DNA of 64,000 bases from Acidobacteriota bacterium (GTDB taxonomy: Bacteria > Acidobacteriota > Holophagae > Holophagales > Holophagaceae): assembly GCA_016192145.1 (NCBI GenBank), contig JACPUT010000002.1, forward strand, positions 186,001 to 250,000, read 5' to 3'. The translations under genes were made by a program, and so were the position numbers. The notes under the pieces were generated by a model. That model ran no database searches. It had not been told where the DNA came from and saw nothing but the letters and a program-made list of their open reading frames with translations. Of this stretch, positions 1 through 64,000 are shown piece after piece; position 1 is the first letter of the stretch, and each line of letters starts with the position of its first letter.

Positions 1-1015
1 CCAATAGATCCGGATTCTTGGCCTCGGCAGCCTTTCTAAGGCATTCCTTGGCCTTCACCGGATCCTTCCCCTCCCCCTCGTTGTCGCTGAAATAGCGATA
101 GAGAGCCATCCAGGCTCGCCCCTCGCCGAGTTCCCCCTGTCTTTGAAGGAGCTCCTCCCCCTTGGCAGGATCTTTTTCGAATCCATCCTCTCCGAGCAAG
201 TAGGCCCTCCCGAGCCGGATGACTCCCTCGGGATCGTTCTGGGCCGCGGCTTGGATCATCATCAGGACGACCTTCTCTTCTTGCCCCGCGTGGGCATAGA
301 AATCCGCAGCGCGGGCCCAATCCCGGCGACCTCCCTTCCCCTCTTCCCAAAGGTGGGCCAGGAACTCGGCGCTTTCTTGGGAGAGTTCCGGATAGGGCCT
401 CATACCCAGAACCCGCTCACGCAGATGGTGGCTGAATTCTAGATCGCGGGGAACGCCTTGGCCCTGCTCATAAAGCCAGGCCAACTTCCACAAGGCTTCA
501 GGAAGGGGTTGTTGATATCCCCTCTCAGCAGCCTTAGCCTCTAAGGCTTTGATGAATGCTTTCGCGGCAACCTCGGGCTGTTTGGGGAGGTCCTTTCCTT
601 CCAGGTACAGGAGCCCGGCCTCATAGCTCCCCTGGGCGCTGCCCGACGATGCCGCGTCTTCAAATTTTTTCAATGCCTCAAGCAACCGCCCCTGGGCCCG
701 CAGCGAGCGCCCTTCGTCTAGAAGGGCTTGTTTGGAGTGGTAAACAGGCCGACCGAATGGTTGAGTTGATCGCGATTGAGAAACCAGGGGGGGCGGCTGC
801 GCGAGCCTCCCCGCAAACTTGAGGAACACATAGGTCGAGTAACCGCCTCCTGCCAGAATCGCTGCAATCAGGGAGATCCAAGCCACCGGGGTGTAGATCG
901 GGCGGGCCCAAAAGGTGACCGGTTCAGGCTCGGAAAGCATGACCGTGAATTCCTGGGCGCTTGATTTGTCGGACGAAGGCTGAGGCTGTTCTGGGCGCAG
1001 GGGTTCAGGATTCAT
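1..1015 (-). CDS. Sel1/TPR-repeat membrane protein, C-terminus cut by window edge
   Basis: Minus-strand frame open from an ATG at 1015 to the left edge, giving 338 visible codons with no stop. Residues 1-40 are polar and Pro/Gln/Ser rich. A single hydrophobic segment lies at about 41-67 and is probably a signal anchor. From about residue 95 the protein becomes helical, with Sel1-like repeat features: GSYEAGLLYLEG near 130, WKLAWLYEQGQGVPRD near 166-181, and VIRLGRAYLLGEDGFEKDPAKG near 254-275. Sel1/TPR proteins usually act as scaffolds for protein contacts, often at the envelope; the partner here is unknown. It is divergent from the amt remnant next to it. The end of the protein is outside the window. 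The fold class is fairly sure; the role is not known. Confidence 0.75.
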   Translation of the reverse strand, partial: MNPEPLRPEQPQPSSDKSSAQEFTVMLSEPEPVTFWARPIYTPVAWISLIAAILAGGGYSTYVFLKFAGRLAQPPPLVSQSRSTQPFGRPVYHSKQALLDEGRSLRAQGRLLEALKKFEDAASSGSAQGSYEAGLLYLEGKDLPKQPEVAAKAFIKALEAKAAERGYQQPLPEALWKLAWLYEQGQGVPRDLEFSHHLRERVLGMRPYPELSQESAEFLAHLWEEGKGGRRDWARAADFYAHAGQEEKVVLMMIQAAAQNDPEGVIRLGRAYLLGEDGFEKDPAKGEELLQRQGELGEGRAWMALYRYFSDNEGEGKDPVKAKECLRKAAEAKNPDLL

Positions 1016-1109
1016 GGGCTCTCGACATAATCGGGATGGGTACTCGACTGATCATGTGGGTAAAGGCTAATGCAATCTTAGTGAGGATTCCGAGCCTTTA
1101 TGCCCTCCG

Positions 1110-1531
1110 AATTCGTGGAGACGCAAAGTGGCGTGCCGCGTGGACGATGCCCAGGATGTCTGGGGGTGGCGGGCATCGTGGGCGCGCTCCTCACGGGCCT
1201 CTTCGCCACCACGGCCCTCAATCCGGGCGGCGGGGACGGCCTCCTGGCGGGGCGGCCGGCCCTTGTGGGGATCCAGGCCCTGTCCGTGCTCGTGGCCGTG
1301 GCCTTTTCGGCCCTGGGCACGGCGGGAATCCTGGGCCTCATGTCCCTGGTGATGCCCTTGAGGGTGGAACTGGGCGAGGAGGTAGCGGGCCTCGATCAGA
1401 ACCAGCACGGGCAGCTCGCCTACCCCGGGGGTGGCGGGGAAGGGGGCTTCACCCCGCTGGGCGAAGGGGTGCTGCTGCCTTTGGAGGAATACGCGGTGCC
1501 CAGGGACCCCCTGGGCCGACCCCTCGCATGA
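1110..1531 (+). pseudogene. amt: Truncated, frameshifted ammonium transporter (Amt) remnant
   Basis: The last third of an Amt/MEP transporter can be read in two frames. One frame (about 1110-1160) gives WRRKVACRVDDAQDV. The next frame (about 1161-1430) gives GVAGIVGALLTGLFA, then NPGGGDGLLAG, then LRVELGEEVAGLDQNQHGQLAY, the classic Amt C-terminus. At the join, the conserved DVFGVHG loop, which holds a pore histidine, is missing; a deletion of about 10-11 bases explains both the loss and the frame change. No earlier Amt helices are found upstream before the divergent gene at 1015. The tail to the TGA at 1531 has no Amt similarity that I can see. Non-functional. Confidence 0.8.
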
Positions 1532-1642
1532 CCAAGGGCAATGTCCTTTGATTCCGGTCACGGATGGGAGCCGAATACTTGGCTCCGGAGGCCGCCAGAC
1601 CGATAGTCCGGCGATGGGCGGTTTTCCGCCAGGGAGCCGCGC

Positions 1643-3280
1643 GTGAGGAACAACCAGCCTGTCACCCAGGTCCGCCGGGAGATCGCGGAGGGCCATTTCG
1701 TGGTCTCCACGACGGACTTGAAGGGGACGATCACCTCGGTCAATGACGAGTTCATGCGCATCAGCGGCTTCTCCGAGGGGGAGCTGGTGGGCTCGCCCCA
1801 CAACCTCATCCGCCACCCCGACATGCCGCCCGCGGCCTTCGAGGCGCTGTGGGCCACGGTGAAGCGCGGAGAGATGTGGCACGGGATCGTGAAGAACCGC
1901 TGCAAGGATGGCGGTTTCTATTGGGTGGATGCCTGCGTGGCGCCGCTCATGGAAGCGGGCCGGGTGACGGGATACCTCTCCGTGCGGAGCCGCCCCACCG
2001 AAGCCCAGATCGTGGAGGCGGAGGCCCTGTACGGGAGCCTGCGGGCCGGAGTGGCTCCGGACAAGACCTACGCGAGGCCCTGGGTACCCTTCCCCAAGAT
2101 GGAGCTGCGGACCCGCCTCATCGGCTCCATCGCCGCCCTGATGGGCCTCCTGGGCATCGTTCTCACCCCGGCCCTCGTCGCCCTCTATCAGCTGGTGATG
2201 CGGCTTCAACTCGCCACGGATCCCGAAGAGGCGCGGCTGGCGAAGCTGGCCTTGACCCTCCTCGTTTCGGGCGGTGTGGTGGGCACCCTGGTGAGCCTCG
2301 TGGGAGGAATGCTGCTCGTGCGGATCGTCCGCCATCAGCTCGGGGGAGAGCCGGCCACGGCGGTGCATGCATCCCAGGCCATCGCCGACGGAGACCTGCG
2401 GGCGGAAATCCCCACCCGGCCCGGGGATCGGGAAAGCGTGTTGGGCTCGGTGAAGGGCATGCAGCAGCGCCTCAAGTCCTTCATCAACCGGCTGCGCTAC
2501 GACGCGGGCCAGGTTTCCACCGAAGCCTCGGCCTTCAGCCATGCGGCCGATCGAGTTGCCAGCACGGCCCATGACCTCGCCCGGAACGCGGATATCGAGC
2601 GCCAGGGCGCGGAACGCATGGCCTCGGCGGTGATGGAGCTATCCGCTTCGATCCAGGAAGTGGCAGCCACCGTGCGGGCCTCCCAGGAACTGGCCGCGGA
2701 GGCGTTGAAGGCCACCCAGGCCGGAGAGGGCTCCGGCAGCAGCGCGCTCTCGGCCATGGAGGAAGTGGTGGAATCCACGGGCCGCATGGTGAAGGCCGTC
2801 AACGTCATCCAGGACATCGCGCGGCAGACGAACCTCCTCAGCCTCAACGCCGCCATCGAGGCGGCCAAGGCGGGCGCCCATGGCAAGGGGTTCGCGGTGG
2901 TGGCCGAAGAGGTGCGCAAGCTGGCGGAGCGCTCCTCGGGCGCCGCCAAGGAAATCGCGGGGCTCATCGAAGGCAGCAACGCCGCCGTGGGCCGGGGCCA
3001 AACCACCGTGAAGGAAGTGGTGGAGAGCCTGACCCAGATTCGGGGCCGCATCGATTCGCTGAAGTCCATGGCCGAAGGCATCGGGTTTTCCGCCGAGGAA
3101 CAGGCCCGCACCAGCTCGGAAGTGGCGGATCAAGTGGAAGAAGGGGCCCACCGGGCCGCCCAGAACGCCGAGGCCGCGGGCGGGCTCACCACCACCGCCG
3201 AGGATACGGCCCGCATGGCCCGGGAACTCTCCCAGGTCGCCGAGGGGCTCAACAGCCTTTTGAGGTTCTTCCGGTCCTGA
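1643..3280 (+). CDS. PAS-domain methyl-accepting chemotaxis protein (Aer-like)
   Basis: 545 residues from a GTG at 1643, with AGGGAG at 1631-1636. Residues 13-120 form a PAS domain of the Aer type ([26 protein letters not shown], then [13 protein letters not shown]), the class that in Aer senses redox state through a flavin. Two membrane segments lie near 157-186 and 201-229, followed by a HAMP-like region and a long coiled coil. The kinase-control hairpin tip is at about 391-440 ([17 protein letters not shown], then [14 protein letters not shown]). It probably signals to CheA/CheW for energy taxis. No che genes are nearby. It ends 9 bases before the end of the convergent hydrolase gene. The flavin ligand is inferred from the family and is not proven. 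Confidence 0.9.
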
Positions 3281-3289
3281 GGGATCGGT

Positions 3290-4141
3290 TCAGGGATTGG
3301 GTGGCGTGGATTCGGCCCTGGCTTTCAACGTGGCATCGGTGACGACGTTGGGGTTGGCCTTCGCCGGGGTGGCTCCGCCGTGGGCGAAGACGCGCTTGGA
3401 GTGGAGGTACTCGCCGAGGAAGACGGCCATGGTCTCGCTCCGGGCCTTGAGGTAGGCGAAGCCATGCTCATCGCCGGCGCGCAGGGAAATGGCCACGCCG
3501 GGCAGGCCAGCGAGGGCATGGGCGGATTCCAGGGTGCCTTTGTCCTGCTCGGAGGCGAACACGAGGGTGGCGGCGCGACCGCGGATCTGAGCGGTCTTCA
3601 GCTGGTCCAAGGCCCCTTCACCCCAGGCCACGGCCCCGGCCGGGCTGAGGGCCAGCACGGCGATGGCCCTGGCCTCCCGGGCGGCCATGATGGCGGAAAA
3701 CGCGCCCACGCTGGAGCCGGCCAGGGCCAGTCGGCGCTTGTCGACGCCGGGCTGCTTGCGCGCCCAGGCGGCGGCCAGGGCGAGGTCGCCGGGGATCCTG
3801 TCGAAGCCCACCGCCTTGGCGGACGCGGTGAAGTCATCCGTCGCCCGGGAGGGGCCCAGGCTTTCACCGTGGCCACGGAGGTCCAGCACGAGGGTGGCGA
3901 TGCCCCGGGCGTGGAGCCGCTCCGGGAGGTCCCCCCAGCCGGCCCGCGTGGTGTGGAACTGGTGGGCGAGGATCACCACGGGGGCCTTGGCGCCCTTCCG
4001 CGCGGGGGCCGGAAGGGTGAAGGTCCCCGAGAGCACGCACCCGTCGGCGGTCTTCAGGCTCACCTCGGTGCGGGTGGGCTCGGAAGCGAGAAGGCCGGAG
4101 GCCAGGACCGGCAGCAGGGCCAAGGTGCGGAGGATTCGCAT
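3290..4141 (-). CDS. Secreted alpha/beta hydrolase (dienelactone hydrolase-like)
   Basis: 283 residues. Residues 1-20 look like a signal peptide (MRILRTLALLPVLASGLLAS). The core is an alpha/beta-hydrolase: oxyanion strand VVILAHQFHTTRAGWGDL near 55-72, LVLDLRGHGES near 84-94, nucleophile elbow GSSVGA with Ser144, a likely acid Asp200 (SEQD) and His226 (DEHG). The order Ser-Asp-His is as expected for the family. It would hydrolyse an ester, thioester or small acyl substrate in the periplasm; nothing fixes the substrate. It is convergent with the chemoreceptor gene. It is not in an operon with frr, which is divergent from it. Confidence 0.8.
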   Translation of the reverse strand: MRILRTLALLPVLASGLLASEPTRTEVSLKTADGCVLSGTFTLPAPARKGAKAPVVILAHQFHTTRAGWGDLPERLHARGIATLVLDLRGHGESLGPSRATDDFTASAKAVGFDRIPGDLALAAAWARKQPGVDKRRLALAGSSVGAFSAIMAAREARAIAVLALSPAGAVAWGEGALDQLKTAQIRGRAATLVFASEQDKGTLESAHALAGLPGVAISLRAGDEHGFAYLKARSETMAVFLGEYLHSKRVFAHGGATPAKANPNVVTDATLKARAESTPPNP

Positions 4142-4263
4142 GGGGACCTCGGGGAAGGTGCTCCCAAGGTATCAGGTGGCTCAAGGGTGGACTTGGGAAA
4201 CCTCGGCCTCGCCACGTGGGGGAATGCGGGGTAAAAAGGAGTGTTCGATCGAAAGGAACGCCC

Positions 4264-4830
4264 ATGTCGCTGGACAGCATCCTCCAAGAGACCAAGAAGA
4301 AGATGAAGGCCAGTCTGGAGACGCTGAAGAAGGATCTGGCCACCGTGCGCACGGGCCGCGCCAACGCCTCCATCCTCGACACGGTGCAAGTGGAGTACTA
4401 CGGCGCCCACGTGCCCCTGAACCAGATGGGCACGGTCTCCATCCCCGACAGCTCCATGATCCAGATCCAGCCCTTCGACAAGAGCTCCATCAAGGCCATC
4501 GAGACGGGCATCCTCGTGGCCCAGCTGGGCCTGAATCCCAGCAACGACGGCAACGTGATCCGCCTCCCCATCCCCGCCCTCAACGAGGAGCGCCGCAAGG
4601 AGCTCGTGAAGGCCACCCACAAGATGGCCGAGGACATCAAGACCGCCATCCGCAACGTCCGCCGCGACGCCAACGATGACGTGAAGAAGCTGGAGAAGGA
4701 CAAGACCCAGGGCATCAGCGAGGACGCCGCCAAGAAGGCCACGGAGGAGGTCCAGAAGATCACCGACGCCCACATCAAGGAAGTGGACGAGATGCTCAAG
4801 CACAAGGAAGTGGAGATCCTGAAGGTTTGA
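4264..4830 (+). CDS. frr: Ribosome recycling factor
   Basis: 188 residues from the ATG at 4264, preceded by AAGGAACG; the family length is about 185. The N-terminal helix and the hallmark VRTGRANASILDTVQVEYYG (about 27-46) are intact, and so are PFDKSSIKAIETGI, NDGNVIRLPIPALNEERRKELVK and the C-terminal helix ending HKEVEILKV. With EF-G it splits post-termination ribosomes. In many bacteria frr follows pyrH and tsf, but here it stands alone between a divergent hydrolase gene and a palindromic repeat. The open frame could extend upstream to 4216, but the Shine-Dalgarno sequence and family alignment support 4264. Confidence 0.97.
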   Translation: MSLDSILQETKKKMKASLETLKKDLATVRTGRANASILDTVQVEYYGAHVPLNQMGTVSIPDSSMIQIQPFDKSSIKAIETGILVAQLGLNPSNDGNVIRLPIPALNEERRKELVKATHKMAEDIKTAIRNVRRDANDDVKKLEKDKTQGISEDAAKKATEEVQKITDAHIKEVDEMLKHKEVEILKV

Positions 4831-4945
4831 GGCCTTCGCCCTCAAACCTGGCTCTGGGCTATCGGCTCTAGCTGCCCCCGATAGCTCCGGGCGGCCTTCC
4901 ATGGGTCGGCGCGAGCAAGAGCCAAGAGCCCAAAGCCCAGAGGCC
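4831..4945 (+). repeat. Palindromic intergenic repeat, family A copy 1
   Basis: Fills the gap between frr and the TauE-like gene. The outer ends GGCCT (4831-4835) and AGGCC (4941-4945) are complementary. Inside are iterated GGCTCTGGGCT / ATCGGCTCT words on the left and AAGAGCC / AGAGCCCAAAGCCC words on the right, which pair as a long imperfect hairpin. It shares TGGGTCGGCG followed by an AAGAGCC-type run with copies at 6459-6561 and 12949-13042. There is no U-tract, so it is not an obvious terminator. Confidence 0.7.
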
Positions 4946-4949
4946 TCCC

Positions 4950-5720
4950 ATGCCCACGCCCCTCCCCCTCCTCCTCCTCGCCCTCGCCGCCTTCGCGGCC
5001 GGCTTCATCGATGCCGTGGTGGGCGGCGGCGGGCTCATCACCATGCCGGCGCTGCTGCTGGGCATGCCCGGGGCCCCGCTGCCCGTGGTGCTGGGCAATA
5101 ACAAGGTTCAAGCGGGCACGGGCACCACCGTGGCGGCCTGGAAGTTCCTCCGTTCCGGCGCCATGACCTGGCGGGACGCGGTGGGCCCCGTGATCGCGGC
5201 GATGATCGGCGCCGTGGGGGGCGCCCTGCTCGCCTACCGCATCGGCACGGCCTTCATGCGGCCCCTCATGCTCGGGCTCATGGGGGTGATGCTGCTCTGG
5301 ACGCTGCTGAAGCCCGATCTGGGCCAGGTGCATGCGCCGAAATACGGCCTCCATCATCAGCGGGGTCTCGCCATCCTTATCGCGCTGGCCCTGGGCTTTT
5401 ACGATGGCTTCTTCGGCCCCGGCACGGGCAGCCTGCTGATCTTCCTTTTCGTGGCCGTGCTCGGCTTCGATTTCCTCCGCGCCTCGGCGCTCGCCAAGGC
5501 CGTGAACTGGGCCTCCAACATGGCGGCGCTGGCGGTCTTCCTCGCACGGGGAAGCTGGACGCCGATGGTGGGCCTCACCATGGCCGTGGGGAACGGGGCG
5601 GGGGGCTGGCTGGGGGCCCACGTGGCCCTGAAGAAGGGCAGCGCCTGGGTGCGCATCGTGTTCCTGGCGGTGGTTTCGGCCCTCCTGGTCCGTTTGACTT
5701 GGCAGGTCTTCAAGGGGTGA
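4950..5720 (+). CDS. TauE/SafE (TSUP) family membrane permease
   Basis: 256 residues, about eight hydrophobic segments. The internal duplication typical of TSUP proteins is visible: GFIDAVVGGGGLITMPALL (about 18-36) in the first half and GFYDGFFGPGTGSLLIFLF (about 148-166) in the second. It is closest in style to the YfcA branch. TSUP proteins move small anions such as sulfite, sulfoacetate or organosulfur compounds across the inner membrane; the substrate here cannot be read. The start codon at 4950 lies only 4 bases after repeat A1, and the only Shine-Dalgarno-like bases (GAGG) are within the repeat. The superoxide dismutase gene follows 38 bases later, probably in the same transcript. Confidence 0.88.
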   Translation: MPTPLPLLLLALAAFAAGFIDAVVGGGGLITMPALLLGMPGAPLPVVLGNNKVQAGTGTTVAAWKFLRSGAMTWRDAVGPVIAAMIGAVGGALLAYRIGTAFMRPLMLGLMGVMLLWTLLKPDLGQVHAPKYGLHHQRGLAILIALALGFYDGFFGPGTGSLLIFLFVAVLGFDFLRASALAKAVNWASNMAALAVFLARGSWTPMVGLTMAVGNGAGGWLGAHVALKKGSAWVRIVFLAVVSALLVRLTWQVFKG

Positions 5721-5758
5721 TCGGCGGTATGCTGGCCCTCCTTTTTCCAGGAGAAGCC

Positions 5759-6454
5759 ATGGATCGACGCACGATGATGGGGACCCTCGCCGCCGGCATG
5801 GTCGGTGCCGGCCTCTCTGCCAAGGGCCTGGGCTCGGATGCCACGGCGGTTCCCAAGGCCGCCGGTGACCCGCTGGCCGATTACGTGGCCCGCCCCTTCG
5901 ACTTCGCTACCGGCCTGCCCGGCCTCAGCAAGGAGCTGCTGGCGGAGCACCTCACCCTCTACAAGGGCTACGTCACCCGTACCAACGCGCTGCTGAAGGA
6001 TGTGCTCGGGGCGGAGAAGGAAGGCAAGGCCGGCGCCATGGTGCAGGAACTGCGCCGGCGGCTGGGCTTCGAATTCAGCGGCATGCGCGTCCATGAGTGG
6101 TACTTCGAGGGCCTCGCGGCCAAAGCCCCCGCCGCCGCCTTGACCCATCCCCTGCACAAGGCGATCGATGCCACCTGGGGCAGCCACGACGCCTGGTGGA
6201 GCGCCTTCAAGGCCACCTGCACCATGCCGGGCATCGGCTGGGCCGCCCTCGTGAAGGACCCCGTCACGGGGCGGCTCATGAACGCCTGGTTCCAGGATCA
6301 TGAGAACGCCATCCCCGTGGGCGTGCAGCCGCTGCTCGTCGTCGACGTGTGGGAGCACGCCTACGTGAGGGATTTCGGCGCGACCGGCCGCGGCAAGTAC
6401 GTGGACGCGGTGAAACCCCTGCTCGATTGGAGCGTGGTGGAGAAGCGGTTCTAG
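5759..6454 (+). CDS. Fe/Mn-family superoxide dismutase with Tat-type leader
   Basis: 231 residues from the ATG at 5759, with CCAGGAGAAGCC as ribosome site. The N-terminus MDRRTMMGTLAAGMVGAGLSA is a short twin-arginine-like leader. The dismutase domain follows at about 40-230. Metal ligands fit the family: His64 (AEHLTLYKGYV), His112 (MRVHEWYFEGL), and Asp196 with His200 in VDVWEHAYVRDFG. It would remove superoxide outside the cytoplasm. Usual Fe/Mn-SODs are leaderless and about 200 residues. The second helix differs from the textbook NHxxxW pattern (VHEW), so activity is likely but not certain. The metal cannot be told from sequence. Confidence 0.85.
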   Translation: MDRRTMMGTLAAGMVGAGLSAKGLGSDATAVPKAAGDPLADYVARPFDFATGLPGLSKELLAEHLTLYKGYVTRTNALLKDVLGAEKEGKAGAMVQELRRRLGFEFSGMRVHEWYFEGLAAKAPAAALTHPLHKAIDATWGSHDAWWSAFKATCTMPGIGWAALVKDPVTGRLMNAWFQDHENAIPVGVQPLLVVDVWEHAYVRDFGATGRGKYVDAVKPLLDWSVVEKRF

Positions 6455-6458
6455 GAAG

Positions 6459-6561
6459 GCCTTGGGCTATCGGCTTTGGACTCTGGCTGATTCCGACCCA
6501 TCCATTTCGTTCGGATGGGTCGGCGGCAGCTAGAGCCCAGAGCCGAGAGCCGATAGCCTAG
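6459..6561 (+). repeat. Palindromic intergenic repeat, family A copy 2
   Basis: The clearest A copy. The outer arms GGCTATCGGCT (from 6465) and its partner ending CGATAGCC at 6558 pair, and the centre CCGACCCATCC / GGATGGGTCGG is a perfect 11-bp stem round a 9-base loop. GGCTCT- and AGAGCC-type words iterate between. It sits between the superoxide dismutase stop and the start of the next small gene, and shares TGGGTCGGCG with copy 1. Confidence 0.75.
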
Positions 6562-6565
6562 GGGG

Positions 6566-6847
6566 ATGCCTCCTCGCCCCCGAACCTTCGGATGGGACAT
6601 CACCCTCCGGAGCCTGCGCTTTCTGTACCTGCTCTGGGGCGGGATGCTGCTGTCCACCCTGGCGATCTATGGGCGGCTTCGGATCCCCCCGGGATTCTGG
6701 AAGTGGCCCTGGCTGGCCAAGGCCCTCATGGGGCCCGTGGGCCGGGGGTTCGCCCTGGGCCTCGGCCTGGTGATGCTCATCGCCGCGCTGGTGGAGATCT
6801 GGGAGATCGTGGATCGGCTGTTGGCGCGGTTCCTGGGCGATCCCTGA
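6566..6847 (+). CDS. Small two-helix membrane protein of unknown function
   Basis: 93 residues. A Pro/Arg-rich start (MPPRPRTFGWDITLRS) is followed by two hydrophobic stretches at about 17-36 (LRFLYLLWGGMLLSTLAIYG) and 61-82 (FALGLGLVMLIAALVEIWEIV). A short amphipathic WKWPWLAKALMG lies between them. I do not recognise the family. Codon use matches its neighbours (strong G/C third positions), which supports real coding. The start is 4 bases after repeat A2, whose AGGGGG end may serve as ribosome site. It is co-directional with the porin-like gene downstream. Confidence 0.6.
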   Translation: MPPRPRTFGWDITLRSLRFLYLLWGGMLLSTLAIYGRLRIPPGFWKWPWLAKALMGPVGRGFALGLGLVMLIAALVEIWEIVDRLLARFLGDP

Positions 6848-6961
6848 GGTGGCCTCGAAAGCCGACCGCCGAGGCCCGTCATCCCTATGAGACACTGATC
6901 GGATGGCTCCGAACCTATCGGGGGCTGGGGCCATTCAAGCGACGTGCGTTCCGGGAGTGTT

Positions 6962-8329
6962 ATGACGAAGGTGTATCAGACGGTCGTGGCCTTGGCCCTG
7001 GCAGGGGGGGCGTCGGCCCTTTCGGCCCAGGGGGTCCTGCTCCAGGGATCCGATCCCGTCACCATCGGCCGGGGCGGGGTGGGGGTGGCGTTCGGCCGCA
7101 GCCTTGAAGCCGCGGGCCAGAATCCGGCCCTCCTCGTCACCCTCTCCGAGGATCGCGCCGCCCATGTGGCCTTCGGGCTGGAATCCCAGGCGGGCAGCCA
7201 GACCGCGGAGAACAACCAGGTGAAGTTCTTCACCTCGGATCGCAATCGCTTCCTCACCGGTTTCGGCTACGGCCAGCGGCTGAACGCGGGCCTGGCCTGG
7301 GGCCTCAAGCTGGATGAACCCTTCCAGCGCCACGGGGAGCTGCGCACGGGGGCCCCCACGCGCTTCCAGGGGGATGCGATCTCCCTCTCCGCCCACCGGC
7401 TCGAAGGGCAGGCTTCCTGGAGCCCCCAGGGCCGTCCGGAGCTGAGTTTCGGTCTCGGCCTGGGCATGGCCCGCATCGACCTTGAGCTCGGCAACACCAT
7501 CCGCGCCGGAATCCCCCAGGATCCCACCCAGCCCGCCGGGGTGGCCAACCCCTATTCGGGCCTCGCGGAAGTCTCCCTTCGCCAGGAAGGCAGCGCCCTG
7601 AGCCCCAGCTGGACCCTCGGCGCGCGCTGGGCCCTCTCCTCCCGCTGGACCGTGGGCGCCACCATCGAATCCCCGCTCAGCGCCAAGGTGGGCCTCACGG
7701 GTCGGATCCGCCGGGAGACGCTCTCCGTGACGGCCGACGACGGCTTCAGCACGCCTCCCCTCGGCACCGATGCCCGCGCCATCCAGCTGGTGGGAACCTC
7801 GGGCGTGCTGACGGGCGGCGGCGACGTCCGCCTGCCCGCCCGGATCACCCTGGGCATCCGGCAGCGCCAGAGCCAGCTGCTCACCTGGGAAGTGGACGTG
7901 AAGTGGATGGGGGCCGGCCTCGAGATGCCCGCCTTCGCCTCCTTGGAAACGCTCTCCGGCCCCGTGGGGGCCTCCAACCGCCTGGGCTCCAGCCGCGCTT
8001 CCCTCTCCGTGAAGGGCATGGGGGAGCTCACGCTCTCCCGGAATTGGCTCTTGCGGATCGGGACGGGTTTCTCCACGGCCTACCGCGAGAATGAGCGCGT
8101 GGAACCGCTGCTGGGCGGCGCCATGCAGAGCACCTTCTCCATCGGCGCCGGGTACAAGGTCTGGGGCGGCGAACTGAGCGGCGGGTACACCTACCGCATG
8201 GATCGCGACATGGATCGCAAGGCCCTGGATGGCACCTGGGATTCCACCGGCTACCGGCCCAGCGCCACCAAGGTGCGCGTGGAAGGATCGGGGCACCAGC
8301 TCTCCATCGGCTTCCGCCGCGCCTTCTGA
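6962..8329 (+). CDS. FadL/OmpP1-like outer-membrane beta-barrel protein
   Basis: 455 residues from the ATG at 6962, with GGGAG at 6953-6957. A signal peptide covers about 1-23 (MTKVYQTVVALALAGGASALSAQ). The mature start LLQGSDPVTIGRGGVGVAFGRSLEAAGQNPAL resembles the plug region of FadL/TodX-type hydrophobic-compound porins (G-AF-A---NPA). The rest alternates polar and aromatic residues as beta strands and ends in Phe (RRAF), the usual outer-membrane insertion signal. It would pass hydrophobic solutes. The stop codon overlaps the rlmB start by one base (TGATG), so the two are translationally coupled. The substrate is unknown. Confidence 0.75.
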   Translation: MTKVYQTVVALALAGGASALSAQGVLLQGSDPVTIGRGGVGVAFGRSLEAAGQNPALLVTLSEDRAAHVAFGLESQAGSQTAENNQVKFFTSDRNRFLTGFGYGQRLNAGLAWGLKLDEPFQRHGELRTGAPTRFQGDAISLSAHRLEGQASWSPQGRPELSFGLGLGMARIDLELGNTIRAGIPQDPTQPAGVANPYSGLAEVSLRQEGSALSPSWTLGARWALSSRWTVGATIESPLSAKVGLTGRIRRETLSVTADDGFSTPPLGTDARAIQLVGTSGVLTGGGDVRLPARITLGIRQRQSQLLTWEVDVKWMGAGLEMPAFASLETLSGPVGASNRLGSSRASLSVKGMGELTLSRNWLLRIGTGFSTAYRENERVEPLLGGAMQSTFSIGAGYKVWGGELSGGYTYRMDRDMDRKALDGTWDSTGYRPSATKVRVEGSGHQLSIGFRRAF

Positions 8330-9051
8330 TGTTGTTCCTCGGCCCCCACGCCTGCGAAGAGGCCCTGGAGCGCGGCTCCCTGCACCAGCTGTGGATCGCG
8401 CCCGCGGCCTGGGGGCGCTGCGCCCCCCTGCGGGAGGCGGCCCGCGCCGCCGGCGCCACCGTCCGTCAGGAACCCATGGAGGCCCTGGACCGGCGCACGG
8501 AGGGCAAGCGCCACCAGGGCGTCGTGGGGGAAGGCGCCGACTTCAAGTACAGCCCCCTGGAAGACATCCTCGAAGCCGTGCGCCTCAAGGGGAACAAGGC
8601 CATCGTGCTCGCCCTGGATGGCGTGACGGATCCCCACAACCTGGGCGCCGTGCTCCGCAGCGCCGCCGCCGTGGGCGTGGACGGCGTGATCCTGCCCGAG
8701 CGCCGCAGCGCGGCCGTGAACGACACGGTGATCCGCGCCAGCGCAGGCACGGCCGCGCGCGTACGCGTCGCCCGCGTGGTGAACCTGGGCCGCGCCCTGG
8801 ATGAGCTCAAGGATGCGGGCGGCTGGCTCTTCGGTCTCACCGGCGGCGAGGGCAGCCGCAGCTACCTCGACGAACCCTTCGACCGCGCCACCGTGCTCGT
8901 CATGGGCAGCGAGGGCGAGGGCCTCCATCAGAAGATCGCCGAGCGCTGCGATGGCCTCCTGCGGATCCCCATGCCCGGGGGGGTGGAGAGCCTCAACGTC
9001 TCCGCCGCCGCCGCCGTGGCCCTCTTCCGGGTTATCGCCCGCCGGGGTTGA
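8329..9051 (+). CDS. rlmB: 23S rRNA 2'-O-ribose methyltransferase, RlmB/TrmH family
   Basis: 240 residues. An N-terminal substrate-binding domain (about 1-75, MLFLGPHACEEALERG) is followed by the SPOUT knot. The three SpoU motifs are present: LALDGVTDPHNLGAVLRSA (about 97-115), LVMGSEGEGL (about 193-202) and IPMPGGVESLNVSAAAAVALF (about 214-234). RlmB methylates G2251 of 23S rRNA; other SpoU members modify other ribosomal or tRNA positions, so the exact target is by family only. It overlaps the end of the porin-like gene by one base. Confidence 0.88.
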   Translation: MLFLGPHACEEALERGSLHQLWIAPAAWGRCAPLREAARAAGATVRQEPMEALDRRTEGKRHQGVVGEGADFKYSPLEDILEAVRLKGNKAIVLALDGVTDPHNLGAVLRSAAAVGVDGVILPERRSAAVNDTVIRASAGTAARVRVARVVNLGRALDELKDAGGWLFGLTGGEGSRSYLDEPFDRATVLVMGSEGEGLHQKIAERCDGLLRIPMPGGVESLNVSAAAAVALFRVIARRG

Positions 9052-9106
9052 CCGCGGGAGACGGTGCCGCGCCCCACGCGCCACCGCACTCCACCCAACT
9101 TTCCCC

Positions 9107-9135
9107 TTGAGGGCATGCGGTTCACGTGATACCTT
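9107..9135 (+). promoter_or_regulatory. Candidate sigma70-type promoter of the tRNA-tuf operon
   Basis: TTGAGG at 9107-9112 and TACCTT at 9130-9135 are separated by 17 bases, about 100 bases before tRNA-Tyr. It is the only pair with good spacing in the gap after rlmB. This is a match by eye, not tested. Confidence 0.45.
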
Positions 9136-9236
9136 CGAAGTTCCCTGTCAGGAAAGCCCTGTCTTTCAGGACTGTCTTTTCAGGAAGCCTGGCACGGAGG
9201 GCCCCTAGGGGTTTTCCGATGTTCTTTGCACAGCAT

Positions 9237-9323
9237 GCCGAGATGGCCGAGTGGTTAATGGCAGCAGACTGTAAATCTGCCACGCAACGCGTTACGGAGG
9301 TTCGAATCCTTCTCTCGGCACCA
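9237..9323 (+). tRNA. tRNA-Tyr (GUA)
   Basis: Acceptor stem GCCGAGA/TCTCGGC pairs perfectly. The anticodon loop CTGTAAA gives GTA. A long variable arm is present as expected for a class II tRNA, and the T-loop is TTCGAAT. The CCA end is encoded at 9321-9323. It is the first gene of the tRNA-tuf cluster. Confidence 0.97.
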
Positions 9324-9373
9324 TTCCCCCGGTTGATTCATCCACCCGGCTGAATCCAACCGGATCGGAACGA

Positions 9374-9448
<75 letters not shown>

Positions 9449-9483
9449 CGTTTCACCCCGCCGCGAGGCGGTGCAGGTCCCAA

Positions 9484-9558
9484 GCCCACATAGCTCAGTG
9501 GCAGAGCACTTCCTTGGTAAGGAAGAGGTCACCAGTTCAATCCTGGTTGTGGGCTCCA
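9484..9558 (+). tRNA. tRNA-Thr (GGU)
   Basis: Acceptor GCCCACA/TGTGGGC. Anticodon loop TTGGTAA (GGT). The CCA end is encoded at 9556-9558. It lies 50 bases before tuf, the same tRNA-tuf linkage seen in many bacteria. Confidence 0.97.
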
Positions 9559-9608
9559 CTTCAGCAACACCCAAACATCAACACTTTCTTTTCAACCAGG
9601 AGGTCCAC

Positions 9609-10808
<1,200 letters not shown>

Positions 10809-10841
10809 CGGCCAGGGGTGTCCCCCACTTAGGAGGGTTCG

Positions 10842-10991
10842 ATGCGCGAGATCATCCATCTGCAGTGCCAAGACTGCAAGCGTAAGAACTACAGCAGCAC
10901 CAAGAACAAGCGCACCACCACCCAGAAGCTGGAATTCAACAAGTTCTGCCGCTTCTGTGGGGGAGTCCGCGTTCACCGCGAGGCGAAGTAA
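10842..10991 (+). CDS. rpmG: 50S ribosomal protein L33, zinc-binding form
   Basis: 49 residues (MREIIHLQCQDCKRKNYSST...), with AGGAGG at 10831-10836. Four cysteines in two CxxC pairs, Cys9/Cys12 and Cys36/Cys39, mark the zinc-type (C+) L33. The length is normal for the family. The position between tuf and tRNA-Trp/secE is the conserved bacterial arrangement. Confidence 0.97.
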   Translation: MREIIHLQCQDCKRKNYSSTKNKRTTTQKLEFNKFCRFCGGVRVHREAK

Positions 10992-11057
10992 GCCTTTCCG
11001 GTATAAGCTGGTACACCGCCCGGTCCTGACCCAAAGACGGGCCCGGGCGGTTCCCAC

Positions 11058-11133
11058 AGGGGAGTAGCTCAGCTGGTAGAGCAGCGGACTCCAAATCCGC
11101 AGGTCGCGGGTTCGATACCTGTCTCCCCTGCCA
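11058..11133 (+). tRNA. tRNA-Trp (CCA)
   Basis: Acceptor AGGGGAG/CTCCCCT. Anticodon loop CTCCAAA (CCA). Discriminator G and encoded CCA end at 11131-11133. It lies between rpmG and secE, as in many bacteria. Confidence 0.97.
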
Positions 11134-11206
11134 CTCTCGGCCCCGGACCCTTTATCCCGGGGCCTTGCTATTCTGAAGCCCTTCACCCTTTGCCACGAGG
11201 AGTCGC

Positions 11207-11401
11207 GTGATCGACGCGTTCAAGCAGCAGGCCAAGGATTTCTGGACCGAAATCACCGAGCGGGTCGATTGGCCCGCCAAGGACAAGGTCTGGGCCTCCA
11301 CCTGGACGGTGGTGCTCACCGCCGCCGCCGCCGGATTCTTCCTCTGGGCCGCCGATTGGTTTCTCGGCAAGGGCTTCAGCTTCCTCTTCCCGCGTACCTA
11401 G
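11207..11401 (+). CDS. secE: Preprotein translocase subunit SecE
   Basis: 64 residues from a GTG at 11207, with GAGGAG at 11197-11202. It is the short, single-span SecE type: an amphipathic helix with the conserved EITERVDWPAKDKVWAST (about 15-32), then one membrane segment (about 33-57). It clamps SecY in the Sec channel. nusG follows 9 bases later. The position tRNA-Trp-secE-nusG supports the call. Confidence 0.95.
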   Translation: MIDAFKQQAKDFWTEITERVDWPAKDKVWASTWTVVLTAAAAGFFLWAADWFLGKGFSFLFPRT

Positions 11402-11410
11402 GGAGGCACC

Positions 11411-12028
11411 ATGACGGAACAGATCGCGGTACAGACCCCGAGTGAAGTGGCCGCCCCCGGCCGCAAGCTCGCCTGGTTCATCATCCACACCTACTCCGGC
11501 TACGAAGCCAAGGTGATGGAGCATCTCCGGCAGCGCATCGTCATGGAAGGCCGCCAGGAGGCCTTCGGCGACGTCCAGATCCCCGAGGAAACCTACGAGG
11601 AGATGAAGGTCGGCAAGGATGGCCGCAAGGAGCGCGTCCTCAAGAAGCGCAAGTCCTTCCCCGGCTACCTGCTCGTGCAGATCGGCGTCAACGCCAACTC
11701 CGAGATGGAGGACGTGGACTGGCATTTGGTCCGCAACACCCCCAAAGTGACGAGCTTCGTGGGCGCCAACAAGAAGCGCCCCACCCCCCTGACGGACGAT
11801 GAGGTCCGCCAGATCATGAACCACCAGGAAGAGACCCAGGAAAAGCCCAAGCCGAAGTTCCACTTCGAAAAGGGCGAGAAGGTCCGCATCGTGGATGGCC
11901 CCTTCGCCAACTTCGAAGGCGACGTGGAGGAGATCCACGAGGAACGCTCCACCATCAAGGTCATGGTCACCGTCTTCGGCCGTTCCACCCCCGTGGAACT
12001 GGACTTCATCCAGGTCGAGAAGCGCTAG
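11411..12028 (+). CDS. nusG: Transcription elongation/antitermination factor NusG
   Basis: 205 residues. NGN domain about 20-140 ([23 protein letters not shown], then FPGYLLVQI, then [12 protein letters not shown]) and a C-terminal KOW domain about 150-205 ([24 protein letters not shown]). It binds the beta' clamp helices of RNA polymerase and can bridge to ribosomal S10 or Rho. It is followed by a strong intrinsic terminator and a 430-base gap full of repeats before rplK, so here nusG closes a transcript instead of running on into rplK. Confidence 0.98.
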
Positions 12029-12047
12029 ATCGTTGCCTGCAGCATCG

Positions 12048-12081
12048 AAGGGCCATCCGCGAGGGTGGCCCTTTTGTTTTT
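12048..12081 (+). terminator. Intrinsic terminator after nusG
   Basis: Stem AAGGGCCA (12048-12055) pairs with TGGCCCTT (12066-12073), followed by TTGTTTTT. It separates the tuf-nusG transcript from rplK. Confidence 0.85.
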
Positions 12082-12092
12082 CGGGCGAAAGG

Positions 12093-12317
12093 CTGAACGC
12101 GGAGTTAACGCGGAGAACGCGGAGGGAGGTCGACCCACCCGTCCAATTGGCCTCCCGATTCAGGGTGGGACCCCAAGGCGGCCTTTAAGCCGCCCGGGGG
12201 CCCCGCCCTGAATCTTGGACCGCGCGCGGTCCAAGGCGCGAAGCGCCGGGAAGGCCTGCCGGAAGGTGCCAGCTTTTCTCCGCGTCCTCCGCGAAACTCC
12301 GCGCCCTCCGCGTTCAG
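12093..12317 (+). repeat. Structured mobile-like element, family B copy 1
   Basis: 225 bp between nusG and rplK, bounded by CTGAACGCGGAG (from 12093) and its inverse CTCCGCGTTCAG (to 12317), with CGCGGAG words iterated inside both ends. The middle 12149-12256 folds as an uninterrupted four-way junction. Closing helix: GGCCTCCC with GGGAAGGCC (one bulged A). Arm 1: 12157-12214, 26-base arms round CTTTAA. Arm 2: a perfect 20-base palindrome at 12215-12234. Arm 3: GGCGC-GAA-GCGCC at 12235-12247. The same plan recurs at 48458-48768 and 50475-50795 with different stem sequences. The stretch 12318-12514 holds no gene that I can see. Confidence 0.8.
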
Positions 12318-12514
12318 TTGGTACGCCTCGAATACCGCGATCCCCTCCCGATTTCCCCTCGGAGAAACCCACCTTCCGCGCTACACTAATTGGCTCCGCC
12401 GCATCGGCGTCGGGGATGGCAGTTCACCAGGCGGCGGGGTCCCTAGCCTCGCGCCCTTTCAAGGCGGCGGTCGCCGGCATGTGCCGGAATCCCCGCGGGA
12501 CATAGGAGGCCACC

Positions 12515-12946
12515 ATGGCCAAGAAGATCACTGGCTACATCAAGTTGCAGCTCCCCGCCGGCGAGGCGACGCCCGCGCCTCCCGTGGGCCCCGCCCTCGG
12601 TCAGCACGGCGTGAACATCATGGAGTTCGTGAAGCAGTTCAACGCGAAGTCCGTCGGTAACGTCGAGAAGGGCACCACCGTGCCCGTCGTCATCACCGTG
12701 TTCGCCGACCGCTCCTTCAGCTTCATCCTGAAGACGCCTCCCGCCGCCGTGCTGATCAAGAAGAAGATCGGCCTCGACAAGGGTTCCGCGACCCCCAACA
12801 AGCAGAAGGTGGGCAAGATCACCCGCAAGCAGATCGAAGAGATCGCCAAGATCAAGATCGTCGACACCAACGCCGGCTCCATCGAGACCTGCATGAACTC
12901 CATCATGGGTTCCGCCAAGTCCATGGGCGTCGAGATCGTCGACTAA
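12515..12946 (+). CDS. rplK: 50S ribosomal protein L11
   Basis: 143 residues, a complete L11. N-terminal domain [43 protein letters not shown], linker with [15 protein letters not shown], and the rRNA-binding C-terminal domain with [27 protein letters not shown] lies before the ATG at 12515. It forms the GTPase-associated stalk base with L10 and 23S rRNA. A family A repeat separates it from rplA, which normally follows within a few bases. Confidence 0.98.
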
Positions 12947-12948
12947 GA

Positions 12949-13042
12949 GGCTATTGGCTCTCGGCTTTGGGCTCTGGCTGACCCCGTCCGGCCGAATCAG
13001 CTCGGCTGGGTCGAAGCCGGCTAAAGCCCAGAGCCTATAGCC
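12949..13042 (+). repeat. Palindromic intergenic repeat, family A copy 3
   Basis: It begins 3 bases after the rplK stop. The outer arms GGCTAT (12949-12954) and ATAGCC (13037-13042) pair. GGCTCTCGGCTTTGGGCT on the left faces AAAGCCCAGAGCC on the right, and GACCC/GGGTC pair inside. It is the same family as 4831-4945 and 6459-6561, here inside the ribosomal protein operon. Confidence 0.72.
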
Positions 13043-13052
13043 AAAAAACCCA

Positions 13053-13081
13053 TTCCCAGGCCCCAAAGCCCGGGCTACACT
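13053..13081 (+). promoter_or_regulatory. Candidate promoter for rplA
   Basis: TTCCCA (13053-13058) and TACACT (13076-13081) with a 17-base spacer lie just after repeat A3. The -35 match is modest. It would give rplA-rplJ-rplL their own start behind the repeat. Confidence 0.35.
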
Positions 13082-13163
13082 ATTCAGTTCTGGCGCATTC
13101 CCGTCGCGGGGATGCCCCGGCCACCGCGACCGACTTCGCGGAAGATCCAATTAAGGAGCATTC

Positions 13164-13850
13164 ATGGCAAAGCCTGGAAAGAAGTACAGGGCTGCCGCCT
13201 CCAAGATCGAGGATCGCACCTACGAGCTGCGTGAAGCGCTCTCCACCGTGAAGGACGTGGCTTTCGCCAAGTTCGACGAAACGGTTGAAGTGCACATGCG
13301 CCTCGGCGTCGACCCCCGCCACGCCGACCAGATGGTCCGTGGCACCATCGTTCTTCCCCACGGTTTGGGCAAGAAGATGCGGGTTGCCGTCATCGCGGGT
13401 GGCGAGAAGATCAAGGAAGCGGAAGCCGCCGGAGCCGAGATCATCGGCGGAGACGAACTGGTCGACAAGATCGCCGGTGGTTTCCTCGATTTCGACGCGC
13501 TGGTCGCCACCCCCGACATGATGAAGGGTGTGGGTCGTCTGGGTAAGGTCCTCGGTCCCCGCGGTCTCATGCCCAACCCCAAGACCGGAACCGTGACCTT
13601 CGACGTGGCCAAGGCCATCAAGGAGATCAAGGCCGGCAAGGTGGAGTACCGCGTCGACAAGACCGGTATCATCCATGCCCCCGTGGGCAAGCTGAGCTTC
13701 GGCGTGGACAAGCTGCACGAGAACGCCACCGCGTTGATCGACGCCGTCCAGAAGGCCAAGCCCGCCGCCGCCAAGGGCAAGTACGTGCGGGCGATGTACA
13801 TCGCCTCCACGATGGGCCCCTCGGTCTCCCTGACCGCTAGCGAGAAGTGA
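13164..13850 (+). CDS. rplA: 50S ribosomal protein L1
   Basis: 228 residues, a complete L1. It contains [22 protein letters not shown]-type features ([17 protein letters not shown]), VVLPHGLGK-like [17 protein letters not shown], and the signature [22 protein letters not shown] (about 128-149). AAGGAG precedes the ATG at 13164. It builds the mobile L1 stalk and in many bacteria represses its own operon by binding mRNA. rplJ begins 10 bases after its stop. Confidence 0.98.
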
Positions 13851-13860
13851 GGAGGCGACC

Positions 13861-14349
13861 ATGGAACGTACCCAGAAGACTCAAGAAGTCGCCGAACTGA
13901 AGCAGGCCTTCTCCAAGGCCACCACCGCCGTGGTCGTGGAGTTCAAGGGCCTCACCGTCGAGAAGGACACCGCCTTCCGCAAGAGCGTTCGTGATGGCAA
14001 GGGCCAGTACCGTGTCAGCAAGAACACCCTCCTCCGTCTGGCTGTGAAGGAAACTGCCTTCGAGTCCCTCGGCGCCGCCTTCAAGGGCGCTTCCGCCGTG
14101 GCGACCACGAATGAGGACGTCATCGCCCTCGCGAAGGCCCTCAATACCTTCCTGAAGGACAATCCCGCCGCCAAGTTCAAGGCCGGCGTGATGGACGGGA
14201 AGCAGATCTCCATGAGCGACATCGCCCAGCTGGCCGACCTGCCCAGCCGCGAAGTCCTCATCGCCAAGCTGCTCTTCCTCATGCAGTACCCGGTTTCCGG
14301 TCTTGCGATCGTGCTCGAGGGCATCCGCAAGCAGAAGGCCGGCGAGTAA
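13861..14349 (+). CDS. rplJ: 50S ribosomal protein L10
   Basis: 162 residues from the ATG at 13861, with GAGGAGG upstream. The N-terminal rRNA-binding part has [25 protein letters not shown] and [12 protein letters not shown]. The C-terminal helix ([19 protein letters not shown]) recruits L7/L12 dimers. Only 10 bases separate it from rplA, so the long L10 leader known from some bacteria is absent. Confidence 0.97.
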
Positions 14350-14401
14350 GACTCCCAACCGAATCCTTTTCAACCCTTTCAACATTTGCTAGGAGGCCCC
14401 A

Positions 14402-14779
14402 ATGGCTCTCACTGCTGATCAGCTCATCGCTGAGATCGAAACCATGACCGTCCTCGACCTGGCCAACCTGGTCAAGGCCCTCGAGGAGCGCTTCGGCGTT
14501 TCCGCCGCCGCCATGGCCGCCCCCGCCGGTGGCGCTGGCGCCCCCGCCGCGGCTGCCGAAGAGCAGACCGAGTTCAACGTCGAGCTCACCGAGGGTGGCG
14601 CGAACAAGCTGAACGTCATCAAGGCCGTCCGCGAAGTCGTCGCTGGCCTGGGCCTCAAGGAAGCCAAGGACCTGGTCGATGGCGCCCCCAAGATGGTCAA
14701 GGAAGGCGCGACCAAGGAAGAGGCTGCCAAGATCAAGGAAAAGCTCGAAGCCGCTGGCGCCAAGGTCACGATCAAGTAG
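14402..14779 (+). CDS. rplL: 50S ribosomal protein L7/L12
   Basis: 125 residues. N-terminal dimerisation domain ([33 protein letters not shown]), Ala/Gly/Pro hinge at about 37-55, and C-terminal factor-binding domain ([23 protein letters not shown], then [16 protein letters not shown]). TAGGAGG precedes the start at 14402. It is the multi-copy stalk protein that recruits EF-Tu and EF-G. A strong hairpin and a separate promoter follow before rpoB. Confidence 0.98.
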
Positions 14780-14801
14780 TAAGTCTCGTACTTTAGGCAG
14801 T

Positions 14802-14840
14802 TGCAAGGCGCGGGGTGGTGTTTCCACCTTGCGCCTTGCA
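14802..14840 (+). promoter_or_regulatory. Long hairpin between rplL and rpoB (attenuator or processing site)
   Basis: TGCAAGGCGC (14802-14811) pairs perfectly with GCGCCTTGCA (14831-14840), and GGTGG (14814-14818) pairs with CCACC (14824-14828) inside it. There is no U-run, so it may act as an attenuator or RNase III-type cleavage site, as known between rplL and rpoB in enterobacteria. Its descending arm contains most of the -35 box of the promoter below. Confidence 0.7.
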
Positions 14841-14864
14841 CGTCTGTCGGTAAAGCGGTATGAT
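14836..14864 (+). promoter_or_regulatory. Sigma70-type promoter for rpoBC
   Basis: TTGCAC (14836-14841), 17-base spacer, TATGAT (14859-14864). Both boxes are close to consensus and are the best promoter match seen in the window. It would give an rpoBC leader of roughly 210 bases. That leader contains further small hairpins (CCCGTT/AACGGG near 14969 and GACCCC/GGGGTC near 15025). The gap 14780-15086 holds no gene. Confidence 0.7.
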
Positions 14865-15086
14865 TTTTCCTTTGCCCCTTCCCCCTGTCACAAGGGCGGG
14901 GGCCCCTCGCGAAGGCCAAGGTTGCGACACACCCCCAAGCGCAACACGGACAACACCGGCTGGTCGCTCCCGTTCGTAACGGGAACGTCTGGCCTTCGGT
15001 CTGTCCACAGCCAGTCCTGAGTCGACCCCCTCGGTCCCGGGGTCGTGGTCCCGGGGCGACGCATGAGTCCCCTCCTGGAGCGAACC

Positions 15087-19607
<4,521 letters not shown>

Positions 19608-19634
19608 TCCAGGACCCAGGAAGGAATTACGAGG

Positions 19635-23879
<4,245 letters not shown>

Positions 23880-23898
23880 CGCACGTTTGATCGTATGA

Positions 23899-23935
23899 AC
23901 GGGAGGCAGCCAAGCTGCCTCCCGTAGTATTTCTG
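23899..23935 (+). terminator. Intrinsic terminator of the rpoBC transcript
   Basis: A perfect 12-bp stem, ACGGGAGGCAGC (23899-23910) and GCTGCCTCCCGT (23914-23925), with a 3-base loop and then AGTATTTCT. It marks the border between the housekeeping block and the polysaccharide locus. Confidence 0.85.
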
Positions 23936-23970
23936 CGATAGAATGATGGTTCCGATTTGGAGGGATAATT

Positions 23971-24903
23971 GTGCCGATTCCGGCGTGGGTTGAGGCATTC
24001 AAGCGGCCTGTAAAGCTTGGTTTATCCGTTGCAGTGATGGCCGCTGCGGTGAGCCTTTTTCTGCCGAATTTCTATCGGTCGGAAGCACGGGTGCTTCCTG
24101 TTGAATCCAAAGGGATGGGTGGCAATTTGGGCAACCTGGCAGCAGCTGCCGCAGCTTTTGGGGTTAGCGTCCCCGGCGGTGAGGGAAGTGATGCCAATTT
24201 TGTGGATATTTTAAACAGCCGGACGCTTCGCGAACGCCTCCTGAAGACAGAGTTTTCCTTCAAGGTTCGATCCTGGCGCTTCGGAGGCGAACACGAGGAA
24301 CGGCAAACCCTCGAGCAATACCTAGAGGAAAAGAATCTGGATCGCACGATCAAGAAACTGGCAGAAGTGCTGGCGGTTTCCCGGGACCTAAAGTCGAAGG
24401 TCATCACCATTTCCGCCGAAACAAAGTCCGCAGATTTGTCTCAGCAGATTGTCCGGCGCTGGCTTCAGTTGCTGGAGGGATTCGTCCAGGAGAAGGGACG
24501 TACCCGAGGTAGTGCAAAGGCTTCCTTCTCGGAAGCTCGACTGGAGGATTCACGTAAAGAGATGAATCAGGTCGAAGACGATTTCCGAAGATTTCTGGAT
24601 GCCAACCGGAATTTCGCCTTGAGCACCGATCCCTCGGTTCGCCTGCGGGGGATGCGTTTGGAAGCAGAACTGAAACTCCGCCAGCAACTCGTGACATCAC
24701 TCGCCTTGAGTCGCGAACAAGCTTTGATGGAAGAGAAGAACGACATTCCAATCGTCAATGTGCTGGATGCCGGAAACCTCCCCATCGAAAAGAGTCGTCC
24801 CACTCGTTCGGTTTTGGTGTTGGGCCTATTCTTCGCGACGACCATTGGGTCTGTGGCATGGGCGAAGCGAGATCAGTTGGTATCGGTTCTTCGTGTCTCC
24901 TAG
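23971..24903 (+). CDS. Wzz-type polysaccharide chain-length/co-polymerase protein
   Basis: 310 residues from a GTG at 23971 with GGAGGGATAATT upstream. The topology is that of polysaccharide co-polymerases: membrane segment at about 14-32, a large periplasmic helical region (coiled-coil rich, 115-260), and a second membrane segment near 280-299 (VLVLGLFFATTIGSVAW) with a short basic tail. RSEARVLPVES near the start of the periplasmic part is typical. It lacks the cytoplasmic tyrosine-kinase domain of Wzc. It would set the chain length made by the Wzy gene at 31085. It is the first gene of the polysaccharide locus, and codon use becomes visibly more relaxed from here. Confidence 0.8.
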   Translation: MPIPAWVEAFKRPVKLGLSVAVMAAAVSLFLPNFYRSEARVLPVESKGMGGNLGNLAAAAAAFGVSVPGGEGSDANFVDILNSRTLRERLLKTEFSFKVRSWRFGGEHEERQTLEQYLEEKNLDRTIKKLAEVLAVSRDLKSKVITISAETKSADLSQQIVRRWLQLLEGFVQEKGRTRGSAKASFSEARLEDSRKEMNQVEDDFRRFLDANRNFALSTDPSVRLRGMRLEAELKLRQQLVTSLALSREQALMEEKNDIPIVNVLDAGNLPIEKSRPTRSVLVLGLFFATTIGSVAWAKRDQLVSVLRVS

Positions 24904-24951
24904 GTAAAGCGGCCACTGGGGTCGAATACCGAATCCTTGCTTGGGATGTAT

Positions 24952-25983
24952 ATGTTTAAAAATAAAACACTTCTGATCACGGGTGGGACGGGCTCCTTTG
25001 GCAACGCAGCCCTCGACCGATTTCTTCATACCGATATCGGGGAGATCCGAATCTTCAGTCGGGATGAAAAGAAGCAAGATGACATGCGTCATCGGTACCA
25101 GAATGGGAAGTTGAAGTTCTACATTGGGGATGTGAGGGATTACGAAAGCATCAACGCGGCCATGCGCGGGGTTGATTTCGTCTTCAGTGCTGCAGCACTG
25201 AAGCAGGTCCCATCCTGTGAGTTCCATCCGGTAGAGGCTGTGAAAACCAATGTTTTGGGCACGGAAAACACGCTCAGGGCCGCCGTTACCCAAGGGGTCC
25301 AGAAAGTTGTCGTTCTAAGCACGGATAAGGCTGTTTCACCCGTGAACGCAATGGGCATGAGCAAGGCGTTGATGGAAAAAGTCACCATTGCCATGGGGCG
25401 CAATGTAGATCCAGAGAATACCTGCTTGAGCAATACCCGGTATGGAAACGTCATGGCCAGCCGTGGCTCTGTTATCCCGTTGTTCGTGCGTCAGATCCTG
25501 GCCAATCAGCCCATGACGATCACGGATCCCGAGATGACTCGATTCATGATGTCGCTACCCGAAGCTGTGGACTTGGTTTTGTATGCATTCGAGCATGCAA
25601 ACCAAGGAGATACTTTTGTCCAAAAGGCCCCTGCTGCAACGATCCTGACGCTGGCTGAGGCCATGAAGAAAGTGTTTAACGCGAGCACGGAAATTCGGAT
25701 CCTTGGCACACGGCATGGTGAGAAAAAGCATGAGTGCCTCGTCAACCGGGAAGAGATGGTGCGAGCCGTGGACCTCGGAGGTTATTTCGGCATCCCGGCT
25801 GATGGTAGAGACCTGAATTACAGCAAATACTTCACCCAAGGCGAGTCTTCCATCACGGTCGCTACTGATTACACATCTGAGAACACCAAGCGGTTGAGCG
25901 TGGATGAAATGGCCGAGCTGTTGTTAAAGCTGAAGTTCATTCAGACCGTTCTGGCGACGGGAAGCGCCGAAGAGTTGGGCTGA
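24952..25983 (+). CDS. capE: UDP-GlcNAc 4,6-dehydratase/5-epimerase (CapE/WbjB type)
   Basis: 343 residues from the ATG at 24952. Earlier in-frame starts at 24937 and 24946 are possible, but MFKNKTLLITGGTGSFG is the family start. The Rossmann motif TGGTGSFGNA is at 10-19. The catalytic YxxxK of the family is replaced by Met134-xxx-Lys138 (NAMGMSK), which is the known CapE arrangement. NTRYGNVMASRGSVIPLF and RFMMSLPEAVDLVLYA are further family signatures. It converts UDP-GlcNAc to the 4-keto-6-deoxy-L-sugar that starts UDP-L-FucNAc or UDP-L-QuiNAc synthesis. Its TGA overlaps the next start (TGATG). Confidence 0.88.
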   Translation: MFKNKTLLITGGTGSFGNAALDRFLHTDIGEIRIFSRDEKKQDDMRHRYQNGKLKFYIGDVRDYESINAAMRGVDFVFSAAALKQVPSCEFHPVEAVKTNVLGTENTLRAAVTQGVQKVVVLSTDKAVSPVNAMGMSKALMEKVTIAMGRNVDPENTCLSNTRYGNVMASRGSVIPLFVRQILANQPMTITDPEMTRFMMSLPEAVDLVLYAFEHANQGDTFVQKAPAATILTLAEAMKKVFNASTEIRILGTRHGEKKHECLVNREEMVRAVDLGGYFGIPADGRDLNYSKYFTQGESSITVATDYTSENTKRLSVDEMAELLLKLKFIQTVLATGSAEELG

Positions 25984-26933
25984 TGATGAGCAAGCTGACT
26001 GGTCGATCGATTCGGGTGGTCATCCTGGGAGCAACCGGGATGTTGGGGTCCGCTGTTCTGGACGTATTGAGAAGCCCATCCTTTGGGGACTTGGACCTGA
26101 AGATCAAGGCGACGACTCGGTCAGGCGCTCAGGCCGAACAATGGCACTCCGTGGAAGTCGTCCCATTCGATGCTGGAGGCAACACGGTCGAGGATCTTTG
26201 TAAAATTCTTAGTGATTGCGATTGGGCCATCAATTGCATTGGCCTAATCAAGCATCACATCAAAGACGACAACAGGGCGCTGACGGAACGGGCCGTTCGA
26301 GTCAATGCGCTGTTCCCCCACCTCCTTGCGGAAGCCTCCCAGCGGACAGGTTGCCGGATCCTTCAAATTGCAACCGATTGTGTATATTCCGGTGGCAAAG
26401 GCGGGTACGTGGAGAGTGACGTCCATGATGCAGGCGATGTCTATGGGCAAACTAAAAGCATGGGAGAAGTCCATGCTCCCAATGTGCACCACCTCAGGTG
26501 CTCCATCATCGGGCCTGAGGCACAAGGCGGGGTATCTCTCCTGGCCTGGCTCCTGGGGCAACCGGAAGGCGCTCGAATTCAGGGGTACACCAACCACCAT
26601 TGGAATGGCCTCACCACCCTCCAATTCGCCAAGATTTGCGGTGGGATCATTCGACAGGATTTGGCACTTCCCCATCTCTGCCACATCATTCCATCGAATG
26701 TGCTGCATAAAGGGAGCCTCCTTCAATCGTTGGCTCGAACCTTCGGTCGAGAAGACATCCAGATCGACCTAAGGCCAGCTCCCCTGGGGGTGGATCGCTC
26801 GCTGGGGACATTGAATCCGGAGTTGAACCAGCGCCTTTGGGCGGCATGCGGTTACACGGAGCCATTATCGCTGGATGGGATGATCGACGAACTGTCGGAC
26901 TGGGTTCGCACCGGTAGGGGATTAAGCCAATGA
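25983..26933 (+). CDS. RmlD-like nucleotide-sugar 4-ketoreductase
   Basis: 316 residues, SDR fold. VVILGATGMLGSAVLDVL carries the NAD(P)-binding glycines (about 13-20). INCIGLIKHH and the IATDCVYSGGKGGYVESD strand resemble RmlD (dTDP-4-dehydrorhamnose reductase) and the WbvR-type reductase of UDP-L-sugar pathways. The active-site motif YGQTKSMGE holds YxxxK. It lacks the C-terminal cupin domain of WbjC/CapF, which argues for the L-rhamnosamine/L-quinovosamine branch over L-FucNAc. It overlaps both neighbours by a few bases, so the three genes form one translational unit. Confidence 0.75.
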   Translation: MMSKLTGRSIRVVILGATGMLGSAVLDVLRSPSFGDLDLKIKATTRSGAQAEQWHSVEVVPFDAGGNTVEDLCKILSDCDWAINCIGLIKHHIKDDNRALTERAVRVNALFPHLLAEASQRTGCRILQIATDCVYSGGKGGYVESDVHDAGDVYGQTKSMGEVHAPNVHHLRCSIIGPEAQGGVSLLAWLLGQPEGARIQGYTNHHWNGLTTLQFAKICGGIIRQDLALPHLCHIIPSNVLHKGSLLQSLARTFGREDIQIDLRPAPLGVDRSLGTLNPELNQRLWAACGYTEPLSLDGMIDELSDWVRTGRGLSQ

Positions 26934-28015
26934 GAGTGATGACAGTATTGGGCACACGCCCGGAAATCATCCGGTTGAGCAGGGTGATCGCGCTCTTGGA
27001 TGCGAACTGCCAGCACACGCTTGTTCATACGGGGCAAAACTTTGATCGGCGGCTAAATGAACTCTTCTTCGAGGAACTGGGAGTCCGAGGCCCGGATCAT
27101 CACCTAGGCGCCCAGGGGTCATTTGGGGACCAGGTCGGTGTGATTCTCAATGGCATCGACCGGCTCATCCAGGAAACGAGGCCTGATCGATTTTTGGTGC
27201 TGGGTGATACCACGAGCGGGTTGGGGGCCATCGTTGCCAAGCGTTACGGAATCCCCGTGTGTCATATGGAAGCCGGTAATCGCTGCTACGACGATCGCGT
27301 TCCTGAAGAGGTGAATAGGCGCATCATCGATCACTCCAGTGACATCCTGATGCCTTATACCGAGCGGAGCCGGCAGAATCTGCTGAAGGAAGGAATTCCC
27401 GGGAATCGCATCTATGTCACTGGAAACCCGATTCTCGAAGTAATTCAGAATTATGATGCGAAAATTCGCCAATCGAGTGTATTGGATGCATTGGCCCTAA
27501 AAGCCAAGCGGTATTTCCTAGTCACCATGCACCGGGCCGAGAATGTCGATGTGGAAGCCCGCTTACGCGCCTTCGTGGGGGCCTTTAATGAGCTCCAAAA
27601 GGAATACGGCATTCCGGTGATCGTGAGTACGCACCCCCGGACCCGGATCCGAATGGAGTCCATGGGACTGGAGTCCCTGAATTCGGATGTAAAGTTCATG
27701 GAACCATTTGGATTCTTTGACTTCATAACTTTGGAGAAGGAAGCCTTCTGTGTCTTAAGTGACAGCGGTACGGTGCAGGAGGAGTGTGCGATCTTCGGTG
27801 TTCCGAATGTCACGATACGGGATGTGACTGAGCGCCCTGAGACGATTGAATGTGGGAGTTGTGTGCTAAGTGGCGCCGATTCGGAACACATTCAGCAGAT
27901 GGTGCGATTGGCTACGAACGCCAAAGCGGATTGGGTTGCGCCCAAGGAGTACCTTGAACGGAATGTCAGTAGCATCGTCTTAAAAACAATCCTGGGTTAC
28001 TTACATAAAAAGTGA
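26930..28015 (+). CDS. UDP-N-acetyl-L-sugar 2-epimerase (WecB/WbjD family)
   Basis: 361 residues. The non-hydrolysing 2-epimerase fold is clear: VLGTRPEIIRLSRVI (about 5-19), VHTGQNFD, LGDTTSGLGAIVAKRYGIPVCHMEAGNRCYDDRVPEEVNRRIIDH, LVTMHRAENV, and DSGTVQEECAIFGVPNVTIRDVTERPETIECG near 280-311. As third gene of the capE cassette it would invert C2 of the UDP-L-sugar, giving UDP-L-QuiNAc or UDP-L-FucNAc. The start overlaps the upstream stop by 4 bases. Plain UDP-GlcNAc 2-epimerase activity (WecB) is the alternative; the context favours the L-sugar role. Confidence 0.82.
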   Translation: MRVMTVLGTRPEIIRLSRVIALLDANCQHTLVHTGQNFDRRLNELFFEELGVRGPDHHLGAQGSFGDQVGVILNGIDRLIQETRPDRFLVLGDTTSGLGAIVAKRYGIPVCHMEAGNRCYDDRVPEEVNRRIIDHSSDILMPYTERSRQNLLKEGIPGNRIYVTGNPILEVIQNYDAKIRQSSVLDALALKAKRYFLVTMHRAENVDVEARLRAFVGAFNELQKEYGIPVIVSTHPRTRIRMESMGLESLNSDVKFMEPFGFFDFITLEKEAFCVLSDSGTVQEECAIFGVPNVTIRDVTERPETIECGSCVLSGADSEHIQQMVRLATNAKADWVAPKEYLERNVSSIVLKTILGYLHKK

Positions 28016-28033
28016 TGTTGGGGAATTGAAATC

Positions 28034-28057
28034 CCCCTGCTTGATTCAAAGCAGGGG
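28034..28057 (+). terminator. Hairpin after the UDP-L-sugar cassette
   Basis: CCCCTGCTT (28034-28042) pairs with AAGCAGGGG (28049-28057) round GATTCA. The T-run is weak (TTGCTTGAAT), so it could be a partial terminator before the flippase gene. Confidence 0.4.
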
Positions 28058-28104
28058 TTGCTTGAATAAATTCGACTTGGGTCGACTACGAGATTAGGAA
28101 CCGC

Positions 28105-29667
28105 ATGTTCAGTTCTATGGCCAGGATGGTGCGGCGGGTCATGAACTGGGTGGCATCCAACCAATCGGTTCGGAATGTGATGTGGAATTTGCTCGGGGGT
28201 GGGCTCTCGGGTGTGTTGATCGTGGTGACCACCCCTCTGTATGTAGCCAGACTGGGGCTCGAAGGGTACGGGATTTTAGGGCTTTGGCTGATGATGCAGA
28301 TCCTCATGGGACTGCTGGATGCCGGTATTGGTGCGACTCTCGTTCGGGAGTTCGCATCCAATCGGGCCGAAGGTCCTGAAAAAAGCACCCTAAGTGGGAA
28401 GCGCGACTTGCTGCGCACCTTGGAGTCGGTTTATTGGGTCGTGGCTCTGGCTCTGTGCATTGTCCTCCTGGTGTCAGCTGGGTCCATCGCAGAGCATTGG
28501 CTGAAATCCCAAACTTTGTCCAAAGCGTTCATTGGGCGGGTGTTGCGGCTGATGGCCGTGACACTCGCGCTGCAATTCCCGAATGCGCTCTACCTCAATG
28601 GGATGGCCGGGCTGCAAAAGCACGGGCGTATGAACGCGATGCAGATTCTTGGCAATGTCCTGCGCTATGGTAGCGGCCTCGGTGTGCTGTTGTGGAAGGC
28701 TGATCTGCTCTGGTTCTTCGCGGTTCAGGCCATTGTTGCGACAATCCAGACCCTCTCTACCCGGTGGATGCTCTGGCGGATGATTTCCGATGGAACGGAG
28801 CGGTCAGCGGTGTTTCGAGGCGAGATATTTCGGCGGCTTTGGCGTTATTCCCTGGGTATGGGGGCAACGGCAATCTCCAGCGTTTTGCTGGCCAATGCAG
28901 ACAGGATCGTGCTGAGCAAAATGCTGCCGACCTCGGAACTGGGAAAGTACGCCGTGGCATACACGGCTACAGGTCTACTCCAAATGGGGATCCAGCCCTT
29001 TTACAGGGCGTTCTTCCCCCGGTATGCCGAATTGGTATCGATGGAGGATCCAGCCCAGCTGCGGAGCGAGTATTTTCGAAGTTGCAGGCTTCTCACCGCA
29101 GTGCTGATTCCGCTGGGGATTGGTGGTGGGGTCTTCGCGCCGCAGCTCTTCAAAGCCTGGCTTGGAGTCAGCGATCCAACAATCATCGCCGTGTTTCGAT
29201 GGCTTCTGTTGGGGATTACATGTACGGGGCTCATGTGGTTACCAGCTGCGTTCCAGCAAGCTCAAGGGAAGACATCCCTGCATGCGGGTATGATTGCTGG
29301 GGCCCTTCTCTTGGGTTTTCCCGTCATGATCTGGGCAATTCGAATGTACGGTGCGGCAGGCGCTACTGCGGTTTGGGTAATTCATGGAGTGTCCGGGCTC
29401 ACCCTTGAACTTTGGCTCATGCATCGGTGGACCCTGGTCGGTGAACTGAGGTCCTGGTATTCATCGGTTATTGGCCCTCCTCTGCTCATTACGATGCTCC
29501 TGGTGGGGGCGGCCCGAGAGTTAATGCCGCAGGAGATGGGGCGTTGGGCTGGCCTAGCTTGGGCCGGCACAAGTATAATTTTAATCATTATAGCGGAAGC
29601 TTCTTATCTGTTAACTCAAAATCGCAACAAAATGCAGCCAGCGATTGATATCAAAAAGAGTAAATAA
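28105..29667 (+). CDS. wzx: Wzx-type lipid-linked oligosaccharide flippase
   Basis: 520 residues with about 12-14 hydrophobic segments and few charged stretches. The start WNLLGGGLSGVLIVVTTPLYVARLGLEGYGILGLWLM is typical of MATE/Wzx polysaccharide flippases, as are ANADRIVLSKMLPTSELGKYAVAYT near 275 and QPFYRAFFPRYAEL. AGGAAC precedes the ATG at 28105. It would turn undecaprenyl-linked repeat units to the periplasmic face for the polymerase at 31085. The gene symbol is by role; sequence within this family is poorly conserved. Confidence 0.8.
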   Translation: MFSSMARMVRRVMNWVASNQSVRNVMWNLLGGGLSGVLIVVTTPLYVARLGLEGYGILGLWLMMQILMGLLDAGIGATLVREFASNRAEGPEKSTLSGKRDLLRTLESVYWVVALALCIVLLVSAGSIAEHWLKSQTLSKAFIGRVLRLMAVTLALQFPNALYLNGMAGLQKHGRMNAMQILGNVLRYGSGLGVLLWKADLLWFFAVQAIVATIQTLSTRWMLWRMISDGTERSAVFRGEIFRRLWRYSLGMGATAISSVLLANADRIVLSKMLPTSELGKYAVAYTATGLLQMGIQPFYRAFFPRYAELVSMEDPAQLRSEYFRSCRLLTAVLIPLGIGGGVFAPQLFKAWLGVSDPTIIAVFRWLLLGITCTGLMWLPAAFQQAQGKTSLHAGMIAGALLLGFPVMIWAIRMYGAAGATAVWVIHGVSGLTLELWLMHRWTLVGELRSWYSSVIGPPLLITMLLVGAARELMPQEMGRWAGLAWAGTSIILIIIAEASYLLTQNRNKMQPAIDIKKSK

Positions 29668-29669
29668 TC

Positions 29670-30986
29670 ATGCCAGCACCCGGAAATCCTCTCTTTACCG
29701 TAATCATACCAACCAAGGATCGAGCTGATTACCTCCACCACACCTTGCGGACTTGCGCCCTGCAGGATTATGAGAATTTTGAAGTTATCGTTTCTGATGA
29801 TGGAAGCACTGACCATACCCGTGAAGTGGTCGAAGCTGCAGCCCGATTGGATCCTCGAATCCGCTATGTTTCGCCGGGTGTCGGAGTGGGGATGCGCGAC
29901 AATTTCGAATTCGCCCTCAATCAAGTTCGCCCTGGATTCGTGCTGGCCTTGGGTGGGGATGACGGCCTGCTACCCTATGGCGTGCGCGGAATGCACGAGG
30001 TACTCCGGGAGACGGGGCGAGAACTCCTTGCGTGGCCCGCGCCCATCTTCTCGTACCCCAAGGCGAAGATGGAGACGGGTCAATTAGTGCTGCATCGCTA
30101 CAGCGGGCGGCGTGTCATTCCTTCCAATGCCTTCTTGGAAAGGCAGACTAAGCATCTCTATTATGTAAATGACCCTGAATCCCCGATGTTCTATGTCAAG
30201 GGAGTAACCTCGACTCGGTTGGTCGACAGGGTCCGAAGCCGCTCGGCGGACGGGCGCTTCTATGGGTGTGCAACTCCGGATGGGTACTCCGGGATTGTCT
30301 TGGCCGGTGAGGTAGAGGATTACGCGTTCTCAGGCGAACCATTCTCCATTTTTGGGACTTCTCCGACTTCCCAGGGGTTGGGCTATCTGGCCAATGACGA
30401 ATCGGCGAAACAGCAGTCAGAAAAATTTTTCAATGAAGTTGCCCAACGTCCCATGCACGAAGAACTGGCCCGTCAGCCCTATTCACCGCTCATCACGCTC
30501 ATGACGGTGGATTATCTGCTTACGGCTCGGGATCTGCCGGGTTGGCCGGGAACCTTTCCTCCCATCGATTACGAGCGGGTCCTTCTGAATAGCCTAATGG
30601 AACTGGCTCATGGGCTGTATGGAGAAGGTCGGGTCATTCGGGAGTTGGGCATATTGGCTGAAATTGCGGAACATCAGCAGTTGGGCAGCATTTTCCGAAA
30701 GCAGGTTGGGAAGATGCGCCGGTTCCAAAGCAAAGCCCCATTTGAGGGGAATGGCATCAGCACGCGCCAACTGTTCCTTGATTGCAGCATGTTGGGCATC
30801 CAAAACGTGTTTGATGCTGCGTATGTCGCACATTATTATGCTCAGATCAAAGATAAAATGACGACCTCTGTCATATTCGGGATGCTGAAAAATTCGATTA
30901 GCTATCGTTTGAAGTCCATGCGAATGGGCGACAGATTTCCCGATGAATCGCATTGGTCAAAGACTTCCCGGGCTCAGTCAAAGTAA
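29670..30986 (+). CDS. Family 2 glycosyltransferase
   Basis: 438 residues. The N-terminal GT-A domain (about 1-120) has FTVIIPTKDRADYLHHTLRTCALQDYENFEVIVSDDGSTDHT, the GT2 nucleotide-binding signature, and LALGGDDGLLPYG, a variant of the metal-binding DxD (GGDD). The C-terminal 250 residues are helical with no family that I recognise. It begins 2 bases after the flippase stop, so the two are coupled. It adds one sugar of the repeat unit; donor and acceptor cannot be read from sequence. Confidence 0.8.
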   Translation: MPAPGNPLFTVIIPTKDRADYLHHTLRTCALQDYENFEVIVSDDGSTDHTREVVEAAARLDPRIRYVSPGVGVGMRDNFEFALNQVRPGFVLALGGDDGLLPYGVRGMHEVLRETGRELLAWPAPIFSYPKAKMETGQLVLHRYSGRRVIPSNAFLERQTKHLYYVNDPESPMFYVKGVTSTRLVDRVRSRSADGRFYGCATPDGYSGIVLAGEVEDYAFSGEPFSIFGTSPTSQGLGYLANDESAKQQSEKFFNEVAQRPMHEELARQPYSPLITLMTVDYLLTARDLPGWPGTFPPIDYERVLLNSLMELAHGLYGEGRVIRELGILAEIAEHQQLGSIFRKQVGKMRRFQSKAPFEGNGISTRQLFLDCSMLGIQNVFDAAYVAHYYAQIKDKMTTSVIFGMLKNSISYRLKSMRMGDRFPDESHWSKTSRAQSK

Positions 30987-31084
30987 GGTGGTAATAGCAG
31001 CGGGGAAATTCGCTAGCAATCATGCACCATTTGTTCCGTATTTGATTCACCCTGCATCTGCATTCTTTCTCGGCAACTCAGTCA

Positions 31085-32539
31085 ATGGCCCATTCCCTCA
31101 CTGATGCTCACCAAGTCCCACGGCGGGTAGTCGCGGGGCTATTGATACTCTTGGTGGTAACTGGCAGTATTTCTCTCGCTAGTTTCATGCTGCTTCCACA
31201 GGAAAGCTCCTATATTATCCAGCCGACGCTGGCTTCAGTTGCCGTTTTTATCGCCTTCTCATTGATCTTGAAATCCTGGGTCGGCGATCATCTCTTTGGC
31301 GAGATCGGCTTTCTGTATATGGTCTTTGGGTTAGCCTACACGATCTTCCCAGCTTTTACCTTCTTGATCCTGGAACTAGATGTTGCTTCGGGTTGGGTTT
31401 GGCAAAATCTGACGCTGCTGTTGCCTGCGCCCTATGAACTGGGAATCCACTTATGGCGCCACGTCCTGTTTTTATTGGGTGTATCTGCAGGGTACCTGCT
31501 CTTCAGGGGCCGCACCGTCCCAGACATGGGAGTTCGACTGGACCCAGAAGGTAAGGACAGGCGAACGATTCTATTTCTGCTGGGGGTGCTGCTGGTCAGC
31601 ATGGTCTGCATCAGCCTGTTGTCAGCACCCGTGAAAACATATATCGACAATTATACAAGATTCGATCATTTGAGCTGGGGACCCAGAAAATTCGTTTCCC
31701 TTTGTAATCGCCTGAAGCAGGGTATCTATGTTGCTTTGATTACATTTCTGTTTATGAATTTCAAAAAATATCGATGGATTACCCTTTTTGTCGTGGTATC
31801 GATGGGGACATATGAAGTTGTTGATTCCTTCGGGTCGCGCATTGAGAGTCTGATTGTACTGCTCATGGCGATATGCCTGTTTCATTTCTTTGTGAAGCCC
31901 GTGACGATCAAAAAGGGAATTGTGGTTTTGCTTGCAATCGGGGTGCTTTTTTCTGTCGTAGAAATCTTGCGAGCATATGAATTTGATTTAAGCCGAACTG
32001 GCAATGTCGTTTCATCAAGTGGTATGCAACCAGCCTCGGAATTTGGTGCAGTTTACTTCACGGGCTTCCATTTGTACGCGGAACGCGCCCAAGGGACTTT
32101 GCCAGCGAAGGAATGGCCGATGTTTTTCAACGATTTCATCTCATTGGTGACCCCAAATGATTTCGTTCGATGGCATCCCCAGTATTGGTATGCGCGAATT
32201 TACTTTCCAAACGATGTCGTACCACCGCAGACCATGGGGCCGATCGCCGATAGCGGAATTTGGGGTGGCGAGTTAGACCTTCTCATCAGGAGTCTTCTCA
32301 ATGGTGCCTTGTTTGCTTACATAGTCCGTTGGTTTATTAAGTACAGAAGTCAATGGTGGGGGGTCGCAGTATATGTTTTTTGTTACGCAACATGCGTAAT
32401 GACCCTTAAATATTCCATCTTCTATCATTTAAATCCACTATTAAAAACTTTTATTCCAATTATTTTTCTTGTCAGCATCTTTAGGCACATCCTGACACCA
32501 GGTGAAGGCCTGATTGGCAAGGGACCATCGGTAAAATGA
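31085..32539 (+). CDS. wzy: Wzy-like O-antigen/oligosaccharide polymerase
   Basis: 484 residues with about 10-12 membrane segments (for example 16-36, 55-70, 84-104, 119-137, 160-180, 211-225, 237-250, 277-300, 420-470). A large loop at about 305-390 holds PASEFGAVYFTGFHLYAERAQGTLP and NDFVRWHPQYWYARIYFPNDV, as expected of Wzy periplasmic loops. No strong motif exists in this family, so the call rests on topology and on the neighbours (Wzx, glycosyltransferases, Wzz). No good ribosome site is seen before the ATG at 31085. Codon use is AT-leaning. Confidence 0.65.
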   Translation: MAHSLTDAHQVPRRVVAGLLILLVVTGSISLASFMLLPQESSYIIQPTLASVAVFIAFSLILKSWVGDHLFGEIGFLYMVFGLAYTIFPAFTFLILELDVASGWVWQNLTLLLPAPYELGIHLWRHVLFLLGVSAGYLLFRGRTVPDMGVRLDPEGKDRRTILFLLGVLLVSMVCISLLSAPVKTYIDNYTRFDHLSWGPRKFVSLCNRLKQGIYVALITFLFMNFKKYRWITLFVVVSMGTYEVVDSFGSRIESLIVLLMAICLFHFFVKPVTIKKGIVVLLAIGVLFSVVEILRAYEFDLSRTGNVVSSSGMQPASEFGAVYFTGFHLYAERAQGTLPAKEWPMFFNDFISLVTPNDFVRWHPQYWYARIYFPNDVVPPQTMGPIADSGIWGGELDLLIRSLLNGALFAYIVRWFIKYRSQWWGVAVYVFCYATCVMTLKYSIFYHLNPLLKTFIPIIFLVSIFRHILTPGEGLIGKGPSVK

Positions 32540-32606
32540 TCCCAGGATTTTGGAATCTCCCTCGACTTGACTGAAATGCCGTTGAAAATAAGCCAGAAAG
32601 GATTCC

Positions 32607-33542
32607 ATGTCGGCGTTGATAAGTGCATTCGCAATCAATAAGAGGGATGGCGCAGGCTGGGTCTCGAAGAGAATTGGTGAGCGGGAGCAGTTCAAATCAA
32701 TCTCAGCGCGAAACGATACCCTAATATCGAAAACATTTTGGGCATTGCTGGGATCCATGGCATTCCCCTTCTTGCATCCAATTTTTTGCCGTTACACCCC
32801 CATCCTATCGCCACTCCTCAGGCAAAAGGGAGAGCTCTGGCTAAATTTTTCCCAAACCTTCGCTCTTACAACCATTCGCCGAAATTGTGTGGTGGTATGC
32901 CATGATCTGCAGTGCCACTGTGATCATCGTTTTAGCAGATGGGTACGGTGGTCGGAGCGATTCCTCTTGAAGCGGGCCAAGCGTGTTGTCGTGCTCTCAT
33001 CGCGAGATATGGGGATTGTGCACCGATACTACGGTGTCCCAATTGATCGGATTGAAAACCTGGCTCACCTGCTTTTGCCGGGTCTGCATTCCTTTCGTCG
33101 AGAGTGTCTCCAAGGGGCAACTTCCGTCGCTTTTCTCGGCAGCTTGGCCCGAACTGAAAACCTGGAGGGGCTCGAGTGGTTTGTCGAAAAGATCCTGCCG
33201 GCTTGCCCTCAACTGGAAGTCGCCGTCATCGGGAAGATCGTTCCCGGGTTGAAAATCGAGCATCCTCAATTGAAATATTTAGGCTTCGTCGAAGACCTGC
33301 CTGCCGTCATGGCTAAGCAATCATTTATGATTGCGCCGTTATTTTCAAGGGCTGGTATAAAAATAAAAGTTGTGGAGTCATTGCTGAACGATACTCCCGT
33401 ACTAGGGACAAGTTCGGCATTCGGAGGATTATCGCGCCCTAAAGGGGGGTGGTGTTCAAATCGCCCTGAAGATTGGATCAGGATCCTCAACTTCGGGGGG
33501 ACATTCGAATTTTCAGCCCCCAACTTCGGGCCAAAGCAATGA
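32607..33542 (+). CDS. GT-B (family 4-like) glycosyltransferase, short N-domain
   Basis: 311 residues from the ATG at 32607, with AAGGA upstream. The C-terminal nucleotide-sugar domain is recognisable: VAFLGSLARTENLEGLEWFVEKILP (about 172-196), LEVAVIGKIVPG, YLGFVEDLPAVMAKQSFMIAPLFSRAGIKIKVVESLLNDTPVLGTSSAFGGL. The glycine/glutamate loop of GT4 enzymes is replaced by AGIKIKVVESL, a common variant. The N-domain is shorter than usual (about 165 residues). It acts on the cytoplasmic face in repeat-unit assembly; the sugar is unknown. Confidence 0.7.
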   Translation: MSALISAFAINKRDGAGWVSKRIGEREQFKSISARNDTLISKTFWALLGSMAFPFLHPIFCRYTPILSPLLRQKGELWLNFSQTFALTTIRRNCVVVCHDLQCHCDHRFSRWVRWSERFLLKRAKRVVVLSSRDMGIVHRYYGVPIDRIENLAHLLLPGLHSFRRECLQGATSVAFLGSLARTENLEGLEWFVEKILPACPQLEVAVIGKIVPGLKIEHPQLKYLGFVEDLPAVMAKQSFMIAPLFSRAGIKIKVVESLLNDTPVLGTSSAFGGLSRPKGGWCSNRPEDWIRILNFGGTFEFSAPNFGPKQ

Positions 33543-33567
33543 CTGTGTGACTCGCCTTGAATGCCTC

Positions 33568-34548
33568 TTAGGAAGAGGGCTGGCCCTCAATCCAGGCTGT
33601 TAGATCACGGATGCCGTCTGTCATGGTCCAAGGTAATTCTCCGCATATCTCACGGGTGCGGCTCATGTCATAAACGTATTCTGCAAGGATGTTATTCAAT
33701 CGGAAGGAATTTAGGGGGAATAGCTTCTCCAGGCCGACCTGGCCAATACCGTCCCCGATGGCTGCAAGGGCCCGGCAAATCCAGAGTGGAATTGACGGTG
33801 GTGGTTGTTTGCCAATCGCAACGGCGATGGCATTGATCCATCGAGGGAGTGAAAGGGGTTCATAGTCGGCTAGATAGAAAACCTTCCTGTGAATGCTTTC
33901 GGGTGGGGCCGACAGGAATCGCTCGATTTGGTGAACGGTGTTCCCGACATACCCATAGCTTTTGTAGAGATCCTTGTTGCCGGGATGGAAATAGTGGCCT
34001 TTTTTAAGATGCCTGAAAAAAGAGGCGTAATGGGCATTCATTCCGCTGCCCCAGATTGTGGTGGGTCTCAGCAGGCACCAAATGGCGCCTCCCCCATCGT
34101 GGGATCTCACCTCTTGTTCCGTGTGCACTTTGCTTGCGCCATAGGGGTTGGGAGGGCAGTAATCCTCATCGTGAGCTGGAAGGTAGCCCACCCTGCAGAC
34201 CAACTGGCTGCTCGTAAACAAGCAGCGCTTTACTGAGCTGGTTTGTCGGATGGCTTCTGCGAGGTTAGCGACACCGATCGAGTTGACAGGGTAGTCGCCA
34301 TCAGTCGCTCCATTCAAATCCGTGCGGGCAGCCAAATGAACGACTGCGTCCGGTTGGACCGTCTGAAGGGTGCGTATCACAGCGACGCGATCCATCAAAT
34401 CGCATGAATGATGCACCTTGATAAAGCGGTCGTCCGGTGTCTTGAGGTCAAGCCCAAAGACTTGGTACCCAAGTTCTTCGAGGTGATGTAGTAAGTGTGT
34501 TCCGATAAAACCGGAACTTCCGGTGACTAGAATTTTTTGGGTATGCAT
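33568..34548 (-). CDS. NAD-dependent sugar epimerase/dehydratase (extended SDR)
   Basis: 326 residues. ILVTGSSGFIGTHLLHHLEELGYQVFGLD (about 6-34) is the NAD-binding motif and VVHLAARTDLNG the next strand. The active site has FTSSQLVCRVG and a YGASK motif (PPNPYGASKVHTE) with the catalytic Tyr and Lys. It forms a minus-strand group with the two genes upstream (gaps of 5 and 1 bases), convergent with the plus-strand glycosyltransferases. Product unknown; a 4-epimerase, dehydratase or reductase of a nucleotide sugar are all possible. Confidence 0.75.
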   Translation of the reverse strand: MHTQKILVTGSSGFIGTHLLHHLEELGYQVFGLDLKTPDDRFIKVHHSCDLMDRVAVIRTLQTVQPDAVVHLAARTDLNGATDGDYPVNSIGVANLAEAIRQTSSVKRCLFTSSQLVCRVGYLPAHDEDYCPPNPYGASKVHTEQEVRSHDGGGAIWCLLRPTTIWGSGMNAHYASFFRHLKKGHYFHPGNKDLYKSYGYVGNTVHQIERFLSAPPESIHRKVFYLADYEPLSLPRWINAIAVAIGKQPPPSIPLWICRALAAIGDGIGQVGLEKLFPLNSFRLNNILAEYVYDMSRTREICGELPWTMTDGIRDLTAWIEGQPSS

Positions 34549-34553
34549 TTCGG

Positions 34554-35777
34554 CTACGACGCTATCAATTGTTTAAGGGACTCATTTAGGCGATCGATCA
34601 CGGCAGAGCGAGAAAATTGAAGCTGATATGTTGAGAAACATCGCTGCTTGAGGTAATTCAGCCCACTGGGATCATTCACCAGGGCGATAAGATTATTCGC
34701 AATTTCATCCAAGTTGGCCTCGGCTAGGGTCCATCCCAGGCCAAATTCTTTGATCCAAACCGCAATCGCCGAATTGGGGTCACCACAATACAAAATGGGC
34801 CGCCCGGTCGCAATCGCGCCTTGAAATTTACTGGGAACAACAGTTCCTTCGTAGCCCGGCCTCAAACTCACCAAGTGGATATCAGGGGCGCCCAACCGGG
34901 CTTCGAGCTTGTCCTGTGGTGCGAAATCTATGAAAGAAATATTTCTATCCTGGGGGCCCACAGATTGGGTCAATTCGGCAACGCGGTTTCCTCGGACACT
35001 GAACGTAAAATGGATATCGTTGCAGGAGCTCAGCTTTCTGGCGAGGGCGAGGAATAGACCCGCGTCATGGGCCATCCCAAAACTACCGCTGTACATCAGG
35101 CCCAGCTTTGCCTTTCCAAACACGGTTCCCCGTTCCTCTGGATCGATGGGGAGAGGGGCGGGTGGTTCAGCGAGGGCCCATGGTGTGACCAATTCGATGG
35201 GTACCGCAGTCGTGTAGGCCTGAATTCTTTCGGTCATGCAGGACCCGAGGCTGCCATGCAAGTGGCAACTCCCGTATGCCATGCGGAGCATGGGCCTCAG
35301 GATTCTCACGCTGGTGCTCTTTGGGGACACCATCCCCTCGGCGATGGCAGCCTCTGGGTGCATATCAAAGCACCAGTGGAAAATCTTTGTACCTGGGCTG
35401 AGGATCCGCCAGGGAATTGCGGTGAGGATGCTGAAGATGGGATCCGTCCCGATAATGAGGACTTTGGGTCTCCGATAGAGCGCGGCGAAGCTCCAGGCCA
35501 ACAACATCCAGGCGGAATTCAGGAGGCGCCCCAAGGTGGAGGCTTGCCGGAAAGCCGGCCTCCAGACCCTTCGAACTTTGACGCCGTTCCACGTTTCTTT
35601 CGAGGGGTATCGCAAGGCTTCGTCACGGCACCCGCGATTGCAAGGCATCGCCGTGACGTCCCATCCTCGTTCCCGGAGTCCGATACAGAGGTCGGCGAAG
35701 TGCTGGGCGCTCACCACGTCGTCTGGATGGAAGTAGTGGTAATAGACCAGAACGGATGGATGCGACGCCTTGGACAT
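34554..35777 (-). CDS. Family 4 glycosyltransferase
   Basis: 407 residues. The N-domain shows SVLVYYHYFHPDDVVSAQHFADLCIGLRERGWDVTAMPCNRG (about 8-49), typical of WbuB-like GT4 enzymes. The C-domain shows GLMYSGSFGMAHDAGLFLALARKL near 236-259 and the donor-site loop PSKFQGAIATGRPILYCGDPNSAIA (about 323-347). It lies 1 base downstream of the GDP-mannose epimerase-like gene and 5 bases upstream of the SDR gene, so the three are cotranscribed. It may use the sugar made by its upstream neighbour; that is a guess from position. Confidence 0.8.
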   Translation of the reverse strand: MSKASHPSVLVYYHYFHPDDVVSAQHFADLCIGLRERGWDVTAMPCNRGCRDEALRYPSKETWNGVKVRRVWRPAFRQASTLGRLLNSAWMLLAWSFAALYRRPKVLIIGTDPIFSILTAIPWRILSPGTKIFHWCFDMHPEAAIAEGMVSPKSTSVRILRPMLRMAYGSCHLHGSLGSCMTERIQAYTTAVPIELVTPWALAEPPAPLPIDPEERGTVFGKAKLGLMYSGSFGMAHDAGLFLALARKLSSCNDIHFTFSVRGNRVAELTQSVGPQDRNISFIDFAPQDKLEARLGAPDIHLVSLRPGYEGTVVPSKFQGAIATGRPILYCGDPNSAIAVWIKEFGLGWTLAEANLDEIANNLIALVNDPSGLNYLKQRCFSTYQLQFSRSAVIDRLNESLKQLIAS

Positions 35778-35778
35778 G

Positions 35779-36747
35779 CTATTTCTGCGCAGCGCTGACT
35801 TGCTTCTCGATCCAATTATAGGTCTTGACCATGCCTTCCATGAGGGGGCGAGAAGGGCGCCAGCCCAATTCCTGGTGGATCAGTTCGTTGTCTGAATTAC
35901 GGCCACGTACACCCGTCGGGCCGGGGATGTGCTTGAGGAAAACCCGCTTGCCTGCAATCCCCATGGCCAATTCGGCCAGGGCGTTGATGGTCACCATCTC
36001 ATCGCTTCCGATGTTGACTGGTCCCATGAAATCGGACTGCATTTGACGACGGATTCCTTCCAGGCATTCATCAATATAGAGAAAGGACCGGGTCTGGAGG
36101 CCATCGCCCCAAATCTCGATGGTTCCACCTTCAGGGGCCTCAGCCACTTTGCGGCAAAGGGCGGCGGGGGCTTTCTCTTTGCCCCCCGTCCAAGTCCCGT
36201 AGGGGCCGAAAATGTTGTGAAAACGCGCCACCCTTACTTGAATCCCATAATTTCGATGGAAGGAAGCATAAAGGCGCTCACTGAATAGCTTCTCCCATCC
36301 ATATTCGCTGTCAGGAGCAGCCGGATATGCAGACTCCTCACTGCACTTAGGGTTTTCGGGATCCTCTTGGTTGTAGGCGGGATAGATGCAAGCTGAAGAA
36401 GAATAGAAGATCTTACCGACCCCGGTTTGTTGGACCCGATGGAGCATATTCAAATTGATTGTGGCGGAGTTGTGCATGACGTCCGCGTCGTGCTCACCGG
36501 TGAAGATGTAACCAGCCCCGCCCATGTCTGCGGCGAGTTGGTAGATCTCGTCATAGGCGAATTCCGTGATTCCACGGCAAACCTGTTGATCCCTGAGGTC
36601 GCCGATGATGAATTCGTCGGCGGCGGTGGGCGCATGCTCATGATGCTTGAGATCGACACCCCGTACCCAGAACCCTTCGTCCTTGAGCCTGCGTACCAAA
36701 TGCCCACCGATAAAGCCGCCTGCACCGCAAACCAATGCACGTTTCAT
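35779..36747 (-). CDS. GDP-mannose 3,5-epimerase-like enzyme
   Basis: 322 residues. It closely recalls the plant GME that makes GDP-L-galactose: NIFGPYGTWTGGKEKAPAALCRK (about 178-200), WGDGLQTRSFLYIDECLEGI, NIGSDEMVTINALAELA and IPGPTGVRGRNSDNELI are near copies of its signature blocks. Catalytic residues fit: Cys120 (SSSACIYP), Tyr149/Lys153 (YGWEK) and Lys190. NAD site GAGGFIGGH at 8-16. GGAGGAA precedes the ATG. It suggests L-galactose or L-gulose in the surface glycan, unless the bacterial enzyme has drifted. Confidence 0.85.
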   Translation of the reverse strand: MKRALVCGAGGFIGGHLVRRLKDEGFWVRGVDLKHHEHAPTAADEFIIGDLRDQQVCRGITEFAYDEIYQLAADMGGAGYIFTGEHDADVMHNSATINLNMLHRVQQTGVGKIFYSSSACIYPAYNQEDPENPKCSEESAYPAAPDSEYGWEKLFSERLYASFHRNYGIQVRVARFHNIFGPYGTWTGGKEKAPAALCRKVAEAPEGGTIEIWGDGLQTRSFLYIDECLEGIRRQMQSDFMGPVNIGSDEMVTINALAELAMGIAGKRVFLKHIPGPTGVRGRNSDNELIHQELGWRPSRPLMEGMVKTYNWIEKQVSAAQK

Positions 36748-37157
36748 ATTGAGATTCCTCCAAGTTGGTTCGATAGGTCGAAAGTCGTGGGATGGATGAC
36801 GATTCAGGTGGAGAGCAGCAGGCCATTACTTTTCCGGAACCTCGGCAGGTATGGGATCGGCGGACATCATTTGGCGAGTCCAAGGTAGCTCTGCGGATCT
36901 CCTCCATTGGCCCTTGGACTATCAGGGCGAAGGAATGATGCAAGGCTGCACCAGGTTCACCCCCCCAGCATAGCAGCAATGGGGGGAAGATCAGGCTTAA
37001 TGTCAGGTGAACTGTTTTGCGGCCGAGAGGTCGCCGGACGAGAAGGAGCGATGAATCTTGTTGCTTGTGCGAGGTTGTGTACAAAAGCTCCTGTAAGTCC
37101 GGTTGGCTGAGCTGCGCGAAGGGCGGCCCCCGGATCCGGTTGATCGATCGGGTTTAA
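36748..37157. other. 410-base gap between the minus-strand sugar genes and the dead transposase
   Basis: No gene seen. On the minus strand it must hold the promoter of the three sugar genes; I could not pick one with confidence. The right part may be the decayed left end of the IS256-type element, but I found no terminal inverted repeat matching its right side. Confidence 0.5.
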
Positions 37158-38249
37158 ACCAATGGGCACCGGAATGGGCACAAGGCGCGGGAGCTTCGGA
37201 CGCAGGTGGGGACGTTGCGGCGGAGGTCGCCACAGGCTAGGAACGGATCGTTCTACCCCTCATGCCTGGAGCGATGGCAGGCGTCGGAGCAGGCGCTGGG
37301 GGCTCGCTTGGGCGAGATGGTGATCAAGTGGGTGCCGACGCGGAAGGTGGCACGGCTGGCGGAAGAGATGCTGGGGGTGGGGATCTCGACCAGCACGATC
37401 TCGAACCTCGTGAAGGCCATCGAATCAAAGGTGGAGGGATTCCGGAACCGGCCCCTGGGGAAGTCTCCCTACCTGATCTTGGACGGGCGATTCGACAAGG
37501 TGCGGGACGGTCACCGGGTGACGAGTCGGGCCTACTTCTGGGCGGCGGGCGTGACGCCGGAGGGGCAGCGGGAGGTACTGGGCTGGTTGGACTGGTCGAG
37601 TGAGTCGGGTCGGGCAGGGACAGAACAATTCCGCCAGCTCAAGGCGCGGGGGCTGACCGGCGTGGGCATGGTGATGTAAGACATGCACGAGGGTAATGTG
37701 AACGCCATTCAGGAGGGATTCCCCGGAGCCATGTGGCAGGAGTGCCAGACGCACTTCATGCGCCGAGCGCTGGACCTGGTGAGGGACAGGGACTAGGCGG
37801 CGTTCCACGAGGATATACGGATGCCGCTCGAGGGCAGCAGCCGCGAGTGGGCCAAGGAGGAGCGGGGTCTCGTGGAGAAGCACTGGGGCGTGAAGTAGCC
37901 GAAGCTCCTGGCCTACCTGGAGGAGTACGTCGAGGCAGTGCTCGCGGTATTGAACGTGCCGACAGGCCACCGAAAGCGGCTTCGGACAACGAACCACGTC
38001 GAGCGGGTGAATCAGGAGTTGAAACGGCCAGGCCACACGGTGCGCATCTGGCCCAACCCCGCCAGCCGGGATCGCCTGCTATGGCGCGCTGTTCATGGAG
38101 CAGCGCGAGCAGTGGCTCGGTATCGCCTGGTTGAAACCGGAGGGCGCATGACCAGTGCATCACAGGGGCCTGCTCCGGTCGAGCTCCGCCCTCCCTCCAG
38201 AGCCCCCTGCGATGATCATTACGGTCCATCTATCTGGAGGGACTCATAG
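37158..38249 (+). pseudogene. IS256-family transposase, inactivated by three in-frame stops
   Basis: One continuous frame reads as an IS256-type transposase: GHRNGHKARELRTQVGTL and FYPSCLERWQASEQAL at the front, the first catalytic Asp in YLILDGRFDKVRDG, the CxxH in WQECQTHFMRRAL, and the Glu in TTNHVERVNQELKR. It is broken by TAA at 37677, TAG at 37794 and TAG at 37896, all in the same frame and with no frameshift. The TAA replaces the Ser just before the second catalytic Asp (expected VxSDxH). A TAA at 37155 precedes the readable part, and about 40-60 N-terminal residues are missing. Terminal repeats were not found. Confidence 0.85.
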
Positions 38250-38303
38250 ATAGTTCTGGGCACCAGTTTGTACCGAGTTGAAGTGCATCCCTGATAGGCA
38301 GGC

Positions 38304-38312
38304 TGATACAAT
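38304..38312 (+). promoter_or_regulatory. Candidate extended -10 promoter
   Basis: TG-A-TACAAT (38304-38312) has the TGn extension and a near-consensus -10. A start about 7 bases on would give a leader of about 30 bases to the ATG at 38351. No clear -35 box. Confidence 0.35.
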
Positions 38313-38350
38313 GACTTTGTGGTTCTATGTTCAAGAAAAGAGAGTACTTG

Positions 38351-40264
38351 ATGGGTCAATTCAAAGAGCTTCGTTCGGATTCGGGATACCAGTCTGCATG
38401 CGGGGGGCATAGGCACCAGGCGGACTCATCTACGGGAACCTGGGGCCCCCGAATCTTGTGGATTTTGTCAGGGCTTGTCGCATCCCATATCTTCTTGCTG
38501 GCAGTGCTCATTCTTGTAAGAAATTTAAAAAATTTCCAATTATTTGGAGTTACAACGAAACTTACTTCAAGTGTTGTACAAGCTGGTCTCATGTCACAAT
38601 TTAATAGCTTTTGTGTTCAAATAGTCCCATTTTTAACTATTTATGCATTAACAGTATTTGTTGTGTTTTATAGATGCGTGTCTACTTCGGCAATCAATAA
38701 AAAAGGATCCTTTGCCTTGGGTGTATCTGCCTATTTGGCTTTAAGCTTGACCTTAATCTTTTCACGGCCGGGGAGTCTCGCCTTCATACCTATTTTGAAT
38801 AGGCTCCCCTTCTGGGTTGGGTATTTACTTTTGGCCATTTTATTTGGAACAATGATCTTATTTTTACCTGCGAAATTGAAGCAGAAAGGGGGGCTTATCG
38901 CACTTACGGTGCTTTGGGTCAACCTGCCCCATCATGTTTTGAGGTCTCTTTGGAACAGCGCCAAACCGGTAATTAATCAGCAAATTCCGCGACGCATTGT
39001 CCTTTCGCTCGATTCAGCTCGCTTTGATGATGTGACTATGAGTTATAGTAATAGAAAACCTAGTATCGGGATCAGTCAATTCCAGTCAACACGCAAACAA
39101 TGGCAGGTGATGATGGGAAGGGCACCTGAATCGATGGGTAGTATGTTGTTTCTACCCAATGCAGGCGAAGTCCATGAACAAAAGTTCGAATCTCCATTCG
39201 AACAGGAGGCGGCGCTCGGTTCCACTCGCATTGCATTCATTTTGGACGATGGTGGTACCGCCAATCGGAAGACACTTCCATTGCGATTGTCGGAAGTCAG
39301 CATCAATGGAGAAGGCATTGATTCCGCGGGGTCCTCAGAGAAAATACCAATTTCGGCGTGGCTCCAAAATATTGTATCTTCAACAGAGAGTGCTAATATT
39401 TATTCTGATATTGATTCTTTTTTTTGTGATATGAGCGGGTTGTTGGCAAGAAACGATATGGTTTTTGCGCATAGTTGCTATCTGGAACATCCAATGGCTA
39501 CTTGGCAGGAGTTCTTTCAATTTGATTCATACAAATGGTTTCTAAAAAAACCCTTGGACTATACATCATATAATAATAAGTCAGTTTCCATGGGAGGTAT
39601 TTCAACTCAAAAAATTTCTTCCTTCCGAACCAATAAATTCATCCAAAAGGTGAATGTATTCTTTGAAAAGTCGGATGACCAATATGAAGAGCTGTACGGA
39701 GTATTCACTTCGGACCATGGGCAAGACTACGAAGCCGTTTCTAAGGAAGTAGGGGTTTCAACTCATGGATTTCTGGCGTCATCTGGATGTGCATGGATAC
39801 CGATTGTTCCATATGGGAGAACGCGGATAGCCCCTGAGAGTGGTGGTCGGCCGATCACCTGGCAAGACATCAGTAATGGATTGCTAGCTTCATTGAAACA
39901 TCACACCCCGCTTGTGTTGAGTGCGGGCGCACCCAGCATTGCTTGCAGCTTCCCCTTTATCGCACCACCCCTTGTGACATGGGGTGGCAACGCGTCGAGG
40001 ACCCTCAATATGTCTGAAATCAGTGAAAATACTTTTTATTCAGATCAAATTGGGCTATATTTTCTACCAACCATGGACATTTCTGGGTATAAGAAGAGTT
40101 ATGTATATTACTCCCCGGAAGATGTTTTGCACACGATTAATCCGATTTCCGGGAAGGCTTATCGGGTTCAGGAATGGCGTGGCTATTCATTGCTTAAGGA
40201 TTCAATTGTAGATGAAGCTGATCTGCCTGCCATCCTTGCATCCATTGGGTTCAGGCCAATTTAA
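38351..40264 (+). CDS. Membrane-anchored alkaline-phosphatase-superfamily protein
   Basis: 637 residues from the ATG at 38351, which has AAGAGAG upstream; an in-frame ATG at 38327 lacks a ribosome site. About four to five membrane segments lie in residues 35-195. A soluble domain follows with alkaline phosphatase/sulfatase-superfamily metal motifs: LSLDSARFDD (Asp221, Asp226), a Thr/Ser nucleophile candidate in QSTRKQW (about 245-248), TSDHGQDYE (Asp455, His456) and STHGF (His472). This architecture is that of phosphoethanolamine or phosphoglycerol transferases and some sulfatases. The gene is much more AT-rich than the rest of the window, pointing to recent transfer. It lies just after the dead IS256. 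Substrate unknown. Confidence 0.7.
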   Translation: MGQFKELRSDSGYQSACGGHRHQADSSTGTWGPRILWILSGLVASHIFLLAVLILVRNLKNFQLFGVTTKLTSSVVQAGLMSQFNSFCVQIVPFLTIYALTVFVVFYRCVSTSAINKKGSFALGVSAYLALSLTLIFSRPGSLAFIPILNRLPFWVGYLLLAILFGTMILFLPAKLKQKGGLIALTVLWVNLPHHVLRSLWNSAKPVINQQIPRRIVLSLDSARFDDVTMSYSNRKPSIGISQFQSTRKQWQVMMGRAPESMGSMLFLPNAGEVHEQKFESPFEQEAALGSTRIAFILDDGGTANRKTLPLRLSEVSINGEGIDSAGSSEKIPISAWLQNIVSSTESANIYSDIDSFFCDMSGLLARNDMVFAHSCYLEHPMATWQEFFQFDSYKWFLKKPLDYTSYNNKSVSMGGISTQKISSFRTNKFIQKVNVFFEKSDDQYEELYGVFTSDHGQDYEAVSKEVGVSTHGFLASSGCAWIPIVPYGRTRIAPESGGRPITWQDISNGLLASLKHHTPLVLSAGAPSIACSFPFIAPPLVTWGGNASRTLNMSEISENTFYSDQIGLYFLPTMDISGYKKSYVYYSPEDVLHTINPISGKAYRVQEWRGYSLLKDSIVDEADLPAILASIGFRPI

Positions 40265-40365
40265 ATCAGGCCGTTCCCTCGACAAGGTGACTCAATTTCA
40301 GTTGGAGCTGCAATTTTGCGTTCACCCTTTTGCCTTTGGCTAACCCCCGGTCGGGCGGAAAACGC

Positions 40366-40393
40366 AAAAAAACAGGGGCTGAATTAGCCCCCG
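40366..40393 (-). terminator. Intrinsic terminator of pnp
   Basis: On the minus strand GGGGCT (40391-40386) and AGCCCC (40380-40375) pair round AATTC, followed by TGTTTTTTT. It lies 30 bases after the pnp stop. Confidence 0.8.
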
Positions 40394-40422
40394 TTTTCAG
40401 GAGAAGGTGGATGCCTTAGGGC

Positions 40423-42531
40423 TTAGGCGCCGGCTTCGACCATCAGCGCCTTACGGCTCAACTTGATCTTGCCGTTCTTGGGGTCGATGCCGATGCACTT
40501 GACCATGATCTCCTGGCCCTCGGAGACCTCGTCGGCGGGGTTGGCCACGCGGTGGGGGGCCATCTCGGAGACGTGGAGGAGGCCATCGAGGCCGGGGAGG
40601 ATGGTCACGAAGGCGCCGAACTCGACGACCTTGGCCACCTTGCCCATGTAGGTCTGGCCCACCTCGGCGGACTGGATGAGGTCGCCGATCATCTTGAGGG
40701 CGATCTGCAGCTTCTCCTGGTTGGGGCCGGCGACCTGGCAGAGGCCGTTGTCGTCGATGTTCACGGAGCAGCCGGAGACCTCGATGATGTTGCGGATGAC
40801 GGCGCCGCCCTTGCCGATGACGTCGCGGATCTTCTCCTTGGGGAGCTGGAGGCTGTGCATCTGGGGGGCGTTCTTGGAGAACTCAGGCCGCGGGGCGGCG
40901 AGGATCTCGCCCATCTTGTCCAGCAGGTGCAGACGGCCGGCCTTGGCCTGGTCGAGGGCCTTGCTGAGGATCTCGGAGGTGATGCCGCCGATCTTGATGT
41001 CCATCTGCAGGGCGGTGATGCCCTTGGCGGTGCCGGCCACCTTGAAGTCCATGTCGCCGTAGTGGTCTTCCTGACCGGCGATGTCCGACAGGACGACGAA
41101 CTTCTCACCGTCGGAGACGAGGCCCATGGCCACGCCGGCCACGGGGGCCTTGAGCTTGATGCCCGCATCCATCAATGCCAGCACGCCGCCGCAGATGGTG
41201 GCCATGGAGCTGCTGCCGTTGCTCTCGGTGATGTCGGAGACGACGCGCAGGGTGTAGGGGTTTTCCTTGGCGTCGGGGAGCACGGCCATGATGGAGCGCT
41301 CGGCCAGCATGCCGTGGCCCATTTCCCGGCGGCCGGGGCCGCGGTTGGGCTTGCACTCGCCCACGGAGTAGCCGGGGAAGTTGTAGTGGAGGTAGAACTT
41401 CTTTTTGTACTCCTCCTCGAGGCCATCGATGATCTGGATGTCATCGAGGGTGCCGAGGGTGGCCGTGACCATGGCCTGGGTCTCGCCGCGGGTGAAGAGG
41501 GCGGAACCGTGGGCGGCGGGGAGGAAACCCACTTCGATGTTGAGGGGGCGGATCTGGTCGAATTTGCGGCCGTCCAGGCGCACGCCCTGCTTGAGGATGG
41601 CGTTGCGGAAGAGGGTCTCCTTGAGGAGGTCGAAGGCGGCCTTCACGTCGGCCTTAAGCTCGGGCTTCTCGGCCGTGAGGTCGGCGATGACTTCCTTCTT
41701 GAGGAGGTCGAGGGTCTTGTAGCTCTCGATCTTCACCTTCATCGTCAGGGCGGCCATGAGCTTCTCGGCGTACTTGGCGGCGATGGCGTTGTAGACGTCC
41801 TGGTTGGTCTCGGTCTTGGTGGGGACGACCTTCGTCTTACCCACCTTGGCGCGCAGCTCCTCCTGGAGCTTCACGAGCTTCTTGATCTCGTCATGGCCGA
41901 AGGCGAGGGCCTTCACCATGTCGGCTTCCAGCACTTCCTGGGCGCCGCACTCCACCATGACGATGGCCTCGGAGGTGCCGGCCACGAGGAGGTCGAGGTC
42001 GCTGTTCGCGCGCTGATCCGTGGTGGGGTTCACGAGGAAGGCGCCGTTCACGCGGCCCACGCGCACGCCGGCGATGGGGTTGGGGAAGGGGATCTCGCTG
42101 ACGCAGAGGGCGGCGGAGGCGGCCGTCATGGCGAGCACCTCGGGGGCATGCTGGCCGTCATAGCTGATGACCTGGGCCGTCACCATCGTGTCGTCGTTGT
42201 AGCCCTCTTCGAAGAGGGGGCGCAGGGGACGGTCGATGAGGCGGGAGGTGAGGGTCTCCTTCAGGGTGGGGCGGCCCTCGCGCTTGAACCAGCCGCCGGG
42301 GATCTTGCCGGCCGCGAAGACGCTCTCGCGGTAGTCCACGGTGAGGGGGAAGAAGTCGATGCCTTCGCGGGGGGCGGCGTGGCAGGCGGCCACGAGGACC
42401 ATGGTGCCGCCCTGGCGGGCGACGATGGCGCCGTGGGCCTGCTTCGCGATGCGGCCGGTCTCGAAGGAAATGGGCTCGCCGTTGGTGAGGCTGCCCGTCA
42501 CGGTGGTGGGGCTGAAAGTGAGTTCGTTCAT
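40423..42531 (-). CDS. pnp: Polyribonucleotide nucleotidyltransferase (PNPase)
   Basis: 702 residues. Two RNase PH-like domains: the first from about 10 (TGRIAKQAHGAIVARQGGTMVLVAAC, DFFPLTVDYRE, GGWFKREGRP), the second from about 310 (LDGRKFDQIRPLNIEVGFLPAAHGSALFTRGETQAM). A linking helical domain, a KH domain (IRDVIGKGGAVIRNIIEVSG, about 560-585) and an S1 domain at the C-terminus complete it. It degrades mRNA from the 3' end as part of the degradosome or alone. rpsO, its usual upstream neighbour, is absent here. GGAG precedes the start. Confidence 0.98.
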   Translation of the reverse strand: MNELTFSPTTVTGSLTNGEPISFETGRIAKQAHGAIVARQGGTMVLVAACHAAPREGIDFFPLTVDYRESVFAAGKIPGGWFKREGRPTLKETLTSRLIDRPLRPLFEEGYNDDTMVTAQVISYDGQHAPEVLAMTAASAALCVSEIPFPNPIAGVRVGRVNGAFLVNPTTDQRANSDLDLLVAGTSEAIVMVECGAQEVLEADMVKALAFGHDEIKKLVKLQEELRAKVGKTKVVPTKTETNQDVYNAIAAKYAEKLMAALTMKVKIESYKTLDLLKKEVIADLTAEKPELKADVKAAFDLLKETLFRNAILKQGVRLDGRKFDQIRPLNIEVGFLPAAHGSALFTRGETQAMVTATLGTLDDIQIIDGLEEEYKKKFYLHYNFPGYSVGECKPNRGPGRREMGHGMLAERSIMAVLPDAKENPYTLRVVSDITESNGSSSMATICGGVLALMDAGIKLKAPVAGVAMGLVSDGEKFVVLSDIAGQEDHYGDMDFKVAGTAKGITALQMDIKIGGITSEILSKALDQAKAGRLHLLDKMGEILAAPRPEFSKNAPQMHSLQLPKEKIRDVIGKGGAVIRNIIEVSGCSVNIDDNGLCQVAGPNQEKLQIALKMIGDLIQSAEVGQTYMGKVAKVVEFGAFVTILPGLDGLLHVSEMAPHRVANPADEVSEGQEIMVKCIGIDPKNGKIKLSRKALMVEAGA

Positions 42532-42540
42532 GGGATCTCC

Positions 42541-42660
42541 AGGGCCCGGATGGCCCTACATGCGGGGGTGAGCCATCCCGGCTCGAGGGGCCCCCGTGGG
42601 TTTTCCGTCTCAACGGTTAAACCTGCGATCCCTCCATGAAATCCCTTTCACATGAAAGGG
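42541..42660 (-). promoter_or_regulatory. Palindromes in the pnp leader
   Basis: Two inverted repeats lie upstream of pnp: AGGGCC/GGCCCT (42541-42557), directly before the Shine-Dalgarno site, and a perfect CCCTTTCA-CA-TGAAAGGG (42643-42660). PNPase of other bacteria controls its own leader through an RNase III-cut hairpin, and the second repeat could also be an operator. Neither role is shown by sequence alone. The rest of the gap 42532-42928 has no gene that I trust. Confidence 0.4.
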
Positions 42661-42928
42661 GCTTCCTGCAGAGGTCGCCGCCGCGCGGGGGCGGATTCGA
42701 CCTAGTCATCCTACCACTGCCCTGGGGATTACCCTTGGTTTGGGGGGAGACTGAGCCGGGGGCCCGTGATTTGAGGGAATTGTCACCTGGAGGAATGTCT
42801 GGTTCTTGTTAGCATGAAGGTTCTGGCTCCCAGATCGATGGCCGGAAGATTGCGAGCTTCCAGCACTCGCCATTTCAACTCCAGTCAGCCATGCTTTCAC
42901 CCTTGCAGGACCCAGGTCGATCCCACAG

Positions 42929-44014
42929 ATGTTGATTGCAGCCACACCCCTTTCCGTCTTCTTGCACACTCCCGGGGTGCGCTACCTGCTTGGCCTCCTG
43001 GGGGCAGGTTGTTTGGCGTGGGTGTTCATCACGTGGCTGGCCCCTCTGGGATGGATGGATCACCCCGATGAGCGCAAACCTCATGAGCGGCCCACGGCTC
43101 GGACCGGCGGGCTCGCGTTGGCCTTGGCCTGGCTTGCCCTGATATTGCTGAACCAGCGGCCACTCGACCTGAATCCGCTCGAATTAACTGGGTGCTTGGG
43201 CCTGAGCATTCTCGGCTTCATCGATGATCGCCATACCCTGAGCCCGAAACCCAAGGCGGTCCTTGGCCTGACCTTCGCGGCCGTCATCGCCTTTGGAGTC
43301 GCTGCAGAACTCCATGCCCGGGTTCCCATGGTCTTCCTGTTGGGGGTGAGAGTCTCCACAGAGCCCACCATCACCTTTATCCCTTTGCTGCTCTGGTTCT
43401 GGAGCATCCCCCAGGCCTTCAACCTCTCGGATGGCCTCAATGGATTGGCCATTGGACTGTTCGGGATCGCCATGGCCGTGGTGGGTGGGGTGGGGCTTGG
43501 GCAGTCCCCGGCCTTCTGGGGCGCCTGGACCGCCATCCTCCTGCTGAATTTTCCACGGGCCCGCCACTTCCTCGGAGATTGCGGTTCTTTGGGGATGGGG
43601 GCGGTGATGTCCATCCTCATGATTCGCTGGGCGTCCTCCCAGGACACCGGCCTCGCCCTATGGGTGGGAGCCTATTGGGTGGCGGATGTGACTGCCGTGG
43701 TATTGATCCGCTTCGCGAATGGAAGGCCCCTGGGGCAGGGGGACCTGAACCACCTCCATCATCGGATGCTGGAACTCACCGGGAGGCGGGTCCTCATCGC
43801 GACGCCGCTGCTGCTCTTGATGGGGGGATCGCCCATGCTCAAAGCGGTCGCCCATCCAGTCGCCCAGGTTGGATCCCTTCTGGGCCTCATCATGCTCATC
43901 ATTTTTGCGGTGGTGCATGTGGCGCACGCGGTTCGAGAGCCGGTCCGCCTTCGGGCCTCCAAGGTCCCAGATCCGGAATCGGGCGCCTTCCCCGTGGAAT
44001 CGGCGGAACTCTGA
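42929..44014 (+). CDS. Undecaprenyl-phosphate sugar-1-phosphate transferase (WecA/TagO family)
   Basis: 361 residues, about 10-11 membrane segments. Family motifs in order: HPDERKPHERPTARTGG (about 45-61), the Mg-binding LGFIDDRH (about 95-102), QAFNLSDGLNGLAIG (about 161-175), HFLGDCGSLGMG (about 211-222) and the HLHHRML loop. It loads a HexNAc-1-phosphate on undecaprenyl phosphate and so would start the repeat unit finished by the enzymes at 24-37 kb. No strong ribosome site precedes the ATG at 42929. pnp on the other strand separates it from the rest of the locus. Confidence 0.9.
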   Translation: MLIAATPLSVFLHTPGVRYLLGLLGAGCLAWVFITWLAPLGWMDHPDERKPHERPTARTGGLALALAWLALILLNQRPLDLNPLELTGCLGLSILGFIDDRHTLSPKPKAVLGLTFAAVIAFGVAAELHARVPMVFLLGVRVSTEPTITFIPLLLWFWSIPQAFNLSDGLNGLAIGLFGIAMAVVGGVGLGQSPAFWGAWTAILLLNFPRARHFLGDCGSLGMGAVMSILMIRWASSQDTGLALWVGAYWVADVTAVVLIRFANGRPLGQGDLNHLHHRMLELTGRRVLIATPLLLLMGGSPMLKAVAHPVAQVGSLLGLIMLIIFAVVHVAHAVREPVRLRASKVPDPESGAFPVESAEL

Positions 44015-44082
44015 TCCTTTCCCTTGAAATATGAAACACTGGGCTGATCAACGCGATTGGCCCTGATGGAGAATGTTGGACG

Positions 44083-46863
44083 ATGCCTCATTCACTGCGT
44101 GTACTGCGAATCTTGGCTTTGGGAGGGCTGCCGGCACTGGCCCAGATGGCCGCTCCAGGCGTTGATCTTCAGGCGCTGCGGAATGCCGCAAGTGCGAGCG
44201 GCCCCGCGGGGGTTACTGATGCGGTGCCTCGGGCCTCGGCGATTCCCACCCAGGAGCTGCCCCCCGATGGAGTCCGCCGGGAGGATGAACGTCTGGATCG
44301 CGAGATCCGGGCCCTGAAGCGCGCGGAAAAGGGACCCAGGCGGTTTGCGTCGGACCTCTTCGAGGTTCGGCAAAGGGGATCGGCGGCCACGGAAGGCGGC
44401 GTCGCGGAAGACTACGTGCTTGGCGTGGGGGATCGTCTCCAGCTGAACGTCTTCGGCAGTGCCACCTTTGAGATTCCGGTGCAGGTGGACGGCAAGGGTG
44501 AGATCGTGATTCCCAAAGTGGGAAGCGCCAAAGTAGCCGGGAAGACCTTGGCCCAGGCCAAAGCGACCGTGCAGGGGCTCGTGGCCCGCAACTTCAGCCG
44601 GAGCGTGGCTGAACTGCAAGTGGTCAAGCTCCGGGAAGTCCGGGTGTTTGTCATGGGCGAGGTGTATAAGTCCGGTAGCTACCTCGTGCCCAGCCTCAGC
44701 TCCTTGGTGAATGTGCTGGGATTGGCCGGTGGCCCCACCGCCCTGGGCAGCTACCGGGATATCCGCGTGATGAGGGGTGGGCAGCGGGTGTTCTCCCTCG
44801 ACCTCTACCCATTACGCGCCGAGGGGATGGGAAATGCCAATTTCGCCCTCCAGAGCGGGGACACGATCTTCGTGCCGGTGGCTTCTCATCAAGTCCTTTT
44901 GGAGGGGGCCTTTGCCCGGGTTGCCTTGGCTACTCCGCAGGAGGGCCTGCGCCTGGAAGCGGAGAAGAAAGATTCGGAACGCTTTGCGACCGATAGTGGG
45001 GAGCGAGATCGCCTGCGGTATCGGGAGAGGTTGGAGCGAGAGGTAAAGGCCCTGCAGGATCGGCTCCACCCCAAACCCAGGACCTCTGAGCCCGACGGCG
45101 ATTCAATGCGGTATCCCCGGGTTTCCGGTCAACCGACGGCAATCCAGGTACCCGAATTGACCTTCCTGGAGCGACAAGCCGCCGAAGACCGGTTGGTCAC
45201 CCTCCAAAAAACCCTCGACGACCTTCGGCCGGCCCTCCCCGGCGAGCAGCGGGTTCCATTGGACCCCCGCACGAAGGAGCCCATCTGGGTCCAGGCCCAA
45301 GACGAACGATCCGAGTGGTTGCGGCGGTGGGAAGACACCGGCCAGGCGCCTGCCATGCAATTCGAGATCAAGCCTGGGGAATCGGTGGCCACCCTCGCTT
45401 CCTTCGCGGGCGGATTGCTTCCTGAAGCGGGTAACGGCACCCTGGCCCTCCGCCGACGGAGTCCTGAAGGCGTTCTGGACGGGCAGACGGTTTCCATGAC
45501 GTCCGCAGGGAATGTGTTCCTTCAGCGGGGCGACACGCTTTCCGCCCTCCCCCGGCGAGAAGCCACCGGCAAGGTGGTGACTCTGGCGGGGTGGGCTCGG
45601 ATCCCGGGCCCCTACGCCCGCCTCGAGGGATTGACGGTCGGGACCCTCCTCCGCCGTGAACAGGCCGTGTTGCCGGATACCTACCGGTCCCGTGGCGAGA
45701 TCCTCCGCACCTTCCCCGATGGCCACACCCAGATCCTGCCCTTCGATGTGGAGCGGGCCTTGGCTGGGGAGAGGGGCCACGATCTGAAACTGGAGGACAG
45801 GGACCGCATTGAACTTTTTAGGGTTCGCGATCTTCGGATGCTGGAGACAGTCCGCATCTCGGGCCCATTGACCCGTCCAGGCCTCTTCCCCTGGCACGAG
45901 GGCATGCGGGTTTCCGATCTCGTCTTCAGGGGCGGCGTCCCAAAGAAGTCCGCCAATCGGTTGGTGGTGGAGTTGGCCCGATCCCGAAGTGGTCAGCCCA
46001 GTGAGATCCGGAAGTTGGACTTGGAGAAACTCCTCTCCACCGAAGCGCAGAGCCCCGTGTCCTTGCTGGATGAGTCCTTGAATCCAAAGCTCGCGCCGGA
46101 TGACCAGCTGAGCCTATACGAAAAGCCTGAATTCAAGGTCCACCGGGTGGTCCGCCTCTCAGGGCAGGTCGCCCGCCCGGGTGAGTATGCGCTGGACGGT
46201 ACCGTGACATCCCTTCGCCAAGTTCTGGCCCGTGCGGGTGGCCTCACGGAGGAAGCGATGCCTCAGGCAAGCATCTTCCTGAGAAGATTGGAAAAAGCTG
46301 ATAGTTCACTTACCCGCGCCGCGGAGGAGAGCGGGCTCGGCTCCCAGGACCCCACGGCCAAAGGGGTCAACGAGATCCTGCAGCGTTTGAATGAAACGAA
46401 GCGCCAGCCCACGACGGGCCTGCTTCTTCAGAACCCCGTGCTCCATGGGCTCGCCACCGGCAACCTGAACCGGCTGGTGGTCAACTTCAAGGCGGCCCTC
46501 AGTGGGGACAAGGCGGCAGATGTGGAACTGCAGGATGGAGACGAGATCATCATCCCGAGGAAGGTCCAGGCCGCCTACGTGGTGGGCGAAACGGCAAGCC
46601 CCTTCGGTGCCTACAATGTTGCCTCGGGGACTTCCGTCAAAAACCTTCTCCGCCTGGCGGGTGGGCTGACTCGCAACGCCGACTCCTGGAACGTCCGCCT
46701 CCTGAAGGCCGACGGCCGGATCATCGACTCCTGGGTGAACTCCCGGAAGGTAGAGCCCGGTGATACGGTGCTCGTGCCCCAGCGCATCCGCCGCGACACC
46801 TCCTGGCAGGAGAACCTGGCCGCCCTGACGCCCATCGCGCTCATCCTGAACGCCGTGAAATAG
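44083..46863 (+). CDS. Large SLBB-domain polysaccharide export protein (Wza-like)
   Basis: 926 residues, over twice the length of E. coli Wza. Signal peptide about 1-21 (MPHSLRVLRILALGGLPALAQ). A polysaccharide-export domain lies at about 107-190 (EDYVLGVGDRLQLNVFGSATFEIPVQVDGKGEIVIPKVG). Several SLBB-type repeats follow: VFVMGEVYKSGSYLVPSLSSLVNVLGLAGG, VTLAGWARIPGPYARLEG, VRISGPLTRPGLFPWHEGMRVSDLVFRGG, VRLSGQVARPGEYALDGTVTSLRQVLARAGGL and AYVVGETASPFGAYNVASGTSVKNLLRLAGGL. A charged helical insert sits at about 285-420. It forms the outer-membrane channel for the surface glycan. It follows the WecA-type gene by 68 bases. Confidence 0.88.
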   Translation: MPHSLRVLRILALGGLPALAQMAAPGVDLQALRNAASASGPAGVTDAVPRASAIPTQELPPDGVRREDERLDREIRALKRAEKGPRRFASDLFEVRQRGSAATEGGVAEDYVLGVGDRLQLNVFGSATFEIPVQVDGKGEIVIPKVGSAKVAGKTLAQAKATVQGLVARNFSRSVAELQVVKLREVRVFVMGEVYKSGSYLVPSLSSLVNVLGLAGGPTALGSYRDIRVMRGGQRVFSLDLYPLRAEGMGNANFALQSGDTIFVPVASHQVLLEGAFARVALATPQEGLRLEAEKKDSERFATDSGERDRLRYRERLEREVKALQDRLHPKPRTSEPDGDSMRYPRVSGQPTAIQVPELTFLERQAAEDRLVTLQKTLDDLRPALPGEQRVPLDPRTKEPIWVQAQDERSEWLRRWEDTGQAPAMQFEIKPGESVATLASFAGGLLPEAGNGTLALRRRSPEGVLDGQTVSMTSAGNVFLQRGDTLSALPRREATGKVVTLAGWARIPGPYARLEGLTVGTLLRREQAVLPDTYRSRGEILRTFPDGHTQILPFDVERALAGERGHDLKLEDRDRIELFRVRDLRMLETVRISGPLTRPGLFPWHEGMRVSDLVFRGGVPKKSANRLVVELARSRSGQPSEIRKLDLEKLLSTEAQSPVSLLDESLNPKLAPDDQLSLYEKPEFKVHRVVRLSGQVARPGEYALDGTVTSLRQVLARAGGLTEEAMPQASIFLRRLEKADSSLTRAAEESGLGSQDPTAKGVNEILQRLNETKRQPTTGLLLQNPVLHGLATGNLNRLVVNFKAALSGDKAADVELQDGDEIIIPRKVQAAYVVGETASPFGAYNVASGTSVKNLLRLAGGLTRNADSWNVRLLKADGRIIDSWVNSRKVEPGDTVLVPQRIRRDTSWQENLAALTPIALILNAVK

Positions 46864-46886
46864 CCTCCGGGCCGCTGGTATCCTTG

Positions 46887-46915
46887 AAGGCCCCGCCGAG
46901 CGGGGCCTTTCCTTT
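46887..46915 (+). terminator. Intrinsic terminator after the SLBB exporter
   Basis: AAGGCCCCG (46887-46895) pairs with CGGGGCCTT (46901-46909), followed by TCCTTT. It ends the polysaccharide region and lies 10 bases before queD. Confidence 0.75.
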
Positions 46916-46924
46916 GAGTTCCCG

Positions 46925-47272
46925 ATGATCCTGCGCAAGGAATACTGGTTCGAAGCCGCCCACTTCATCTACAACCACCCGGGCAAGTGCCGGAACCTGC
47001 ACGGGCACAGCTACAAGCTGTTCGTGTGCATCGAGGGCACGCCGGTGGTGGAGACGGGGATGATCATCGACTTCGATGACCTCTCCAAGGTGGTGAACGA
47101 GAAGGTGATCCAGCGCCTGGACCACCGCTTCCTCAACGACCTCATCCCCCTCTCCACGGCGGAGAACATCAGCGTGTGGATCTGGGAGCAGTTGAAGCCC
47201 GCCCTGCCGGGCCTCTGCCAGATCGAGGTCTTCGAGACGACGGATAACTGCGTGATCTACCGGGGGGCCTGA
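46925..47272 (+). CDS. queD: 6-carboxy-tetrahydropterin synthase (QueD/PTPS)
   Basis: 115 residues, normal for QueD. Zinc ligands His13, His26 and His28, with the catalytic Cys22, lie in FEAAHFIYNHPGKCRNLHGHSY. DFDDLSKVVNE, RLDHRFLND and STAENISVWIWEQL follow, and Glu104 (VFETTDN) is the substrate-binding glutamate. It makes the second intermediate of queuosine (7-deazaguanine) synthesis from dihydroneopterin triphosphate. No other que genes are in the window. The stop overlaps the start of the next gene (TGATG). Confidence 0.95.
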   Translation: MILRKEYWFEAAHFIYNHPGKCRNLHGHSYKLFVCIEGTPVVETGMIIDFDDLSKVVNEKVIQRLDHRFLNDLIPLSTAENISVWIWEQLKPALPGLCQIEVFETTDNCVIYRGA

Positions 47273-47775
47273 TGCGCCGAGGTCTTCTGCTCCTTCCCGC
47301 CCTGCTGCTCTTCACGGGCTGCGAAACCCTGAACCCCGTCGTCGCCCTGCGCGAGGCGGCGGGCCAGCTGCGGTTCAGCCTGGATCGCGTGGAGCCCCGG
47401 CTCGAACTGACCTGGCCCCTGGATCAGAGCCGTCTGCACCTGGGCATCGTGCTCGGGGTGGAGAATCCCAGCGCCACCCGGATCAACGCCCGGGGCCTCA
47501 AGGGCGATCTGAGCATGGTGCACGCGGGCAGCTCCCACGCCATCGGCCGGGTGCTCTTCCCCGAAGGCATCAATCTCGAGCCCAAGGCCCGGGGCACGTT
47601 GCGCGCCGAGCTCTCCCTCAGCTACAGCGAACTCAAGGCCGCCTGGGATCCCATCCGCAAGGTCGTGGGCCAGAAGGAAGCCGCCCAGTGGAAGCTGGAT
47701 GGCTCCGCGAAGCTGGAAGCCTACGGCCTGCCCTTCGACGTGCCCATCCACGCCACGAAGGGTTCCGGGAAGTGA
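47272..47775 (+). CDS. LEA14-like lipoprotein
   Basis: 167 residues. The lipobox LLFTGC places the lipidated Cys at 17. The rest is a beta-rich domain with LEA type 2 (WHy) features: LHLGIVLGVENPSATRINARGLKGDL (about 56-81), followed by GRVLFPEGINLEPKARGTLRAELSLSYSEL. Such domains occur in periplasmic or desiccation-related lipoproteins of unclear function. The start overlaps the queD stop, and its own stop overlaps the HAD gene start, so three unrelated-looking genes form one coupled unit. Confidence 0.72.
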   Translation: MRRGLLLLPALLLFTGCETLNPVVALREAAGQLRFSLDRVEPRLELTWPLDQSRLHLGIVLGVENPSATRINARGLKGDLSMVHAGSSHAIGRVLFPEGINLEPKARGTLRAELSLSYSELKAAWDPIRKVVGQKEAAQWKLDGSAKLEAYGLPFDVPIHATKGSGK

Positions 47776-48452
47776 TCCGCTGCATCGTCTTCGACCTCTG
47801 GAACACCTTGGTACAGAGCCGGGGCGGGAGTCCCTTCCAGCAGGTGCGTGCGCTGCTGCGGGAAGATCAGCGCGCCGCCTATCCCGAGCTGGTGCGGGAT
47901 GGCATGGGCCATGACCACGCCACCGCGGAGGCCTTCCTCGCCAGCTGGCGGGATCGGCTCGGGCTGGAGGAAGCCCAGGCCCAGGCCATGGCCCAGGCCT
48001 TCGCCACGGCGGATGCGGAGGCCCAGCTCTTCCCGGAGACCCTGGCCGCCCTGGATCGCACCCGCGAACTGGGTCGCCTGGCCATGCTCAGCAACACCCA
48101 GCGCTTCGATCTGGAGCTGATGGCGCGCCTGGGCCTGGACCCCTACTTCCGCATCAAGGGAATCAGCGCGGAACTGGGCGTCCTGAAGCCCGAACCGGGG
48201 ATCTTCGAGGCCATGCAGCAGAAGCTCGGCCTCTTTCCCGGCAACCTCGTGATGGTGGGGGACAGCTGGACCGACGACGTGGAAGGGGCCCTTGCCGCCG
48301 GCTGGACGGCCATCTGGGTGAACCGCAAAGGCCTTCCCAGGCCGGATCACGACCCCGAAGCCGAACTGGTGGAAGTGGACAGCCTCGATCAGGTGCCCCT
48401 CGTCGTGGAGCGGCTCCAAGCTGGGATGCGCTGTTCCACCTGCCTGGGGTAA
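47772..48452 (+). CDS. HAD-superfamily hydrolase
   Basis: 226 residues from a GTG at 47772 that overlaps the previous stop. HAD motifs: I FDLWNTLV (about 7-14, nucleophile Asp8; the usual second Asp is Trp, as in several haloacid-dehalogenase-like groups), II LSNTQRFD, III Lys in ELGVLKPEPGIFEAM and IV VMVGDSWTDDVEGALAAGW. The helical cap lies between motifs I and II (about 15-85). A small-molecule phosphatase or dehalogenase is likely; the substrate is not readable. It is convergent with rng across family B repeat copy 2. Confidence 0.82.
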   Translation: MIRCIVFDLWNTLVQSRGGSPFQQVRALLREDQRAAYPELVRDGMGHDHATAEAFLASWRDRLGLEEAQAQAMAQAFATADAEAQLFPETLAALDRTRELGRLAMLSNTQRFDLELMARLGLDPYFRIKGISAELGVLKPEPGIFEAMQQKLGLFPGNLVMVGDSWTDDVEGALAAGWTAIWVNRKGLPRPDHDPEAELVEVDSLDQVPLVVERLQAGMRCSTCLG

Positions 48453-48457
48453 AGGAA

Positions 48458-48768
48458 GAACGCGAAGGGCGCGAATGCCCCTTCGGGGCGCGAAGAGCGC
48501 GAAGGACGTACCGAGCGGAGGCTCCGCACATGGCTTCGCGGGCATCTTGAACCGGGATGAATCCATGGGCCGTGCGGCCTGGCGCGCCGAAGCGTCCGTT
48601 CATCTCCGACCTATCCCGGCCCTCCCTTCCCGATGCGACCCCAACGCGGCCCCCAAAAGGCCGCGCCGGGGTCGCATCGGGAAGCGCGCCGCCCTCGCGG
48701 CGCGGGCCGAAGGCCGGAGGGCCTTGCCCGAAGGTGCATTCGCGTGGCGCGCAGCGCCCTTCGCGTTC
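48458..48768 (+). repeat. Structured mobile-like element, family B copy 2
   Basis: 311 bp filling the gap between the HAD gene and the rng stop. The ends GAACGCGAAGGGCGC (from 48458) and its inverse to 48768 pair, with further TTCGCG words. The segment 48618-48723 (106 bases) folds with no unpaired base between helices. Closing helix: GGCCCTCC (48618-48625) with GGAGGGCC (48716-48723). Arm 1: 48626-48684, 26-base arms with two mismatches. Arm 2: 48685-48704, CGCGCCGC/GCGGCGCG. Arm 3: 48705-48715, GGCC-GAA-GGCC. It is the same orientation as copy 1 and opposite to copy 3. Confidence 0.85.
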
Positions 48769-48773
48769 CGCTT

Positions 48774-50291
48774 TTATCCCGGCAGGATCTCGAGCCCCAC
48801 CGTATGCCGAGCGACATCATTCCGCTCGATCCAAGCGACCTTGGCACCGAGGGCCCGCGCCAGATCCAACAGGCCTTCCCGGGCTTCACCCAGGAGGCCG
48901 GGGGCGGTGTCGGGGTGCACGGCCAGGCGCACGGTGGCGCCCTGGAGGCGATCGCCCTGGCGGGCAAGCTCGCGGTAGACGCGCAGGAGGATGGTTTCGG
49001 CGCTGGGCAGGCGGCCGCTGCCGGCGCAGGCGGGGCAGGGGTGGCTGAGCTGGCGCTCCAGGCTGGGGCCCGTGCGTTTGCGCGTCATCTCCACGAGGCC
49101 GAACTCGCTGAGGGCGGCGGCCCGGGCGTGGTTGCGGTCCCGCACCAGCTCCTCCTGGAGCCGTGCCATGACCTCTTCGCGGTGCTCGGCCAGGAGCATG
49201 TCGATGAAGTCCACCACGATGATGCCGCCCAGGTTGCGGAGGCGCAGCTGGCGCACGATCTCGGGGATGGCTTCCATGTTCGTGTGGAAGACGGTCTCCT
49301 CCAGATCCTTCTTCCCCACGTAGCGGCCCGTGTTCACGTCCACGCTGACGAGGGCCTCGGTCTGGTTGAGGACGATGGAGCCGCCGTGGCGCAGGTGCAC
49401 CTTGGGGCTGCGCGCCGCCTCGATCTCCTGTTCGATGCCGAAGGCTTCGAAGATGGGCAGGTCGGAGGTGAAGGGCTTCACCCGGTCGGCCCAATCCGGG
49501 TGCAGCTTCTGGACGATGCCGCGGACCTCCTCGTACACGGCGGCGTCGTCCACCCAGAAGGAGGCGACCTCCTCGCGGAACATGTCGCGGAGCACCTTGT
49601 GGAGGAGGCGCAGATCCTGCCAGACGAGGCCCGGCGCGGGCACGCGGGTGGCCTGGGCCTGCACTTCCGTCCAGAGGTCGCGCAGGAAGGCCACGTCGGA
49701 GAGGAGATCCTCATCCTTCTCGCCGATGGCGGCGGTGCGCACGATGAAGCCCTCGCCGGGGCCCGCGTGCTCCCGGATGAGGGCGCGCAGTCGATCCCGC
49801 TCCGCGGAATCGGTGATCTTGCGGCTGATGCCGATGTGGTCGATGCCCGGCATGTAGACGAGGAAGCGGCCGGGGAAGCTGAGGTGGCGCGAGAGGCGGG
49901 GCCCCTTGGTGCCGATGGGATCCTTCACCACCTGGACGAGCACCTCGTCGCCCTCGTGGAGGGGGGGCAGGGGCGCGGGCGGCGGCGGTTCCTCGGGGAC
50001 TTCGCCATCCTCGGCCTCATCCTCGGCATCGGCGCCTAGGCCCGCGGCCGCGAGCCGCTGGCTGACGGGGTCATCCAGGTAGAGGAAGCCATCCTTGGCG
50101 GTGCCGATGCCCACGAAGGCGCTCTGCATGCCGGGGAGGAGCTTGGCCACCCGGCCCTTGTACACGTTCCCGACCAGGCTCTTGCTGGTGGCCCGCTCGA
50201 TGAACAGCTCGCAGAGCTGGCCGTTCTCGAGCAGGGCGATGCGGGTCTCCAATGGGGTCGCATTGACCACCAGGGACTTCCGGACGTCCAT
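48774..50291 (-). CDS. rng: Ribonuclease G/E family endoribonuclease
   Basis: 505 residues from the ATG at 50291 (GAGAGG upstream). The frame runs further upstream, but MDVRKSLVVNATPLETRIALLENGQL is the family start. The S1 domain (about 40-155) is interrupted by an acidic and proline-rich insert (about 82-112: DAEDEAEDGEVPEEPPPPAPLPP). Catalytic DVNTGR and VVDFIDM hold the Mg-binding aspartates, and CPACAGSG is the zinc-link. It lacks the long C-terminal degradosome scaffold of RNase E, so it is RNase G-like. It processes rRNA and mRNA. It lies between two inverted family B repeats. Confidence 0.93.
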   Translation of the reverse strand: MDVRKSLVVNATPLETRIALLENGQLCELFIERATSKSLVGNVYKGRVAKLLPGMQSAFVGIGTAKDGFLYLDDPVSQRLAAAGLGADAEDEAEDGEVPEEPPPPAPLPPLHEGDEVLVQVVKDPIGTKGPRLSRHLSFPGRFLVYMPGIDHIGISRKITDSAERDRLRALIREHAGPGEGFIVRTAAIGEKDEDLLSDVAFLRDLWTEVQAQATRVPAPGLVWQDLRLLHKVLRDMFREEVASFWVDDAAVYEEVRGIVQKLHPDWADRVKPFTSDLPIFEAFGIEQEIEAARSPKVHLRHGGSIVLNQTEALVSVDVNTGRYVGKKDLEETVFHTNMEAIPEIVRQLRLRNLGGIIVVDFIDMLLAEHREEVMARLQEELVRDRNHARAAALSEFGLVEMTRKRTGPSLERQLSHPCPACAGSGRLPSAETILLRVYRELARQGDRLQGATVRLAVHPDTAPGLLGEAREGLLDLARALGAKVAWIERNDVARHTVGLEILPG

Positions 50292-50379
50292 GGGTTGTAC
50301 CTCTCTTCGAACCCGGCCAAGGGGGGACTCGCCCACCTTCCCAACACCACCAGGCCATGCCAGACCGGGGGGTGCTTCT

Positions 50380-50388
50380 TTTATACCA
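50380..50388 (-). promoter_or_regulatory. Candidate extended -10 promoter of rng
   Basis: On the minus strand TG-G-TATAAA (50388-50380), about 90 bases before the rng start. The -35 region is poor, as is usual with an extended -10. Confidence 0.4.
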
Positions 50389-50474
50389 CAGACGCCCAAT
50401 TCCCCCCGGACAGGGAGCTCCTCAACGGGCCCCGGCTGCCCATGCGGCGCCGGACCCGGTGACCCGAGAAGCAT

Positions 50475-50795
50475 GAACGCGAAGGGCGCTGTGCGCCACG
50501 CGAATGGACGCCTCGGTCAAGGCCCTCCGGCCTTCGGCCCGCGCCCATGTCGTGGGCGCGCTTCAGGGGGTGGGCGGTGGATGGTCCTTGGAAGCCATCC
50601 CTCGCCCACCCCCTGAAGGGAGGGCCGTGCTGGGGCGTAGGACACGGTTCCTGACTTGGAAAGCAGGCGCGGGTCCGCCCATGGCGGGTCATTCCGGGGC
50701 ACGATGCGCGCGAATGGGAATTCGAAGCCCTCGGCCCCGAAATCCCTTCGCGCTCTTCGCGTGGCCCGAAGGACCTATTCGCGCCATTCGCGTTC
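50475..50795 (-). repeat. Structured mobile-like element, family B copy 3
   Basis: 321 bp in the gap between panD and rng. The ends GAACGCGAAGGGCGC (50475) and CATTCGCGTTC (to 50795) pair. On the minus strand, the four-way junction spans 50626-50521 (106 bases). Closing helix GGCCCTCC/GGAGGGCC; arm 1 at 50618-50561 (24-base arms, two mismatches, CTTCAGGGGGTGGGCG-type); arm 2 at 50560-50540 (CGCGCCCA/TGGGCGCG); arm 3 at 50539-50529 (GGCC-GAA-GGCC). About 70 bases of the outer side are nearly identical to the inverse of copy 2, while arm 1 is wholly different. The rest of the gap 50292-50817 holds no gene. Confidence 0.85.
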
Positions 50796-50817
50796 CCAAT
50801 CCGGTGCCCCTGAGGGG

Positions 50818-51216
50818 CTAGACGGCGAACGCATCCTCGATGTGGGGCGTGCGCTCCTGGGCTTCCTTGGAGGTGATGCGGTTCTTCTCGTCCACGAAGA
50901 CGACCTTGGGCTGGCGGGTGGCGTTCTCCTCCTCGGTCATCCAGCCGTAGTTGGCGATGATCACGAGGTCGCCCTTGGTGACGAGGTGGGCGGCGGCGCC
51001 GTTGATGCCCACTTCACCACTGCCGGGGATCCCGGGGATGACGTAGGTGGAGAGGCGGGAACCGTTGGTGACGTCGTAGATGTCCACCTTCTCGCCCTCG
51101 AGGAAGCCGGCGGCTTCGATGAGGAGGGGGTCGATGGTGATGGAACCCACGTAATCCAGGTCCGCCCGCGTCACGGTAGCGCGGTGGATCTTCCCTAGCA
51201 GGAAATGTCGCAGCAT
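50818..51216 (-). CDS. panD: Aspartate 1-decarboxylase
   Basis: 132 residues from the ATG at 51216, with GGAGG 6 bases upstream. [37 protein letters not shown] contains the self-cleavage site Gly24-Ser25, which makes the pyruvoyl cofactor. [22 protein letters not shown] and [16 protein letters not shown] complete the fold. It makes beta-alanine for pantothenate. It is separated from panC by the small secreted-protein gene, on the same strand. Confidence 0.96.
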
Positions 51217-51312
51217 CTGTCCTCCGGTCCAGGCCACCCATCGAGGGGGTCCCGGCCAACAGACAAGGATGGGGCTCCTTGGAAGGAAAATCCAGGGTCG
51301 AAATCTTACCAA

Positions 51313-51378
51313 GGGAGGCCCGGAGGTTAGAGGCTGGAGGCGGTTCAGGCACCTCCAGCCTCCAGCCTCCGGTCTCCC
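51313..51378 (-). repeat. Single palindromic GGAGGCTGGAGG-type repeat (family C)
   Basis: GAGGCTGGAGG (51330-51340) pairs with CCTCCAGCCTC (51352-51362) round an 11-base loop, and GGGAG/CTCCC close it further out. It is made of iterated short words like families A and B. It lies 3 bases after the stop of the small secreted-protein gene on the minus strand. No U-run. Confidence 0.6.
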
Positions 51379-51381
51379 GTC

Positions 51382-51747
51382 TTAGTCGAACAGCACCACG
51401 TGGAGATCCACGCCGACCCGGGGCAGGGGCACAGGCGGGGGAGCCAGGGGCAGCCGGAGGCAGTCGCGGATCTCGGCTTGGATGGACACGTCGAAGCCCT
51501 TGCGCAGCTCCCAGCGGCCATCGATGAGGAAGTAGGCGCGGTCGCGGTAGCGGGGATCGATGGCGATGTAGGGGCGCTCCGGCAGGCGGCCGAACTTCTT
51601 GGCGAGGCCGGGGGGCATCCCGCCCTTCTTGGCCAGGCCGGGGGGTACGTGGTCGCCGTGCCGGCCCTTGTCCTTGTGTTTGTTGCCGTGACCCTTGCCT
51701 TGGGGAACCGCCAGCAGGGTGAGTGAAAGGAGGAGGGGAATGCTCAT
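51382..51747 (-). CDS. Small secreted protein of unknown function
   Basis: 121 residues. Short signal peptide (MSIPLLLSLTLLAVPQG, about 1-17), then a His/Lys/Gly-rich stretch and a tandem repeat PPGLAKKGG / PPGLAKKFG (about 35-52). A conserved-looking domain follows, RPYIAIDPRYRDRAYFLIDGRWELRKGFDVSIQAEIRDCL (about 58-97). The PPGLAKK motif is common in small periplasmic proteins of RcnB-like type, but I cannot assign a function. GGAGG precedes the start. It lies inside the pan gene cluster, between panC and panD. Confidence 0.6.
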   Translation of the reverse strand: MSIPLLLSLTLLAVPQGKGHGNKHKDKGRHGDHVPPGLAKKGGMPPGLAKKFGRLPERPYIAIDPRYRDRAYFLIDGRWELRKGFDVSIQAEIRDCLRLPLAPPPVPLPRVGVDLHVVLFD

Positions 51748-51829
51748 GGAAACCTCCGGGCTGGGGTGACCCCAGCATACGCCAAGCGGGGGAGCCGGTC
51801 AGGGCTCCCCCGCTGATTCGGTGCTCTGC

Positions 51830-52732
51830 CTAGGCTTGGCCTGGGCTCAGGGTCACGTTGAGCACGGCCTCATCGTGGCTGGGTGCCAGGATGACGTTAT
51901 CGATGAGCCGGGTGGCGCCCACGTAGGCGGCCACGCAGAGGGCCACGGTGCGATCCACCTCGCCCTGGTGGCCATCGAGGGTCTGGGCATCCACGAGCTC
52001 GAGGTACTGGAGCTGATCCACGCCCTTCATGGGCTCGGTGAGCGCGGCCCGGGCGATCTCCAACAGGTGGGCGACCTTGCGCTCCCCGGCGTGGAAGGCC
52101 ACTTCGGCGGCCAGGAGGCCGCGGCTGATGCTGAGGGCGCGGCCGCGCTCCTCCTCGCTGAGGTAGGCGTTGCGGCTGCTCATGGCGAGGCCGTCCTCCT
52201 CGCGGATGGTGGGGACCACGACCACGTCCACGGGCAGGTTCAGATCCCGCACCATGCGGCGCACGACGAGGGTCTGCTGGAAATCCTTCTGGCCGAAGAA
52301 GGCGAGATCGGGTTCCACGATGTTGAAGAGCTTGGCGACCACGGTGGCCACGCCGCGGTAGTGGCCGGGGCGGTACTGCCCGCAGAGGGGCTCGGCGAGG
52401 CCGCCGGGCTCCACGAAGGTCTGGAAGCCGCTGGGGTAGATCTCGGAGGCATCGGGGAGGAAGAGCACCGTGGCGCCCCAATCCAGGCAGAGGCCCTGGT
52501 CGCGCTCGAGATCCCGGGGGTACTTGCTGAGGTCCTCGCCCTGGCCGAACTGGGTGGGGTTCACGAAGATGCTCACCACGGTGGCATCACAGCGGGCGGC
52601 GGACTGTTTCACGAGGGCGCCGTGGCCTTCGTGGAGATAGCCCATGGTGGGCACGAAGCCGATGCGCTTCCCCTTCGCTCGAAGGGTCTTCAAGAGGACC
52701 CGAAGGTCGGCGATGCTGCGGACGATGCGCAT
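51830..52732 (-). CDS. panC: Pantothenate synthetase
   Basis: 300 residues from the ATG at 52732. The cytidylyltransferase-like nucleotide site is GFVPTMGYLHEGHGALV (about 24-40, HxGH-type motif HEGH). VVSIFVNPTQFGQGEDLSKYPRDLERD, GATVLFLPDASEIYPSGF and the KMSKS-like AMSSRNAYLSEEER (about 182-195) follow. It joins pantoate and beta-alanine with ATP. It lies 47 bases downstream of panB in the same direction. The open frame extends upstream into the gap, but family alignment supports 52732. Confidence 0.96.
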   Translation of the reverse strand: MRIVRSIADLRVLLKTLRAKGKRIGFVPTMGYLHEGHGALVKQSAARCDATVVSIFVNPTQFGQGEDLSKYPRDLERDQGLCLDWGATVLFLPDASEIYPSGFQTFVEPGGLAEPLCGQYRPGHYRGVATVVAKLFNIVEPDLAFFGQKDFQQTLVVRRMVRDLNLPVDVVVVPTIREEDGLAMSSRNAYLSEEERGRALSISRGLLAAEVAFHAGERKVAHLLEIARAALTEPMKGVDQLQYLELVDAQTLDGHQGEVDRTVALCVAAYVGATRLIDNVILAPSHDEAVLNVTLSPGQA

Positions 52733-52779
52733 GGATAAAGATCTTTCCTTCTCAGGACAGGAGGGGGGCGATCGGTAGC

Positions 52780-53673
52780 TCAGGGGCCCCCGGGGCCGGC
52801 CAGGTTGGAATTTCCCGGCTGCCACTGGGCCACCTGGGAACGGACGGCCTCTGCAAGCGTATAGGATTCATCGGCATTGGGGAAGGCGCCATCTCGTACG
52901 TCCTGGGACCAGTGCTGAAGCGCGGACTGGAGGGTCCCATACCCATCGGCATAGACCCTTACGAATTTAGGTTTGTGTCCCTGGATGAGACCGAGCAGAT
53001 CATGCAGCACGAGCACCTGCCCCGAGCAGTGGGGGCCGGCGCCGATGCCGATGGTGGGGATGCGCAGGGTCTCCGTCACGCGTTGGGCGAGGTCCGAGGG
53101 AATGCCCTCCAGCACCAGGGCGAAGCAACCCGCCGCCTGGAGCTTGTGCGCGTCCTCCAGGATCTGGATCGCGTGCTCAGCGTCACGCCCCTGGACTTTG
53201 AACCCCCCCATCATGTGGACGCTCTGAGGGGTGAGGCCCAGGTGCCCCATGACGGGGATCTCGGCGTCCACGAGCGCGTGCACCATGTCCAGGCGTTTCG
53301 GGCCGCCCTCGAGCTTCACGGCGGCGGCTCCGGCGCGGATGAAGGCGCCGGCGTTGCGCAGCGTGTCCTCCTTGCCCAGATGGAAGCTCAGGTAGGGCAT
53401 GTCGGCGACGAGGAGGGAGCGGGGCTGCGTGCGCGCCACCGCTTCCACGTGATGCAGCATCATCGCCATCGTCACGGGCAGCGTGTTGTCGAAGCCTAGC
53501 AGCACGTTGCCCACGCTGTCGCCCACGAGGGTGATGTCCACCACGGGGTCCGCGAGTTTCGCGCTGAAGGCGTCGTAAGCCGTCGTCATGACGAGCCTGC
53601 GCCCTTCGGAAGCCCAGCGCAGGAGCTGGGGGATGGTGACCTTGGCCGAAGCCGGGGCTGGATGATGGCTCAT
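52780..53673 (-). CDS. panB: Ketopantoate hydroxymethyltransferase
   Basis: 297 residues from the ATG at 53673, with GGAG upstream. TIM-barrel signature blocks: MTTAYDAFSAKLAD (about 29-42), DITLVGDSVGNVLLGFDNTLPVTMAMMLHHVEAV, LLVADMPYLSF, AAAVKLEGG, PVMGHLGLTPQSV, the glutamate of LVLEGIPSDLA and IPTIGIGAGPHCSGQVLVLHDLLG. It makes ketopantoate from 2-ketoisovalerate and methylene-THF, and starts the panB-panC-(orf)-panD set. About 30 residues at the C-terminus (SYTLAEAVRSQVAQ...) go beyond the core. Confidence 0.96.
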   Translation of the reverse strand: MSHHPAPASAKVTIPQLLRWASEGRRLVMTTAYDAFSAKLADPVVDITLVGDSVGNVLLGFDNTLPVTMAMMLHHVEAVARTQPRSLLVADMPYLSFHLGKEDTLRNAGAFIRAGAAAVKLEGGPKRLDMVHALVDAEIPVMGHLGLTPQSVHMMGGFKVQGRDAEHAIQILEDAHKLQAAGCFALVLEGIPSDLAQRVTETLRIPTIGIGAGPHCSGQVLVLHDLLGLIQGHKPKFVRVYADGYGTLQSALQHWSQDVRDGAFPNADESYTLAEAVRSQVAQWQPGNSNLAGPGGP

Positions 53674-53754
53674 GGTGGGTCTCCGCTGGGGCGAGTCGAA
53701 GCCGGGGAGACATTGGACCATGAGCGGGCGGCATTCTGCGTTCAGAGAAAAACA

Positions 53755-53842
53755 GAACCGCGAATGGGACCCGGATGATCCCGGGTTCGCCTCCACCGGG
53801 TCAGGCGTTTTAATTCGCGTCCATTCGCGTCACTCGCGGTTC
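53755..53842. repeat. Short TTCGCG-type palindrome, family B-like end pair
   Basis: GAACCGCGAATGG (from 53755) and CCATTCGCG...GCGGTTC (to 53842) are inverse, round GACCCGG/CCGGGTT. It has the end motifs of family B but no four-way junction. It lies between panB and the end of the 1140-residue gene. Confidence 0.6.
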
Positions 53843-53848
53843 CAGCTT

Positions 53849-56800
53849 CTACCGCTCTGGGAAATTCACCGCCGGGAGGTTGGCTTGAGTCGGCGTCCAA
53901 TCAGCCAGGGGATCCCCACGCTCGGGGAGCACGAACTTCAGGCCGCTGGCGGTGACGGCCTCCTGGAATCGATGGAGGTCGGGCCGACCGAGGAAGGGCG
54001 TGGTGAAGAGCTCGCCCACCCGGTTCCACACCTGCTGGAAGCTGGGGAAGGCGTCCTGCAGCCGAGACATGGCGCCCAGGCGTTCGCCGCGGCGGAGCAG
54101 GGTGCGGGCGCTTTCGGAGGCTGCCTCCAGCACCTCGCTGGCGAACTGCAGATCCCGGGCGAGGGTCATGGCCTCGCCCCAGGCGCCGAGGGCTTCCTGA
54201 TCGACGGGGTCCGAGGGGGGGGCGCAGGCGAGCAGGAGGCCATGGGCCCGCTGCCACTCCAGATCCAGCCAGCGCGAGCCCGCGCCCTCCACGGGGCCCT
54301 TCAAGGATTCCAGCAGGCTCCAGCAGCTCTCGGGCGCTTCGCGGTGGGCATCCTGGCACTCCCGGGCTTCGGCCTGCACCATTCGCAGCTGGGCGAGGCG
54401 GTGGCGCCAGACGAGGCCGGCCCCTTCGTACAGCTGGGCCGCCTGGCGGTAAAGGCGGGCGGCATCCCGCCAGGAGCCGCCGAAGCCGGCGATCTCCGCC
54501 TGGAGGAAGGCCTGGATGCCCTGCTCCAGAGGGGTGAGCTGGGCGCGCTGGCCGCCGAGGGCCTGAAGCTGGTGGTGCTCCGCGGACACGCGATCCCCGA
54601 GGGCCGCGAGGGTGCGTGCGCGCCACATGCGGGCGAGGGTGGCGGAGGCCTCCTCGCCGGCGCGCTGGAAGCGATCCACGGCCCGCTCGAGGTGGGAGAG
54701 GGCGGGGGCCAGGTGGTGCTGGAGGCTCTTGGCCATGCCCAGGTGCAGGTGGGCCTGGGCCTGGAGGAGCGGATCCCCATGGAGCCGCGCGGCCTGGAGG
54801 GCTTCCCGGAGGAGCGCGAGGGCGCCATCCATGTCGCCCTTGGCCATGCGAAGCACGGAGAGCACGAGCTGCACTTGCACGAGGGAGCGCACCTGTTGGC
54901 CGGACTCCGCGAGGCGCAGGGCGCTCTCGAGGAGGGAGGTGGCGCGCTCCATCTGGCTTTGGTTGCCGAGGGCCCGACCCAGCTCGAGCATCAGCTCCAC
55001 CTGGTCCACGGCGTGGGCTTTGGTGCCCTGCGATTGGAGCAGCGCGAGGCCTTCTTCCAGGGCCTTGATGCCCTTGGGGAGGTGGCCCTGCAGCAAGTGG
55101 AGGCGGGCCAAGGCCAGGCGGATGCGGGGCTGCTCGGGATGCTGGGGCGCCTCCTTGAGGAGGTCCGCCGCGGCCATGATGGCCTCCCGCGCCTCGGGAA
55201 GGTGGCGGCGCCGCAGCTCGAGCATGGCCTGCTTGCGCAGCAGCCTGGCGGAGAAGGGCGGGGGCGGCGAGGGGAGCTCGGCCAAGGCGGCCCTCGCCTT
55301 CGCCAGGGCGGCAAGGGCCTGGGGCAGGGGCGCGGCTCCGCCGGTGTCGTTGGTGAAGAGCCCGCCACCGGTGGTGTGGGACCAGGCATCGGCCAGGTGC
55401 TCGAAGAGGCGGGCCTTGTCCAGGGGCGAGGGATGGAGGGCCAGGGCCTGATCCACCACGCGGCGCACTTCCACCGGCGTGCCGACGCCCTCCCGTTCCA
55501 GCACCTGCAGCACCCCGGAGAGGGCGCTCTGTTCATCCCCGGCGAGGCTCTGAAGGGAGACGCTGATGGGGCCGCGATCTCCCGCGCCCTTGAGGGCGCC
55601 GACGAGGGCGCGGGCCAGGCGCTTCAGTTCCGGCTGGGGGGTATGGGTCAGCACCAGCTCCCGCCAGCGGGGATCGGGGATCTGCGCCTCGAGGCCCTGG
55701 GCGAGCACGAGCTTGGAGCCCACGGCGCCCTGGAGGATGTCCTCCAGGGGATCGCCGGCGAGACCCAGCGCGCGGCCCAGAACCTCCACGGGCAGGGCGC
55801 GGTCGGCGAGGGCGAGCAGCCGCACGAGCGCCTGGGTGGCGGGATTCAGCCGGTGGAGGCGGCCCACCAGGACCGGGGACATGAGGTCGGAACCCGCGCG
55901 GAAGGTGGGGCGCTGGCCGGCCACGAGGGCCCATTGGCCCGCCTCCTCGCGCAGTTCCCCGGCCTGCTGGGCCAGCTCCACGAGGCTCTGCATGAGCCCC
56001 GGGTTGCCCAGGGAAGCCTGGAGGAGATCCTGCACGACGTCCTGGGGGATCTCGTGGTGGCCCAGGAGATCCTGGAGCACCTGCCGCATATCCTCGTCTT
56101 CCAGGCGGTTGAGTAGCACGATGGCGGCGTGGGGTTCGCCCTTGAGCTGGGCCACGAGGGGCTTCAGGCCGGAGCCCGAACTGCCGCTGGAAAGGGAGAG
56201 GAGCCAGGGCAGGGTGGAGCGGTGCACGAGCTCCCGGATGAGGGCGAGGGTCTCGGGCTGGGCCCGGTCCAGGCCCCAGAGGTGCACGAGGCGGGGGTGG
56301 TGCGTGGTGGCGAAGTCCAGGGCTTCGAGGGCACCCTGCAATTCCTCGGGATCCAGATCTCCCGCGGCGGCCTTGCGGCCCCCCGTGAGGAAGGCGAAGG
56401 CCGGCAGGCGGCGGGCGATGAGGCGGGCCACCGTGGGTTGGCGCGCGTAGAGATCCGCCTCTAGGCCGTGGAGGGTCTCCTCCAGGAGGTGCTGGATGAG
56501 GTGGGAAGGCCCCTCCTCGTGACCCAGGGCGAGGGTGTGCACCCACAGCCCTTCGCTCTCGGCCGCGGCGCAGGCCCAGGCCGCGAGGTGCTCCTTGCCG
56601 AGCCCCTCCTCGCCCATGAGGAGCACGATGCGCTCCATGGGGGTGGGGGCCGAGAGGCCGAGCATCAGGGATTTGAGGTAGGTGAGCTCCTGGCTGCGGC
56701 CGCGGATGGCGCGGCCCCGGGGCTGGGAGAGGATCTGGGGGGATTCCCAGGGCAGCGGGGCCGGGGCGCCGGGCCCGGGGTCGGCCCCGGAGAGGAGGCC

Positions 56801-57271
56801 GCGCAGGGGGGCCAGCGAGCCCGGGTCTTCCCCCAGCGCGCGGGGCAGGGTGATGAGGCCGGGGCGCAGCCCGATCACCTCCGGGTGGAGGTAGCGGGCC
56901 TGGTTGTCGGTGGCGAGGAGGCCCTCCAGGTGGCGTTGGAAGCCGTGGCGCTGGGCCGTGTTCCACTCCTCCCAGGCCCGCGCCAGGGGCGTTCCCGGCA
57001 GGTTCTGGAGGAACCACACTTGTTCCTCGTCAAAACCGAAGTGGACTTCCACCGGATCCATGGGCGTGGCGTCCTGGAATCGGGACAGGAAGATCTCCCG
57101 CAGGTGATCCAGAGTCCGATCCTCCATCCGGGGGGCCCACAGCTGGAGGAGGAACCGGGCCGCATCCGATTCCCGGCGCATGAGGTGGAAGGTGCTGCCC
57201 CCCTCCTTCGCCTCGCCGAGATCCTGCACCCAGGTGAGGCGGTGGGCGCCATAGGTGCGGATCAGATCCAT
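53849..57271 (-). CDS. Large protein: kinase-like N-terminus, degenerate AAA/STAND NTPase, TPR repeats
   Basis: 1140 residues. Residues 1-150 (TFHLMRRESDAARFLLQLW, VWFLQNLPGTPLARAWEEW) look like a reduced protein-kinase lobe without catalytic residues that I can find. A GRSQELTYLKSLMLGL block (about 191-206) begins an ATPase module as in kinase/cyclase-associated AAA_16 proteins. The P-loop reads GEEGLGKEH at 220-228, with Glu in place of the Ser/Thr after Lys226. The Walker B region is LVHLWGLDRAQ (about 335-345). Residues about 600-1100 are TPR-like helices. It may be a signalling scaffold; the function is unknown. It is divergent from the cbb3 operon. Confidence 0.6.
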   Translation of the reverse strand: MDLIRTYGAHRLTWVQDLGEAKEGGSTFHLMRRESDAARFLLQLWAPRMEDRTLDHLREIFLSRFQDATPMDPVEVHFGFDEEQVWFLQNLPGTPLARAWEEWNTAQRHGFQRHLEGLLATDNQARYLHPEVIGLRPGLITLPRALGEDPGSLAPLRGLLSGADPGPGAPAPLPWESPQILSQPRGRAIRGRSQELTYLKSLMLGLSAPTPMERIVLLMGEEGLGKEHLAAWACAAAESEGLWVHTLALGHEEGPSHLIQHLLEETLHGLEADLYARQPTVARLIARRLPAFAFLTGGRKAAAGDLDPEELQGALEALDFATTHHPRLVHLWGLDRAQPETLALIRELVHRSTLPWLLSLSSGSSGSGLKPLVAQLKGEPHAAIVLLNRLEDEDMRQVLQDLLGHHEIPQDVVQDLLQASLGNPGLMQSLVELAQQAGELREEAGQWALVAGQRPTFRAGSDLMSPVLVGRLHRLNPATQALVRLLALADRALPVEVLGRALGLAGDPLEDILQGAVGSKLVLAQGLEAQIPDPRWRELVLTHTPQPELKRLARALVGALKGAGDRGPISVSLQSLAGDEQSALSGVLQVLEREGVGTPVEVRRVVDQALALHPSPLDKARLFEHLADAWSHTTGGGLFTNDTGGAAPLPQALAALAKARAALAELPSPPPPFSARLLRKQAMLELRRRHLPEAREAIMAAADLLKEAPQHPEQPRIRLALARLHLLQGHLPKGIKALEEGLALLQSQGTKAHAVDQVELMLELGRALGNQSQMERATSLLESALRLAESGQQVRSLVQVQLVLSVLRMAKGDMDGALALLREALQAARLHGDPLLQAQAHLHLGMAKSLQHHLAPALSHLERAVDRFQRAGEEASATLARMWRARTLAALGDRVSAEHHQLQALGGQRAQLTPLEQGIQAFLQAEIAGFGGSWRDAARLYRQAAQLYEGAGLVWRHRLAQLRMVQAEARECQDAHREAPESCWSLLESLKGPVEGAGSRWLDLEWQRAHGLLLACAPPSDPVDQEALGAWGEAMTLARDLQFASEVLEAASESARTLLRRGERLGAMSRLQDAFPSFQQVWNRVGELFTTPFLGRPDLHRFQEAVTASGLKFVLPERGDPLADWTPTQANLPAVNFPER

Positions 57272-57414
57272 GGCCGGAACCGGACAGGTGAGGGGATTGG
57301 GGACATGCCGGAAGTCTAGCGGAAGGAAATTCCCGGCTCTCCGGAAATTGCTGAAGAGCCCTATCCAGGCGGCGCAAACTCACGACCCCACTGGGATTGA
57401 CTCAGGATTTCTGT

Positions 57415-57443
57415 TTGACCCATGTGCCGACGATCGTCACAAT
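57415..57443 (+). promoter_or_regulatory. Candidate promoter of the cbb3-bc operon
   Basis: TTGACC (57415-57420), 17-base spacer, CACAAT (57438-57443), about 90 bases before ccoN. The -35 is good and the -10 moderate. No convincing FNR-type TTGAT-N4-ATCAA box was seen. Confidence 0.4.
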
Positions 57444-57532
57444 TGCAATGCTGATTGGGACAATGTGATCTGCTTCACGCGGCCTTTCGCCCTCGCGGAA
57501 CGCCCTCTTCTTTCCCGGTCTTGGAGATGCCC

Positions 57533-58939
57533 ATGGACGCTCAAACCAACATGGCCACTGCCGATGCCAACCCCTGGGCCTGGTTCGACAAGGAACACAG
57601 CGCCTCCACCCGCTTCATGGTGAGCGGTGCGATCTGGGCGCTGGTCGGCACTTTCTTCGGCCTGTTCGCGGCCACGGAGTACTGGGCCCCTGATCTCGTC
57701 CGCATCCTCCCCCAGCTGCAATTCGGGCGCATCCGCCCCACCCACATCAACGCGGTGGCCTTCGGGTTCATCTCCATGAGCACCGTGGGCGCGATCTTCT
57801 ACGTGATCCCCGAGCTCTGCCGCACGAAGCTCTACAGCGAGCGCCTGGCCAACTTCCTCATGATCGCCTGGAACGCCGTGCTCATCGCGGGCGTGTTCTG
57901 CCTGACCAACGGCATCACCGAGGGGCGCGAGTACGCCGAGCTGCCCTGGTTCCTGGACATCCCCATGTTCCTCGCCCTGATGACCTACATCGTCATCGTC
58001 TGGGGCACGGTGCTGAACCGCCAGGAGAAGCAGCTCTACGTGACCACCTGGTACGTGGCCGGCACCACCCTGTGGTTCCCCGTGGTGTACCTCATCGGCA
58101 ACCGCGTGTTCTTCCAGATGGACGGCATCGCCGACTCCATCGCCCAGTGGTTCTACGGCCACAACATCCTGGGCCTCTGGTTCACCACCAACGGCATCGG
58201 TCTCACCTACTACTTCCTGCCCAAGATCACGAAGAATCCCCTGTACTCGCACCTGCTGAGCATCGTGGGCTTCTCCACCATCGCGATGTTCTACACCCCC
58301 ACCGGCACGCACCACCTGCTGCAGATGCCCGTGCCCGAGTGGCTCAAGGCCGTGGCGGTGATCAGCTCCGTGATGCTGCTCGTGCCCGTGATGAGCGTGC
58401 TCGTGAACTTCTTCCTGACCATGAAGGGCAAGTGGGGCATGATCGCCTCCAACCTGCCCCTGCGCTTCTTCCTGACGGCCATGTGGTTCTACCTCCTGAC
58501 CTGCTTCACGGGGCCCTTCCAGGCCACCCGCTGGATCAACTGGTACCTCCACTTCACCCACTGGGTGGTCGGCCACGCCCACTTCGCCCTGCTGGGCACC
58601 TTCGGCTTCGTGGCCTGGGGCGCCATCTACTACTGCGTCCCCCGCGTCACCGGCAGGCAGTGGTACAGCCGCCGCCTCGCCAACGCCCACTACTGGCTGA
58701 GCCTCTCGGGAACCATCCTCATGATGATCGCCCTGACCGTGGCCGGCCTCGCCCAGGCCGCCGCCTGGGAAGAGGGCACCGTGGTGTACCGCACCGTCGT
58801 GATGGTGGCCCCCATGATGGGCCTCCGCGTGCTCAGCGGCCTGATGATCGTCGCGGGCCAAGTGCTGCTGGTCTACAACATCCTGATGACCGTGTTCGGC
58901 GCCGAGGCCCCCGCGGAAGCCATGGAATCCCAGGACTGA
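57533..58939 (+). CDS. ccoN: cbb3-type cytochrome c oxidase subunit I
   Basis: 468 residues from the ATG at 57533 (TTGGAG upstream), about 12 membrane helices. Metal ligands match cbb3 oxidases with a constant offset of three from the P. stutzeri numbering: heme b His71 and His350, heme b3 His348, CuB His210, His260 and His261, and the cross-linked Tyr254 (AMFYTPTGTHH). It reduces O2 at a heme-copper site in high-affinity respiration. Here ccoN is followed by a combined CcoO-like gene and then bc-complex genes, instead of the usual ccoNOQP order. Confidence 0.95.
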   Translation: MDAQTNMATADANPWAWFDKEHSASTRFMVSGAIWALVGTFFGLFAATEYWAPDLVRILPQLQFGRIRPTHINAVAFGFISMSTVGAIFYVIPELCRTKLYSERLANFLMIAWNAVLIAGVFCLTNGITEGREYAELPWFLDIPMFLALMTYIVIVWGTVLNRQEKQLYVTTWYVAGTTLWFPVVYLIGNRVFFQMDGIADSIAQWFYGHNILGLWFTTNGIGLTYYFLPKITKNPLYSHLLSIVGFSTIAMFYTPTGTHHLLQMPVPEWLKAVAVISSVMLLVPVMSVLVNFFLTMKGKWGMIASNLPLRFFLTAMWFYLLTCFTGPFQATRWINWYLHFTHWVVGHAHFALLGTFGFVAWGAIYYCVPRVTGRQWYSRRLANAHYWLSLSGTILMMIALTVAGLAQAAAWEEGTVVYRTVVMVAPMMGLRVLSGLMIVAGQVLLVYNILMTVFGAEAPAEAMESQD

Positions 58940-58949
58940 GGAATTGACG

Positions 58950-60281
58950 ATGACCACTCAACGCGCCAACTACCTCTACCCCGCCATCGGAATGGGCCTG
59001 ATCCTCAGCGCCATCATCTTCGTGGTGGTGCTCGTGCCCCGCTGGACCTTCAAGCCGGGCCAGCCCAAGGACCTCCGCAACTACACCGCCCAGGAGCAGC
59101 GCGGACGCACCGTCTACCGCCGCGAAGGCTGCTGGTACTGCCACTCCATGGCCAGCCGCCCCCAGGATTGGGATCACGGCGTGCGCAGCAAGGCGAGCGA
59201 CTACTTCTGGGACAAGGACGGCCACCTGCTCGGCTCCGAGCGCAGCGGCCCCGACCTGGCCAACATCGGCGGCAAATTCCCCGATGAGTACCACGACCAG
59301 CACCACCGCCAGCCCCGCAGCCTGAAGCCCGGCAGCATCATGCCCAGCTACGACTACCTCTCCAAGGAGGAGATGGGCGACGTGATCGCCTTCCTCCAGG
59401 GCAACGGCCCCAACGGCACCCGCGCCCTCGACGTGGCCAACGGCGAGATGAAGTGGGCCTTCTTCACCAAGACGTGGAACCCCACCCTCCCCCGCGTGCG
59501 CACCATCCCCCGCGCCGACGTGCAGCCTGGCGACAAGGTCATCGGCGAGGTCAACCAGGACTACGTGACCGTCGAAGGCCAGCCCAACGGCTGGGAATGG
59601 GTCGCCAACTGGAAGCACGGCGTGCGTGAGCGCGAGGAGATCGCCTCCCGCAACTACGACGCCCACCCCGAGACCCCCTACAAGTACACGGCGGAGATCG
59701 AGGAGTTCATGTACGGCACCTCCCACGAGGCCCAGAACGCCAAGACCCCCCTCAACGCGCTGGCGACGAAGACCTACGCCAACGAAGACGAGCTGCACCA
59801 CGCCCGGGAGAAGGATCCCAACGCCGCCGCCTGGACGGAAGTCTCCTTCAAGGAGCCCGAGGTGCTGCCCACGGACGTGGTCGGTCTCAAGGCCCTCGAG
59901 GCCCGCCGGGTCGTCGCCAACCAGGGGCGCGGCATCTACAACCAGAAGTGCTCCGCCTGCCACGGCCTCGATGGCAACGGCAAGGGCTGGGCCAGCGCAA
60001 GCATGACCCGGCGCGCGGCCAACTTCTGGGAGGACAAGTTCAAGGACTACCGGACGGACACCTGGTACTGGCGCATCAGCCGCGGCGTGCCCGGCACCCA
60101 GATGCCCCGGTGGGAGCTCATGAGCGGCCACCTGGGCGGCCTCCACGCCGATCAGCGCCTGTATCTCACGGCCTATCTGAAGTACATCTCCCAGAACAAG
60201 GGCCTCGGCAAGCTCCAAGGCACCGATGCCCCCAACGCGGGCGCGCCTCCCAGCGCCGCCTCCCAGCCCGCGGCGAAGTGA
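58950..60281 (+). CDS. ccoO: CcoO-like diheme cytochrome c (CcoO domain fused to a second cytochrome domain)
   Basis: 443 residues from the ATG at 58950, with GAGGA upstream. One membrane helix (about 9-30) is followed by a CcoO domain: GRTVYRREGCWYCHS with Cys61, Cys64 and His65, GSERSGPDLANIGGKFPDEYHDQHHRQPRSLKPGSIMPSY with axial Met131. A long middle region (about 150-315) has no motif. A second cytochrome c domain has CSACHG (Cys334, Cys337, His338) and axial Met385 (GTQMPRW). It therefore joins what are normally CcoO and a CcoP-like domain in one chain. It passes electrons to CcoN. The C-tail is Ala/Pro rich. Confidence 0.88.
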   Translation: MTTQRANYLYPAIGMGLILSAIIFVVVLVPRWTFKPGQPKDLRNYTAQEQRGRTVYRREGCWYCHSMASRPQDWDHGVRSKASDYFWDKDGHLLGSERSGPDLANIGGKFPDEYHDQHHRQPRSLKPGSIMPSYDYLSKEEMGDVIAFLQGNGPNGTRALDVANGEMKWAFFTKTWNPTLPRVRTIPRADVQPGDKVIGEVNQDYVTVEGQPNGWEWVANWKHGVREREEIASRNYDAHPETPYKYTAEIEEFMYGTSHEAQNAKTPLNALATKTYANEDELHHAREKDPNAAAWTEVSFKEPEVLPTDVVGLKALEARRVVANQGRGIYNQKCSACHGLDGNGKGWASASMTRRAANFWEDKFKDYRTDTWYWRISRGVPGTQMPRWELMSGHLGGLHADQRLYLTAYLKYISQNKGLGKLQGTDAPNAGAPPSAASQPAAK

Positions 60282-60288
60282 GGATCCC

Positions 60289-60444
60289 ATGAGCCAGGAC
60301 CCCATGCACCACGACGACGAGCCGATGGAGGAGGTCTCCGGGACCCGCATCGGACACGGCAAGGCGCCCTTCGTCCTTGTCCTCCTCTACTTGATCATTC
60401 TCGTCTGGGCCGTCCTCTCCTGGATCCGCCCCAGCGGCACCTAG
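60289..60444 (+). CDS. CcoQ-like single-helix peptide
   Basis: 51 residues from the ATG at 60289, with GAGGA upstream. An acidic, Met/His-containing start (MSQDPMHHDDEPMEE) precedes one membrane helix (about 26-45, APFVLVLLYLIILVWAVLSW) and a short basic end. Size and position in the oxidase operon fit an assembly or stability subunit like CcoQ; there is no sequence motif to prove it. Gaps of 7 and 16 bases to its neighbours show cotranscription. Confidence 0.7.
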   Translation: MSQDPMHHDDEPMEEVSGTRIGHGKAPFVLVLLYLIILVWAVLSWIRPSGT

Positions 60445-60460
60445 AACCAGAGGTAGCGAC

Positions 60461-61465
60461 ATGCAGATCAAGCAGATCAACTGGATGCTCTCCCTGGTGG
60501 CCCTCGCGGGCCTGGCCACGCTCGGCTGTGCCGAGGGCGGGCTGGGTTCCAAGGCCCGGAAGGGCGAGCTCATCCAGGCCAGCAATGAAGTCCCCGCCGG
60601 CCTCGAAGGCACCGAGGTGGAAGCGCCCTACCCGCTGGGGCTCCCCTCCGCCGTGAAGGGGCGGGGGATCTACCAGGCCAACTGCGCCTCCTGCCACGGC
60701 ACCCACTACACCGCCCAGGAGCGGCTCGACCTCGCGGCGAACAAGCCGGGCGTGCTCGACCGCCTGAAGGCCGAGGGTCGGGAGCCTGGCAATCCCAATG
60801 AAAAGGCCAAGGTCGGGCCCGATTTCGGCACCCGCGACTGGCGCTTCCAGCGCACGCCCGCGGAGCTCTACCAGCTCGTGGCCTACGGCAGCGACAAGGT
60901 GGAGCCCAAGGGCAACACCTTCATCCCCCGCACGGGCAAGGACGGCAAACCCCTGGGCCGCCTGCACCCCGGCCCCGATGGCCGGATGGGTTCCGGCTGG
61001 ATGAGCCACATCAAGGATGACCGCGGGGGTGTGAGCGTGGCCGCCAACGATCCCATGCCCGTCTGGCACGCCATCTACTACGCCTGGTCCCGCTCCATCG
61101 TGGGTGTTGCCCCCGACCAGTACAAGAAGGTCTGGGATGTCTATGGCCAGAACTGCAACGTCTGCCACGGCACCATGGGCAAGGGCGACGGCCCGCTGGC
61201 CCGCACGATCGTGCCCGCCCCCTTCAACTTCCACAACCGCAAGGCCATGGCCGAGCAGACGGACGAGTTCCTGTACTGGCGCATCTCCGAGGGCGGCCAG
61301 TTCAAGACCATCCCCGAGAGCATCCAGAAGACCATGAGCCGCACGGCCCTCGGGCTCTATGTCCACCAATGGTCCGCCATGCCCGCCTGGAAGGGCGTGC
61401 TCACCCCCGAGCAGCGTTGGCTCGCGGTGGATGGCGTCCGCCTGAAGTCCTACGAGCAGGATTGA
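60461..61465 (+). CDS. Diheme cytochrome c lipoprotein
   Basis: 334 residues. Lipobox ATLGC with Cys23. Two c-type heme sites: CASCHG (Cys75, Cys78, His79) and CNVCHG (Cys233, Cys236, His237), with a likely axial Met in SAMPAWKG near 309-316. The region between (about 100-220) is long and has a Trp/Tyr-rich helix near 203-212 (WHAIYYAWSR). It resembles the cytochrome c partners found beside bc or alternative-complex genes and may link the Rieske/cytochrome b pair to the oxidase. Anchored in the inner or outer membrane by lipid; which one is not clear. Confidence 0.85.
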   Translation: MQIKQINWMLSLVALAGLATLGCAEGGLGSKARKGELIQASNEVPAGLEGTEVEAPYPLGLPSAVKGRGIYQANCASCHGTHYTAQERLDLAANKPGVLDRLKAEGREPGNPNEKAKVGPDFGTRDWRFQRTPAELYQLVAYGSDKVEPKGNTFIPRTGKDGKPLGRLHPGPDGRMGSGWMSHIKDDRGGVSVAANDPMPVWHAIYYAWSRSIVGVAPDQYKKVWDVYGQNCNVCHGTMGKGDGPLARTIVPAPFNFHNRKAMAEQTDEFLYWRISEGGQFKTIPESIQKTMSRTALGLYVHQWSAMPAWKGVLTPEQRWLAVDGVRLKSYEQD

Positions 61466-61475
61466 GGAGACGACG

Positions 61476-62132
61476 ATGCAAGAAACGACGCGCCGTACCC
61501 TGCTCAAGGCCCTGACGTCCCTCCCCATCGTGGGCGGCGCCGTGGCCCTGCAGCATGTGATCCTCCGCTACTTCAAGCCCACCATGGCCGGCGGCCTCAA
61601 GGCCATGGCCGCCGATCCCGATAGCGCCGGTTCCTCCGAGCAGGAGATCGCCGACGTCTCGGAGCTCACGCAGCCCTGGGAGTTCAAGGAGTTCATCTAC
61701 ATCCGCAAGTCCGTGGAATACAGCAGCCGCAAGTTCCAGGGCGCCAAGATCCCGGCCTTCATCGTGCGCCTCCCCGAGGAGTACATCGCCGACAAGAAGG
61801 ATCCGAAGGCCGCCTACGTGGTCGTGCAGCGCATCTGCCCCCACCTGGGCTGCACCTTCAACTTCATCCCCAACAGCGAGGAACTGGCCGGCGGGTACAA
61901 CTACAAGGCCCCCGCGCCCTTCCATCCCTATTTCGCCTGCCCCTGCCACCTCTCGGTGTACGACCCCACGCGCCCTCAGGTGATCGCGGGCACCGTGGCG
62001 GGCAAGGCCTTCGACAAGCTGCCGGGCAAGGTGGTCTCCGGACCCGCGCCCCGTCCGCCCCGCACCATGTCCTTCGATATCCGTGGATCCAAGATCTACA
62101 TCACGGATACCGAGGGCGGCGGTGTGGGTTAA
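61476..62132 (+). CDS. Rieske iron-sulfur protein
   Basis: 218 residues. Twin-arginine leader with membrane anchor (TTRRTLLKALTSLPIVGGAVAL, about 4-25). Rieske motifs CPHLGC (Cys121, His123, Cys126) and CPCHLS (Cys155, Cys157, His158): Cys121, His123, Cys155 and His158 bind the 2Fe-2S cluster, and Cys126-Cys157 should form the disulfide. A 28-residue spacer between the two boxes is longer than in simple Rieske proteins. The C-terminal strand block ends KIYITDTEGGG. It takes one electron from quinol in the bc complex, together with the cytochrome b gene 10 bases downstream. Confidence 0.93.
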   Translation: MQETTRRTLLKALTSLPIVGGAVALQHVILRYFKPTMAGGLKAMAADPDSAGSSEQEIADVSELTQPWEFKEFIYIRKSVEYSSRKFQGAKIPAFIVRLPEEYIADKKDPKAAYVVVQRICPHLGCTFNFIPNSEELAGGYNYKAPAPFHPYFACPCHLSVYDPTRPQVIAGTVAGKAFDKLPGKVVSGPAPRPPRTMSFDIRGSKIYITDTEGGGVG

Positions 62133-62142
62133 GGGAGAACCG

Positions 62143-63753
62143 ATGCTGATCAAGTTCTGGAGCTTTCTGCAGGGCCTCCTCCCCCGCCGCGGGGTGGTGG
62201 GCCACGTCTATCACGGCGTCCTGAACGCCCCCGTCAACTTCTTCCAGTGGTTCATGGAGCGCTGGGACAAGATGGACCTCTTCGACGAAACCCACGTCGA
62301 GAAGGCCAAGACCAACCCTTTCTACGCCATCGGCGGCATGTGGTACTGGGTCTGGATGCTCGTGATCGCCAGCGGCGTGCTGCTGATGATCTACTACGTT
62401 CCCGACACCAGCCAGGCCTTCGTCTCCATCGAGCGCATGCAGGCCAACTGGAAGTGGGGCGAGATCCCCATCGGGGCCCTGATCCGCGGCATCCACAAGT
62501 ACGGCGCCGACGCCTTCATCATCCTGGCGACCCTCAAGGTCTACCGCATGTGGTTCACGGGCGGCTACAAGAACGGCCATGAGCTCAGCTTCATCGTGGC
62601 CCTGCTCCTGCTCATCATCGGCATGTACTCCGGCCTCACGGGCTACCTGCTGATCTGGAACCAGCGCGCCCTGTGGGCGACCAAGGTGATGGCCACTTTC
62701 CCGGGCTACCTCGACCAGAACCCCAGCTGGATCCCCGGCGGCGACTTCATCAACTGGACGAACCAGGGCAAGACCACGGCCCAGATCCTGCTCGGCGGCA
62801 CCTCCATCGGCCCCGCCACGGTGACGCGCTTCTACGCGTTCCACTTCATGCTCAGCTTCCTCGTCATGATCTTCTTCGAGCTGCGCGTCTACCATCGCGG
62901 CTTCAAGCGGATGAACATCAGCCGCTGGACCAAGTTCATCCTCTTCATGATGCTGGCCGGCATGGCCGTCCTGATCCCCGCGGCCCAGGGCAGCCCCGCC
63001 AACCCCGAGGTGACGCCCAACCCGATCCTCAGCGATTGGTACTTCCTCGCGATGTACCACATGCTCAAGCTCCAGGATCCCTACCTCGCCACGGTGCTCA
63101 CCGTGGGCGTGCCGGCCCTCGTGTTGCTGTCCCTCTTCATGGACCGCCGCCCCGAGACGGGCTTCAAGGAGCGGGCCATCGCGAACTGGATCGGCATTGG
63201 TGGCCTGATCTACTTCATCGTCTTCAGCTTCCTCATCATCAACAGCATCGCGGACCTGCACCGGGACGCACCCCTCTGGTACTACTCCATGGGCCTCTTC
63301 CTGCTCATCGGGTACTTCCAGGACTGGGGCTACGTGATGAAGCGGGATGGCAAGCAGTGGTGGGAGACCTTCCACGTCTTCTTCGTGGCCTTCCTCCTCG
63401 TCTCCATGAGCGCCAACACGCTGTTCCACTACTTCGGCGACATCCGTGAATGGAACGTGGCCGCGGCCGCGGAACTGCCCAAGGTGCTGGCCGCCCACCC
63501 CGGGTTCACCCAGGACCAGGCCCTGGACTTCCTCGAGAAGACCAAGCCCACCCTCAACCTCTGGCTCACGCCCGCCGCCACCCTGGCGAAGGGGATGCCC
63601 AAGGGGATGGAACTCTGGAAGCTCCACGTGGCCCTCTGGTTGATCATCCCTGCCGTGGGCACCGTGGTCGGCCTGTTCCGTTGGGGCGCCAAGCGCGATG
63701 CCCTCCTCGATGCCGCGGCCGCCAAGGCCAAGGCGAAGACCGCCGGAGCCTAG
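62143..63753 (+). CDS. Cytochrome b of a bc-type complex, one heme-b ligand pair altered
   Basis: 536 residues from the ATG at 62143, with GGGAGAA upstream. N-terminal b domain (about 55-260) plus C-terminal domain (about 260-450) and an extra C-tail of about 85 residues. One axial pair is kept, His118 (IRGIHKYGAD) and His234 (RFYAFHF). The second pair should be 14 residues after the first His and 14-15 after the other, but these are Lys132 (ATLKVYRMWFTGG) and Arg248/Val249; His251 is the nearest histidine. The quinol-site PEWY is SDWY (297-300). It works with the Rieske protein. Whether it binds one or two b hemes is open. Confidence 0.88.
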   Translation: MLIKFWSFLQGLLPRRGVVGHVYHGVLNAPVNFFQWFMERWDKMDLFDETHVEKAKTNPFYAIGGMWYWVWMLVIASGVLLMIYYVPDTSQAFVSIERMQANWKWGEIPIGALIRGIHKYGADAFIILATLKVYRMWFTGGYKNGHELSFIVALLLLIIGMYSGLTGYLLIWNQRALWATKVMATFPGYLDQNPSWIPGGDFINWTNQGKTTAQILLGGTSIGPATVTRFYAFHFMLSFLVMIFFELRVYHRGFKRMNISRWTKFILFMMLAGMAVLIPAAQGSPANPEVTPNPILSDWYFLAMYHMLKLQDPYLATVLTVGVPALVLLSLFMDRRPETGFKERAIANWIGIGGLIYFIVFSFLIINSIADLHRDAPLWYYSMGLFLLIGYFQDWGYVMKRDGKQWWETFHVFFVAFLLVSMSANTLFHYFGDIREWNVAAAAELPKVLAAHPGFTQDQALDFLEKTKPTLNLWLTPAATLAKGMPKGMELWKLHVALWLIIPAVGTVVGLFRWGAKRDALLDAAAAKAKAKTAGA

Positions 63754-63756
63754 GCC

Positions 63757-64000
63757 ATGTATTCCAACGGGCGAATCAAGACCAGCAAGTGGGTGGGGAT
63801 CATCCTCGCCGTGATCCTGCTGAGCCAGTGCATCGCCCATTGGAAGGCCTTCTTCGCCAGCGCCGGATTCATGAGCTACTTCGTGTTGATCGCCACCCTG
63901 ACCCTCTTCCTCCTCCTGATGGTGGGGCTGATGGTGGTGGTCTACGCGGAGGAGAAGGTCCAGGGGAAAGTCCAGCACCCCCGGCCGTGGTTCGACCGCA
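63757..64000 (+). CDS. Small membrane protein of the respiratory operon, cut by window edge
   Basis: 81 codons visible from the ATG at 63757, 3 bases after the cytochrome b stop. It starts MYSNGRIKTSKWVGIILAVILL. Two hydrophobic segments lie at about 12-27 and 40-64 (YFVLIATLTLFLLLMVGLMVVVYA), followed by a basic cytoplasmic-looking stretch (EEKVQGKVQHPRPW). I do not recognise it. The tight spacing makes it a likely subunit or assembly factor of the complex. The end is outside the window. Confidence 0.6.
   Translation, partial: MYSNGRIKTSKWVGIILAVILLSQCIAHWKAFFASAGFMSYFVLIATLTLFLLLMVGLMVVVYAEEKVQGKVQHPRPWFDR

Follow-up and report, generated by a model that had tools for sequence, protein, structure and literature searches.

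At integron attC sites a single DNA strand folds and is recognised by its structure, and much of the sequence is variable. The 23S IVS of Coxiella has complementary ends and tandem 7-base repeats by an S23p ORF, and is cut from the rRNA by RNase III (PMC4990558). In Bacillus cereus, bcr1 and other repeats are 100-400 bp long, occur in multiple copies within one bacterial group only and have mobile features (PMC6542083). REP/BIME sequences are intergenic palindromes of 20-40 bp, tagged GTAG or CGTC, whose ssDNA hairpins are recognised by a transposase (PMC3733652).

We analysed a repeat of Holophagaceae (Acidobacteriota), gathered as 91 copies from 14 genomes, that is built around a four-way junction. 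The known kind to which we assign this junction element is that of small non-autonomous foldback/IVS-like elements. Like the 23S IVS it is a small foldback element with complementary ends, seen as the array stem of copy 1 and as recognisable matching inverted ends in 80 of the 91 copies (median element length 272 bp). In contrast to the IVS, it lies between protein genes and not in 23S rRNA, is without an S23p ORF (frequent, although not universal, in IVSs) and has a conserved four-way core together with arrays of ~9-mers. Nearest in style are the bcr-type repeats of Bacillus cereus, which it resembles in size, multiple copies, restriction to one group and mobile features; it differs in having copy-specific array ends and the four-way core, and no TTTAT repeats were seen in it. 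With MITEs and foldback elements it shares shortness, a non-autonomous character, inverted ends, dispersal in multiple copies and empty sites in relatives (29 at nusG-rplK), but its ends vary between copies, agree with each other inside one copy and are built of short tandem repeats. The precedence of structure over sequence that we propose for it recalls attC, which is however one imperfect hairpin and not a four-way junction.

Being interspersed, intergenic, palindromic and multi-copy, the element could be suspected of belonging to the known REP/BIME type mobilised by a RAYT (Y1_Tnp) transposase. This is very improbable: Y1_Tnp had no match in the host genome while the controls were positive, and a branched 106-nt core with few G-T pairs is unlike the 20-40 bp REPs, whose stems often show G-T pairs (PMC3733652). 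The contrast with the tagged REPs is drawn from length and branching. A REP/BIME of the known sort was rejected, there being no RAYT in the host genome.

The window, that is, the whole 64,000-nt stretch of DNA that was analysed (G000:C1:186001-250000), comes from a Holophagaceae genome; by panD, Geothrix and other Holophagaceae are its closest relatives. Copy 1 (12095..12315, plus strand) lies between nusG and rplK, on the strand of both genes, and has matched terminal arrays (TRF rows 12095-12124 and 12278-12313). From its 5′ end it comprises an array, GAACGCGGAGTTAACGCGGAGAACGCGGAGG (12095..12126, plus), a linker motif with CGACCCA, TCGACCCACC (12130..12139, plus), the four-way-junction core (12149..12256, plus) and a 3′ array that is the inverted match of the 5′ array (12278..12315, plus). 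Copy 2 (48458..48768, plus) has convergent gene ends on both sides, those of a HAD-like hydrolase gene (47688-48452, plus) and an RNase G/E-like gene (48774-50474, minus), both named by reading their translations. Its 5′ array, AACGCGAAGGGCGCGAA...GCGCGAAGAGCGCGAAGG (48458..48502, plus), core (48618..48723, plus) and 3′ array, ATTCGCGTGGCGCGCAGCGCCCTTCGCGTTC (48738..48768, plus), follow the same order. Copy 3 (50475..50795, minus) lies between panD and the RNase G/E-like gene, on the strand of both; in the orientation of the element its 5′ array is at 50745..50795, its core at 50521..50626 and its 3′ array at 50475..50506, all on the minus strand. Copies 2 and 3, in opposite orientations, flank the RNase G/E-like gene (48458-50795), an arrangement that resembles a composite element built around a housekeeping gene.

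When the three cores were folded one at a time, each gave a closing helix and three arms with zero unpaired bases at the junction, as the first-pass annotation had described, and its length of 58-59 bases for arm 1 was also reproduced (58, 59 and 58 nt in copies 1, 2 and 3). Under DNA parameters the core of copy 2 kept the same fold at -58.7 kcal/mol, with a z-score of -10.1 and none of 200 shuffles equal to it. Taken whole, with both terminal arrays, the elements likewise beat shuffles in folding by a wide margin (z -9.5, -8.2 and -9.1 for copies 1, 2 and 3), and the whole-element fold of copy 1 is an array stem with the junction as its cap. Across the family a three-branch junction stands on the closing helix in 88 of the 91 copies and is free of unpaired bases in 63 of the 91. 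The branched core is mostly 103-111 nt long. Arm 1 (56-60 nt) typically has a lower stem of 15-19 bp, separated by a small internal loop from a shorter, loop-capped upper stem; most copies show this interruption between the two stems, ~15-19 pairs in. Arm 2 measures 20-23 nt in most cases, and arm 3 is GGCC or GGGCC with a GAA-like triloop, a loop that is common. Two earlier statements did not survive the larger sample. Arm 1 had been called unrelated between copies, but once further copies are included the arms can be aligned as a single diverged family; the CCGAAGGTGC block, taken to be conserved, can be made out clearly in copies 1 and 2, is degenerate in copy 3 and is missing from many others.

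A covariance model built on eight copies (R1) found ~20 copies in the host genome and missed most of those in relatives, while a second model built on 20 diverse copies (R2) recovers the relatives' copies, with up to about 15 in several Geothrix-type genomes. Over 149 genomes of the wider phylum the matches of R2 were confined to Holophagaceae, in a search that scored few candidates per genome and so missed weak copies. Plasmids, searched by distant blastn, and viral contigs, searched with one exact pattern, each gave zero matches. Comparison of the window with Rfam returned tRNAs only at the gathering threshold, and permissive thresholds added sub-threshold generic hairpins alone; with no match in Rfam, the earlier remark that no named family has such a plan holds. 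Elsewhere in the host genome (G000:C7:677811-685209) ~30 tRNA matches are packed in 7.4 kb, as in the tRNA arrays of large phages/mobile elements.

The core had been taken for the whole element, whereas array to array the elements of the window measure about 220-325 bp. The earlier picture took in neither the larger element with its terminal arrays nor the evidence that the element is mobile. The layout runs from an A-tract through a 5′ array of ~9-mers, a linker (often CGACCCA), the closing helix with a long arm 1 (with internal loop), arm 2 and a short arm 3, and a second linker, to an inverted matching array and a T-tract. The arrays are degenerate, differ between copies and match inside a copy, as in the end pairs AACGCGAAG../..CTTCGCGTT, AACGCGGAG../..CTCCGCGTT, AACCACGAA../..TTCGTGGTT, ACACAGAGG../..CCTCTGTGT and GCCACCGAT../..ATCGGTGGC. 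The inverted end-match score had a median of 18.0, compared with 10.9 for mispaired ends. In 34 of the 91 copies CGACCCA lies immediately inward of the 5′ array, against about 0.6% expected. A search of the literature for the array sequences found no relevant paper.

Compensatory change had been read as a sign of selection or copying on structure, and this holds on the covariation in alignments of 20 and 61 copies. In the 20-copy alignment, which was fitted to the structure, both sides had changed in 39 of 43 pairs and pairing was kept in 95.6% of cells; column shuffles left 21 such pairs, and sliding the partners by 1-3 columns left 12-20. Cells with two-sided change numbered 169, compared with 42 in shuffles. 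The 61-copy alignment was built on the fold predicted for each copy, by counting positions from its junction, and took clean-junction copies only, so that it also leans towards the structure. Over its 64 helix columns the APC-corrected G statistic placed 22 of the 31 variable pairs above the top of the background of 1,984 non-pair column pairs. Relatedness does not account for the covariation, because the background column pairs carry the phylogeny of the true pairs.

Double Watson-Crick changes were frequent between similar copies, making up 37% of changed pairs where 1-3 of 32 pairs differ. Such changes, and the DNA-like mismatch spectrum described below, would also arise if template switching or hairpin-mediated gene conversion at replication, with no selection, kept the palindromes perfect by changing both arms together. 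Template switching alone is a serious rival, but the persistent internal loop counts against its being the only cause: correction by itself would remove the recurrent interruption of arm 1. The GAA-like loop of arm 3 is common, the four-helix plan is constant, and at low divergence the mismatches gained by orthologous copies are mostly one-sided, which again speaks against it. An account with no selection is quite unlikely in our judgement. Because the mismatches of orthologous copies are mostly one-sided, the host is not strongly selecting the fold in situ; it appears not to guard the fold at each inserted site, and pairing must consequently be renewed in the propagating lineage.

Whether the fold is kept as RNA or as a DNA cruciform had been left open in the first-pass annotation. 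We compared mismatches on the premise that a selected transcript tolerates G-U and rejects A-C, pairing helix cells by position rather than by energy. Among 2,012 cells of the junction helices, 1,897 were Watson-Crick, 30 were G-T and 45 were A-C. The same count in 50 host tRNAs gave 43 G-U and 2 A-C in 850 stem cells (Fisher p 1.5e-10 versus the element). Reading the helices on the opposite strand gave a ratio of 45:30, which still differs from tRNA (p 1e-5), and a column-wise count, given because cells are not independent, gave 19:19. On neither strand of the element helices was there an excess of G-T over A-C, unlike in host tRNAs. Judged as a structured non-coding RNA, then, the element has covariation but lacks G-U tolerance over A-C (30:45, versus 43:2 in tRNA). 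Since G-T is not commoner than A-C, neither strand behaves as a selected RNA and the fold appears to be kept as DNA. Part of this balance comes from the neutral decay of inserted copies, which is not fully separable from it here; the equality of G-T and A-C could partly reflect the decay of dead copies while an RNA-selected master goes unseen.

The genomic position of the copies also bears on an RNA role. An element that is co-transcribed, folds in the mRNA and is either processed, perhaps by RNase III in the manner of 23S IVSs (PMC4990558), or caps or terminates transcripts would have its RNA structure selected. Copy 1 in the sense orientation within the nusG-rplK operon suits such an element. 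So does the upstream neighbour gene, which is on the element's strand in 59 of the 86 cases where it was called, and so do the tracts just outside the ends: an A-tract at the 5′ end in 32 of 80 copies (4 of 80 at a control position) and a T-tract at the 3′ end in 27 of 80 (5 of 80 at the control). By simple composition-based gene calls the copies lie between protein genes, with 30 convergent and 9 divergent sites. This preference avoids promoters, as tolerated insertions would, and it would also suit a bidirectional terminator; convergent siting and the A/T tracts together fit a transcript-level role, e.g. termination. Between co-oriented genes, however, there was no significant strand bias (26 versus 18, p 0.29), and the element is absent at orthologous sites of relatives. 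With the mismatch counts added, we regard selection on an RNA structure as unlikely.

Comparison of orthologous sites showed that the element is mobile or recently gained. The nusG-rplK spacer is 489 bp here with the element, and 66-244 bp without it in 29 relatives, one of them of the same genus. In Geothrix species the panD-rng spacer has no element in some cases and in others holds simple array hairpins or junction elements whose arrays are different ones, and in some of these spacers (L029, L027, L019) array elements of differing types are nested in or replace one another. At this site the element of Geothrix sp. SG200 (L015) is inverted in place relative to that of G. paludis (L030), with flanks collinear at 135/150: the two elements are identical at 175/206 positions when one is inverted and at 138/180, with 55 gaps, in direct orientation, and with respect to the element the two matching flanks come in the opposite order. 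A second site is inverted alike (L204/L240 versus L244), while at other orthologous sites (L191/L192/L198) orientation is kept. At one orthologous site there is a suggestion, though not a clear one, that the two ends changed in concert: the ranges of within-copy and between-species end identity overlap. No clear target-site duplication was seen by eye.

We favour, with moderate confidence, the view that the junction is the conserved core of a small non-coding mobile foldback family, IVS/MITE-like and non-autonomous, whose folded DNA is the substrate of propagation. A candidate enzyme would read the shape, not the sequence, of a folded single DNA strand or of an extruded cruciform, and would do so at excision, copying or inversion of the element; the lineage that propagates would have its pairing renewed, and inserted copies would drift. 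Fold, covariation, DNA-like mismatches, gain at specific sites, in-place inversion and shared arrays are observations; the action of an enzyme, with the junction as its substrate, is inferred. Recognition of DNA shape is favoured because it accounts for the constant four-helix plan, for the recurrent internal loop, for helices that show no preference for G-U, for elements inverted in place and for a fold kept with little regard to sequence. The inversion could also be ordinary recombination between inverted arrays. The element offers a natural example of a four-way nucleic-acid shape that is conserved under little sequence constraint, and a simple test points to DNA over RNA.

As regards a cognate transposase, such arrays were seen to be shared with GxxExxY and S23 elements only. 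Genes for GxxExxY proteins (TIGR04256/PF13366; PD-(D/E)XK-type nuclease fold, Pfam PDDEXK_3) are bounded by similar arrays at nearly all of 29 loci examined, and S23 genes of Holophagaceae (PF05635/TIGR02436; 23S-IVS-type) by 7-mer arrays, e.g. (GCTATCA)n, (TTCAGTC)n and (GCTGGAG)n, a further likeness to the IVS. Inverted end-match medians were 25.6 for GxxExxY and 22.2 for S23 loci, each versus 11.0 for mispaired ends. The 99% level of mispaired ends was exceeded by 11 of 29 GxxExxY loci, 4 of 19 S23 loci and 15 of 91 junction elements, only a part of each set because some loci share array types. Copy-specific matching short-repeat arrays of this sort occur round both GxxExxY and S23 genes across Holophagaceae (L180-L184, L119-L148 and L149-L174), and we found no prior description of them.

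CGACCCA, shared with the junction element in the host genome, is present in both S23 elements of that genome and in 0 of 14 S23 loci from other genomes. S23 genes sit in separate array-bounded elements, and a search of their loci with R2 found no junction; the S23/IVS link to the junction element is one of anatomy, not of core homology. Since the Coxiella IVS has complementary ends and 7-base repeats by its S23p gene, the S23 members look by their anatomy like IVS-type elements living outside rRNA. With the same kind of copy-specific arrays round GxxExxY and S23 genes, the junction element in turn looks like a non-coding member of an IVS-like class. We found no paper on the 23S IVS and four-helix bundle as a mobile element, and a search of titles and abstracts gave no GxxExxY paper in a relevant context.

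In a sharper form of the favoured explanation, the GxxExxY protein would be the enzyme that cuts or resolves the junction, with the element as its non-autonomous passenger. Its genes have arrays of this kind on both sides, at least one such gene is found in every carrier genome, and G024 is a genome where a GxxExxY gene lies beside a junction element with the same array. The presence in all carriers is weak evidence, because 62 of 77 family genomes have the gene regardless, and a sequence search for a related solved structure found none; we consider this assignment rather improbable. A wider proposal, which we regard as unlikely, is a shape-directed class of mobile DNA with matched, re-written short-repeat arrays as ends and a GxxExxY gene, an S23 gene or a Holliday-junction-like folded core as payload, the nuclease working in trans on folded DNA of whatever sequence. 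GxxExxY proteins, S23/IVS proteins and the surrounding arrays, none with an accepted function, are tied together as parts of an apparent single element class, which makes the movement of IVS-like elements a testable question.

At 6465-6559 of the window a bare hairpin has matched 7-mer arrays (GGCTATCGGCT...), CGACCCATCC at both inner ends and ~9 bases between; it looks like an 'empty' S23-type element. Genome G065 (4.5 Mb) has 49 GxxExxY matches, compared with 0-10 in other family genomes, a recent burst.
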